A stretch of DNA of 64,000 nucleotides from Buxus sempervirens (lineage: Eukaryota > Streptophyta > Magnoliopsida > Buxales > Buxaceae): contig OX387187.1 of assembly GCA_947561395.2 (NCBI GenBank), forward strand, positions 42,639,253 through 42,703,252, given 5' to 3'. Below, one piece after another: positions 1-64,000 of the stretch (position 1 is its first letter; each line of letters begins with the position of its first letter). The notes beneath the pieces were generated by a model, which was not told the DNA's origin, did not search any database, and saw only the letters and a program-made list of their open reading frames with translations. The position numbers and the translations under genes were made by a program.

Positions 1-3000
1 TTTCTACTTTTTATTAATGTGATATTGTTTATGGATTTATTTATTCAAAATAGATGCATATTTCTGAGGCTTAAATCACATGTGGTCATATAAAACATGC
101 AATGCAAGCCTTTACTTTTGAAAGCATTGCTTGTTGCTTCTGGAAACATATCAAATGTGGACGGGAAGATTTCATGGTATACAGATTTCGGACTGAATTT
201 GGGCTGCCTCTTCCAGTAAGAATCATATATGGATCAAATCATGGACCTGGAATATCTACCACATGTTCATATTTGGACTCAGATTTTACCACATACAATA
301 CACATCTGGCCATTTCATGCCCTTTATGTTCTGTCCAAAAGAATAAATATAAATATGAAGAAACTTCTATCCAATAAGGTGGCCAACTCTTTCAGCAATC
401 ATTGAAATGGCTATATTAGGTTTCTTCCCCAACAACTGCTATTTTCAAAATGCCAAGGCAGTTTTCATTCAAGATCAAGATCCCACTCTTTGTAAAATTT
501 TAACATTCACAAAAGGCCAGACTGAATCAAGGAGCAGATGCTGCTCCTCTTATATAAGGGAAAAAGGGGGAGGCACTTGAAGTAGTAAAATCTGAGAATA
601 TAATTTGCATAAGAAAGGCTCAGCACTACCTTCCAAACAAAGTTCTGTTCTTATGTAGCAATCTGCAGCAGCCGACTTGTTCCTAACATTCAGCTGTATG
701 TTTCAAATCAAGGATCAACACAAGTGGAGATATTCTAATGGCCAAGTAAAGCATCATTAAGGATAATTGGAAGTTGAATGCAAATCCAAATTTATTTCTA
801 TATCCCTTTCAGAAATGCTATATTGAAATGCTTTTAGTTCAAACCATATAAATGCCCATTATGAATGAATTTTACCGGGCCTTTAATTTTTCAACGAATA
901 TTGCGCAATTTTCTCCAAAAATATCACTGCATGCCCATCAAGATAATGTTTCCGCCATTATTTTCCAGTTTTATACCAGCGACTTGTGCAATAATTTGCG
1001 TGATAAATTGAATATGTAAATTTTTTCATCATGAGATATACCATTTCTTTAACATGAGCGGCTGACATTCTTAAAAAATATAAATTTTAATTACCCTGGA
1101 TGGTAGACAACAGTCTCCACAAATAACACAACACATAATAACTTTAAATCATTTTGAAACCTCTTATAAGATATGTATTTCTTGAAGATTTTCTAACAAC
1201 ATGAAAATTCATACAAGAACAATCAACTTATTAAACACTGACGTAGTAAACAGCCAATCGGCAAGATATGTGTTAAAGCTTAATGTTTTGTCTCAGACCT
1301 TCTGAAAGGGAATTAGATCAAATCTTTTAGGAGATATGTTTTTCTAATTTTCTTTCCTTCTGAAAACTCAACAATATTGTGTTTAAAAATTATATATGGT
1401 GATGTTGCACCCATGCAGATGCATGTCATTTTTTTTTTAACCTTTGTAAGGTTATAAACAAATACACAATGCTTAAGGTACATGAAAATTTGAAATGATA
1501 GTAAAACAATGAATTGTTCAACTGCTGAAGATACTTACAGAAGCAAGCTCTAGGGTTGAGCAGTGTATATTACTCCCATGTTTCAAAACCTGGTTTTTTC
1601 TTCCAAGCATGAATAAAGTTAACATGAATCACCAAAACATGTAATGTAAGTCAAAAAGAAGGGAAAAGAAAAATCTTCACAACCTGAATGAATATGCTTG
1701 GAAGCCTTTCTTTTATATCCTTTTGTGGAATGCTGAAGTAAAATCCTTGCCTGCTGTTAAATGGAAGTTTCAAATTTGGTAGCTTGAACTCCTCACGGTA
1801 TTTGTTTGCAAGGTTATGTATGGCTGTCAATTCAATGTTAAATTACCATCAAGTACATGACAACAATATGTAAAATAAATATTCATGGTACAAAGCAGAT
1901 GTCGAAATACCTTCACTAGTATCACAAAAGGATCTCCGTGCAACATCCAAGAGTCCATCTATTCCAGCCTTGACAGCAAAACACTGTTGTGTGCGGGCAA
2001 TGAAAGGAACCCGTGCATGAAGTACATCCTCATCAATCACATCACCAATCCTGAAAGAAAGGTTGACCTTCTCAAGTAAAATGGCAATGACTTTTTCTGA
2101 AAAAGGACAAAAAGTGAATCACGTGTGAATGACATATATTAGCCATTAAGCCTATAAATGTTCCTTCTGTACATAAAAGCAATGGAATAACACCATGATT
2201 AGTGCTTCCATTTGGATTCCTTTTTCAAATAAAAATGTTTAAAAAAAAAACAAAGATGCCTATTTCAGAGGCCATATGTAGGCATTTTAATAACTTCTTT
2301 TTTCAGTCTTGTCAACAGAAACCCAAAAATTGTTTTTGGTAATGACTGTTTTCAAATTGATTAAAAAAGAATTTTCAAAAGCAGCCCTGGCCTTTAGATG
2401 CTGAAAAAATTTCAGCTTTTAATTACAGCAATGTCATTTGTGTGTGTGTTTTTTTTTGTGGCATTTTTTTAATTTCATGTTTGGTTAATGTAATTATTTA
2501 AGGCTTTGTTTACCACCACCACCACAACGACTACCATTATGACCACCACAAACAGCCCCTCAATCTATCACGTGTCACAAGAATATCATCTAGTGGGTGT
2601 ACATAGGTCTCCCATGGGTGTGATCTCGTCAAATGACTACTAGTGGAAAAAAAACGGTTTTTTGCACCTATTCTGCTACATTATAACATATTTTCATTTA
2701 TGTCCCCTTGTTTTTTGTGTATATATATATATATATCCATACCCCTCTTTTGACTATAATTGCTGCAGGTGCACCCACGATATTAGAACTGTTAACTTAG
2801 TTATTTATTTTTATTAAATTGCTAAAATAACATTGTTTGAAACAAGAAACCTTTGGCATTTGACACCCTATTATCTTAACCTTTCATTTATATCTCTATT
2901 ATTATATTTATTTTATTTACACCTGAACACACCAACATCAACCTACTCAATTGATGATTGTTCGTTGAAACTTCACCTTCTCAAAAATTGGATGATGTTT

Positions 3001-6000
3001 CTTTTTCAGTTTTTTTTTTTTAAATTTTAAAATAGAAAAAGGAAAAACAATCATGCTCTTTAACACTAAAAGCTCCTATCTTAACATCCACTATAACTCA
3101 TTATACAGGATGAAGCAACTTCTAAGCATTACAATCACTTATATTTTTAGGAAATATATATATATATATAAACAGAACCCAATATCTTAGATGTAAGAAC
3201 TCTAATTTTTTAGTTATCTACATTATCCAATCCTATGTGTTCTAATCAAGGTTTGACATTTCGGCGGCCTCTCGCGAGGTGCCGCCAAAATTTCGCTTTT
3301 CGTGCCCTTAGCGGCACGAAAAATGACCCCGAAACGATCCCCTTGCGTTTCGTTGGGGTGCCACCGGCACGCCACCAATTTCGCTAATTTCGCCAGAATT
3401 TCATCAAAACATGAATTGTATAAAATCATGTGTATAAAGCCATTTCACTGGTGTGCCGCCAATTTCGCCAAAACATGGATTTCGTCAGGCCATTTCGTTC
3501 GCTTTTTGCTGGGGTGCCGTTGGTGTGCCGCCAATTTCGCCAAAAAAGCCTTTTCGGCCCATTTCACCAGCTTTTCGCCGGCAAACCGTTTCCGCCAGGC
3601 GGCACCGAAAAGTCGATCCTTGGTTCTAATAACTTATACCATGATTTAATACTAAAATTAAGTAACATTTCTTGGTTTACTTTAAGATTACTTGCATCAG
3701 TTTGATGTCCCTCATAGATGGGATTTAAAGATCCAGAAAGAACGATTCTCTTACATATATAAGGTTATAGTGAGTAGGACATAGGCGGGTTTGACAAACA
3801 CTAACTAGCTCTTATAAACATTTAAGACATACCAAACCAGCTTCTAACCTTATTGGGTTGTTCTTAGGGCGGGTCGGGTTGAATCGGCTATACTATAAAT
3901 GTTAAAATATTAGTGTTCATAAACAAAATATATAAAATAATTAATATATTTATTTATAAAGTACATATTTCAATTTTTATATATGATATATGCGATTTTC
4001 ACATATTTTAATGAATTAAGACTAGGTTTCTAGGAGGGTTGGACTAACCATACCTTAACCATAAAAAGGGTGGGGAGTGTTGTTGTTTGGAGCGTGTTAA
4101 CCAATTAACCCACCCCATTACCATCCTGAATGATGAGGCCTTGGGTATGATGTCTATGGGTATCGGATCTAGGTCAATCCTTTGGGTTGATTCTTGATTC
4201 AGAACCATTACACATATGAAAGATTTGCTTTTATGTACACGTTCATAGTGAGGATGAGTGCAATTGCAATGCTTATGGTGAATAAAGGAGTATAAATATG
4301 AAAAAAAAATGATTGCACTTTCTATTTTAGAAGTCATAAAACTATAAAAAAAAAATCCAATTTTTTAGAAGATAAGATCTTAAGGAATAATTGTCAATTT
4401 GGTAGGTGTCTTGGGGTGTAGATGCAATAAATGTAACACTATAGGAGTATAAATGAAAATAAAATATAATATGGGGGGACAAATGCAAAATGTTTTTAGT
4501 TTATAAGAGGTTACTTGATTCATTTAATGCAAATAGATAAAAATTTATGTATTTTAATGCCAACTGCCAAGTGTATGATTGAAACGATTATGGCAAATAA
4601 AGAGGTATAAATGTAAAAAACAAGAGGACATGAACAAAAATAGATTACAATGTGGTGGCATGGATGCAAAAAGCACAAAAAAATGACATCTCAATTATGA
4701 CTTGAGTAATTGCTTCTCTCCATAAAAGGAAAACTTTTATTCTATTATTCATTTTACTAAAAATCTCAATTTATCAAAGAAACACGAAGGTCATTTATGT
4801 TTGTGTCAGCCTTTATTAGAAGGAAAAGCTTCCTTCAAACTTGCCAATTTATGTTGGCTGTTTGAAAGGAATGTTACACTCCTATGGAAAGTTATTATTA
4901 CTGACTTTTGCAGACTTTTGCAGGAGTGTTCCAAGGCTTCTCACTTTTTGTGTAGAATTTTGCAAAAGAATTTAAATTTTGAAGAACCTTTAAAAATGCT
5001 AGTTTTGTTCTACTTCAAAAGTTTTAAGCTTTGAGATTTTGATCAATTTCAACTAGGTCCCACAAAAGATAAGTTCCTTATTGATTTCAAATAGGACAGG
5101 AAGTGATGGAAAAACAAGACTTAGCATCTATATTTCGACCGAAATTCCTTTCTAATGTTTTCTTCTAGTGCGATCAAGCTATATAAGTAATAAAATGTTT
5201 AATACTTCCTATCCTAATACAAATATAATCACCAATTAGCTATTGATAACACATTTAACACCAACTATTTTATCTTCATGTCATTATCTGCCATTATTCC
5301 TACGAACCCTCCGTATGTACCAATATTTACACTCATCAACCTCCTCAACCTCACATATTTCCATTCTGTCTCTTATAGCACATTCTAAATGCAAAAGCAC
5401 TACAATATTGTTTTGAATTTGCTGTATTTTATATGCATAACTGTACCCAAAAAAAGGTTATGTCAAGTAAGCAGCATGCAAAAAACTTTGCAGAATAATA
5501 AACCAAATAATAATATACCAATGCCAATGAAGTATGAAAAATATAAGTCTTTGGATAGGTTTGCAAGTTTCTAATTTCAAATTTTTTTTTATTAATCCCT
5601 TGTAGAATAGAAATTTCAATTTTACATTCAGTTTGGAATAATTTTAAAATAGGCTGACCAAATGTCATAAGGAAACATGTGATACCTGGTACACAATATG
5701 TCAAAAAGTTCCCACTTTTATCATCTATTGCCTTTTTTAATCTTTCACAAATGATTCAAAAATAAAAATGCATCAAAAGATATTATCAGTCAGATCTTTA
5801 AGACTCTTTTATCTGGTACTACTACATTGCCTTCTTATATGCCTCCAAAAATGCATCTGAGGCATTAACTTTAACTTCATTTCACATTTTGCTTCTAAAT
5901 CACTAGCCCTGCTTCCTAGTATCTCCCAATTTATGACTTTTATCAATTCATACTTCCAATTATTTCCATTATCTCTGTTGAAATTAAATTTTTAACCACA

Positions 6001-9000
6001 AGTTTTGGTAGACTGGCTTTGATTAGGATTTTATAACATATCCAGGTTAGAAAAAACCATCTAAATAATAGCATCAATGTTGAAAAGGTTGTGATGCATT
6101 ATACTTTTATCTAGTTTCCCTCTTAAACATGAACTGACATGGCAACTAGCAGGGATAAGTCAAAAAGCTCAGAGTTTATGTCACCTACAAGCCTTCATGT
6201 ATCACAGCCCTATTGTAAGGACCTGGTCAAAATTTCAAATAATAAATAGGGTTCAACTCTGACCAAGTCAAGAGTCCTTGTTTTGCATAAGTCCTATAGG
6301 TTATTGTACAGGAGATAGGTGCCTGCACACCCACCAGATCAATTTTTTTAAGTGTTAATATCAAACTTAAAACAACGGCTGAGATTAAATCTTTCTAATG
6401 AAGGGCATAAAGGTCATTAGACTTTAAATATATATTAATCAAGGGTTTAAAACCCTAATCCCGTTTTTGACATTGGAGGTGAGTTTTAAAGGATGGAGAA
6501 GAGGATTTTGGTGAAGAAATAGTGGTTTTGGAGCTACCCAACCCTAAACCTATGAAGGTAAGTGGTTTTAATCCATTTTTTATGCTTATAATGCTTAATC
6601 TCTCTTATCATCATCATTGATTTGTTCTTATATGAATCTGGGTTTTTGAAAGGCTCTTAATGTGTTAAAATGAATCTAAGAGAATAACATTATATTTTAT
6701 GAATTATAAACAAGGTAGTATTTGAGATCATGTATAAAGAGGAATATGAAGTTTTTCTTTGATTTATTGTTGAATGTATGTTACTGTTGATTTCACGTTT
6801 TGGGAATTGAAGAATCGGGGAAACATGATAGAACGTGAATTCACGTTTTTGGGAATCGGAGAATCTGGGAAACATGATAGAACGTGAATGCATGATTCAG
6901 AACTAGATTTCAATTACTTTTGTTGTAAAGGGTCGACAGGTTTAGAGAATGCAGTAGATTCAGTAGGTCCTGTTAACATTGGGTTGAACTAGATTTCAAT
7001 TAGTTTTATGATGAACAGTTGAAACCGACGATTTGGGTTGAACTAGATTTCAATTAGTTTTATGATGAAAAGTCGAAACAGTGATTTGGGTTGAACTAGA
7101 TTTCAATTAGTTTTATGATGAACAGTGGAACAGTCGATTTGGGTTGAACTAGATTTCAATTAGTTTTATGGTAAACAGTGAACAGTCAATTTTGAGTTGA
7201 AATCATTGTCTTTATTCTGGTTATTCTTTTGAAGTTAAACCTTATTTGTAATTACTTTACACTTCCACTTTTTTATTGAACCTAAAATTTAGTTACTTTA
7301 CTTTTCATTCGTCTGTAACTTTTGGACGAACCTGATTTTTAATTTAATTTACTTTTCAGTCATGGGCAGCTTTTTGGTTGAACCTCATTTTTAATTATCT
7401 TACTTTCATCCATGTGTTATGAGTTATTGTGATTTCCGTGAGATTACGGAATGACATGGAAATACTCAGTTGTGAACTTTGGGATATTTTATTTTGAAAT
7501 CTGTTTCTTGAGATGGGTGTACTGCTAGAGGGAAAACTACTAGTTCAGTACCCAGTAAGAGTATTGCTGGGATGAGTTTGTACTGCTAGTTAAAATACTA
7601 GTACAGTACCCACCGTGAATAAACGTTGGGAGATTTATGATGATTGTACTGCTAGTTGAGATACTAGTTCAGTACCCAATTGGGAACACTTGTGGGATGG
7701 TATTTGATGTACTTCTAGTATTTGCCACATACTAGTTAAGTACCTACAAGGATTACCGATGGGAGGATTGTACTCCTAGGACGTTACCTAGTTGAGTACC
7801 CAGTGAGGGACGCCTACTGGGATATAAATATTGATGAGTACTCCTGGCTTATGGTGCTGGTATGAGTACCCGGTGTGACTTCGGGTCTACTGGGAAATGT
7901 GGCTATGTGATACTCCTAGTGTAAATAACTAGTCAGAGTACCCAGTGACCGAATGGTCTCTTGGGAAGTTGAGATCTAGCGTTCTGATCTTATTGTGGGC
8001 TTAGTTCAATAAATCATTTAAATCTTTATTTTTGTCTATTGTTATTGTTATTATTGGTTATTAGGTAAATGGTTAAATTTCATGGTGAATTTCATTCTTA
8101 ATATATTCTGTTAAATTCTTTTGATGTTAATTGTTAAATTAATAGTTGATTTGATAGAGAGCATGATCCCTTGTATTTGAGATTTATGTACATGCTATAT
8201 ATATATTGACTATAAATGAATATAGGGAACACATGCATGAGTACAGTTTATTAAATATATATAATATTGATTGTATTTATATGAAGTAAAGTGGAAATTC
8301 AGCATGTAATCATATGGAGTGCATTAACTCCACTTACTGAGTTCATGTAAACTCACCCCTTACTATTTTACAGGAAACTATCGTAATCGTGGAGACGAGA
8401 AGAAATGAGAAGTTATTGAATTTATGATGTTTAGTGAATCTTATGAACATGTACTATTTAGGATTTGAACTTTTTGGTGTTATGTTTGGTTTCATGTAAT
8501 AGCTATGTGGTTTGGCCTTTTATCAAAATTGTTTTTAGATTCCGCTATGACTCTGATAATTAAGTTTATTAATGAGAATTTCATGTTTCGAGACGAAATT
8601 AATTTATAGGTTATATTCGCTTACGAGCAAGGTTACGTCCGGACCCACGTGTGTATAGTTATACACGATGTGTGGTTTCAGGGCGTGACACCAATGTCCC
8701 ATTTGCAATGCCAAATTGTAGATGTTCCAACTAGATATACCATCCTCCTTGGTTATCTGTTCGGTTGACTGTCACATGCATTTGTATTCTCATATTTATT
8801 TGTATTTCAATATGGATTTCTATTGAAGGTACCTCTTATCATATGATTTGTAAATTGGGGCCGTATGGTCTCTTCCATTTTGTAAAATTCATGCTGCCAA
8901 GTCCCAACTGATTTAGTTTATATGGATATTGGGATAGTGGGTTATTTTGATAGAAGCTGGTTCCTCAATTATATGTGTTGATAAGAATAGTAAAAGAGAG

Positions 9001-12000
9001 CAAAAATAGCAAGCACAGAGATACCGACTTATGTAGTTCAGCTTGAAAGCCTAAGTCTACAGGCAGCAAAGATGAGAAGATTCCATTAAATCAACTAGTT
9101 GTGGAGTATTCTTCCAACCACAGTAAACCCCCACTTCCAAAAAAAAACTATAAAACACAAAAAGTTTAGAGAGATCACACAAGACACAATAAGGGGCCAC
9201 GTAAGGATAACCCCAAAACCACCTCTGGAGAAGGCCCTAGGATATTGTGGAAAGAATACAAGACATCTACATAACAATAGGAACAGTGACTTTCTGAGAT
9301 TTCTTTTATTTTTTTAATTGTTAGTATTCTACTATGCAAATTTAAGGTTACTCCAAAAGGTGTGATATCTATTGACTTTGCAGATTTTTTTTTTGGATCA
9401 GTAATAAGAATGTATTCTATTAGAAATGTGATAAGAGAAAACAGAGATAAGAGTACATCCCATGAGGAGTGGGATGCATTCAAGACAGAAATCTAAAGAA
9501 ATTTTCCCTCTTATCAAATTTTCCATAACAGACCACCATAAATGATAACATGTTCACAATATTTGTGTGCGTATATGTAAGGATATAACTAAATATTGTC
9601 CATTATCAGCAGCAGCCATGAGACTTTACCTCTTTCTTATGGAAGAGTACTTTTCATTTTCCCAAATAGAATGGTAAATATTTCGAAGAAGAAAACTTTT
9701 TGCATCCTTGAGCACCTAAAGAAGTTCAAAATTCCATTATTTCTAGAGATGTTTAGCCTATTAATTCAGAACACACATGTAAAGAAAAACATCGCTACAT
9801 ACCTTTGACAGTAATGGCAGGGCTTCTAAAGCAGTCTTAAGAAGAATGATGCTTGATATCAATGCTTGACTCTTTTTAGCATTGTCAATCCTCACGACCT
9901 CATTTGTCACTTTCTTTGGCTTGAAGCAGAAATGACATAGTACTCGATCTGGCAGCAGAGCACAATAACATTGGCTTTTCTTTGCAATATGAGCAACTTC
10001 AGGAATTCATGAAAAAATTGATTATCATTAAATTTCAGTTACCAGTTTCCTTTGGAAATTTTCGAAGAACCTGTGAAAGACCAAAGAACAGCTCCTCATT
10101 GCTCATCAACTCATCCTGTAATTAAAAAAAACAAAAGAAAAAGAAAATGTCCTTGTGTTTGAGCTTTATTAGTTTAGAAGTCAAGGCATATATAAAAACA
10201 CAATAGATTGCAGAGTGCACTTTCACATAGCCAATAGCACAAATATGTTTTTATTTATGAGGAAGTAAATAAAAGTAAATGGCAAAAGCCTCTGTAAGAA
10301 AAGGTTAGAATAAAAAAATGTATCTGGCCTCCAAGAAATACAAAAGAACTTGTAATCAAATAAAAAGGTGACCAAGGTCAAGAATTGCTCAAAGGATAAA
10401 TGCAAGATGTAAATCCAATAAGTGGGAGGAGAAAACATTGCATAAGCCATTTGCGGAATATAATAAAAATAATTTGTTCTGCAATACATAAAATAACATG
10501 ACATTTTATCGTAGGATTTAGTCGTACTTTATTTTTATCACTAAAAACGTAACAGATTTATAAAAGAGAGAGAAAACACAATGAGTTATATATGTAAATA
10601 GATCTGGGTAGTTGGTACTTTTGAACTAGTCTGCAAGTGTGTACTTTGCATGCACACATGTTATATTCTGTCCCTCAAAGACACATCCATCTCCATTTTT
10701 TTATTTCATAAGATCCGAAGATCAGCCACAACAGAACTCTCCTGCCCAAAGCTGTCTCCAATCCCAGCCAAATAACACATCAGCCATGGTACTGAACAGT
10801 AAAATCTATTAAAATCTAAAAACCAACAGTAAGATCTGGTCTAATTTGATTAGACTGAACAGGCTGGGACCACCTCATATTGCTAATGCTGGCCATGTCC
10901 GTCCAGTCCGGTAACTGACCATGGGACATTAAACCATGCTGCTAATTATGTTCAGAAAATGACTAGGTTGAGTCCCAAGTGACAAATTTATGCCAGCAAG
11001 TTAGTTCCTGGCATGCAATATTAGGCTTCATTCTGCATTATAACTCAATTAAAGGCCTACTATTGCATCTCTTGTTTTGCAAATTTATACTTGCCATAAA
11101 GCGGGGGAAAATAAATCATAGAATCTTATAAGGAAAAACAAATATAAGTACAGCACTATGTTCCCACCTCCTTAATCCTTTTGTTAATTGTGAATCAGAG
11201 TCTTATATAAAGTATGCATCTTCTACTTCCTACTGAATGATAATCTAGTGGTTATAACTGATACCGATAGAACATAAAATATTGAAATTACAGTGCACTA
11301 GTGCGTTGTTAATTATTATTATTATTATAACAAAATAATTTTGTTATAGAAAATGCAACTATAACTAAAACCATCATTAGTACTATAGGATGAACCATGG
11401 ACAAAGACACCTTTGTCACTTTTTTGCATGGTTATGGGTATGTCAAATCTCAAAGTTCTAAAATCATGGTAAAAATAGATGGCCATAAATATTTATGAAG
11501 ACCTCAATATTTTCGCATAGAAATTCTATAACCTATTACTACTAGAATCATGGTATGTACCTGTGTTCAAAACTACCAAATAAATTGCAAAAGCAACAAT
11601 AAAATGTGTCGTACAATCTTACACTATATTATATGCATGTCCTTCGACATGTCTTCAAAAACCATTTAAAAAAACAAAACACAATGCCTTATCACAACTA
11701 ATTGGGACAAGCAGCACACTTGTTGCTGCTTACCACATCCCAATCTGTCAAAAACCATATCTTCAATAGCAAGTCTTGGAAAAACCTAAACAAAAAACAA
11801 GTCTGTACATGCCCAACCAGGCCTCTGACATGAGTAGACACAAGGATCATGGCAATAAGTGTATGACAAATTGACCACCTATAAAAAAAAAGTGCCCTAA
11901 ATACAATAGCTATAATGGTCATATTCCCAACTGGTTTAACAAATATAACATAAATTGAACAAAAAATTATAAAAACTATATTTAATACTGACCAGGCAAT

Positions 12001-15000
12001 CAAGACGAGCATTGATAGTTTCAATGTCTTTTAAAGGCTGCAAAAGATTGGCACGAAGAAGTCTAGTCCTGGAAAAAATTTTATAGTGCCAGCATAATTT
12101 AACATCAGTTTATATAATACAGTGCTACCATATTTGCTTCTGAAATTTTAATATTTTCTCAGGAACATATATCCATCACATGCATGCACATCAGCAATCA
12201 GAACTCATAGCTTCAGCAACGGAGTTGAGAAAGAGAAGAAAAATACAAATATTGAATTAAGATGAAAGAGTTCTGCAAACAATTTTTCATGTTTGCAAAT
12301 GGTATTATGTATAGTGGTCTCACCCCTCACTGATTATATAATTAGATTGACACTGGGATTCACTTTACTAAAGTAATTATTCTAAGTGCAATTTTCAAGA
12401 GAAAATCAGCTCCAATTAGCACTGAAAGAAGCTACTACTCCCACAATTTTTATCTGAGACAGATTTGAGATTTTACCAATATTTATGGTACATTCAGACT
12501 AGAAAACTGGATTACACCCTGCACTGACTAAAAATTTTAACAGTATGCAACCATCAGATACTTAACTCTATGGATCCTAGTTAATCAGTTGGATGAACAG
12601 GTTCATACCTAGATTTTTTTTAGTCACCCAAGGTAGATCTATAACATAATTATCAAGACAAGTAATGTATCCATGCTTTTTCCTCTAGTATACCAAGGTC
12701 ATAAAATTTCTCTGCATTTTCCAAATGACCTAACGAAATATTTTTTTCAAGTAAACAGTCCAGATAGCCACATCTTGCTTCATGTGCCAAAATACTAATC
12801 TCATGTCTCGTAATCTTTCTGTGTACATAGAAAGGTTGTATACTTTTAAAGTAATTCAAATGATAATAACACGATCCATGGTTGTCAATTATAATCAGAC
12901 CAATTCCTAGTTAGAAATTGAATGGTACAAACTGTTGAAGGTAGAATATTTAAGTAACAACAATAACAAAAGCGACAACAAAATGCCTTACCCCAGTAAG
13001 TTGAGTCATTAATAAAAACCAGTCCACTACCTCAAGCTTTCGAAAACAATGTCCTCGATTAGATCATGTGCTATATGTCATTCCTAACTGCTTCCATCTA
13101 TGTCCTTTCAGATCTTCCTCTCTTTTGGATATCCCTTTCTGCAGCTTCTTAAAGGTGCCTCCATAGGCTTCTTTTTTACCAAAACCATTTTAACCTACTT
13201 TCAATATCACATTTCTTATTGAGAATTTGAGATTACTCTATAAACTCCTGGATATGTTCATTCCATGCCTTATCTTTTCAAGTCATACATTCATTTCAAC
13301 AGCAGTGATCCTTGTGTATGTTGCCTCTTCATTGCCAAAATTCTACTCTTCAAGTCATAGCAGGCCTAATAGCCTTCTTATAAAATTTTCCTGTCAGTTC
13401 GAGTGGAATATCCATAATTTTCACATAAAGTCAAATTACTCAAATCATTGGGTATCAATACATTAAAAAAATCATGACTTTGATGCATCTGCACACAATT
13501 TTATTGTTTTGAGCATGAATCTACAAAAGACACCAAAAAAAACAAAAGAGCGAAGGACTCCAAAGTATCCTAATATGATGGAGAATTCAATTATATTTGT
13601 GATAAAACAATCACAAGTTTTTCCTCAAATAAATCAAAGACAAATAGACATGTTTTAACTGAAAAAACATTTGACTGAAAAATATCGCAAAATATTGAGG
13701 GAGAAATAACTTTAGAGGTCCCTTCAACATGCCATGGAAGTAATTCCTTTTTTTGGTTAAAAAAACGGAGGAAGGGGACTATCAGTGTGGCCGAACCCTG
13801 CTGACCCCCTTGGGTGTGACCATAGTGGCTTCCTCCCCCACTACAAATGTTTGGATTGAGCCAAAGCTACCAATCATCACTGTGTTAGTCAGGGGATTGG
13901 ACCCTCACCACAACAACACAAAAGTGCAACAGTTTATGCAAGTGGAGTTGGGTTCAATCCTTAGGACTAACCCCCTGCATGCAGGGGGATTTGATCCTAG
14001 GACCTCCCCGCCAAACCACATGGGAGTAACCCGTAGGACCATTGGGCCACCACCTCTGTGGTGTATTTCCTATGTTTTGATAAGAGTTATTCACATTATC
14101 CAATCTTAGGAGTTCTAATAAGTTATTCCATGATTTAACCCTAAAATTTAAAACATTCTTGGTTTACTTGCATTGGGTGAGATATATGGGAGTTAAAGAT
14201 CTAAAAAGAAAGATTGACTTTTATATATATGGTTATAAACTTATAAATTATAATGAGTAGGAATGACAATGGGGTGGTTTTTGACAAGCACTAACCAGCC
14301 CTTATAAGCATTTAGCCCATACCAAACCTGCTCCTGGAACTATTGAGTTGGTAGGGGCAGGTCAGGTTGACCCAACTATACTAAAAAAATGTTAAAATAT
14401 TAGCATTTGTAAATTAAATATATTAATTAATTAATATTTTTTCATAAAATAGGTATTTTTAATTTAGCATGGGATATATGTGATTTTCACATGCTGCAAT
14501 GAATTAACCAGGCGGCTAGAGTAAACCCTTAATCGACCCTAACCCAATTTATGAACTAACAAGCCCCAACCATTAGGGGCAGATTGGGGCGGGTTAACCA
14601 ATTAACCTGCCCCATTGCCATCCGTAGATAATGAGGCATGGGTATGATGTCTGTAGGGATCAGACTCCAAGTTGATCCTTTGGTTTGGCTCTTGGTTCAG
14701 ATGCAGTCCACGAACCCCTTCTCGTGGACAACCTTATATAAAAGATTTGCTTTTATATGCAAGGTCATAGTGAGGATGAGTACAAGTGCAATGCTTATGA
14801 TAAATAAAGGGGGTGTGGATACATGAAAACATGATTGCTTTTTTCTATTTTAGAGGTAAAATATATATATATAATTGACAAAAATAATAAAGTTCAAGGT
14901 CTACTAGTAGTAACTTTGGAATTCCAATTCAGTTCACTTTAGAAGTAGAATTCATTTGGAGAAATAATTAGGAACTGATAAAAATTTCAAAATTCTGGTT

Positions 15001-17241
15001 GAGACACTGAAGATAAATTTTTTTAATTTTATCTCGAGCTTATCCTAATTTCTTCATTTCTCTTCATGTCCGTTCACTTCATGGTATTATAGTCCTATAA
15101 TTAACGATTAATGTTCCAAAACTCTTTTGGTCTGAATCTATTTAGACTACGTTATCCTATCTAACTGAATTGAATTTCATACTTTAGTGTTACAACTCCT
15201 TTTCAAGTTGAATTTCTCATTAAAACAGTTTTCACAGATAAAGTTATGTTTAGAATAATAGTAATCCGTACAAGTTGAATCATAGATTTTTTATGTTACT
15301 ATATTTTGGGTCTTGGATCACAAGAAAAGACACTAGTGCATTTACCTCCAACAATAGGAATTATGTATCTCTAAATGCCATTGGATCATTTTTCTAACAC
15401 TACCCCTCTCTCTCCCATAAAAAAGATCACTTGTTCAAGCATTCATTTCTTACAAAGAGTATAAAAAAACTTCGGAATAATCATTAGCAATACAATTTAG
15501 ACAACATCACTCATCCAGATCACAGAAACAAAGACAAAGGAAATTCTTAGTCTGTTACTAACCAAATGTGTTTCAGACATCATATTTTCAGTTATTGCAT
15601 ATAATGGCCATCCTCATATCTCTTCCAGACAAATCTCCCCAGCTTAATGTCTAGTTCCTCATGAAAAATGTAATTGAAGGGTTTTGAACAAAAGAAACTG
15701 ATGAACACTAAAAAGAAAGAGCCAAATAGAGTGGTGCGATTCACCAGAACTAGAAAGTTGGTGTGACATAGATTCAAATGGGGCCCATAATTGATTCCCA
15801 CACTGGACATGCCCAATTATACTTCCACATGAACGCATATCATATAAAGTGTTTCAGCCTCAAACTATTGCCCCATGGCATAAATAAAAAGTGTTTTCCA
15901 TATAGAATTCCAGGAGTACCAAAAATTTAGGCACTAAAACTTCAAGTGATAAAGTCAGATACGCATCTATTGATGAGGCCTATGTAGAGAGGCCCTTGAC
16001 AAGTGGATGGTTTGGAATCTTTGGATTAACCATGTCATTATGAGCAAACAATTTCTCACCAGGCTTATTTACCTAGTGACACCGATCACAATGACCAGGC
16101 CTGGGAGACTATTTATAAAAAACACAGGTCTCCACAAAGTCAAATATGGGGGTTGATGCCAGTATATGGTCTGGATTAACCATGCTATCACAACATAGCA
16201 AACAATGCCTCGCCAGGCTTTTTTAAAGAGTGAGACAGACCAGAAATCTTTTAAAATAAAGTAAATTATGCATGAAAAATCCAGTGTCAGCTAAATGACA
16301 AGATTATCAACATACCCTCCGACAGTTCTTGTTGACTTAAGCATGCGGAATAGACTTCTCTTTTTGTTGCTTGTACCCCAAAGTGTTGAATGTAATGGCT
16401 CAATAATTTCCAAGTTTTGGACACTGTCACAAAAGACTGAATGTATAAGATGTATGGTCAATAATGTCAAATATTAGTGAAGAACAAAAAGATTGGTTAG
16501 CACTTTCATAACTTCCTATAAATTTGAATGTCAGATCAAAGAACCAAGTAACTCCTTGAAATCTCATTTATGGAAGAGATTGTCAGGTGGCTAGAACCAA
16601 CTACGATTATAGAAGGAATCTCTAGTTATTATGCATGAAGGTTACCTAGTAGCATCAATATTCACATGGTCAAACGAGCCATTAAAGGTAACCTGGAATG
16701 GATGGCAACCAGAAAAAAATATAAAGTTTAGAATAACCCACATATAAAAAGAAAAAACAACTTTAATATGCATATAAGAATAGACACAAATGATCTCTAT
16801 GGAATAAGCAAACATTTGACTCATTTTTCCTCTTTAGGTTAAAGCCTCTTGACATTAGGGGGTTGGGAAAGACCCTGACCTGCTTATTGGTAAAAGTTAA
16901 ATAAAAATGTATTACACCTAGGCAGAGGGATGCAACGAGTTTCTCCCAATAAATTGCTATAGTACTATGCAAGACCTACCTTGATTCATAATGAGATTGT
17001 ACAGCCAAGTAGTACAAAACAGATTACAAGAAGAGTATAATGCAAAGATTCATGAAAATATCCAAAACAACACATCAAAAATACAATAGCGGCTTATTGT
17101 GATTTTTTTAAACCTCAGTGGAATATAAAGTAATTTTTATACATATTCTTTCTTCTTCTTCTACACAACAGTCAACTAGTCGACTGTCTTGACTCTCGAC
17201 TGAATGCAAAGTGAAGGACTTACCAGGAAGTTTCACTCTCA

Positions 17242-17289
<48 letters not shown>

Positions 17290-17404
17290 TCTCTCTCTCC
17301 CTCTATCTATGATGCAAAGATTCATGAAAATATCCAAAACAATACATCAAAAATACAATAGGGGCTTATTGTAATTTTGTTAAAACTCACTGTAATATAA
17401 AGTA

Positions 17405-17440
<36 letters not shown>

Positions 17441-20400
17441 TTTCTTCTTCTTCTACACAAAGTCAACTGTCTTGACTCTCGTTGAATGCAAAGCGAAGGT
17501 CTTACCAGGAAGTTTCACTCTCACCTACCCCCCTCTCTCTAGCAGCCTAGCTCGCTTGCTCCCTCTATCTCTCTTTATTTCTACCTCTCTCTCGCTCTCT
17601 GTAAATTCCAGATGCATGACCAGAAATTTCTATCTTGTCATTCGGAGACTAAGTGAAATTGACAGAATCATCAAATTCCATTAGTTTCAGTTGATTTTAC
17701 ACCAAACAAGTGATTTTTTCACTTAGGGTTTTGTCCTAGAACCCACTGGCACAGGCAAAAATTTTCCGGAAAGACTAACACTGGCCACATGAGAAAAAAA
17801 TTTTATCCTAGCACCCAACTACTTTCCACTGGATATTGGTGATACATTAATAAAACAAACTGCTAGTCTGCTAGGCATTCTAACATACAAGCGCACCAAG
17901 ATAAGCAATAGGAGAGTGTTTCAGATAAAACTATGCATTGTGAGTAAACTTTTACAAAGATTTTCTTCGGGACCCTAGTGTTGACATTAATTATTCAAAA
18001 ATGACATAAAACCTTAAACAAGGAATTTTGGAAATTCTGAAAGAGCATCATAAATACTTAATATAGAAGACAAGTAATTAGAAGAGCAATGTTAAGATCA
18101 TGAAGGAAGAAGGGGCCTTATATGATTTGCTGTGTGCCTACTCCTTTTCTAATTAAATGGAGCTATAATGGTCTTCTATATATATAACTAATGGTTGAAA
18201 AATAGTTATTAGATCATAATAAGTTATTGCTATGTAACTAAGCAGTAATTTCTTAAAAATTAAAAAATATGATATTTCTTTCTAACACAAGTTATAAAAC
18301 TTAAAATTGTATACTTAATTCAATTAGGCAGTAGCATGGCCCAAAATCACACCTAGACTGTCTGCTTATATGCCTAGGCGATCGCTTAGCAGTTCTGACC
18401 TATGCAACCATTGCTTAGGTCTTTAAAAAAATGCCAGACCACCCGGGTGACCACCTTGAGAAAATTAACTATAATGCTAGAAAAACATAATATTAACAAT
18501 ATCTCTATGCTCCTCACTTGGATATTAATAATATCCAAGTGACAGTGGACATGATGGTGATAGAGGCTTGCTAATTACAAAATACAGAAAATGCAGGTGT
18601 ATCAAGAGGAATTTATACCGACAACGAGTGATTCGTAACAATAAACCCTTTCTCTGCTTCTGTCCTACACACAATGCAGTTGAAAACAACGTCTCAGAAG
18701 AACATTACTAAGAAAAATAAGTCATTGGTGGAGATAAGATAGTAAAAGGAAACCCCAAAAAAAAAAGATGTCAGGCTGTATAAGAAATAACTCACAGCAC
18801 TCTACAAGACCTCTGTTCAATTGATCTCGAGGGAAACATAAACAAGGTTATCTTTTAAAATTTGCAATTAAGTTTGAAAGATTTCTTGAAGCATGTATCT
18901 GGACCATCAAACGGTCAAAAGCCAAAAAGTCTGTGACCTTATTCTTTATTTTTAATGAACGAATCAGGGACAATATTTGAAGCTTCTGCTTCTAATATAT
19001 ACCCCGTCCTTCAAAAGGCAGAATTAATCGATGAAAGTTTATTGAAGTTTAATTGCTAATTGAGGAAAAACATAAGTTTAGATCCAGAACTTAAACTTAC
19101 AAGATGTGGAACAGGCAATTCACAAGTCACAACTAGACATCATTAGGAACCCAAAAAAAAAAAAGTAGAAGACTGAAAATATAAAATGTGAGGCTAACTA
19201 GGGAAGTAGGGATATAACACATTATTAAAATGAAACAACATATTACAGTTCATCTTTCTATAAAAATAAATTAGAATAAAATTAAGCCACCTAAAAAAAG
19301 AAAAAAAAAATTGATGCAGGAGCATTCTTAATTTTGGTTATTTTAGATGCTTTTTAGACTATTTTGAAATAAATAAAAGGGTCATGTGACTAGCATGTGA
19401 CTTTTAATGGTATTGGATGCTTAGGATTTATTTACTTTTTTTCTTATGTAAGGTTAGGATCCTAGGGTTGTTAAAGGCTATTATAAATGGCCTCTTTTAG
19501 GTGCTGCAGCAACCATTATTTATTTAATTTACAGAAGTTCAAAACTGAGTTTTTCTCAAAAAACTATCCAAAAATGAGAAATTTGGAAGTACAAGTCCTG
19601 GAAGTATAGATTGACTTGGAAGAATTTGTTCATCAGTGTGAAATGTTACTAAAAATTAATTCTTTTGATAAAGGTTCACTAAAAGTTAAAAGTCAAAACT
19701 TTACTGACTAAATCTTAATTATTTTGAAAAGTATCACTAAAAATTAATTTTCCTTTCAATTAGCTTAGAAAAGTCAAAACTTTTCTTATGTTTAGTGTTG
19801 TAATTAGCTTAGACTGGTATGATTTTTGGATATGATTTGTAACAACACCCAATCTATCAATGGGTGTTGTTACTTTTTTCTGTTTACAAAAATTATAATT
19901 TTTAAAACTAATTTGTACAAAAATTCATTTAAAATTAGGAAAAAATAAATTAAATTCATATTATATGCCAAAAAATAATGTAATAATTACTATAATACTA
20001 GAATACTAATCTTATCTAAAGATCTTAGGACTTAAATTAAATTTGGATATTTTACAAATTAGTTATTTATTTAACTCGAAAATTAAGAAAAATGTTAAAA
20101 AATTTATTAAAATATGCAAAAAATTAGTTAAATTCATGGATTAATAACTTTGTAGCTGTACAATGTATTTATACATTTTTAGCACTTTGTACGACTTTGT
20201 AGTTTATAACTTTGTAGTTTATAACTTTGTAGTTGTACTCTTGTATTTTACATTTTGTATGACTTTGTTCGTAGTTTGTAGTGTAGTTAATATTTAATAG
20301 TTGTGCTTGTAGTTGCTCGTCAATTGTTGACATATGCTTCTTTATTCTTCTTATGTTTATATATAAATTGTATACAATCATTTGTTATATGTTTTTCTCC

Positions 20401-23400
20401 TATTTTAGCCTCTTTTTTTTTGTTTTCGCTGGTGTGCAGCCAATTTCGCCACTTTCCCCATTTCAGCGAGATTTTATCGGCGTGCCGCCAGCTTTTCGTT
20501 TTGTTCCTCTAGTGAAACGCAGGCGGCACCGAAAAGTCAATCGTTGGCCATAAGTCAAGCTGCAATGCCATATTTAATTACATATTTTACATGAATAACA
20601 TGAACGTAATCATATATGACACCAGTGAAGGAAAACATTTTAAACATTGATTAGATGGTAAAAAGGTGTTTTCCCCTCCATAAATCAAGAGTATTGGCAG
20701 AATTTTATCCCCTCCAAAAGAGAAAAAAAAGTTTGATTGATAAAAAATATATAAATGATTACATTAGAAATGAGTCTAAATGCAGTCCATGTAAAAATAA
20801 ATCTTAATTGGAAGTAATTCGAAGCAAAAGAAAGACCATCGTAAATAATGTATCGTTTCTGTTGAATCCAATAAAAGTGTTACAGAGTTTAATTAGTAAA
20901 AAATATTTGTTCGAATTCCAGTAGTTTAAATTGCCATTAGAATTCATTTCAAGGACACTGGAAGTGTGATTAGTATAGTTAGTTATAGTCAAATAATTTC
21001 AAGTTGCTATCATGGAAAAAGGAAAGTGTTTTCATGATCTCTGTTCATTAGAAAGCCATGACAATAGTGTGGCTAGCATGGTAGTAAACCTGGCATCACC
21101 TGGGTTGTCCATTGCAAATGTATTGATCTAATAGCAGTTGACCAACCAATATGCAGAAAAATCCAGGAAAAAAAAAAAAACAAAGGCCAGGAAAATGGAG
21201 CAGGAATTTATTTTCCTAGAGTAAACAAACAACTGGCGTTTTCAGGATAAGGCTGGTTAAGAGGCTAAAGTGTCTGAACAAAATCCCACTTCAATTGGCC
21301 ATCCTCTCTGAAGAAGCTCCATGGAATGAGCACAATTAGCCAAGACATCCAGACATATCTAGCTTATAGCTTTTTCATTTTGTTGAAAAGGATTTTGTTA
21401 ATTTTTGGCAAAATGATTAATGTATGTAAACTAAAATAAAATTTTCTTTTAGACATGTGTTAGAAGTTTTAACTTTTAAATAGAAGAAATTGCTTTTGGA
21501 ATTTAGAAGTTCTAGGTGGCACCATTAGAGATAAAATTGTACTAAGGGAAAAAATTGAAGGGCAAAATCTAGTTTTTGGGATTTAAGAACTCGATAAAGG
21601 TCACAAGCACCAAATTTTGGCCATTTTCTTGCTCTTGAAGATCTTCAAAACCTATCATATGATTGGAGATTGGAGTGAAGAATAATTTAAGCCATTAACT
21701 TCACTAATATCTTTTTGTCAGTTAAAAACTATTCAAGAACCTTGACAAAAGGTCTGATAAAAATCTAGCCAAATTATATTATTAAAGCCCTCTGATCTCA
21801 CTTGATAATTTTCATGGAGAATCTCTCAAGTGAGACCCGTTTTCATCTTTGACCTGTTCCATACTTGTCACAAAACCATTGTACAAGTCACCATATAGTA
21901 TTCCTGATTTATGTTTAGAGCCCTTTCTTATCCATGTACAGAAAGTTTTAAACAGTAGAGGACACAGATGTTTGTCTGGTGTTGAAGTTCACACTTTATT
22001 AGGCTTACAAGCAACATACCAATGTTATATTTCAAAGCAAAATTATATATCATATCATATTCATTTGCAATTTTCCCATTATTCTTCTTTGCTACTAAAT
22101 GGAACTTCCCGATGTTTCAATAAAAATATTAGTAGTTATAGACAGGGGAGGGAGTCGTAGGAAGAAAACAAAAGGCCACGACCACAACTCATAATGTAAG
22201 ACATTTTCTTTACTAGAAGCCCATGCTTATCGGTATAGGCAATTAAGTGAAAATGAAAAACATGGAATCAAAAGCATGTCATTTGAAACTAATTGTTAGA
22301 AGAGCTTTAGTCTCAGATACCATTTGATAGTTGCAGAAACTGCAGCCAAACAGAGATAATATTGCTTGTAATACGTATCCAAACCAAGCGCTGATGGCTC
22401 CCTTGCTGCCAAAGATTTAACCAGTACAGCTCCCTACAAAATATAATGATAACCAGAAAAAAACAATGGCAATGACAGACTCCAAAATAATGATAACTGG
22501 TCAAGAATGACCAAGTATAAGATAACCTTGGTGTCATCAAAACAACCACGAGCCATTACAACCTGCATGGTCCAGAATGGGTATTAGTCGTACACATGCA
22601 TTTCTGTGTTCATAAACATCCCTAGTTTTATAGTCAGCAAAAAAACAAACACCTTCTTTGCTGTAGAATAAAATCTATCCACCAGCTCTGAGACTCCAAC
22701 CATTCCATCAGCTGCTAGTTTGTTTGGGGGGACAATGATCACCAAGGGATCATAGAAATGCAGCAATGTCTTCGTATTCTGGTAAGAACTGCTAGTTTCA
22801 ATGTACTGAGAAAGATGCAGTGAAGCAGATCTTAAGTCAAAAGCAGCCACCCCAACCTGAATAGAAAATATATTTATTGAGTAGCCTTTGTGAGTTTAAT
22901 AATCATCAAAATAATTAAAGAAGTAGCATAATCTCCATTCTCTTCAACTTCTTCAACAGTTTATTCATTTTTTAATCAATTAAGTGATAGGTGGAATCAT
23001 GGAAACAAAACCAAGTATGTAAATAAATAAAGTTCACAATAAAAAAAATTATTGGGGATGTCTCTGAGAGGTGCTTTCAGCATTCCAGTTCATTTGGAAA
23101 GCTAATATGACTAGCCTACAAGTACTAACATCAATGTCGTGGACAATGAAAATACATGCACTACACTTTTTTCTTATTATGAAATGAAATTCAGCATCAG
23201 TCACTGGTAATTATATCCATTTAATGCAAATAATAAACCATCTCCCGTTACCGTAGAAGAATGCAAGGCAGTATTATTCTGTAGCTTAACTCGGAAAAAT
23301 GCAGAGCATACTATCAAATGTACTTCTGATATTATTATGGAAACTACAATCTAGTAAAATGGCAACCAATTTGTGTGATTAATGAAAACCTGGATATAAG

Positions 23401-24504
23401 ATTTGATCTAGTAAAATGGTGACCAATTTTCCAGTGCATCTAATGCTGGCACCCGCAATACTGCACATCCACAAACCACAAGTGGTTCAGTGAGTGTCAC
23501 ATACATATTGCATGTAAATGGGAATACATTGTGGATAAGATGTTTTTGGTACTCAGGGACATTGAAGTCTTTAAACTTTGAAAGGGACATTATAAGGAAA
23601 GCAAATGTTGGGCCAAAATCTGTCAGCTTCGGTTAATGATAGTAATATATATGAGTGGAAGGGCTAAAAAATAAGTATATTTAAGATTGTCTTTTAGCAA
23701 TATTTTATTATGAACAATTTTTCATAGAAGTGAATTCCTGGTTGAAATGCGCACAATGTTGTGCACATAATATCGCAATAACTTTTAACTTTTCTTTTGC
23801 AAATGGAATTCAACATCGCTTGAATAATGTGAAACATATTTAAATAGTTGTTATTAGACGTTAATTCAGGACAAAATCAATAGGATAAATGTCTGTTAAC
23901 CCATTTTATAGAATTGAATATAGTTATCTACATGTATCTCTGATGGTGGTGGCAAACCATATGCATGCTTCCTGATCCAAATTTAGCCTTCTAGTATGGA
24001 CCGCTAAGCACCGAAAATGCAACACAAATTCTGTCTCCAGGCTTATCTATATGTGTGTAGTCAAGTTAGATGTCATTAAAGAAAGCGTGAAACAATGTCT
24101 TTCCGGTAAAGGTAAACTATTCTATTTAATCAAGTTCTTCAGCCAAAGGCACAAAGAAAGACAGTGAAACAAATCCAAACCTAAAATCTCTGAAACAAAA
24201 GCATCTACAATTACTAACGTGAACAGTGAAACTACTACATTTATCGCTTTCAAGTTTCACGTGACAGATCTATCAACCATTTTTTGAATGTAAAAGCACG
24301 TATTGAACCCCTACAAATTACAGAAATCGATATCATGACAAACGGCAAAAGATGATTAAATCACCGTAATTTCAGTCATCTTCAAAACACACACGATCGC
24401 AACAAGAAATGAGAAAACTATTAATCGAAAACGATTACCTCCTTCGCTCTGTTCTCGATCAGACCGATCACTACGCTCGACCTCTCTCCTCCTTCGTCTT
24501 CCAT
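1..24504 (-). CDS. MSH4: MSH4, meiotic MutS homologue 4 (5' part, 15 exons; continues beyond left edge)
   Basis: MSH4 pairs with MSH5 as a clamp that stabilises recombination intermediates and promotes interfering meiotic crossovers; it acts on meiotic chromosomes and does not repair mismatches. Exons read on the minus strand: 24504-24439, 22856-22653, 22562-22527, 22433-22321, 18664-18619, 16692-16646, 16423-16316, 12068-11993, 10115-10043, 9948-9803, 9715-9630, 2050-1911, 1823-1684, 1589-1539, 693-630. All junctions are GT-AG and the phases close. The start reads MEDEGGERSSVVIGLIENRA, followed by blocks matching my recollection of Arabidopsis MSH4 (for example VTFNGSFDHVNIDAT, RSLFRMLKSTRT, VPFIARTQQCF, LNVRNKSAA). 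About 465 of roughly 790 residues are present, covering the connector and core/lever regions. The Walker ATPase region lies off the left edge. Introns are very uneven, from 87 bp to 7.6 kb; intron 11 holds a solo LTR. No break is seen in the reading frame. Confidence 0.95.
2650..2770. repeat. Left inverted arm, paired with about 4565-4685
   Basis: Reads TTTTTTGCACCTATTCTGCTAC then ATTTATGTCCCCTTGTTTTTT and CCATACCCCTCTTTT. The reverse complement of 4565-4685 reads in the same order (TTTTTGCATCC, TTCATGTCCTCTTG, TATACCTCTTTATTTGCC). About 70-75% similar by eye. This suggests a Mutator-like or foldback element of about 2 kb; no target duplication could be fixed. Confidence 0.6.
3247..3622. mobile_element. 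GC-rich hAT MITE (family 1), copy 1, 376 bp
   Basis: Non-autonomous DNA element with 8-bp duplications GTTCTAAT at 3239-3246 and 3623-3630. Its imperfect terminal inverted repeats start CAAGG (left CAAGGTTTGACATTTCGG, right read inward CAAGGATCGACTTTTCGG). The inside holds repeats of GTGCCGCCAATTTCGCC and has no coding capacity. The homologous repeat at 14081-14862 has one uninterrupted GTTCTAAT at this place, which confirms the exact ends. It lies in MSH4 intron 11. Confidence 0.93.
3775..4129. mobile_element. hAT MITE (family 2), about 355 bp, nested in copy A
   Basis: Orthologous position to 14258-14627. Flanks ATAGTGAG (3767-3774) and ATGATGAG (4130-4137) are decayed target duplications. 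The right end CCCCATTACCATCC is conserved; the left end is more worn. Its presence in both copies shows it inserted before the repeat was duplicated. Confidence 0.75.
4565..4685. repeat. Right inverted arm, paired with about 2650-2770
   Basis: Contains AATAAAGAGGTATAAATG and ACAAGAGGACATGAAC. Related direct copies (AATAAAGGAGTATAAATATG near 4276 and AGGAGTATAAATGAAAATAA near 4443) lie just upstream, so the right side carries several arm copies. Confidence 0.6.
6792..6888. repeat. Two tandem 48-49 bp units, each bounded by inverted 8-mers
   Basis: Units 6792-6839 and 6840-6888 inside the solo LTR. Each begins TTCACGTT and ends AACGTGAA, which are reverse complements, so each unit can fold back on itself. 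Confidence 0.85.
6986..7199. repeat. Tandem array, four units of 53-54 bp
   Basis: Units start GAACTAGATTTCAATTAG at 6986, 7040, 7093 and 7146, inside the solo LTR. A more diverged unit starts near 6900. The first half of the unit is nearly invariant. The second half (ACAGT..GAAAC..GATTTGGGTT) varies. Confidence 0.9.
7519..7965. repeat. Seven-unit tandem array of covarying hairpins (61-71 bp period)
   Basis: Units start at 7519, 7580, 7645, 7709, 7770, 7838 and 7909, inside the solo LTR. Each has an inverted pair GTACTN..NAGTAC. The variable base N is G in units 1-3, T in unit 4 and C in units 5-7, and the opposite arm carries C, A and G to match. A second inverted pair CCCA..TGGG follows in most units. 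Spacers and loops diverge while the paired bases stay complementary. Confidence 0.88.
11660..11780 (-). mobile_element. Possible RTE LINE 3' tail
   Basis: On the minus strand: CCCAATTAGTTGTGATAAGGCATTG followed by a T-rich stretch, the usual RTE 3' end layout. The fragment is short; it lies in MSH4 intron 8 close to exon 8. Confidence 0.45.
12948..13470 (-). mobile_element. RTE-type LINE, 3' end, 5'-truncated and decayed, in MSH4 intron 7
   Basis: The minus strand shows RTE C-terminal landmarks: LTGKFYKKAIRPAM, then a degraded block before the 3' end. It finishes with the RTE-style AACTTACTGGGGTAAGGCATTTTG and a TTGTTATTGTTGTT tail (12950-12995). Many stops and shifts are present, so it is a dead copy. 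It lies downstream (in gene direction) of MSH4 exon 7. Confidence 0.75.
13749..14062 (-). mobile_element. tRNA-derived SINE, copy 1, about 314 bp
   Basis: On the minus strand the head has an A-box-like TGGCCCAATGGTC and a B-box-like GGATCAAATCC, the internal Pol III promoter layout. Just downstream is the 18-bp perfect palindrome CCCCCTGCATGCAGGGGG. The body ends in a pyrimidine-rich then T/A-rich tail at the left. Flanks GTAATTCCT (13740-13748) and GTATTTCCT (14063-14071) match 8 of 9. Lies in MSH4 intron 7, same strand as the gene. Confidence 0.82.
14081..14862. mobile_element. Unclassified transposon-derived repeat, copy B
   Basis: Second copy of the repeat at 3205-4335. It carries the same nested hAT MITE (14258-14627) but lacks the GC-rich MITE, so it preserves the empty site GTTCTAAT at 14112-14119. 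A SINE lies directly upstream. It is within MSH4 intron 7. Confidence 0.7.
14258..14627. mobile_element. hAT MITE (family 2), 370 bp, nested in copy B
   Basis: Perfect 8-bp duplication ATAATGAG at 14250-14257 and 14628-14635. Left end TAGGAATGACAATGGGG, right end read inward CTACGGATGGCAATGGGG. This GGCAATGGGGCGGG-type terminus is common among plant hAT MITEs. Confidence 0.85.
15965..16245. repeat. Diverged tandem duplication upstream of MSH4 exon 7 region
   Basis: GGATTAACCATG..GAGCAAACAA..CTC.CCAGGCTT occurs near 16023-16062 and 16172-16222, about 155 bases apart, with several differences. Confidence 0.6.
17041..17560. repeat. Tandem duplication with about 271 bp period, containing CT and TA microsatellites
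   Basis: Both units begin TGCAAAGATTCATGAAAATA (17041 and 17312). They run through TTCTTTCTTCTTCTTCTACAC and end in a CT-rich tract near TTACCAGGAAGTTTCACTCT. Unit 1 holds a long (CT)n at about 17247-17300; unit 2 holds a (TA)n at about 17410-17438. Lies in MSH4 intron 5. Confidence 0.9.
19638..19760. mobile_element. Possible foldback MITE (family 3) fragment
   Basis: The block GACTAAATCTTAATTATTTT..GTATCACTAAAAATTAATTTTCC resembles the right arm of the copies at 56007 and 62199. Only part of the element is visible. Confidence 0.4.
19839..19873. repeat. Perfect inverted repeat, 13-bp arms, 9-nt loop
   Basis: GTAACAACACCCA (19839-19851) and TGGGTGTTGTTAC (19861-19873) are exact reverse complements around ATCTATCAA. 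No U-run makes it a convincing terminator in a plant context. It sits in AT-rich DNA in MSH4 intron 4. Confidence 0.9.
20165..20245. repeat. Short tandem repeats of TTTGTAGTTTATAAC
   Basis: GACTTTGTAGTTTATAACTT is followed by near-identical copies at a 17-bp period (about three), then degenerate TTTGTAG words to about 20285. Confidence 0.75.
20428..20546. mobile_element. GC-rich hAT MITE (family 1), copy 2, left-truncated
   Basis: Only the right part is recognisable: GTGTGCAGCCAATTTCGCC-type repeats ending GCGGCACCGAAAAGTCAATC GTTG. No left terminal repeat and no target duplication were found. It lies in MSH4 intron 4. Confidence 0.65.
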
Positions 24505-24696
24505 TCTCCTCAGCTCCACAGGAATTAATACCGTGATTTGCAAATGCGCGCCTAAACGCACTCTGGAGTCACGTTATACGAGTGAATTCTCGTATCTGTC
24601 TTGTTCGGACTGCGTAGCAATCGTCGTGGGCTCGCTTTAACCCGGAAGATCGGAGTCTTATAGCCAGCCACGTCACACAAATTAACGGGTTGTTTG

Positions 24697-25009
24697 GGGG
24701 TTTGAAATCTTCTGTTGTCAAAAACTGCTACTGTTAGTGCAGCTTTATTCAGGTGGTGACACATAAAGAATTTAATGGTTGAACAACTTTACTTTAAGAC
24801 AAATTTTTGAGATGAGAAAAGCTAATTATGAAATGCTCCATGTGATATCATCTCACTTAAAAATCTAATGATAGAAGAACTTTGCTTGAGAAAATGTGAA
24901 AGAAAATTTTTTTAGATGAAAAAGGCCAATTGTGAGATGCTCCATGTGGCATCATTTCACTTAAGCTGCATGGACAGTAGCAGTAAAAGGTGGCAGACGA
25001 TATCTTCCC
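24697..25009. mobile_element. MITE with 8-bp duplication in the MSH4/CNR6 promoter region, 313 bp
   Basis: Perfect 8-bp duplication GTTGTTTG at 24689-24696 and 25010-25017. The terminal repeats pair GGGGTTTGAAATCTTCTG with GGGAAGATATCGTCTG, and further in CTGCTACTGT..GTGCAGC on both sides. Inside is a repeated block ATGCTCCATGTGRYATCAT (near 24832 and 24936). hAT-like by duplication length. Confidence 0.85.
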
Positions 25010-25095
25010 GTTGTTTGTGTTGCGCGGAACGAAAACTTTGTAGTATGTATTGGAGGTGCATTGTTTGCGATGGACTTACATTATTGGGGCCAGGG

Positions 25096-25405
25096 CCAGG
25101 GGTCTAGAAATAGGAAGGCCCGGTCATTCCGGCTAGTAAACTAGCTGCGTTTTTCCCTTTTTTTTTAATTTACATTTCTAACCCCGTAAACTAGCCGTTT
25201 TTCAGCCTTTAGGGGGTTAAAAATGGAAACATAGCCTTTGCACAAACGAGCCGTGCTCGGGCTGGCCGTGTCATTCCTAAACGGGCCAGTAGCCTGTTAG
25301 GTCTGCCTAGCACAATATAGCCCGATATTTTGGGCCGTGACGGGTCGTTTCGTGTACCCAAGAAGGCTAGTTCGGGTCATGTTTCGGGGCGCCCGGGCCG
25401 TTTTG
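25096..25405. mobile_element. hAT-like remnant with GGCCCGG words, upstream of CNR6
   Basis: Left side CAGGGGTCTAG..AAGGCCCGGTC; right side read inward TGCAAAACGGCCCGGGCG. The interior repeats GGGCCGTG and CGGGCC. This is the style of plant hAT ends, but no target duplication was found. Confidence 0.5.
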
Positions 25406-25766
25406 CATTCCACATTCGACAACCTTTTTCTTCAAGTCTCGTGTATTCGTCAAGGATGGGAGCGATGTGATTTTGAGTAATTAAGAGGTGATCTTCATTC
25501 CTAGAAATGGCTTTGACCGATTTAGGTGTTTGATTTATGAGATTTTGTGTATTTACGGGCTCGTCGGACAGAGAATTGCAGAGATCTTGCAAGATTTGGA
25601 GGCGATTTGGGGCTGTAGATTGTGGGAGGTTGGTCTTATCTGAAGATCTGGAGTTTGATTTTGATATTCGAATGGGATTTTGAGTCTTTAAGCTTGGCTC
25701 TTTTACGTTATTATGATTTGTTTTATTTTATTTTTTCTGATTTTGTTTGTTTCAGTGTTGGGTAAG

Positions 25767-28700
25767 ATGGCGGAGGGGACTACGCAGTCGCGTTATGTGA
25801 AGCTTACGAAGGATCAAGCGCCTGTTGAGGATATTAGGCCCGGGGAACTCAATCAGCCAATCCAGGTTCCACAGGTATGATTTTACTTTATTTCTTTTAA
25901 GTCTGCGCAGCGATTTAGATCCATTGAGTTGTCGGTATCTCCGTGTTATTTGATAATGATCGAATTTTCATTGAAATTTGCTGTTCTCTCTTTTGCCCGG
26001 TTTTCAAAGTTGAATGGTATTCCTTTGGATTCTTTATTAATTACAGTCGAATGTTACATTGTCGATTTCTGGATCTTATTATAATTCTTTGTCCTCCATC
26101 CATGGCACTGCACCTGTCTACACACCCCATCCCGACCAACCTCCCTTGCGAGTAGGGTGTCTGGATTAAATGGGATAGTGTTCAATCGGATGAAATTTGC
26201 GCTTGCTTATTTTTGCAATATTCTTAATTTTTGCTGATGTATCTGAGAGAATCATTGATGCTGACTTATGTCATTTGTTTGTTTTGGTATGAACAAAGTT
26301 TTTTATGGTAGTAACGTACCGACAGTTTTGTAAATTAAAATTTAGTTAGTGCTTCCTAGTAGGACTGTAAACGGAGCGAATATGGAGCGGATCTATATGA
26401 ATCTGAATTCGAATCCGATTAATAACTAGTGCTTCCTCAATCTTTGTCTTCAATAAACTCTGATCTACCATTGGCATCAACATATTCTTCATCATTTATG
26501 TCAACAGAAGGCGAATTATGCCTATCTTTCTTTGCTGTTCCCTCATCAATTTCTTGCACAGCTAGATATTCAAGAGCAATTACAACATCTCCAATCAAAG
26601 GCCGAGTACTAGCTTCCTCTTGGAGACACATGGCTGCAATTGCAAGAGCTTGGTGTAGACCCTTTATCGGTACTTCCCTTCAAGCAATGGGTCAGCCATT
26701 AGAGTGAACTTCCTTCTGTCTCTAAATAGGGGTTGTGCCTGAAAACCAAAAATGGGTTTTGATGTCAAGATAGGCTCACTGAAGTAAATTTAAACTTCAA
26801 CAAGAACCTTAGAGTATGATTGTAGTTATTAATATGAGATAGTCTGATGGACAGTACTTGTTCTCAAAAGTGATATATTCACAAGAAAATTTTTATATGG
26901 ACATATGCAGCTTTCAGATCAAATGATGATTAAATTAGAGGCTTGTAATATCTTACCCAATTAACTAGATCAAAGGCCAAAACCCTAATATCTACTACAC
27001 AAATGGACTCTTAGGACATAAAGTCACTGAATGAAAACTGGAAAGTCATATAATTTATCACCTTAAACCCTAACAAGATTACATAGAACGCCAAAACGAG
27101 ATGCTTGGAGGGTAAACAATGACTAAAGACCTTGTTACACAATTTTAGAGAGAGAGAGGGGGGGGGGGGGGGGGGAGACTTTCTGGAATACCTTGAAGGG
27201 TTTTGAGCAGCGGATAAAGAGGGCGAAGTAGAAGGGAGCTTTGACGCTGCAATAGGAAGAGCCTGCTCTGCTAAAGAAAGTCGGTAGCTATTATGGGAGA
27301 GACGATTGATGCTTGGCCTTGGAAGAGAAGAAGTGACGAACAAACGAAGTAGAGTTGGGCATTCCGGCGTTAGGTTTACGCTTGGGAGAGAACTTAGAGA
27401 AGGAATCAATGAGAGTTAGGGTTAGGTCTCTTAAGAGTTAGTATATATAGTACACTAAGAAATTTACTTAAACACCCACACTAACTTTAAAAATTACATT
27501 TATGCCTTCAATTTAATCGGATCCGGATCTTATTTGGACGGATACGCCTATATCCGAATCCGAATATAAACGGATCTGATAATTGGATCCGTATCCGTAT
27601 CCGATCCAACGGTTATTTAATTGGATAAGAATCCAATTAAATTGGATTAATTTAATCGGAATCGGTCGGTATCGAATAAAGATCCGCTCCATTTACAGCC
27701 CTACTTCCCAGTATTTTAAACACTATGCTTTTTGGTGATAAAGATGGGAATTTCATTGTAGTCTGCCTGATGTATATTAATTTTGAGCTCTCTTATTTCC
27801 GTTTTTACTTAAATAGGTATAATGGCAATGAACTCTCTGCTTGTAACAAGTTAGCAGCATGCATGATTTCCTCTTAAGAACGACACTAGTGGTATCTTCC
27901 TCAAGGTTGAGTTTCGATAACGAGAAACTGTGTCGTGAGCTGTCATCCGGAATTTTCTCAGATGCTGTCATATGTGCAAGTGACAGCATTTTCTCACAAC
28001 ACAGTTTCTCTCGAGCTGACATCTGAAATTTTCTCAGATGCAGTATTTTTTCTTTTCCTTCCTGATATCTAAACTATATGCATGCAGGAATCCTACATTT
28101 TCTTGCAGTCTTTGTTATCCAAACGCAGCCCTTGTGAAAATGTTTTCACTTTTTAATGTAAGTTTTGAAGGTGATTGCTAATATTTGGTTTATTGGGCAG
28201 TTGAATATCCATAGATGCACTGAATGTGGGCAGCCCTTACCTGAAAGCTATGAGCCACCTGCAGATGAACCTTGGACAACTGGGATTTTTGGCTGTACTG
28301 AAGATACTGAGAGCTGTAAGAGTCTCATTCTGACTTACTTTCAGCATTTCAGCTGTTGGAGAATCCAATTTTTTTCTCCTGTTGGTATTCAAATTAGTTG
28401 TAATCTGGAACTCATGCTTTTGTTAGTTAGGGAACATATTTTCCTTCCGTATTAATTTTGCAAGAATGTCATATGGCTATCTATTTACTAAACATCCAAT
28501 AGACATGGCACAAATTATTTTTAAACTGATAGTCCCCATAGAACAGTGGACCTAAATACCTCATATATTTGCAGGATATATTTGTAGTAGACCCTAGGGA
28601 TTATAAACTTTGAGAATACCCTTAATCGTTCGAACTTTTTGTAATTGTTAAGACATTTTTGTATTATGGGATCTATAAATGACAAATTACTGTCCATTAT

Positions 28701-31700
28701 AATCAAAATTTAAGGGAGTTATTTTTTTTTTTTATATCAGTAATCAAGGAGATATGTATATATTAATGATAAAAGATAGAAATAGTGTCTTGATGGTACA
28801 TATAATATATACCTAAGACTACAAAGAAAGGAAAAACAGATATTCCTCAAAAGGACCTAATAGATACACCATCCAACCCTCTAGTCTTGAAATGCCTCCC
28901 CTATATAGAACTCATGGAAAGGAACATTCATCAAATAATTTTCTGAAACAGCCCAATCGTACATCAATTTCAGAATTTTTTTCTCTAGGCTTGCTGACTC
29001 TTTTTCTTGATCTCTGAAAATTCTGTGATTCCTCTCTCTCCAAATCCCCCATGTTATGGCTGCTGGAGTTATATTCTAAAGCATTGACTTGCTGGATTTC
29101 CTTTTTGACGTCCCCAACGACTGCAGAACCTTGGAAAAACTCTCGGCTTGAGCCCACGAAATTCTGAACCTTCCAAGAATCTTGTTCCATAGATTCCTTG
29201 CTTCCCTACAGTGAACCAATAAGTGCTCCACTGATTCTTCTTCTTCTTTGCACATTATACAACGATTAGGGAGCTGCCAACCTCTGTTCTTTAAGTGATA
29301 GGGTATGACCAATGATCGAGAAGCAACGTATGACCAGTGCCAACCTCTGTTCTTTAAGGGAACTATTATAAGGCAGCTATAGGGTATGATCAGTGATCGA
29401 GAAGCAACGTACTCATATGATGACTGAAGCAGTGATTGGGATATTGAAATGGATGAGTGGAAAGACTAGAGGGGTAAATTAGGAATTAATGCAGCTATCA
29501 ACTAATAGGATATTGGGTTAGCTTTATGAGGTATAATCCGATGAAGTGTAAATGGAAATTTCTTGGTTATGCTAAGTGAATACCAGGGGTACCAGTTATA
29601 CCGATGAGTAGAAGTGAGTTGGTGCAAGTTGTAGGCTTAAAAGGATGAGGCGAAAGCTGAAGTGCATCTGTAAATGTGGAGGGAGTTGATAAGGAAAGAT
29701 TTTATAATAAACCGTCTAACGAAAGCTTGGTTTGTTGGAATTCTTGAGGATTGTTTATGTTAATAGTTCATGTTATTGACTTTACTAGTTAAGAAAGACA
29801 TTTTCAATGATAATTACAATATTAACTAGATTGTACAAATAGTAGCTGGATTGTATAAATGCCCCATATAATTCACATTCGTGGTAAGGGGTTTGAAAAG
29901 ATACGGGTTGAAAAAGTCATTTTCTGAATTTTTAGTTGTGTTATCCATGAGATGGTGGAACATGAATTCTAGGGCAAATGTGTACAATGAGAGGCCTTCT
30001 CCTCATGTTCTCATTTGTTCCATCCCATCTGTTCATTCATTAGATTTTGGCCTGAAGACTTTGTACTATGGCGGGACCTCTTCAGGCTTCATCTAGATTG
30101 TGTCTTTTAGTGTGATCTTGGACAGGGAGATCTGGAAGAGTGACCTCTTCCTCCAATTAATACCAGGATATGGCTCGACAAATTCTATGTTGAATAAGAT
30201 GACTCTAGTTAGAGCTTTCAATTCCTGAAGAATTTCTTTTGGTGCCTGAAACTTTATTAAATGGCTTAATCCACACATTTTGATGTCTTCCATATAAGTG
30301 AAGGATAACAAACTACTCTGCTTCTGTTTGCATTATCTCAAGCTAGCATGCATCTCAATTTGGTTGTTTGACCATAACACTTAACAGGCATAAAAACTAA
30401 CACCTTTTTTTTTTTTTTTTGGTGTGACATGTAAGCTAACTGCAGATATTGTTTTTTGACACGTTTGAGTGGCTAAACAGGATTTTTTGTATTGTTCGCA
30501 GCTAGTTGGGAAAACAGTGATTATCTACTATTACTCTCATGCAATAAAAGTAATTTAGGATTTATCTAAGTTCTCAGTGACAGCTTGTTCTCATGGCTTT
30601 TCATCATTCTCGTTACACCCCTTTCTCTTTCTCAATCTTCTTGTATTATTGTCAAACTTTTTAGCTATACATAATATTTGTTTTCTACTACTTAACCTTA
30701 TGTTTTCTCATTTCTTGCAACAAATGTTGTATTACCTGGTGTTTTACAACCTAAACCCCCTGTTTTGTCCTACAGGCTGGACTGGATTGTTTTGTCCATG
30801 TGTTTTGTTTGGACGTAATGTTGAAAGCTTGAGAGAAGATATACCTTGGGACAGAGCATGTACTTGCCATGCTATATTTGTTGAAGGGGGTATGGCACTT
30901 GCAGCAGCAACGGCAGTCTTTCATGGTGTAGATCCAAGGACATCGTTTCTCATTTGTGAGGGTTTATTATTTACTTGGTGGATGTGTGGCATCTACACTG
31001 GCCTTTTTCGGCAATCACTACAGAAGAAATATCATCTGAAGGTAATCAAAAGATCTCTCCTTTATTGATATATTGCATCTAAATTTTGACTTAAACAGCA
31101 CAATAAATATATTATGCATATATAAATGCAGACATATATTGGATGCATCTTTTATGTCGATATATATATATATTTTTTCCGGGTAAAAAAAAGGGAGGAA
31201 GGGGGCTACCAGCATGGCCAACCCTCTGGGTGTTACCATAGTGGCTTTCTCCCCGGTACGGAATGTATTGATTGAGCCATAGCTACTGATCAACTCCGCC
31301 TTAGTTGGAGGACTTGGACCATCACCACAGCACACGAGAGCGTAGTGAATCTTGTAGGCAGTCTGTTGGACTAACCCTGCATGCAGGGGGATTTTATCCT
31401 AGGACCTCTGGCCCACCAAGCTCCATCGCAAACCTACAAGACCACTAGGCCAACACCCATGTGGTTTATGTCGATCTTTAAGCACTCGGACACTAGCAAA
31501 GCAGCTATTCTAATTTCTTCTTTACATAAACCTTGATAATTAATGAATCTCAATTTTCTTGTACCAGAGGAAATATTTCTATATTTTAAATTCAGTATTG
31601 AAGCATAGTTATTTTTTAAGTTCTTCCATTCATGTACAAGGGTAATTTTCAAATGACTGGAGTCCCTTGAACCAGGTGACTTTTTGATTGCTCTAGTTTA

Positions 31701-33189
31701 ATCATATTTTCCACTTAGTATCATAAGGTGCTGGAAAGCTTTTTTGTCACATCAGTGAGGCATGGGTCTTTGTAACAACATCTAAAGTGTAATTATTTAA
31801 CTGAAGGAATAGCATGATCGTTTGTTGTGCTGTTTTGTCTTGATGCTTCCATATGGTTTTCAGGCACAAAAAATTGGCTTAGATTTAAACTTGATAATTT
31901 GTCCTGTTTAACTGAAGGTATAGCATGCATTTTTAGTCATGTTATTTTATCTTGATGCTTCCATATACCCTGTAAGGCACAAAATCATAGATTTGCACTT
32001 GATAATACCTCCTGGGGAAGGAGTTCAATACACACACACAAAGTGCGCCTATGGAGAACTATCCTTCTGCCACAAATTTGCAGCTGATCTTAGTTTGACA
32101 GGGAGTCATCTTCTTCTTTATGCATTATTGCTCTTTAAGTTTGGAGAACTATCCTTCTGCCACAAATTTCATGATGGCCGAGGGAAGGAGAAGTTGGTGC
32201 TTTTTATGTTTGAAATGATGTTCAGAAAAGGATGGTATGGATGTGATGGAAGAATTGTAAGTAATAAAAGATTTTTAGAATGTGCTGGGGGTTCCTAAGG
32301 TGGAAAAAGGATGGCTCTCAGGGATATGTGAGCCAGGGTGAAGTTTTTGGTGTTAATGAAACGGTGAGAATAATTCAGGTTGAGGTGGAAGACTTGAAGG
32401 TTTTAAAATGTGCTTTTGGAATCTGTTCCAGGTTGGGGGTTGGGGGTGGTGCTGGGGCCTGGGGGTTGCGGTGCGTGAAATGTTTAGCATGAAAATGGAA
32501 AGTAGCTTTAGAAACGAAGGGTGTAGATCAAAGAGTGGCTGGGGAAGATCATTAATTGGAATATCAAAGTTTTAGGGTGTCAGAGAATGAGTAATTGGAT
32601 GAAGAAAGCTGAAAATAATGTAGATATTTTGATTCTTTACTATTCTCCCAGCTTACCCCCGAAAAAATTTGAGCCAGCTTGGGCAAGGTCAGTGGAAGCT
32701 TAGGCTGGCTCTGAATTGTCATTCAAAACCTTAAAAAGCAAAAATAAAAAGGAAAAAGAACTTTAGTTTCTTAATCAAGTTCATCGTCCTCAGACCATAG
32801 AAGTTATGATGTCATTTTACACCAGCAAAGTTGCTGTTTGGTTCTTTTTACCCTTTTTTTCTGATTGACGATGCCAGCTAGTTGGAATAAGGCAATTTAT
32901 AGATTTAGTTGCTGTTATTCTACTGCTTTCTGATTTCTTTTTCTACTACTTTGTGCAGAACTCACCTTGTGACCCATGCTTGGTGCACTGCTGCTTCCAC
33001 TGGTGTGCCTTATGTCAGGAGCACAGGGAGATGAAGGGGCGTCTCTCTGATAATGCTGCTGTGCCAATGGCAGTTGTCAACCCGCCACCAGTGCAAGAGA
33101 TGAATGCCAATGAGAATGAGAATCGGCCATCTGCATCATCTACTGCAAACGGGGTTGAACACACTAATTTGGAAATGCAGGCTTTGTAG
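25767..33189 (+). CDS. CNR6: PLAC8-family protein, cell number regulator 6 (CNR6)-like, 4 coding exons, 239 aa
   Basis: Exons 25767-25874, 28201-28315, 30776-31041 and 32959-33189 splice GT-AG with matching phases to 239 residues. The N-terminus [19 protein letters not shown] and the block [20 protein letters not shown] match plant CNR6 proteins. The PLAC8 core follows, with a CWTGLFCPC motif, a hydrophobic stretch ([15 protein letters not shown]), a second one around [15 protein letters not shown], then the Cys-rich block [20 protein letters not shown]8/CNR/PCR proteins are small membrane proteins; relatives affect organ cell number or heavy-metal efflux. The function of this member is not shown by the sequence. 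The start is the first ATG after a splice-acceptor-like TTTGTTTCAG at 25746-25755, so an intron in the 5' UTR is likely. Introns 1 to 3 are filled with mobile DNA (Pack-hAT, L1, RTE, SINE). The gene is head-to-head with MSH4 and converges on PSD1. Confidence 0.94.
26437..26738 (-). pseudogene. Captured last exon of an RLCK-VII (CDL1/PBL27-like) kinase
   Basis: The minus strand reads [20 protein letters not shown], then [22 protein letters not shown], the hallmark C-terminal kinase subdomains of plant receptor-like cytoplasmic kinase subfamily VII. One frameshift separates the two parts near 26665. The tail is acidic. Directly upstream is a splice-acceptor-like TTTTTGGTTTTCAG, so the fragment was copied from genomic DNA with part of an intron, not from an mRNA. 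It lacks the catalytic loop and cannot encode a kinase. Confidence 0.87.
27193..27420 (-). pseudogene. Second captured host-like segment, presequence-like, unidentified
   Basis: The minus-strand open frame is Ser/Pro/Leu/Arg-rich (for example [20 protein letters not shown]) and ends at a donor-like TTCAAG/GTATTC near 27193. The composition resembles a mitochondrial or plastid presequence exon. I do not recognise the parent gene, and it could be non-coding. Confidence 0.4.
28718..29325 (-). mobile_element. L1-type LINE 3' fragment with zf-RVT domain, in CNR6 intron 2
   Basis: The minus strand encodes a zinc-finger-in-reverse-transcriptase (zf-RVT) block ([20 protein letters not shown], then [16 protein letters not shown]), found at the C-terminus of plant L1 ORF2. 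It is followed by an [12 protein letters not shown]-like block after a frameshift. A T-run at about 28720-28731 is the expected poly(A) tail on the minus strand. 5'-truncated and dead. Confidence 0.85.
29277..29411. repeat. Tandem duplication at the L1/RTE junction
   Basis: The block GCCAACCTCTGTTCTTTAAG..AGGGTATGA..ATGATCGAGAAGCAACGTA occurs at about 29277-29331 and again at 29339-29411, the second copy with a 19-base insertion. Confidence 0.75.
29395..29745 (+). mobile_element. RTE-type LINE fragment in CNR6 intron 2
   Basis: The plus strand reads [17 protein letters not shown], the decayed form of the RTE motif around MRMLRWMSGKTR. It is followed by [19 protein letters not shown], matching the RTE APVRRSE..VQVEG block. 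Several stops are present. Confidence 0.7.
31162..31464 (-). mobile_element. tRNA-derived SINE, copy 2, 303 bp, in CNR6 intron 3
   Basis: Same family as 13749-14062. On the minus strand it has an A-box-like TGGCCTAGTGGTC, a B-box-like GGATAAAATCC and the CCCTGCATGCAGGG palindrome. It is bounded by a perfect 11-bp target duplication TTTATGTCGAT at 31151-31161 and 31465-31475. The long duplication and AT-rich tail fit LINE-mediated insertion. It is antisense to CNR6. Confidence 0.9.
32053..32169. repeat. Direct repeat of 27 bp, 90 bp apart
   Basis: GGAGAACTATCCTTCTGCCA CAAATTT occurs at 32053-32079 and 32143-32169 without change. Lies in CNR6 intron 3. Confidence 0.85.
32540..32640 (+). mobile_element. 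Possible L1 endonuclease-start remnant in CNR6 intron 3
   Basis: The plus strand reads [18 protein letters not shown], similar to the start of L1 endonuclease domains (KIxxWNxRGLG). Short and unsupported on either side, so weak. The preceding G-rich stretch 32430-32480 is unexplained. Confidence 0.35.
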
Positions 33190-34864
33190 GATGCGACATA
33201 TGTGGTCTAAAGAGGTTTGAAATGATACTTCTCTCTTTTTGCAAGCAATTCTTCATGTTTGGCAGGTGGAACAAATTATGGGACATTGAATGCATGCTCG
33301 GTTTCCCTTCACCGATGCTCTGATGGAAGACGTATTCAATCAATATAGACATTCTTGATACAGCAGTTAATTTTCTGTTAGCTTCCAATTACGTTCATCA
33401 AGTCTGCACGGTGGGTATAATTGTTAATCAGTTTAGGAGTCACAGGCTTTTTTTTTTTTTCATGTCCCCACTGTTTTGTGTGTTACCTGGGGAGAGATGT
33501 TCAACCTCGTGATTATACACGAGTTGGGATTGGTTATAGAGTGATTGTTGGCATAAAAATGCGTTTTGCTCAATTGGAACTCTAAAGATTTTATTGACAA
33601 AGCTGTTTAAAACGAGACAGCCGTGTGTTGTATGCATAGAGGAGTGCTCAAATTATGCTTAAACTGGGGCATTCTTATATGGAAATAATCGCTGAACCTT
33701 GGAGCTAAGCCTATAAATCACTCTGGTTTGTTACTAATAAAAACATGCTATGTGATTGATGACATATTTTAATTGGTAGCATATTAGAACAGCAGCAGAA
33801 ATAGGATAGAGGATTTGCTGTAGACTTGAGGGACCTATGAATTTAGATCTTTTGTTTGAATCAAACAGGGAGTGTATATTTGACATAAAGGTCGAATTTT
33901 ACGTTACAGGTAACAAGTAGGGAAGGTTGTAACTTTTTTTTTTTGATTGTCCTTTATTCCTTTTTGCTTGTTCTTCCTCTCATTGGCGTAAAACATGGGG
34001 TCATGATAGTCATAAAAACCAGGAGGAAATTTTTTTAGACCGTTTCCTCTGATTTCACTCGGTATCATGATACCAGGACTAGAGGACACGAGTTCGAATT
34101 TTTGGCTAAGTCTAAACTACACCTTAATTTAAAAATTCTTTGCACTAAAAACTAAAAAAAAAATGCTCCCTTCATACTTTAAAACATCGATTTTGAACCT
34201 CTAAAAAAATGCGTTAATTGGACAAAGAATTGGATTAATCACCGAAGAAAGAAGCTTCGATAGTAAAATCGACTTGAGTTCTTTCTAAATTTTTCAGAAG
34301 GCTCCAATTCACCATGTATCTTTCGATGCTGCAGGTTCTGAAGGATTTCCTCTCGATACGAGATCTTGAGAAGCAAGGAACATGTGAGGTTCCAGAAGAA
34401 AAACAACGGCTGGGGTTTTGACAACTTTTAATAAAATGAAGCTTTTGTTTTTCGTTTTTTCCTACTATTAAAGAACGACTTAAATAGCGTCAAAAAACAT
34501 TAAAAAGAGAAAGAAAACGCTTCATTCATTAAGATGAAGACCCCGTCTAGTTGGTCTGAAGATGATTTATGTTGAGGATTCTAGCTAGTTAGGATAAACC
34601 TTTTTCTTATTGTTGCGTTGGGACGAATGTGATCACCAGATATGGTTATTGGCTCAGGTCCGCCATAAAATTTCTTTTCAGTTTAATCACGAAATGTTCC
34701 TCTCGTTGTGAACAAAATCAGCAATACCTCTCTGGAAGACGAGCCACTGTTCAGGAAATTGAAATTAAAAATTCCCAGAAACATCTATTAAGAAATCAAC
34801 GCTAAAGTTGGCGTTACATCCATGAAACAGATAAATAAATGTACCTTGAATGACCCAGCATCCC
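33190..34864. other. Intergenic region between convergent CNR6 and PSD1 3' ends
   Basis: This holds both 3' UTRs. An AATAAA at about 33736 is a possible CNR6 polyadenylation signal. Near 34060-34120 a tRNA-like B box (GAGTTCGAATT) follows a GGTATCATGATACC palindrome and may be a SINE head fragment. No supported gene. Confidence 0.5.
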
Positions 34865-37800
34865 CTACACACCATGCCACCTACCCAATGCTTCTCCCAC
34901 ATGGATTCTATCACCACTTTTTATGCAGAATTTGAAGTTTGATGGCCCGTCGTTTGTGGCTGACTGCGAAACTGGAGCTTGGAATACAAGCACGACAGTT
35001 GAACCCATGTTGAAAGCTCCCACCTGGGAGAACAATGTATGCTGAATTAATAAAATACCACGCGAACGCACGTACACATCGAGAGATGATCAGAGCATCA
35101 AGAACCTCTCAATATCAAAGCAGATTATCTCGAGACTTGAGGCCTTCAAGTCCATCAAAATGATATGAAATATATATATATCACTATATATATATATATA
35201 TATACAAACACGCACACGCACAAACACACACAAATTAGCTTTCTTTCTTTAATTACAATATTTATAACATCATATCATAATAATTAAAATTGGAAAAAGA
35301 GAAAAAAAAAGAAAGAAAGAGAGAGATAGAGAATAGAAAACATTCGCACAATGATAAGAAGGATATACATTAGGCAAAATTTTGCTTTCATTTGTTTCAC
35401 CAAGTTCAATTAGCTAGTGAAACATGGAGGTTTTTCTCACATAAAATGAATGACATGCCTAATTCGCAAATTTTCTGTGACCTATGAACTTCAATAGGCC
35501 ACATGGTCAACCTTTCATCACAGACATGAATGCTTGTATCATTTATTGGACTTCTAATATTGTTGATTTTTTTAAGATAATCTTTCTAGAGGTTCAATAA
35601 AGGTTAAAAAGAAAAAAAAAATGACCACACAATCAAGTAGCTGCTGGTCTGAAAGTTGGTCTGATGGGAAATCACATGTAGAACAATCCATATAGCAATA
35701 AGACATTTTTCATGCAGGAAGAGCATTTTCGGAAAAATGTGTTGTCACTCAAAACTAATAATGGCCACGCTCATTAACTACTGACAACCAATTTTAGGAT
35801 AAATTTCTTAACATACATAACAAACAGGTTCTGAGAAGCAGAAAAGCAAGGTTTAGATGCCATACCTCTTGCCCCTTCTTGATCATCACACCAACGCCTT
35901 TAGGTTCATACACTCGTTCCTGAGGAGGTTCAGAGTGAAACAGTGTCTTTTTTGGCCTGTTTGTTATCAGATCTGGTTCGATAGAAAGCTGCCATGTGCA
36001 AGTTCAACAAATCAATGCTAAAGCCAACATATAGAAACTATCCTGCAGTTTAAAAATGAGCTAATTTTTTGTGCTTTTCCTGGCTCATTTCAATTATAAC
36101 TAGCAGAGTGCATGTGCAGTGCTGCATGTATGTAAATAAAAAGGTTAGGACATGTAAGGGATGAGAATTTGTTGAAGGGACTCTTTTGGAAGTGAAGAAT
36201 GGAAAAGACAAAGATACCCATATAAATATAGATAAAATGGCATTCGAAGGTTATTTTTTGAAAAAAGAAGTATTTGTTTGGCACGCTTTTCAAAGGGCCT
36301 GTTTGTTTTATATATGGTATAGATAAATATGTTCCAAATGTTGTCAACCAAAACTGGTGCCACAAGATTTCTTACAAATTATTTACCACGCAGATAATGA
36401 AGACATCAGAGATGCCTGCAAAATCCTGTGTACATGATAATGGCACTAATCTCAAGTCTAATGAAAATTGACCATCTCCAGATTGGCAAATACAGGAGTT
36501 GTGTTCCTTGAAAGGTGAAAGGGCTAAAATTGATTGCAGCCAACATAAATATAGTCACTGCTCAAAAGCATCCACAAGCAGTAAGTTTACAAACATGGCA
36601 TGCCCATAGATCACAGAAATCATAGATATATTGCATAACATAGAACTAGAGAAAACAAGATATTATGAATCCAATATGGTAAAGGTTCTAAAGATTGAAA
36701 ATATGTTCTCATAGTAACATGTGATGCATGCATCACAATGAAGTTCTATGAGAAAGCAATAAAGCATCAATGCTTTATGGAGCAGAATGATAGGCACCAT
36801 TCAACGAGTTAAAAGATATTAAACAATTGAACAAAGCTAGAGGATAATGTAAAGGTTGAAGCGCCAAAAATCTATGCGTAAATTTCAAACGAACAGAAAT
36901 GAGAACCTTGGGACAGATGAATAGGCCCTTCAACAAGTGCTAGATAATATGGAGCTTAGTCATGTGCAATGTAAACTAGCACTTGTAAGGAGTTCTCCGG
37001 TACAGTTTAAAGGCTCCAAGTGGAGAAGGCAATGAATGCAATGGTGGACGAGTCTTGTCACTAGGATAAGCCACAACCATGATAATATGGTGCTGTTTAT
37101 TTACAGCAATTTTACATTTTACTTTTATTAATCAAGACCTGCTAGAGACAACATGAATTTAATTTGATAGCATTCATGATGATTATATATGTAGGGGGTT
37201 TGGGTTTAGGGGGTCGTTGACTCGTTGTGGGATTGTGTGTGGGAGAAGAATGTGTACACATTCATTTGAGGAGTCACCTAACCTCAATAGATCCAATATT
37301 TGTTGCACCAATTGCTGCCATTGCCATATATCCTTCTGCCCACTGGCCTTCAAGTACAACCTGATAACATGACCCCCAGAAAGGAACATAAGTTCTAAAG
37401 ATTAAAACATGACAAGATGCATTTAGTCTTCATGTTGAAAGGAAGCAATTTCACAAGACGTGAACAGAAGAGTTCAGAGTGAAAAATGTAAACTGCCAAG
37501 TGCATTTTTCATTCAAAAGATTTAAAATTTTACTAAAGAGGAAAAAAGAAAGGCTAAAAAAGTGCAATTTTTTTCTGTATCAAATATGAACTCTAATACA
37601 ATCATAACATATGTTGACTTCCTGTGAATTCCATATATCAAATATGAACTCTCTCGTTAATTACTTATGTCAGTTTAAATTTGTTATTTGAGAATTACAG
37701 CTTTTATTCCTGTCAAAACCATAACATTTGTTGTGATAACTATCTTCAAGATTAGATTTTCAATTTGAGAATCAAAACTTATATTCCTGTAAAAACCTTG

Positions 37801-40800
37801 GCATTTGAAGTGATAACTATCTTCAGGATTATGAATTCTGAAAATCTAAATCCAACACAAGTTAACATATTGGGTATGATCTTATATTGACAAGGATCGT
37901 CAGTCGGAGGAGATTAGTTTTGCCTTTCTACCCTTCCTACACTCTTTTGGATACACCTTCTGTATCCAGTTACCAACTACTTGAATATCCAAAACATTTC
38001 CTTTGACACAAAGGATTATTAAATTCACTTTCCAGGAGAAATAAAATCACCTCAGAATCTGTCAAGTTACCATGCATTTTGACACCTGATTTCTAAATTG
38101 TGTTGTCTGCTTGTTAATTTTGGTGACTTGTAGCTAAATCTTGTTGAATTCTCATTAACGCTAAGAGTCAACAAGTAATCATTCAGCACCATGGTGAAAT
38201 TGTAATAAGGAAATATATTTTATATGCTTCATCTATCATGCCAAATCAGTATGAGACAAGACCTGGAAACTCTCAAATGCTTGCAATTTCAGGAAGCTCG
38301 AAGGAGTCTAGATTCATCTATTAGTCAAATACAAAACTGTTCTTATACTTGCATTGCCTACTCTTTCAAAATATGACAGAAATATTCTTGTGAACAAAAC
38401 TAGACAATCCCTTATAGAATTAATTTATAGAATTAATCGACTCAGCCCATTTATGACATCCACCATACTTACATCCCCAGAAACTCTTCAAAAATGTTTT
38501 AGTAAAGATTAGATTCATTAAGTGGATGTTTTTAATATCAACTGTTCTCCTAGAGAATAAACATCCAATTACCAATCTCACAGCTAGATTTACAGCATTG
38601 CAAATCCAATTTTGCTTCATTCAAAAACAGAACAACTGTGGAATCTGATGACGAAAACCACTCCGCTAATTTAATAATCAGAACATAGGTAACCTTCTTT
38701 CAGACTCTTACAAGAAGCACAACAGCAGAAACAAAAAAGGGTACCAACTATATCTTGATACACAATTTGATGATTTTCAACCCAAACAAAAAAAAAGTTA
38801 TAATGTAAAATTAGAATCACCCTTTCATTCTCAACATAGAGGTTTCTGATTGTTCGTGTAGCACGTTCATTCACAGGGAAAAGACGACCTACAAAAATTT
38901 GATACTACAGAGATTTAACACACAAATTCCAACTATCAGGAAATAAGGAAAAAAGAGATTAATTTTATATCAAAATGAAAAAATATAGCCCGCCTATAAG
39001 AGTGCACACTCCCTTTGCTCTCATTTACTTATTTATTTTTTTGGGTGCAGCTGTAACCAAAAAACAAATCTGCAACCTCAAAGGCTTCAGCGTATAATGT
39101 ACACTGATTAGAACACAAACAGTATGATTGCATTTGTGCACTCTAATGTGTAAGTTTATATTTGCTTTCCCAAATTAACATATAAAGAAATGATGATACC
39201 TGAGAAGTGACGCCGGATAAGGACATGCCAATCAACAGGAGAGTGCATTCGGTGATAGTCACCAAGCCTCAAATATATTACACAGTAAAAGAGGCCCTTC
39301 ACAGGACTGAAAGAAACAATTTAGCAAATGAATCTCATCTCAGCATTTTAAGGCACATCAGATTACGCTAGAGACTGTAGTTAAGCATTGCTCCATGTGG
39401 TCAGAAAAAATTATCTTCCTTAAAGTTTTAAATATCAGCATGGGATAAGGCGTAGGCCAAAACCAAAAAGGGTTGGCATGTGATGTTGGCCTCCTCCAAA
39501 ACAGAAACTAACACTAAATAATAGAGGGATATGACAAATATCAACTGGTACCTTTATCAATAAATCCGTATCAGCTAACCTTGAAACTTGGACAACACAT
39601 ATGAGTAATTTTGATTTTGGCTGATACTTTAAACCTCGATCCATCTATAGTAACTTAGTGCAAGGATTACATAATTGTCACAACAAGAGTTACACATCAA
39701 CTACTAAAAGAAACATTTAAAAAAAAACTCATGGAAGGCCAGCCCACATCCTAATTCGTCAAAACATAAAGTAAAAAACCAACATACAAGGCATATTTGG
39801 ATTAGCTATGCAACTGGTCAACACTAGCATTTTTAGATTAACTATTTAGCTTTCCTAGTATTTCTAGTGTTGCTGCTTTTATTTTTATTGGTCCCACTTC
39901 CCATGAATACCACGTATTCATCTTTATTCGCTTCATATTTAATGAATTTTCGCATTAATCATCAGAAAAAAAAAACCAATATACAAACCATGATGGGACT
40001 CAGTCAGCAGTCACAATTCAACAACAATGTTTCCAGAGACAGATTAGCAAAGCATTCTCCTTTAGTAAGGCATGATGAATGCAACCCAAGGAACCATGCA
40101 TAAGCCTCCTAAGTATATTGCAATTATGTAAAATAAATATTTAAAATATATAATATAATATTATACAAGACTCAAGATCCCAACTAGCAAATAAATTTTA
40201 AATTTCTATGTACATGTTTCTTCAATACAGAAAAATAACATATGATCCAACGCCAAAAAACCAGTGCAATTAAGGCCCTTGTTTTCATATGCATATTGAA
40301 CAAAATTTTTTACCAGCTCCTTTATGAATTTTAGGATCTTTAATGTTGATCTATGAGGCAAAAACCTCCAACATAGCATACACCTCAAGTTGTGAAGCAT
40401 AAGCCTCAAATGAACCCCAAATTTATGCCATGAACATTATAAGATTGTGCCTCTATAATATGGGTGGCAATTTTAGGCCCAGCCCAGTCAGCATGGCCTG
40501 GTTTAATTAGGCCCATTTTTCTGGTACAGTCCGATTTTGTGAAGCTGAAATAGTTTAGGGCTAGGCTTGGACTGAGCATGTTAAAGGCCAACCAAACTTG
40601 ATTTTCATGCATATATGAGACCAGATCAAATAGTTTATTGCATATGTAAGAATATTTTATTATATTCTAAATGATTTTGTGATATATTTTGTATATTTTT
40701 AATTGGGATGCTAAAAAAGAAGGTAGCACAATCTCTAAATATAAATGATTATTACTATTTGAAGAAATTTTCTATTTTTAGTGACCGAAAAGTTCAAAGA

Positions 40801-43800
40801 TCAAGCCCAATGGGGCCACACTCAGGCTATTAGCATTATTTTAGGCTCAGGCGTAAGCTTGATTTCAGGCCTGAAAACTAGCTGGGCCTGGCTTGAGAAT
40901 GCATAAGCTCTTATAACCTATGCTGCGTCCAGCCCAGCATGAACAAGTCTTTTTTTCTCGTGAAAATTTATTGAGGAATAGAGAAACATAAGTTACAAAA
41001 CACAGTGAGGAAAGTTACAAGATAGGAACTTCTGTGCGCAAACAGAAGTAAAGTAAAACATTCATTGTGACCAGTCCTCTTTCCAGAAACCATCAATCAA
41101 AAAAAGCACCCAAGTAGTGAATCATAAAACATATTCATTTGGCACTCCCAGAAACATATCAATCCTTGACACTCCCACAGAAAAAGCCCATCCTGACAAA
41201 TTACCAGTCCAGCTGTGCAATCTTGTGCCACATTTCGCTAAAGCAAACATTGAGGTGTTAGCCTCATGCATTTTAAAAGATCAGTAGACAGTTTAGGTTT
41301 TGCAATATTAAAAACCTTAATCAATGGCAACTATTTCACTATAAACAATCTAGAAAAGCATGGAGTATATACAGGTTTGGTTTGGTTCAGTTTAATGAAG
41401 CATCTTTTTAAGTCAGGTCTCAGCTCAGCTCAGTTTAACCAAAACTAAAGTCAGCAGATTGATGCACATGTCCAAGCCAAAATTTTCATAGAATTTCACT
41501 AATTGAAATATTTGAAGATTCAATATTTGGGTTGTCTATGCTCACTGGGTCACCCTCACTAAACAGCAATTGCACACCCCATGATTGCATAGGCACTTTT
41601 GACAACTCTAACAAAAAAAGTAAACATGCATCAAGATTTGAAACAAAATGCCAGAGAAATAACTTCTTACCACACCCGTATAGGTTCTCGAACTTTCGGT
41701 GAAGCCAATGTAATTCGCCACCATGACTTTTTATCTGTATCTTTTCCAGTATTTTTTGTTGCATCATTTTTTTCATGCACATTACCTTGGACCATCATAG
41801 AAGGACTTGCACCAAGAAGAGAAGAAATAGAGTAGGAGAACCCTTTGACTTGCTCAATCATAGCTCCCGGCTCTTTCAGCTCCCCAAATCTCAAAACTAT
41901 ACCATCCACAGGGCTGATCTATTCAGAAATTAACAAAAATACACATCAATCATACAATTTTGAACTTTATTAGAGTAATTAAAAACACAAATAAAACTGT
42001 CAATAAGTCCAAGAAGCTGGTTACCAGTTACCAGACATTGTGAATCAGGGTCAATTGGCCTGGCCCCTTCTTTAAGAGTGCGAACAAAAAACTCCCGTAA
42101 AGAGGGATACTCGTCCAGAGGTAGAGCTGTTTCTTCTAAATCTGCATTAGGTACCAGTTTTTATGGTCTAAATCTGATATTTATTATATTTTTTACTCCT
42201 CACACATACTTTCTATCTGCTTTCAATTAATTATGTTAAAACTAACTCTAATAAGATAAGGAAGCAGCACTCTCAAAGAACAAATGGAAAAGGGAGAACA
42301 ACTATACTTGAATGAAATGCTCTTGCCCAAGCTTTGTAGAGATAAGGACGGAACCAAACAGGAACCTCCTGGAAATATTCAGAAAGTAAAACATTACATT
42401 AACAAATCAAACTCATAACTATGCAGGAAATTGGAAAATGCAAATGACAAAAACTACTACCCTGATTCTTGCTTAGGATTCCTTTTGGAATGAGTTAAAA
42501 AAAATTTGATAATAGTTATGTTGGCTAATGGCTATTACTATTTTATATTCAATAAATAATATACTTCACAGAAAGAAAAGACTAAACTAGGCATCTCCAA
42601 ACAGGATTTGGTTAGCGTCAATGGGGTTAACAAAAGTTCATGCCACCTAAATGGTCAGGACAAGAACTAAAACAGAGAAGCACCTAGAATAGCAGTAAAT
42701 TTTCTCAACAGCCTCGTCGTCCCAGCCCACGGATATGCTTCCTACAGCACCCACAACCAGCAAAGCAATCCAGTTCCCATCATGGCTTCAAATCTAGGTT
42801 TTGGATCAGGCTTTCAACCCTGACAAACAACTATGTGCCCCTGGATCCGGTTTTTGACTGCTGTGAAACCAATATGTATGTCAGCCAAAAAATGAGACAT
42901 TTCAAATGAAGTTCTCAAAGATTAGCAATTGTTAACCTTAAAGCATCGGATAAGTTTGTGTGGAAATCAATGCGCAGCAAAATAAGCGAGTTCCCATCAA
43001 TATGAAACCTCTTGCACCTTCTTACAGTGCATCTTTGGTTCTGTGCCTTACATGTTCAGAACACCTTAACCTACTCTCCATTTTTTTCCCCAACGCATGC
43101 GATGCTTAAGCACTTTCAAATACCTTCATGTCTTACTTTGTATTTTCTAGTTGTGCAGTGCATCCATCTTAACATCCTCATCTAAATAACACTCATCTTC
43201 TGAACATGTCGTTTCTTTGTCGCCAAAAATTCTAAACCTTTAAACATAGCTGGTCTAATTTCTATCCTATAGAACTTGCCCTTTATGTAAGTGGAACATG
43301 CTTATCATAAAATACCTTAGAAGCACCCCTCCATTTATGCCAGCCAGCTCTAACCCAACGTGCCACATCTTCAACTGAAAGGGTCAAAAGGAGGGATCAG
43401 TCCCCTCACATAACTCTATCAAAATCTAACTTGGGTTTCAGATTGGAAAACTGGATCGAACAAGGGGGTAAAAATAGAAGCAAAAGCAAAAATGGCTTTC
43501 CACAGGCTAGTACAACTCAAATTTACCAGAGGGTTTATGCTCTAGGCATTAAATCTCTTATAAATGAAATATCTATCAATAATGACCTTTACACACAACC
43601 TTTCCTTACCTAAGCTAAATCTCCAAGTCTGTTCATCAAATAAATTAGAGTATCTGGCCATTATATTCCCTAAGTTAAAGCCCCGCTGCTCCCTCCTCTC
43701 CTTTCTATGGCCCATCCTTCCCAAATAAAATCCTTTTGTAATTTTTCAATTCTTTTAGCCACACTAGGAGGGGAAATAATCAAGGAAATTAAACAAAGAA

Positions 43801-46800
43801 CCCTGAATGAGGACAATTGGGGAGTAGTCCTCCTTCAAGAATGCTAACTTCTAGTTAATCCTCTAAGCCACAAAATGCCACATCTTTGAAAATGGTGGGT
43901 TAATCCTCTAAGCTACTTAATGGTCTAACCCCTGACCTTACATCCCAGAATATTGCCACACGATTTCTACAGAGCTTCAATAGCTTGTATCACACATACA
44001 CTACCTGTTATATATTAACTTAATTAGTACAATTCCTTCATCGTCCAATGACTCCATTACCTTTAATATTGACCACATATATATTATTCAAAGGGGCTAT
44101 CTTGCAATCAATGAATCTTAATATTTTATCAATTTTTATTTTAAAAACTTCATATCTCATAATCATTTTCCTTTTTTAATTAAAAACAAAATTTTGTAGA
44201 CTTATATTTTATCTAAGCATTCTAGCATTTCTTAATATTAAATGAAAAATTTTGGTTTAACCACTATCAGCTTTTATAATTTTCCACAAATTAATTCTAG
44301 TGGTCTGAGATTTTCTACATTCACACCAAGTTAAGGTCCCTCTTTTAGGGTAAATTAACAAATAACAATAAAACTCATAAATTATTACACAGAATTTCAA
44401 CCAAATAAAATTCCATTTCTCAAGCTGAAGGAAGTCTGAGGTATAGTACTGACCACACTTGTAATGAAACCCCAACATCGTGAAATGGAGCGCAAAGGAA
44501 GCAACCTCAAAAATGTAGCCTGCAGTCGGCAAGGACCAGCCAATATGATATATGTCACTACATACGAAACTTACAGGCTTTTTTTCGAACCAAAATACAG
44601 TAGTCATGATCCAACGAAATGATGATGACTAAAATAAAATAAAATTACTACTTTTAGATCAGGTGAGAACTCGTGTTCAATTCCCTTTTCTCTTGCCTCT
44701 TCAACCTGTCAAGAAACCACGACTGAAATAAAATAATAGTAATAATGATATGACCAGCCATAAAGATCATAGTCTTCCTAAATCTCTTTTGACTTCTTTC
44801 ACACTATGTATTTGGAATTACAGAAACAGGATACTGAGATTTACCTTCTTGTCATCGTAGAGTCTCCGAGCATGAAGAACACCAAGCATAAGGATAGTAG
44901 CCACAGTTGCACCAGGAACCAGCAAGGAATTACCTGTAATATACGCTTAATGGTGATCATTAGATCCCTCATGGAAATGGACAGTCCATATGGTGGGTTG
45001 GCAAGAGAGGGATGGAGATTAAAAGATCCTCAAACTCCAAACCAAGACAGGAAGAGAACCAACAATTATTACAGATTTAGAATATTTCAAGTTTAGAATC
45101 TCACCATGTTCCTATATTGTCAAGATTCTCACTAACTATGTTATAGGAATATGTTTCCTTGCACAAAATAGATTTGTAGGATTTAGAATATTTCTTTATG
45201 CAATACATGATTCTAGGAGAGATTTAGGATACAATTATAGAAATTTCTTTTCTTTAAATACATTGTACATGTATATTGATAATTAATGAGTAAGGAATCC
45301 TTCTTTTCAGGTTTAGACTCGTTTATATTTACGTTTCTTAACATGGTATCAGAGCCTTCATCCTCAAGGTCTAGACTCGTTCTCCATTGTGATAGCATGG
45401 CTGATAATCCTGACCTCTTACCCAGTCTTCTTCTTCACAAGTGAGTAATGTTTTTTCCCCTTATTTTCTTCACTCATCCGATCATCCTAGTGCTGTTCTA
45501 GTCTCCTCTCTTCTTACTGGAGACAATTATTCTACATGGCAAAGAGCTATGAAGATGGCTCTCAATGCAAAGAATAAACTTGGGTTCGTTAATGGCACTA
45601 TAAAGCTTCTTGCTATCGTCTCATTGGCTTCCCTACTCATGGGAATCAAAATCGTAACACTTCACGGAATGATACAAGTCGTCAATCTGTGGCCCACCAG
45701 GTTTCTGCTAGCCCACCTACAACTTCAACCGAACATGGGATCCCTGGGTTAACTAGTGTGCAATATAATCAATTAATGGATCTACTCAAGTCTCCTTTTG
45801 TCAACTTTGCTGGTAATTCTTCTGTACCCTCGTCTTCTCACACTTTATCTAATTGGATTATAGACAGTGGAGTATCTGACCACATGTCTAAGCATTCATC
45901 TTCTCCTATCAAACCATACGTTACACATCAGTTTAGTCCTGTTCGTTTACCAACAGGTGATGTTGTTCCAGTTTCTCACGTTGGCACCTTTCATTTATCT
46001 CCCTCAATTACTCTTCATAATGTTCTCTTTGTTCCTGATTTTGAATTTAATCTTGTGTCCATTAGTAAAATTACCAAATCTCTAAATTGTGTTGCTATTT
46101 TTTTTCCACCTTTTGTGTTTTCCAGGACCTAACCACGAGGATGCTGATTGGAATGGGTGAAGAGTGTAATGGACTCTATTACTACAAGCATGTCTCTCCT
46201 ATAGCCTTTCATGTGAATAGATCTGTTCAGTCAAATATCTGGCACCAGCGACTTGGTCATCCTTCTCATTCCTGCTTACCCAGTTTTTTATCTCCTTCTA
46301 ATAAACTACTTCATTGTAATGTGTGTGCTAAAGGAAAGCACACAAGACTTCCTTTTTCTTTGGTCTAAAATAAAAGTACATTTGTCTTTGATCGCATTTA
46401 TTGTGATATTTGGGGTGGTTATCATACAGCATCCACCATGGGTGCTCATTACTTCTTGACTATTGTAGATTTCTCTCGGGTTACTTGTGTGTATTTAATG
46501 TGCCTTAAATCTAAAACCTTACAATGTCTTAGAAATTTCTTTGCCATGGCTCAAACCCAATTTCAATGCAAAATTCGTCATATCCGTACTGATAATGGTC
46601 AAGAATTTCTATCTCATGCTACCAAACATTTTTTTCATGAACAAGGTGTCATCCATGAGCAAACTTGCGTAGAGACACCCCAACAAAATAGTGTTGCCGA
46701 ACATAAACATCGACATCTTCTCAATGTTGCTCGATGCCTACGCTTTCAAGCCAATCTTCCTATTCAATTTTGGGGTGAATGTATTCTCACTACAACCTAT

Positions 46801-49572
46801 TTAATCAATCGTACTCCTTCACCTAGTCTTGATAACATTACTCCCTATGAACGTCTTTTTAACAAAGCACCTCACTATGACCACTTATGTGTTTTTGGAT
46901 GTTTATGTTATGCTCAAACATTACAATCTCATAAGGATAAATTTCAAGCAAGGGCAATTCCCTGTATTTTTATTGGATATCCTCTCAGTCAAAAGGCATA
47001 CCGACTGTTTAATATGGCAACAAAGAAAATATTCACTTCTCGAGATGTAACCTTTGTTGAAAGTGTTTTCCCTTTTCACACCATTATGTCTCCATCATCT
47101 ACTCCCACCGTCATTCCTCAACCCCTTTTAGAGATACCCATTGAACCCCTTCATCCACCTATTCATGAACCTTCCCCTCCTAATTCTCCACCTTCTATTA
47201 ATGTTCCACTGTCTAATCCTTTACCACTCACTAATCCAATTCCCTTTACTAGACCACGTCGTCACATCATCCGTCCCTCGTACCTTCAAGACTATGTTTG
47301 TCCCACTTTACCTTTCGAGTCCAACACGTCTTCATCCACTTCACAGCATTCATCAGGTACGGCTCATCCGCTTGCTAATTTCATTTCTTATCATAAATTC
47401 TCTTCTCAACATTTTTCTTTTATCTCTTCTTTGGCTTTACATTATGATCCTGTTAGCTATTCAGCATTCTCATTGGCGTGATACTATAACTTCTGAAATA
47501 CATGCTTTGGAAGACAACAACACTTGGAGTCTTCACTCTCTTCCTCCTGGTAAGAAGCCCATTGGCTGTAAATGGGTTTTAAAAACTAAACTTCGTCCAG
47601 ATGGATCCATTGAACGGTATAAAGCTCGTCTAGTGGCCAAGGGTTATACCCAATTTGAAGGCCTTGACTATCATGATACTTTTGCCCCGGTAGCAAAACT
47701 CGTCACTGTTCGTTGTGTTCTAGCTATTGCAATAGCTCTTCATTAGTTAGATGTGCATAATGCCTTTCTTTATGGTGACCTCGATGAAGAAGTCTACATG
47801 ACCCTTCCACCTGGCTATTGTGGTAAGGGGGAGACTCGGGTTTGTCGTCTCCACAAGTCTCTTTATGGGTTAAAACAAGCTTCTCGCAACTGGTATTCTA
47901 AACTTTCCTCTGTTCTCATCTCCACGGACTTCACTCAATCACAGGCTGATCACTCGTTGTTTACACGATCCAATGATCAAACTTTTACTGCTATTCTTGT
48001 CTGTGTGGATGATATTTTGTTGACAGGAAACGATCTTCATGCTCTCACTATCGTGGAAGCCTTCTTAGCTGATCATTTCAAGATCAAGGACCTTGGTTCT
48101 CTTAAATATTTCCTTGGGCTAGAGGTTGCTCGTTCACCTTCTGGTATTTTTCTCAACCAACGGAAGTATACTCTAGATATTCTTTCTGATGCGGGCACTT
48201 TGGGTTCTTGTCCTTCTCTTTTTCCCATGGAGTATAATTTGAAGTTAACACCTCATGATGGCGAACTCCTCTCAGATCCCGATATCTATCGGCGTCTTGT
48301 TGGTCGCCTCATTTACTTAACTATCACACAACCTGATATTGTTTTCTCCGTTAATGTTCTCAGTCAGTTCATGCATCAACCCCGTCAACCGCACTATCAA
48401 GAAGCTCTTCGAGTTCTTCGCTATCTCAAGTCTTCACCTGGTCATGGTATATTCTTTTCTTCCACCTGCAATTTTCAGGTCTCAGCATATTCAGACTCTG
48501 ATTGGGCGAGTTGTCCTACCACTTGCCGCTCCCCTACTGGTTTCTTTATCAAGCTTGGTGACAGTCCTATCTCTTGGCGCACTAAGAAGCAATCTGTTGT
48601 CACTCGTTCCTCCGCTGAAGCAGAATATCGTGCGATGGCGTCTACCACTTGTGAATTAGTCTGGTTAAAACTCTTCGTGACTTGGCTGTCTCTCATCCTC
48701 AACCTATGCTCCTTCATTGCGATAATCAAGCTGCACTTCATATCACCCGCAATCCTATGTTTCATGAACGCACCAAGCACATCAAGATCGATTGTCACTT
48801 GGTTAGAGAAAAATTCCAAGCTCGTCTAATATTTCCGCTTCATTTTCCTAGCACACATCAACTTGCTGATATCTTCAATAAAGCCCTTGGTCATGAGTCT
48901 TTTCATCATTTAGTTGGCAAGTTGGGCGTAACTGACCTTCATGCTCCAACTTGAGGGGGAGTATTACAGATTTAGAATATTTCAAGTTTAGAATCTCACC
49001 ATGTTCTTATATTGTCAAGATTCTCACTAACTATGTTATAGGAATATGTTTCCTTGTACAAAATAGATTTGTAGGATTTAGAATATTTCTTTATGCAATA
49101 CATGATTCTAGGAGAGATTTAGGATCCAGTTATAGAAATTTCTTTTCTTTAAATACATTGTACATGTATATTGATAATTAATGAGTAAGGAATCCTTCTT
49201 TTAAGGTTTAGACTCTTTTATCTTTACGTTTCTTAACAACAATCAGCATCCAAATTATAAAATCTATCGATCACTAAATTCTATAGTAAATATGCAATCT
49301 CGGACAAAAAAAAAACTAAAAATTTATGTACAAAAGATACATAAAAAGATTAAAAAAAAATTTTTGCTTAAAAATGAAGGATACAGTACATGCCAAGCTT
49401 GCAATGGGATAGGAAACTGACCTTCAGAACTTCCGGTGCCTCCATTACCGGACGCTCGACTGGTTAGGAGGTTCCTTGCTAAAGGAGTGAAACAAAGACG
49501 ATGACGAGGGAAATATTTAAAACGTAAATGTTGTGGACAAACGGGCCATTTTGGAGAAGCCCTAAATTTCAT
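34865..49572 (-). CDS. PSD1: PSD1, mitochondrial phosphatidylserine decarboxylase, 12 exons, 437 aa
   Basis: The enzyme converts phosphatidylserine to phosphatidylethanolamine at the mitochondrial inner membrane. Minus-strand exons: 49572-49422, 44933-44845, 44705-44652, 44519-44454, 42368-42308, 42141-42032, 41918-41671, 39306-39200, 38888-38821, 37360-37283, 35988-35866, 35023-34865. All junctions are GT-AG and the phases close to 437 residues (Arabidopsis PSD1 is about 453). Exon 1 encodes a basic, Arg-rich presequence ([20 protein letters not shown]). Exon 2 encodes a membrane segment ([20 protein letters not shown]). Later come [15 protein letters not shown] and the C-terminal NMGSTVVL. 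Its GST triplet is the known self-cleavage site, where Ser becomes the pyruvoyl group, so the C-terminal piece becomes the alpha chain. I chose Met at 49572 by homology; an upstream in-frame Met at 49797 would add a non-homologous extension. Intron 1 carries an antisense Copia element. Confidence 0.95.
36100..36180. repeat. Dispersed repeat, ACTAGCAGAGTGCATGTGCAGT family, copy 1
   Basis: TAACTAGCAGAGTGCATGTG then CAGTGCTGCATGTATGTA. Related to copies near 59826 and 63618. Lies in PSD1 intron 10. Confidence 0.65.
40460..40950. mobile_element. hAT-like remnant with GGCCCAGCCC words, in PSD1 intron 7
   Basis: Begins TGGGTGGCAATTTTAGGCCC, a usual plant hAT end. GGCCTGG/CCAGGCC words sit near both ends around an AT-rich middle. 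The right end is not resolved. Confidence 0.5.
43005..43310 (-). mobile_element. RTE-type LINE fragment in PSD1 intron 4 region
   Basis: The minus strand reads [16 protein letters not shown], then [12 protein letters not shown] and MRMLRWMH, the C-terminal part of RTE reverse transcriptase. It is interrupted and lacks the rest. It lies in the intron between exons ending at 44454 and starting at 42368. Confidence 0.75.
45067..45343 (+). repeat. 5' LTR of the Copia element
   Basis: 277 bp direct repeat of 48962-49238. It starts TATTACAG and ends TTAACA, so the usual TG start is TA in both copies. The ends are fixed by the adjoining ACAAT target duplication and the primer-binding site that follows immediately. 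Confidence 0.95.
48962..49238 (+). repeat. 3' LTR of the Copia element
   Basis: 277 bp, the same length as the 5' LTR, with seven differences counted by eye. It is preceded by a G-rich purine tract and followed by the second ACAAT of the target duplication. Confidence 0.95.
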
Positions 49573-49744
49573 CTTGTGCGAGTTGGTTAGTGGCGAATGG
49601 TAGAATTTCTTATTTCTCGCGTCTTCCTCTTCTCTATTCGGGAGACGGAGCAAAATGAAGCGGTAGGGTTTCTTTAGCCTTCGAGCCGGTAAGTGCTTTA
49701 AAAATGGCGCGTATATTGTCTTCTTACTATTAAGACAATCCAGT

Positions 49745-50165
49745 TCTAAACGTGGCGGATTCGGGCCGGATCCGTCAAGATTTGAATCCGAATCCAATTA
49801 AATTGTAGGATATCAGAATCTGATTGAATTTGAATCCAAATTCAATTAATATTCGAATCTGATTAAATATTCGAACCCGACTAAATGTTCAAAAATCCGA
49901 TTAAATTAACTTGTTTTTACAACCTTATATGTGGAAGCAGCATGTTAGATTATTTACTTACACCCTTATAAAATTAAAAAAATTTAAATCGGATTTGAAT
50001 TTTTATCAAACGAATCTACTAAGATACAAATCCGATTATTAAATGGATTTATCTTTGGATCCGTATTCGATCTGCTAGACATCTCTTTGGATAAAGATCT
50101 GATTAAATCGGATAAATTTAATCGGAGTTGGATGGTAATTGGATTAAAACCCGACCCATTGACAA
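49745..50165. mobile_element. hAT-like remnant with GGATTTGAATCC subterminal words, upstream of PSD1
   Basis: Dense repeats of AATCCGATTAAAT, GGATCCG and TTTAATCGGA as in the ends of the element at 26360. The right end read inward is GTCAATGGGTCGGG, a typical hAT terminus. No clear target duplication. It begins within about 180 bases upstream of the PSD1 start, so it may overlap the promoter. Confidence 0.6.
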
Positions 50166-52578
50166 TTGTGCTAGCTGGGTGCACGTGAAGTATTACCAAG
50201 AAAGAAGTAGATAGCGAAGGAATGATTTTGCGATTGACTATTAAGTTTTTAAAAAGTGAGATAGTTTTAACTATTGTATCCTTTTTATTAATGAATCTCC
50301 ACAATGATGTGTAGGGGTTGTTTAGGAAAATTGCACATTTTGGTTGGCATAATTCCCAAAGGGCGCTTCACCCTATATATAGATGGATTTCTCCGAAAAT
50401 TGACAATTTGAGACAATAAACATTTTTTTATTTTGGGCTAGAAACGTGGCCCAACTAGAGACAAAAATAAATAATAATAGTTATTATGAGTTATAGTCGC
50501 AAAGTTAGAGTCATCTCAAGTTAATATATGTGTTTTTGGCCTCCTATTAGCTTTTATTCTACTGTGGAACGGCACGCACCACGCACGTAATAAATTATAA
50601 AACACTAATTTGTAAATGTTTTTGTAGGGCCCTTAGAAAAATACTCCACATTAAAAGCAAGAGCCCAAATTGCATGCCATTCCATTCAATTTAGTATGTT
50701 AACGTGGCATAACAAATATGTAAAATAGGAAAAAACAAAGGGGCATTTTAGGCATGGAATTTCAGGCCCTAACATTGTCTCCTTGCCTTACACATTAGTA
50801 TAGATTTCATATTAATTAACAACTTATAGGAACTGAAAATATTTCCATACTTTATGTTGCTTGACTTGAAATCTTATTTAGTTAGCTTCCTGTTTATTAA
50901 CCTAACCATTAACAAGGTTAAGCACAACACTATTATAGTACAAACAAAATCTGGATCCTGCAATCCTACCACTATTACTGCGATAGAGTGTAGCTCAGTT
51001 TGGTTTGGTCTGAGTTCACATCAACTTAAATTCAGTTTTGGTTTTGTTCAGTTTAGTTAAGCATATTGATTCGAAGTCGGTTTGTGCAGTTGTTTTTCGT
51101 TTTTAAACAAAACTAGTTGCACCCCTCTTACCTTCCACTTAGATATCAAGTATAATAACCTGGATCCCATGGAAAGAAACACATCAAAGTGTAACCCCAT
51201 TTCATGGAGACCGTTTCACTCTGGAACCACTAATAGAATGAAACGTGTGGATTGGTGACCTTTTTCAATAGGGGGCCCATACCCCAAAATGCATCCCATC
51301 TTGTGGTTTCACTGAACTACCGGATTTTGGCTCTAGAAGAAGTGCTCACCATTTCATATCATATCATTTATGTCAAGAACAAGGCCCAATAAAGCCCAAA
51401 CCCAAAGCATAAAAAAGTTCAACCAAGTCAAGCTTTATCCATCCCAAGACTTGTGATTTACCCATAATTGCCCATAGACGTGAGGGGGAGGGACCAATCC
51501 AATAATCATAACCGTCGAGAATCAGTTCGACGGCCAAGATTAAACATTATTAACCCCTAGGGATAGTAAGCGTTCAAGCATGCTTGCTTCATTCATTGTT
51601 CAGTAGATCTTGATGAGGATGACCCAAGAGAAAAAAAGGTGAACTTGGGAGACAACAAACGTTTCCTTTTAAAAGAGAAAGATAGAAAGAGCATATATAG
51701 ATATGTGGCTCTACTTCTCATTCATGGTACATAAGCAAATACATAGATGGCAGGTGTAAGTGATGCATTCCCAGCAGCATTAATTAGTACTAAGCTATAC
51801 CTTGTATGCATCTCTTACATCCCATGTTCATCACAAGAACAAAACAACAAAAATTAACAAAGCATGGTTATGGTTATTAAACTAAGTAGAAAGAGAAAGA
51901 AGAAATTAAAAGCCTAACTAAAATCGGACCGTTGACCCTCGATTCCCCGCCATGCAATGTTGCTCTCCCGATTCTGCTCGGCCTTCTGAAGCAAGAGACA
52001 ACAGGAGAGCACAATTGCATAGTCTTCTTCTTGTTCTTTTGTTATCTGTTTCACGCAACATATCTACAAAAGAACCGCTCCCCTGCGTCGCGGGCGCCGC
52101 CGGCGGCGGTATCCTTTGAACCCACCACCGGAATCAAGACAGTCCCGCCGGTTTTCGCCGATCATTGTATCTGGTTTTTACAGAGGCAACCGAAGAAGAG
52201 AAAGGGATAGAAGAAGAAGGGGACATGATGGGTCGTATTTAAAGGCGAGATTGTAGCTTTTATCTCACTCAAGTGGGGTTTTTTCTTTCTTCCCTTGCTT
52301 TGTTTAAGAAAAAAATTTGGGTTGATGGGGTAGTGAAATTCTCGGTCCAAGCTCTCGCGAGAGCATGTTTGTGGGGAATGCGAAAAACTCCACTCACTCG
52401 ATTTCCAATGCTCTTGGAATTTCTCTCTTTTTCTCCCCCAGTCACGGTCATGGACGCAAAAACTGAAAAGAAAGGGTTTCGATTGGATTGCTTTTGTTTA
52501 TCGACGTGTCTGCAGTAACATCCACTTCCAGTTCCAGACCGACGACATAAACATGAAAGAACCCAAGAGTCCAACTAC
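50166..52578. other. Intergenic, no supported gene
   Basis: AT-rich DNA with remnants of repeats. A small GC-rich block at 52080-52160 follows, on the minus strand, a TATA-like CTTTAAATACG (about 52237). Short ORFs on both strands there match nothing I know. Confidence 0.5.
51160..51345. repeat. Inverted counterpart of about 55190-55330
   Basis: Shared words with the reverse complement of 55190-55330: TGAAAC..TGGAT..G, then GAAACCAC..CCGGATTTTGG..CTAGA. Probably two copies of one old MITE in opposite orientation. Confidence 0.4.
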
Positions 52579-52793
52579 CGGAATGAAATCGTCCGCCCTG
52601 TATTGATCTCTAATGGGCTAGGCCGTGAGATGCTGCCATGTGGAGCATCTCACGGCCAATATTTTTTGATTGTTTTAAATGTTTTCAAATGTGGCTCACA
52701 TGAAAAAACATTGACTGTGAAATGCTCCACATGACAATATCTCAGTTCGCATCAGGGATCAATACAAGAAGGGCTACAGACGATTTCTTCCCA
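52579..52793. mobile_element. Related MITE, about 215 bp, with a perfect central hairpin
   Basis: The ends pair GGAATGAAATCGTCCGCCCT with GGGAAGAAATCGTCTGTAGC, similar to the MITE at 24697. Flanks CCAACTAC and ATAACTAC match 6 of 8. Near its left end is a perfect 14-bp inverted repeat GGCCGTGAGATGCT (52621-52634) / AGCATCTCACGGCC (52644-52657) with a 9-nt loop. Confidence 0.75.
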
Positions 52794-52809
52794 TAACTAC
52801 CCTTGTGAG

Positions 52810-52870
52810 CAATTACAAGCAAATATATATATATATATCTATGTATGTATGTATGTATGTATGTATTTAT
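52810..52870. repeat. Microsatellites (AT)n and (GTAT)n
   Basis: ATATATATATATAT followed by five or more GTAT units. Other simple repeats: (TA)n at 2722-2736 and 35166-35204, G-run at about 27160-27176. Confidence 0.9.
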
Positions 52871-53289
52871 TATGTGTATATGTTTGTATAAAAAAACGAA
52901 TTGACTGTACCTTATGAGCTTGCTATATGCTAAAGAGTATAGACAAGCCTTTTTGTTTTATTGTTGCCCTTAATTTAAACATCATCTTATAGTTATTTCT
53001 TCTTGAGCTATTGTGGATATTCTTTGTGCACTAGGAGTTTCGACTATGGACCCATAGTGGGATATGACATCTATAACAAAATCTTTTAGTTCTTTAAAGT
53101 AACTCAACTAATCAGTAGAGCAACCTCCTTCCTGTGGTGGCCTTATCTGCTAGCTACAGGAGTTAATGCAAGATTTATTTTTACACAATATCGAGTAGTG
53201 GGACATCCTCAAATTTACTTAGAATTTAATAGGGTTGAAATTTAACAAACTACGATACATCAATACAAAAAGGATCTTAAATAGTTGTA

Positions 53290-53640
53290 GGCATGCCAGA
53301 GAGTTTGGGATAGCATAGCCCAAGCACCGTTGTGCTACAAGATAGGCATGACACAACCAACGTCTGGCCGTGCTGTGCCGTGCCAGCCCATTTGGCTTGC
53401 TAGATTATGCAATATAGTCATTTTACATACATACATATATATAGTGTGTTTATATTAAATTTATAATATTATAAATATAATATATTATCATAGAGCTTTT
53501 ATATATACGTGTGTGTGTGCATGTGTGTATATGTATTACAAATAGGCTATGCTTGCACGATAAGCCTAGCATGTTGTGCTGTGCCTAAATGAGCCAATGT
53601 GTTGAGGGACATGATGCATTTTACTTTCCATGAAAATGCC
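53290..53640. mobile_element. Related hAT-like remnant flanking the 53649 element
   Basis: Contains the same GGCCGTGCTGTGCCGTGCC and TAGCCCAAGCACC words with an AT/GT-rich centre. Probably an older relative into which, or beside which, the 53649 element inserted. Ends not resolved. Confidence 0.5.
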
Positions 53641-53648
53641 TTTGTTGA

Positions 53649-54199
53649 TACGGGTGCTTATCGGGCTGGCCTGGCACGGCATGAGCACATTTAGCCTGTG
53701 CTTGCCGGCCAATCACCTAATACCCTAGGTACGGCCTAGATCGTGGCACGGTTAAGGCTGAGCCATGTCAGGCCAAGCAGGCTAGCGGGCAGCATAACAA
53801 ATTTATTAAAAAATTCAAAAATAGAAAAATATAGAAAAAAAGTTAAATAAAGAATACAGAAATTTTAAAAATATATAAATTTATCATTCACACACATTCT
53901 TACACATATTGGGATGCAATTTTCTCCAAAATTGTAAAAAAAAAAAAACCCACAAGATAAAAAAAAACCCCTTTTTCTAATACAAGCCCGCGGACTAGTA
54001 TACATGCTAGCATGGTAAGGCACGCTTAAAGCGTGCCGTGCTGCCCACATGTTTCACGAGCCACGACTTGCTGAGCCATTGTGCATGGCGAGCTATGCCT
54101 TAACGAGCCTAGGGCCCAGTACCCCAGGCACGGCACGGCCCGCTAATAGTGCCTGGGCTGTGCCATGCCCATGCCGACCTGGCTCGATAAGCAACCCTA
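53649..54199. mobile_element. hAT non-autonomous element, 551 bp, GGCACGGC subterminal repeats
   Basis: Perfect 8-bp duplication TTTGTTGA at 53641-53648 and 54200-54207. Left end TACGGGTGCTTATCGGGC, right end read inward TAGGGTTGCTTATCGAGC. CGTGCC/GGCACGG words crowd both ends, as expected for transposase-binding subterminal repeats. The middle is A-rich and non-coding. Confidence 0.9.
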
Positions 54200-54207
54200 T
54201 TTGTTGA

Positions 54208-56006
54208 GTCCCATATTAATACAACAACAATAACAAAATATATAAGATCAAGCTAATTCAAATCCTATTTCTCCTTTTTAACCTTTCAAAAACTAGTTGT
54301 ATGTTTCATCAGATTGGGACTAAATTAAAAGAAATGTTGTTGTCAATTGGGGTGATGGTTAATTGAATTAAAATTTGAGGAAATGACTACACTAGTTTGC
54401 ATCAACTTTTCTCACGTCAATCTCGTAGAAAATGAGATCAAACTTTTGAATTTTGTAGAAGAGGAAAAAGAAGATATCAAAGAAAAATGCACAAAGTCAC
54501 AAGAGAGAGATTAAAGGCAAGCCATAAGTCAAAGAGGATTCTCTTTTCTCTTTTTGTGATCTCACTACTTTGTTCTTTGCTTGATAGATATACTTTAGCA
54601 TTTACATCCAAAAGATTTGGTGGGCAGTCTTAATCATTCCCCTCTTTCCCCTAACCTATGTTAACTTGAAAAATCCAAATTTTAGGCTATCACATTTAGA
54701 TTATTGCAAAATAAATTTTATTTAAAAATTTTTTGATTTAATGTTAAACAAAATTTGTCTTTGATACATCGGGTTTTCAGGTAGGTTCATTAATCCAGGG
54801 TTTACCCTCTTAAATGAGTCCAAGTGGCCCTGCCCAGGGCAGGTTCCGCCTTATCGAAAGAAAAATAGGAAAAAAGAAAAAATATTTTTCTTTGATGAGA
54901 TAGAGTAATAGAATTGATGCTATTGATTCATTATCAAATTTTACGTTACCTCGATCAATAACATGCTTGGCAAAGATTGAAATTTCATATCAATCACCAA
55001 CATGGAAGAAACATCTTTTGATTCATTGAATCTTCCACCCTTGGATAAAAAACACAAAATTTTTACATCATTAACACGTCATATATGCGTAAGAATCTAC
55101 AATAAAAGACCACTTTCTTCTCTCTAGTTGCTAGAACTTATGAATAGCAAATCATAAAATAGTCAACTTTCTTCTTGGTCCATTTTCTCCTCTAAAAGCA
55201 TTTCCTCTAAAACCAAAATCCGGTGGTTTCGTAAAACCATCAGCTGGAATAGAGTTTGGATGTGTGAGCCCGAACATCCATCCATGCGTTTCATGCTGGC
55301 ACCACTAAATGGCACCAGGTGAAAAGCTCTGGACCTCGGTTAATAAAATAGTCAATCATTAGATACTCGACGCGCATTATCAGCTCCTCGTGTTTCATAA
55401 CGATCTTAATTTGCCACGTGGAAAGCCATTTGTCTGGTGATAGGCCAACACAAATCGGCGCGTGACCTAAAAAAGAAAGCGTTGGTGGAACAAGTGGGAC
55501 CCAAGCAATAGCCGTTTCAAGCCGTCGGTCTGGCCTTGCACGGCGACGATGACTTATCGGTTACAGTCGCAGAGTTTGACGAGGCAGACAGAGAGAGAAA
55601 AATAAAGAGGCAGCTGAATGGGCACGCACGCCTGGTCATCGGATCCCGTTTCGTTTTGTCGCTTTTTTTTGGGTAACTTTGACGGAGCAGTGTGAGTGGA
55701 GGGGGGTGGGCGAATGGAGACGAAACGCAAACGAACACAAATTGTCTTGGAAGAAAAGGAGAGGACGAAATGAGGGCCATGTGATGATTCGTCTTTTTAC
55801 GAGCTTTTTTCTCTCTTGGGAGGGGAGGATTGGACAAAGCGAGTGAATATGGACGTGGCTGTTAGGGATGCGTTCGTATTATGGATTATGCAGGCTGTGT
55901 TGAGAGCTTTCCAGTGTGGAATGATTGACTAATCCCTATTTGGGCCGACGTTATTGCAGTCACAGCGGTGGACGAGGAAGAACTGGACCTACCAGTTATT
56001 CACTGT
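54208..56006. other. Intergenic, no supported gene
   Basis: Mostly AT-rich to 55100, then a CpG-richer part (55260-55900) with short ORFs on both strands. None is recognisable. Confidence 0.5.
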
Positions 56007-56362
56007 GTAAATTGGTTTTTAGTTTTTAGTGATATTTTTTCTAACATAATTTAGATTCAGTCGGTTAATTTTTGAAAATTAACAATTAGTGATAATTTTG
56101 TTAAATAATTGAGATTTAGTGCATGTTCAGGAGACTTTCTTCCAACAATGCCCTCAAAAGACTTTGAAAACTTTTTCATTCATTTAGGTACAAGTGAGGT
56201 GTGTAGGTCTTTTTTAGGGTATTTTTGGAAGAAATTCTTTATAAATAGTAAAATGACACAGGATCCCAATTATTTGAAAAAAATATCACTAATTCTTATA
56301 TTTTAAGAATTGATCAACTAAATCTGAATTATATTTAAAAGTATTACTAAAAACCAATTTTC
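56007..56362. mobile_element. Foldback MITE (family 3), copy 1, about 356 bp
   Basis: The left arm starts GTAAATTGGTTTTTAG and the right arm read inward starts GGAAAATTGGTTTTTAG. The arms stay similar for about 140 bases (ATTTAGATTCAGTCGGTTAA against ATTCAGATTTAGTTGATCAA), so almost the whole element folds on itself. No target duplication was fixed. Confidence 0.82.
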
Positions 56363-57922
56363 CATTATTCCTTTGTGTTGGACGGGAGCATTTTGTTGTG
56401 CATTGAGATATGCTTAATGATCTATGCTATATTTAACGCGAGAAGGCCCGGAAGTGTGACTTCTTTAATATAGGGTTTCAACAATCACAACTGTCTCTTG
56501 GTTCAAAACCCAGGAAGTTATAGAACTATTCCCTCTCTATATGTGCAGTGCACCACGCTAGTCAAAATTAAAGGGCAAAGTTAACCTAAGATCTATGGAA
56601 CCCTGATTCAAAAATCAATTAAGTATAAATGAACGGGTACATGGATATTTTACTTCAAAATTTGAAATGGGTTTCATTGCTATTGATAGTTAGGTTCCGA
56701 AATCTGATGCATCTTGTGGAGAAAAAAAAACAAAGAACAAAAAGAGATTTTGATGAACAAAGCTTAATTTGACAACATTAACCATTTCATTTCACACCTT
56801 AGTCATTTTGGATGGTGGACTCAAAGATAAACCTTTGTCAAAAAATTTTTTTTTGATGGAATAAACCTTTGTCAATGCTTAGGAAAGAAAGCGTTTTGCA
56901 AATTAAAAAAAAATGGAAATCATATCCATTCCTGTGTATTCTTAAGCATGTGTTTGGATTTGTTTTAAAAAAAGTGCTATCAAAAGTTTGAAACAAAAAA
57001 AAAAAAAAAAAAAGAAAAAAGCAAAAAAGATATCTTTCATAATTATGATTTTTTAAGAAAAGCAAAAACGCGATTTTTTATTTTATTGAGAATAAATAAC
57101 TTTTTTTTTTTACTCAAAAGTTAAAAATTCATTCTTTGCCTCAATTAAGTGAAAAAAAAGAAAAAAAAACTGACTAACCAAACATGTTTTTGCTTTTTAA
57201 AAGTTCTTTTTGTCTTGGAAAGCAACAAAACACTTTCCAAAATCAATGCCAAAAAAAAGCTGGTGGGATGATTCTTTTAAGTGGACTCCTTTAAAATAAT
57301 AGATCCTGTTTTATCCTGCATCTGCCAGTGCTTTTTGTCTGATAGGTTAGCCTAGGACCTAGGGGTATGTTAGAAAAGCAATGCATTTCGTTTTCAATCT
57401 TGTAAGAGGAATTAAAGCAACCATTTATTTTGTTTAGCTTTTCTTGACGTTTGAAACTCTAGTATCTTCTGGACTCACTTAAGTTGATTCCATACAAAAA
57501 GGTCATCCCTAGAGTGGGCTCAGCCAAATCTTAAAATTTGTTGGATTGAGCATGCTTGACTCCAAATTCACCCAAGAACATAAACCCAACCCACAGGTTT
57601 TCTGGGTTGGGACAGGAACAAGACAAACCCAATGGATCTGGACTAGTGCTTACCTAATTAGATATGGAGCTGTTGGAGTTGGAGCCCTTCTTTGCAATCC
57701 AGCCCTTGCTCACGATATCATTCATGACGACTTACATAAAAAGCTGCAGATGTTAAAGAGTCTTTCAAACAAATGTTAAGTGTGAGAGAAAGATGTAATT
57801 GAATGTGTTCTAAGAAAATTATAGATCTTCCCTCCAAACCTCCATCTCTGACTCCTTGGAGAGGAGCATCGTATCAGAAGAATAGCGCCTCTGTCAAATT
57901 TTTTCCTCTTTTCAGTTTGAAC
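56363..57922. other. Intergenic, homopolymer-rich, no supported gene
   Basis: Long A and T runs near 56990-57170. The words CATGTGTTTGGATTTG (56948) and CTAACCAAACATG (57174) form a possible MITE of about 240 bp with TTTGG ends. Otherwise nothing recognised. Confidence 0.4.
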
Positions 57923-58253
57923 CAGTGTTTATAGTTTCGGTAGCAAGTCGCGGCGTGCCGCCGTGTCGCCAAAATTTTGTTTTTTTGGAGGTAACGATGC
58001 GTTTCTGAAAAGGAAAATCGTTTAATTGCATCGTTGGCGATTTATGGTGGCAGGCAGGTGAAATAGGGCAGGGAAATGAAAATTTATTCATTTTTTATTG
58101 GCGAAACGGTGTGCCGGCAAAATGGAGCGTCGTGCTGGCGAAAATTTTCCAAAATCCAAAAAATCCAATTTTTGTCCTTTTTTTACCTTTTTTTTTCCCC
58201 ACTGTTTCGGGCAATGGGCGACATGCCCATCGGCACCGAAACGATAAACCTTG
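57923..58253. mobile_element. GC-rich hAT MITE (family 1), copy 3, 331 bp
   Basis: Left end CAGTGTTTATAGTTTCGG, right end read inward CAAGGTTTATCGTTTCGG. The flanks GTTTGAAC (57915-57922) and GTTCGAAC (58254-58261) match 7 of 8. The interior again has CGGCGTGCCG-type repeats. Confidence 0.85.
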
Positions 58254-58261
58254 GTTCGAAC

Positions 58262-60863
58262 ACGGTTTTCAGGAAGGAAATAAAGCAGCTAATCTATTAG
58301 TTAATAACAGTTTGGATTATTTTTCATGTACTTGGCTTAATAGACCTCCCCATTTTCTTTGTTCTACCCTGATGGATCATATTCAGGGCATTCAGATGTA
58401 CGTACTATTAATGTTCAATAATATTTTCTGGTCTTGCTTATTAATTGGAATTCGGGACTAGGATATATACTTCGAATACTTTATTTTAGTTTTCTATTTA
58501 AATCAAGGAATTGTCTCCTAATCAAGTGACGATGCCAATCAGTACTTCTATCCTCTTTTGACTGTTTAAGTAACAACATCAACATAGCCTGACCCAATTT
58601 ATATTTTTGTACCCCCATACAAGTGTTTATCCTGTACCAAACCCACGCCTAACCTCATTATAATGATTTGCTCACATGTCCATTTGATTTGTCTACAATC
58701 CATCAGCAATCAAACATCTTGGTTATATGAATAAGAACTGAGTGTTTTATCTTATACAGAACAATGATAATTTGCAATTATCGATCACTAAACATGGTTG
58801 AGTCAATGAGAACTCAAACAATTGGTTACTTCATGGTATAAACTTGTCTGATGACAGCTTGAATTATCAAGAAATTAAATTCCCAATGCTTGGTTGACAT
58901 GTTAGAGTTGGTATCTAATCAAGCTATTGCCCATCTCTTCACCGGTTTTTCCTCCACGTGTCACATGATCTACCTTCATTCAAGGAAATACCTTCTAATC
59001 AAAGCTATTGCCCAACCCACAAAACTCTCTCCAAGTCTGATCTCTAGCATGTTTTATAACGAACTATATATATTTTAAGATAATAAGAAAAAAAATCAAT
59101 TTATACAGAGATAAGGAAGACGGCCAAATCATTGTAAGAAAATAAAATAGTAAAACCTTATAATACAAATAAATTAAAACGAAGTAAAATGTGAAAAAAA
59201 AGAAGATGTTAACTACAAAATCCAAGATGAGACTCACAACAGAATAATGACCATTACAACCAGAGAAAAGAGGAATATAGAAAAAGAAAGAAAAATACTT
59301 ATAAAGCTTCTTGTTATACTTCAAAGAAATAAAAATAATAAATATAAGTCAAATCAAATTAAAAATAAGTCAAAAAAAATTAAGGACAAGTAAATATAAA
59401 TCGTCATAATAGAAGAAATATATACATACTAAAAAGAACTTAAAAAGTAAAAAGAAATATTTTTAATAAAGGTAAAAAGGAAAAAAAGAAATTGAAAATT
59501 TACTAAAACGAACTTAAACAAGGAACCAGATTAGAAAATCCAAAAGGGAAAAACCTTTAAGAAAAGCTAGTTAAATCACAATGAATATTCCAAAAGGCAA
59601 AAACCTCAAAACAAATCACAATATAAAAAAAATTAAACAAGTAATAAGAAATACGACAAATGAAATCATGAAAAAGATGTGCAAAGCAAATGTATAAAAT
59701 TAAGAAAAATGAATATATCATCGTAGAGAAAACCTAAAAAGGAAAAGGTTTGGGAAGAGCGTGTTCAAAATAAATGGTAAAAGACATCATAATATAAACA
59801 CTTTATTAAGCTTTTCGTTATACCATACTAGCAAAGTGCACGTGCAGTACTGCATGTATATAGAAAAATAAGGGAGGGAACAATTGTACAATTGTTTAAG
59901 TTTTAAAAGAATTAGACAGTTATGACTTTTATATATTGTGTCTTTGGAGAAGTATTATCAAAATTGTATTTTAATTTGATACAAAATTATAGAGTTTATA
60001 CACATTGCATTTGATATATATTATCATAACCATTTTCTTGGAACATTATCCCAATATTTGTGGAGTTCGCTTATTAGTAGTCGAAAAAAGAAAAGACTGT
60101 TAGCAATACATATGGACAAAAGTTACCTTCATAAGCTTAGAAATTAATGTAAAACGCCTCACCTTTTCCCAAGAGGATGACCCGCATTATTTCATTGTAA
60201 ATACATATGTTTAGCGGGGTAGTTTCAGTGCAAATATCAAGCCATAATCCGGCTAGTTTACTTTTAAGGCATGAGTCATAGCCAAAACATCACCCTACTC
60301 ATCCCATCCACTTTGAGTTTTTTTGTCTTTACTCCCAGTCTCCCACACACCCGCTCGCTACCCGGCCGAGTTACCGACTCCGTTTCCCGAGTTAGATATC
60401 TACTTTTGAATTAAATGCCACGTGTTGAATTGCGAATGTTAAATGTGTTGAGATTGATCACGGTTCTTTTATTAGAATCTTGAAATGTGACTATGTGAGG
60501 AAGCTTTGATAAGGAGCGGGATCCAAGTCGCTCCTTTGGCAACGGCAGTTCGGTGGTAATTCGTTTTATAATAATATAGATTAAAGATTGTTTAAATCTC
60601 TTTTTTTATTGGTGACTGTTTTTGCTGGTCAAAAGTGGATTATTTGTGGTGGTTGTTGCTTGGTAAATGAAAGTGGATTAGAAAAGAATCTAAAAAGAAG
60701 AAGAAGATGGGACGTCAGGGCCCGGCAAAGTGAGTGCAAGAAACTTCATGGAAATTAACAGAGAAGACCGCACTGATGCCTTCGTATTATAAGTGGACCA
60801 TTACCCCGCAAAAATTCTTGAAGTTAATACAAGAAATACATTAGAGGAGAGAGGGAGGGAGAG
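58262..60863. other. Intergenic, very AT-rich, no supported gene
   Basis: A-rich from 59080 to 59800 with many AAAAAG and AAACCTTAA words. The dispersed repeat at 59826 and a TTATAATAATATAGATTA at about 60567-60586 may be the two ends of one element. No gene recognised. Confidence 0.45.
59826..59945. repeat. Dispersed repeat, copy 2
   Basis: ACTAGCAAAGTGCACGTGCA then GTACTGCATGTATATA and GGGAGGGAACAATTG. Contains the 12-bp perfect palindrome TGCAGTACTGCA. Confidence 0.65.
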
Positions 60864-61040
60864 ATGGGTTTCTGGTATTCGTTACGTTCCCTGATTCTGA
60901 TTCTGGTGGTCTTGATCGTTACCATATATAGTTATATACAATGCACTTGGGTTTGGCAAATGGAGGTTGGGATCGATCTTCCAGACTTCTTTTCAGCTTT
61001 TGTATCAAATGGTACCGTCAAATCAGGTTTCATTCACTAA
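60864..61040 (+). CDS. Candidate small ORF, 58 aa, hydrophobic N-terminus (uncertain)
   Basis: The ATG at 60864 follows a GAGA-rich leader (60845-60863), like many plant 5' UTRs. The peptide starts MGFWYSLRSLILILVVLIVT, a signal-peptide or membrane-anchor pattern, and ends at TAA 61038. An acceptor-like TTTTGCAG at 61061-61068 and donor-like sites at 60966 and 61012 mean it could be the first exon of a slightly longer two-exon gene. I do not recognise the product. It lies just left of the possible 61190 element. A chance ORF cannot be excluded. Confidence 0.25.
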   Translation: MGFWYSLRSLILILVVLIVTIYSYIQCTWVWQMEVGIDLPDFFSAFVSNGTVKSGFIH

Positions 61041-61326
61041 ATCATTTTAAATTTTTGGGATTTTGCAGATCAAAAGCCGAGGAAACTGGGAGGAAGACGT
61101 GGCTTCGCCCCTCCATCCCCGTGTGCAAACCCACGTCATCAACCAATACATTGCCGTTAGATTGAGTAGCAGTTCTGGGTGAAACTAATAAGGTGGCATT
61201 TGGGATAACTTAGAGCTTATGGGTAAGAACTTATAGGGTAAGTTAGCTTATTTAAGTGTTTATCGGTAGTTGTAAAAATCTGTTTATTTATAGAAATTTG
61301 TGTTTGGTAAGCCTTAATATGTGAAC

Positions 61327-61684
61327 CAGCGTTTTCAGTTTCGGGGAGTGCCGCCGAAAAATCGTTTTTTTTTTCAATCGTCGAAACGAATCGACACAAA
61401 AAATCGGTTTTAAAAAAATCAACCGATTTTTTCGGCGTGCCAGCGAAAAATTGGCGGCGTGCCGAGCGAAACGGACCGAAACTCACAAAAAATTGATTTT
61501 TTGCTATAAAGAGGAAAAAAATCGATTTTTTAAAATTTTATCAGCGATTTTTTGACGGCGTGCCGGCGAAATTTTCGACAGAATAAAAAAAATTCAAATT
61601 TTTTTCTTGATTACTTGACTAGCCCTTTTACCTACCCCACGGTGTAAAAGGGCACGCCCATCGACGCCGATATTGTAATCCTTG
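61327..61684. mobile_element. GC-rich hAT MITE (family 1), copy 4, 358 bp
   Basis: Left end CAGCGTTTTCAGTTTCGG, right end read inward CAAGGATTACAATATCGG. The flanks ATGTGAAC (61319-61326) and ATTTGAAC (61685-61692) match 7 of 8. Interior rich in CGGCGTGCC and AAAAATCG repeats. Confidence 0.85.
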
Positions 61685-62198
61685 ATTTGAACACTTAAGA
61701 AGGAAAGCAATTACTACGCGTTCTAGAAGACGACATGAAATCGCGTTTTGCCGGAATTGACTCCTATACGAAATTTGCCGGAAACGAGAATTATATGAAA
61801 CTTGCCGGACTTACATGAAATTGAGAATTGCCAGCAACGAAACTATATGAAATCGAGAATTTCCGGAATCGATAACAATACGAAACTTGTTGGAAACGAT
61901 AATTATTATCGATAATCATATGAAATGGAGAATTGCTGGAATCGATGCCTGAATCAAGACTTGCCGGAAACGCTGAAATTTTCTGGACTCGCCAGAATTG
62001 CTGAAAGATGTCCGAACCTATGCTTTGACTTGCATAAATCGTAAACATTAGAACTAAAAAAACAAAGGAAGGAAAGAAAAAAAGAAGAAGAAGGCTCAAC
62101 TCATCATGTGCAAACAAAACGGAGTTTGAAGTTGCGTTTGAGAAAAAACCTCAACTCGTTGTCGTTGTCTTTTAATCTGACCTCTCCGTGGCCGCAAG

Positions 62199-62556
62199 GC
62201 AAAATTGGTTTTTAGTGATATTTTTCAAAATAATCCAGATTCAGTCGGTTAATTCTTGAAAATAAAGAATTAGTGATAATTTTTTCAAATAATTGGGATT
62301 TAGTGTCATTTTACTATTCATAAAAAATTTCTTCCAAAAAAACCCTCAAAATAACTTGCAAACCTCACTTATACCTAAGTGGGTGAAAAGGTTTTCAAAG
62401 TCTTTTGAGGGCATTATCGGAAGAAGTTTCTATAAACAGTAAAATGATACTAAATCTCAATTATTTTTAAAAAGTATCATTAATTCTAAATTTTGGAGAA
62501 TTAACCAACTGAATCTAAATTATTTTTGCAAAAATACCGCTAAAAACCAATTTACC
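62199..62556. mobile_element. Foldback MITE (family 3), copy 2, about 358 bp
   Basis: Ends GCAAAATTGGTTTTTAG and, read inward from the right, GGTAAATTGGTTTTTAG. Shares inner landmarks with copy 1, including TCAGTCGGTTAATT, CCTCAAAA and ACTTTGAAAAC-type words. Long arms of about 150 bases. Confidence 0.82.
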
Positions 62557-64000
62557 CTAGAAGTAATGTCGGGGAACCAGTGGGTAACTTCAATTGCAAT
62601 GGCCAAAGAGAGAGGGACAAACACCTGAAAATAAACTCTTTTGCCTTCAAGGTTTCGCATCTCTCCGTTCCTACCTTCCCCCTCTCGCTCTCTTCCTCTT
62701 TCATTCTCTCTCTTGGAAAAAAAGACAAACATCTACTAGGTTCTCTGATTGAAAACTCTTTGCAGGCAAGCACAAGCTTCGATTGGAACAACCACTCTCG
62801 GTGCATGATGATGATAAATCAATTCGTCGAAGGTTAGGGGCAAGTTGAGGAGCCACTCTCTCTCTGCATCAATTCTTCGATTGGAACAGCCACTCTCTCT
62901 TTGCAGAAATTCTCCCTGATGTTTTCTTGCAGGGAGAAGACAGAGTGATTTTAAGAACAGCCACTCTCTTGATGCACGATGAGGTAAAATGCTCGATAAG
63001 CACCGCCTTCCCTCCACCCGTAAGTGGAAGGTGAATGGAAGGTGAAGTTGTAGAGAGCTGCTTCTCCTTATGGGTAGCATATCTCTATTCCTTATGTATA
63101 AGCACCTATCCATTAATTTCACAATACCAACCAAGATTACAACTTAAAAAAAATATTTTATTAAGCTAAAAGCTACAATAAGCACTTAATTACGCAATCC
63201 CAAACACAACCTTTAAGAAGGAAAAAAAAGGGTTATTTGCAGAGGATACTACTTTCATGTTGTATTATTGGATTTGGATGAAATCAATATTTTGTTTCTT
63301 CTCTTTCTCTCGTATTTCTTAAAATGCAATACCAGTGAAGCTCAAGTAAGCACTCATTTAATTCAGATTCGTTTAAGACTAATCTGATTACTAAAACAAT
63401 ATTTTATCTGTTCTCGGTCCAATTCAAACCCAAAAGGTATTAGGGTTGGATCCATCCAAGCTCGCGCTGGTTTACGCATACCATATACAAATAAGTATGA
63501 TCAAAGAAAGATACGTTTTTGGATACTATAGTGGAAATCATTGCAATATTGTACGGTGGGAACTTATTATATTTTAAATTTGCTTGTTATAATCTGCAAA
63601 TTTATATTTACATTATAGTGACTAGCAGGGTGCATGGATAATACTGCACGTAGAGGGAGGGAACAGTTTTGCAATTGTCCAGATTTTAAACGAATAGACA
63701 GAATTTGACTATTTTAACCCTATATTAATTATGCTATATTAATGAACATTACAAGCTTTTTGCGGAAGTCATCCATAGTTATTGGCATGCTTCCCAAGGG
63801 ACCTATTCTGGTTATATATAGTATATGCATGGTTGTGTATTTTTTTCAACTAACCGAAATTAATCTCCGTGTTTTTCACAAAAATACGAGAGAGAAGAAG
63901 TAAAAGATTGGTTCCATCTAATAATTAAATACAACGGGAAAGCAGTATCATCTCGAAATAACCTCTTTATGTTTCTTCAACTTGAAAGACTTCATGTAAT
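62557..64000. other. Intergenic to the right edge, no supported gene
   Basis: CT/GA-rich stretch 62640-62960 with repeated CCACTCTCTCT words, then AT-rich DNA and the dispersed repeat at 63618. Open frames here are low-complexity. Confidence 0.45.
63618..63715. repeat. Dispersed repeat, copy 3
   Basis: ACTAGCAGGGTGCATGGATA, then ATACTGCACGTAGAGGGAGG and GAACAGTTTTGCAATTG, sharing order and spacing with the copy at 59826. Confidence 0.65.

Follow-up and report, generated by a model that had tools for sequence, protein, structure and literature searches.

The window, a stretch of 64,000 nucleotides on contig C9 of the Buxus sempervirens genome (677 Mb searched), contains a solo LTR of the Ty3/gypsy type with an array of paired hairpins inside it. 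The LTR has TG..CA ends, no primer-binding site (PBS) follows position 8690 and the flanks CCTAT/CCAAT match at 4/5 positions. We therefore consider it a solo LTR, in agreement with the preliminary description of a Gypsy solo LTR. Both of its ends recur in other copies of the same type (type A) and in copies of type B. The features discussed below are:

6214–8690, + strand: solo LTR, Ty3/gypsy, with the ends TGTAAGGACC...GGGCGTGACA
6429–6435, + strand: TATA-like box of putative function, found 215 bp from the LTR start in each of the three A copies whose 5' end is present
6558–6563, + strand: putative splice donor GTAAGT; GTAAGTGG is kept in 4 A and 3 B of 11 scanned loci, most of the remaining ones lacking the 5' side in the piece scanned
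7519–7572, + strand: unit 1, H1 with G:C, then H2
7580–7631, + strand: unit 2, H1 with G:C, then H2
7646–7697, + strand: unit 3, H1 with G:C, then H2
7709–7764, + strand: unit 4, H1 with T:A, then H2 (CCTA here, CCCA in other A copies)
7770–7822, + strand: unit 5, H1 with C:G, then H2; the matching type B unit has G:C
7838–7895, + strand: unit 6, H1 with C:G, CTGG/CTGG (two G-U pairs) and a 3-nt bulge; H2 begins CCCG
7910–7966, + strand: unit 7, H1 with C:G, outer end ATACT and a 3-nt bulge; H2 with inner GACC/GGTC
8316–8331, + strand: hairpin GGAGT..ACTCC (type A form)
8339–8354, + strand: hairpin GAGTT..AACTC (type A form; broken in L053)
8351–8377, + strand: putative acceptor-like block ACTCACCCCTTA..CAG↓GAAA, conserved

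Three further tandem repeats lie upstream of the array in the same LTR (6788–6889, 6979–7201 and 7293–7396, with units of 49, 53 and 52 bp), in the part that does not align to type B. At 45689–48829 the window also contains a Ty1/copia-like element, distinct from this LTR, whose integrase- and RT-like ORFs were recognised by eye.

The array (7519–7966) consists of seven units, each formed by two adjacent hairpins, H1 and directly after it H2, with a start-to-start distance of 61–72. H1 has the form 5' GTACTx CTAG - loop - CTAG (2–3 nt bulge) yAGTAC 3', in which the pair x:y is variable. H2 reads CCCAg - loop - TGGG. Seven tandem hairpin units had been described at 7519–7965, with G:C as the variable pair in units 1–3, T:A in unit 4 and C:G in units 5–7, and all seven are found there with these states. 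The motif GTACTN..NAGTAC, ascribed to every unit, has an exact GTACT in 6/7; unit 7 reads ATACTC..GAGTAC. The second stem, given as CCCA..TGGG after most units, has TGGG in 7/7 and an exact CCCA in 5/7, the exceptions being unit 4 (CCTA, absent from the other A copies compared) and unit 6 (CCCG). A second paired block in H1, CTAG/CTAG, had been overlooked. It lies across a one-sided 2–3 nt bulge from GTACTx and reads CTGG..CTGG in unit 6, compared with CTAG..CTAG in the other six units. The bulge is kept in 200 of 204 units from 33 arrays; each array was read on the strand with more matches, so that the side of the bulge (5' or 3') follows the strand. Loops, or spacers between the half-sites, are 4–17 nt long, and both GTAC and CTAG are short palindromes. 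Scores of the seven units in cmsearch (E 2.6e-14 to 2.4e-10) are not independent, as the model was partly built from these units. A coding reading was rejected, the unit spacings (56/53/52) showing no phase of 3.

Folding of the array is more stable than that of all 100 dinucleotide shuffles, with z −3.9 for the + RNA, −4.4 for the − RNA and −3.2 for the DNA. In a 130-nt scan along the + strand of the LTR, z is −3.0 to −1.2 for windows in the array and reaches −2.6 in one window outside it, at 6344. The array thus stands out only moderately in the LTR, and the folding energy of one sequence is by itself weak evidence. Matches to the pattern GTACTNCTAG-N4..30-CTAG-N2..6-AGTACC number 921 in the genome, compared with 3 for a reversed-pattern control. 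An exact scan for the pattern gave 14 stretches in viral contigs and 15 in bacterial and archaeal genomes (257 billion bases), both chance-like, and x:y is Watson-Crick in 14/32 pairs of these matches. The best look-alike, in a cyanobacterial contig (L091), was judged to be chance: it is one match with no further unit in the 3 kb examined. In Rfam, the region 5500–9500 of the window gave nothing above chance; the array has no match there, and the sole match, sR52, lies elsewhere (19.1 bits at a cutoff of 50, E 0.93). A chance origin of the array is rejected by the shuffles, the reversed-pattern control and the tree-aware null described below.

The array is not private to the window copy. It occurs in at least four LTR types of this one genome, namely A (window), B, C and E (B-like), whose LTRs end alike at the 3' side, in GGGCGTGACA or a sequence close to it. 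The 5' end TGTAAGGACC and the donor-like site GTAAGTGG were seen in A and B, and the C and E pieces examined stop short of them. Types A and B are 61% identical from the array to the LTR end. They have a short common stretch around the donor-like site and nothing alignable between that stretch and the array region. In windows, A-B identity is 0.56–0.70 in the array, 0.33–0.45 in the three windows just upstream and 0.41–0.62 downstream, the last not much below that of the array. Two loci with the same 3' LTR end and PBS, L063 and L064, lack any unit fitting the model within ~1.5 kb and do not resemble the window LTR. Not all LTRs with this end and a PBS therefore contain the array. The last 500 bases of the L064 LTR contain a similar acceptor-like block, TACTGGG..CTACTATTTTTACAG, despite having no array.

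The number of units differs between types, with up to eight, while their order is kept: a T:A unit in A, B and C is followed by a unit with the H2 loop GAGGGACGCC or a near form. Combined with the covarying arms, this order distinguishes the array from a plain tandem-repeat satellite. The unit with the GAGGGACGCC loop has x:y as C:G in A and C and as G:C in B, and a unit with tggnaa..ttca has G:C in B and C:G in C. As read from the matched units, both cases are compensatory double changes that go beyond differences between paralogues. In one B unit, CTAG/CTAG is changed to TTAG/CTAA. The state of x:y is G:C in 5/7 units of L042 (type B) and C:G in 5/6 units of L060 (type C), and type A is split into 5' units with G:C and 3' units with C:G. 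This bias of B and C relative to A may reflect homogenisation or a code.

For the covariation analysis, 34 loci were listed. Among the loci used are the 20 arrays that come first along contig C1 (L039–L058), loci chosen as other types (L059–L062), the best window-like matches (L002–L008), and L098 and L102, chosen as missing from the list of 921 matches. Two entries, L008 and L054, overlap one place, leaving 33 arrays, and collapsing their 204 units gave 118 distinct rows. Broken units are under-counted in these, since a unit was excluded when it had more than 3 anchor mismatches or its CTGGGA anchor was weak. Across the genome, x:y is G:C in 435, C:G in 239, T:A in 83 and A:T in 74 matches. 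All four states thus occur, and 831/921 pairs are Watson-Crick; reversed controls for the four state searches gave 0, 1, 0 and 0. Over the 118 rows, 100 pairs are Watson-Crick, 12 A-C, 5 G-U and 1 other. Most of the exceptions are A-C or G-U, the outcome predicted for C-to-T decay in dead copies. By majority letters, x:y is Watson-Crick in all 20 unit classes (G:C 9, C:G 7, T:A 3, A:T 1).

The null for these 118 rows was generated with our own R-scape-like script, using a tree built without the tested columns and 60 simulated alignments. By covariation, x:y ranks first among the 820 pairs and lies above every one of the 49,200 null scores. Rank 2 is n1:n1', a predicted pair of the same stem, with a score of 63.1 (E 2, not significant alone), and rank 3 has E 12.9. 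None of the H2 pairs is significant alone in the tree-aware null. Among 32 branches with a change in x or y, both sides changed on 7, all of which end paired, and one side changed on 25. One-sided change is the expected decay of dead insertions and by itself does not amount to independent variation of the arms. In 27 chosen units, the structure holds in 90.3% of 485 cells and x:y is paired in 27/27, with four pair types. The covariation score of this set is above all column shuffles (0/500 as high); its 7 pairs with changes on both sides are not above them (79/500 as high).

The preliminary description had proposed past selection on a fold, a claim tied to significant covariation and to arms that do not vary independently. 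A tree-aware test of the kind it named supports the claim, with x:y at 153.2 compared with a null maximum of 112.0. By covariation and consensus folding, the array has a conserved base-paired structure, as retroviral-type RNA export or packaging elements do, and we are highly confident that selection acted on its pairing. Numerous dead copies, from several families of a single genome, can contain variation enough to reveal such selection inside an LTR.

The combination GGGCGTGACA + N{0,12} + TGGTATCAGAG has 68 matches in the genome and 0 in the control, and some of these PBS matches adjoin array LTRs (C1:22737192 with L050, C10:27793008, C11:33813100). We take TGGTATCAGAG to be a PBS of the tRNA-Met type. 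Some array LTRs thus have the TG..CA ends and PBS of Ty3/gypsy elements; the window copy, being solo, is without a PBS. A locus ~2 kb downstream of one A LTR (L065) encodes Integrase_H2C2 (E 9e-13) and a Tf2-like SH3 domain, SH3_Tf2-1 (E 2e-25), as well as an rve-like core below the Pfam cutoff (E 1e-5, 25.8 bits, cutoff 32.6). A stop-interrupted stretch that looks chromodomain-like follows SH3_Tf2-1. On these domains and the PBS matches, the array-bearing element is of the Ty3/gypsy type, probably a chromovirus, and perhaps of the Tekay/Del lineage from its look. The internal parts beside L050 and L066, from copies of types A and B, contain no long ORF and appear related by eye. Such A and B copies are perhaps non-autonomous derivatives.

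The array is positioned between the conserved donor-like and acceptor-like sites, and the two hairpins at 8316–8354 lie directly before the latter. The acceptor-like block has 186 matches in the genome and 0 in the reversed control. The hairpin at 8316–8331 reads GAGGT..ACCTC in C, GAGGT..GCCTC in E and GGGGT..ACCTC or GGGGT..GCCTC in most B copies, and the one at 8339–8354 reads GGGTTTC..GAGACTC in B, C and most E copies. Judged by these forms, both hairpins change in a compensatory manner between types. In 12 sequences of four types, RNAalifold places consensus structure at ~7568–7960 and in the two hairpins. Elsewhere it finds traces only (−0.3 kcal/mol near 7948, −0.9 near 8560 with z −1.3), with many windows in the scan lacking a finite z, as their shuffles did not fold. 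We think it somewhat probable that the array is part of a putative LTR-borne leader intron. No spliced copy of the A leader turned up in the genome (0 matches at ≤3 mismatches), a result that is uninformative.

Additional features were observed in types B and E. In type B, a nested stem formed by CCCAATA..TATTGGG and CTGGCAGAC..GTCTGCCAG links unit 4 to unit 5 (L042, − strand, ~2395–2301, and other B/E copies); T:A, G-U and broken variants of it occur among 12 distinct sequences. Several B/E copies have a further CAG↓GTAAGTAT-like site 3' of the array. Downstream of the array, L041, L042, L045, L111, L062 and L098 have a donor-like AGGTAAGTATTTCTAAC that is changed in L102. It suggests a small exon in these copies.

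The selected form could be RNA or DNA. Decay within unit classes is without bias (G-U 49, A-C 54), as expected of dead DNA. Majority states at the class level (19 classes with ≥2 copies) lean to sense-strand RNA, with G-U 20 versus A-C 9. This difference does not reach significance (binomial p 0.06, Fisher p 0.058) and is weakened by some H2 cells being out of register in the block alignment. Whole-array z is alike on both strands. Units are more stable on the + than on the − strand in 15/20 classes (p 0.003), and base composition favours the + strand too (shuffled means −137 and −104); we set aside strand choice by unit energy because composition gives the same direction. The loops and spacers of 4–17 nt argue against a rigid two-site (dimeric) DNA contact.

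In a DNA-level reading, the units would be inverted-repeat or cruciform protein sites, for example of a repeated enhancer, recognised in their DNA form. Tandem repeats in U3 can act in transcription, and repeats of this kind are present in Tnt1 (PMC3601003). The array folds as DNA beyond all 100 shuffles, GTAC and CTAG are palindromic, and the G-U bias falls short of significance. Against this stand the variable half-site spacer, the position between splice-like sites and some unit classes in which G-U predominates (unit 6 and H2 CCCGG/CTGGG). We rate the DNA-level reading as unlikely, and with good though not full confidence assign the selection to RNA rather than DNA. A different function for the same RNA anatomy is that the hairpins control splicing or mediate expression from an intron, setting intron retention or enhancing expression with no role in packaging or export. 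The two paired hairpins directly before the acceptor-like site and the further CAG↓GTAAGTAT-like site of B/E copies would fit this function, whereas 7–8 similar modules suggest repeated binding of a protein over masking of a splice site. We give it a low probability, similar to that of the DNA element.

Two explanations dispense with selection on the fold. An LTR passes through reverse transcription in each cycle, and template switching during reverse transcription or replication could perfect hairpins and would yield exact Watson-Crick x:y pairs. Arm-to-arm copying would, however, erase the one-sided bulge, which persists in 200/204 units. Sequence selection would be needed in any case, as GTACT/CTAG is near-fixed across types while the loops diverge and the order is kept. 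We consider this mechanism improbable. Recent, unselected tandem duplication of a chance palindrome accounts for units that are clearly related by duplication and for their differing number between types. It is very hard to reconcile with covariation beyond the tree-aware null, with all four x:y states and with an array kept across LTR types that can hardly be aligned immediately upstream of it, and we give it almost no weight.

Our preferred reading, to which we assign a probability of roughly 45%, is that the array acts in cis as a multi-copy RNA element, selected for its structure, in a group of plant Ty3/gypsy (chromovirus-type) retrotransposons, and marks their unspliced RNA. The TATA-like box at 6429 would place the transcription start nearby. 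A leader containing the donor at 6558, the acceptor ending at 8373 and, between them, the array would then be spliced. As the array lies between donor and acceptor, only full-length, unspliced RNA would carry it. The bulged stem of H1 is fixed in sequence apart from the pair next to the bulge, which can vary. These bulged stems may be bound repeatedly by Gag or by a host adaptor for export, and such binding would mark the full-length RNA for packaging or nuclear export, while the spliced leader RNA would serve translation. We propose a role in packaging or export of unspliced RNA only tentatively and by analogy, favouring it because these roles have known parallels (the RNA pools of BARE, and RTE/MTE). 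The most specific form of the model is speculative: the array would be an identity tag of unspliced RNA, a multivalent bulged-hairpin platform that is spliced out of the mRNA and recruits Gag or an export factor, with x:y as a lineage-specific code. We regard this combination as doubtful.

The separation of RNA for translation and packaging in plant LTR retrotransposons is largely an open question, and a covarying multi-copy hairpin platform between splice-like sites is a defined, testable candidate for it. According to the part of a review available to us, direct studies of LTR-element RNA export in plants have not been done, and plant LTR elements are generally without introns, Ogre and EVADE being among the exceptions (PMC12786077). 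Among the literature matches listed, mainly open-access and covering titles and the starts of abstracts, none concerns a hairpin array in a plant LTR. Retrotransposon and repeat terms are absent from PMC12218528.

Known systems resemble the array in different respects. The retroviral psi is a multi-hairpin leader RNA after the first splice donor, an arrangement that the array would share. Psi contains no tandem array of one module and is usually located downstream of the LTR, whereas the array is a tandem module inside the LTR. CTE has repeated bulged motifs and, like the IAP RTE and MusD MTE, belongs to animal elements and has few modules. The likeness to these three lies in a structured retroelement RNA and the export of full-length transcripts; here, up to eight double hairpins are found in a plant LTR. 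RTE and MTE are described as structured RNAs that export full-length retroelement transcripts in the accessible part of PMC12786077. The barley element BARE is likewise a plant LTR element and has separate RNA pools for translation and packaging. It differs in being Ty1/copia, with two promoters and an intron in gag, and the part of the source consulted describes no hairpin array (PMC3735527). Tnt1 and other elements with U3 repeats share the tandem repeats in the LTR; a transcriptional role is ascribed to these, and the available part of the report describes no covarying hairpins (PMC3601003). By this comparison, the array would belong to the cis-acting RNA structures of retroelements, with an unusual tandem arrangement and location.
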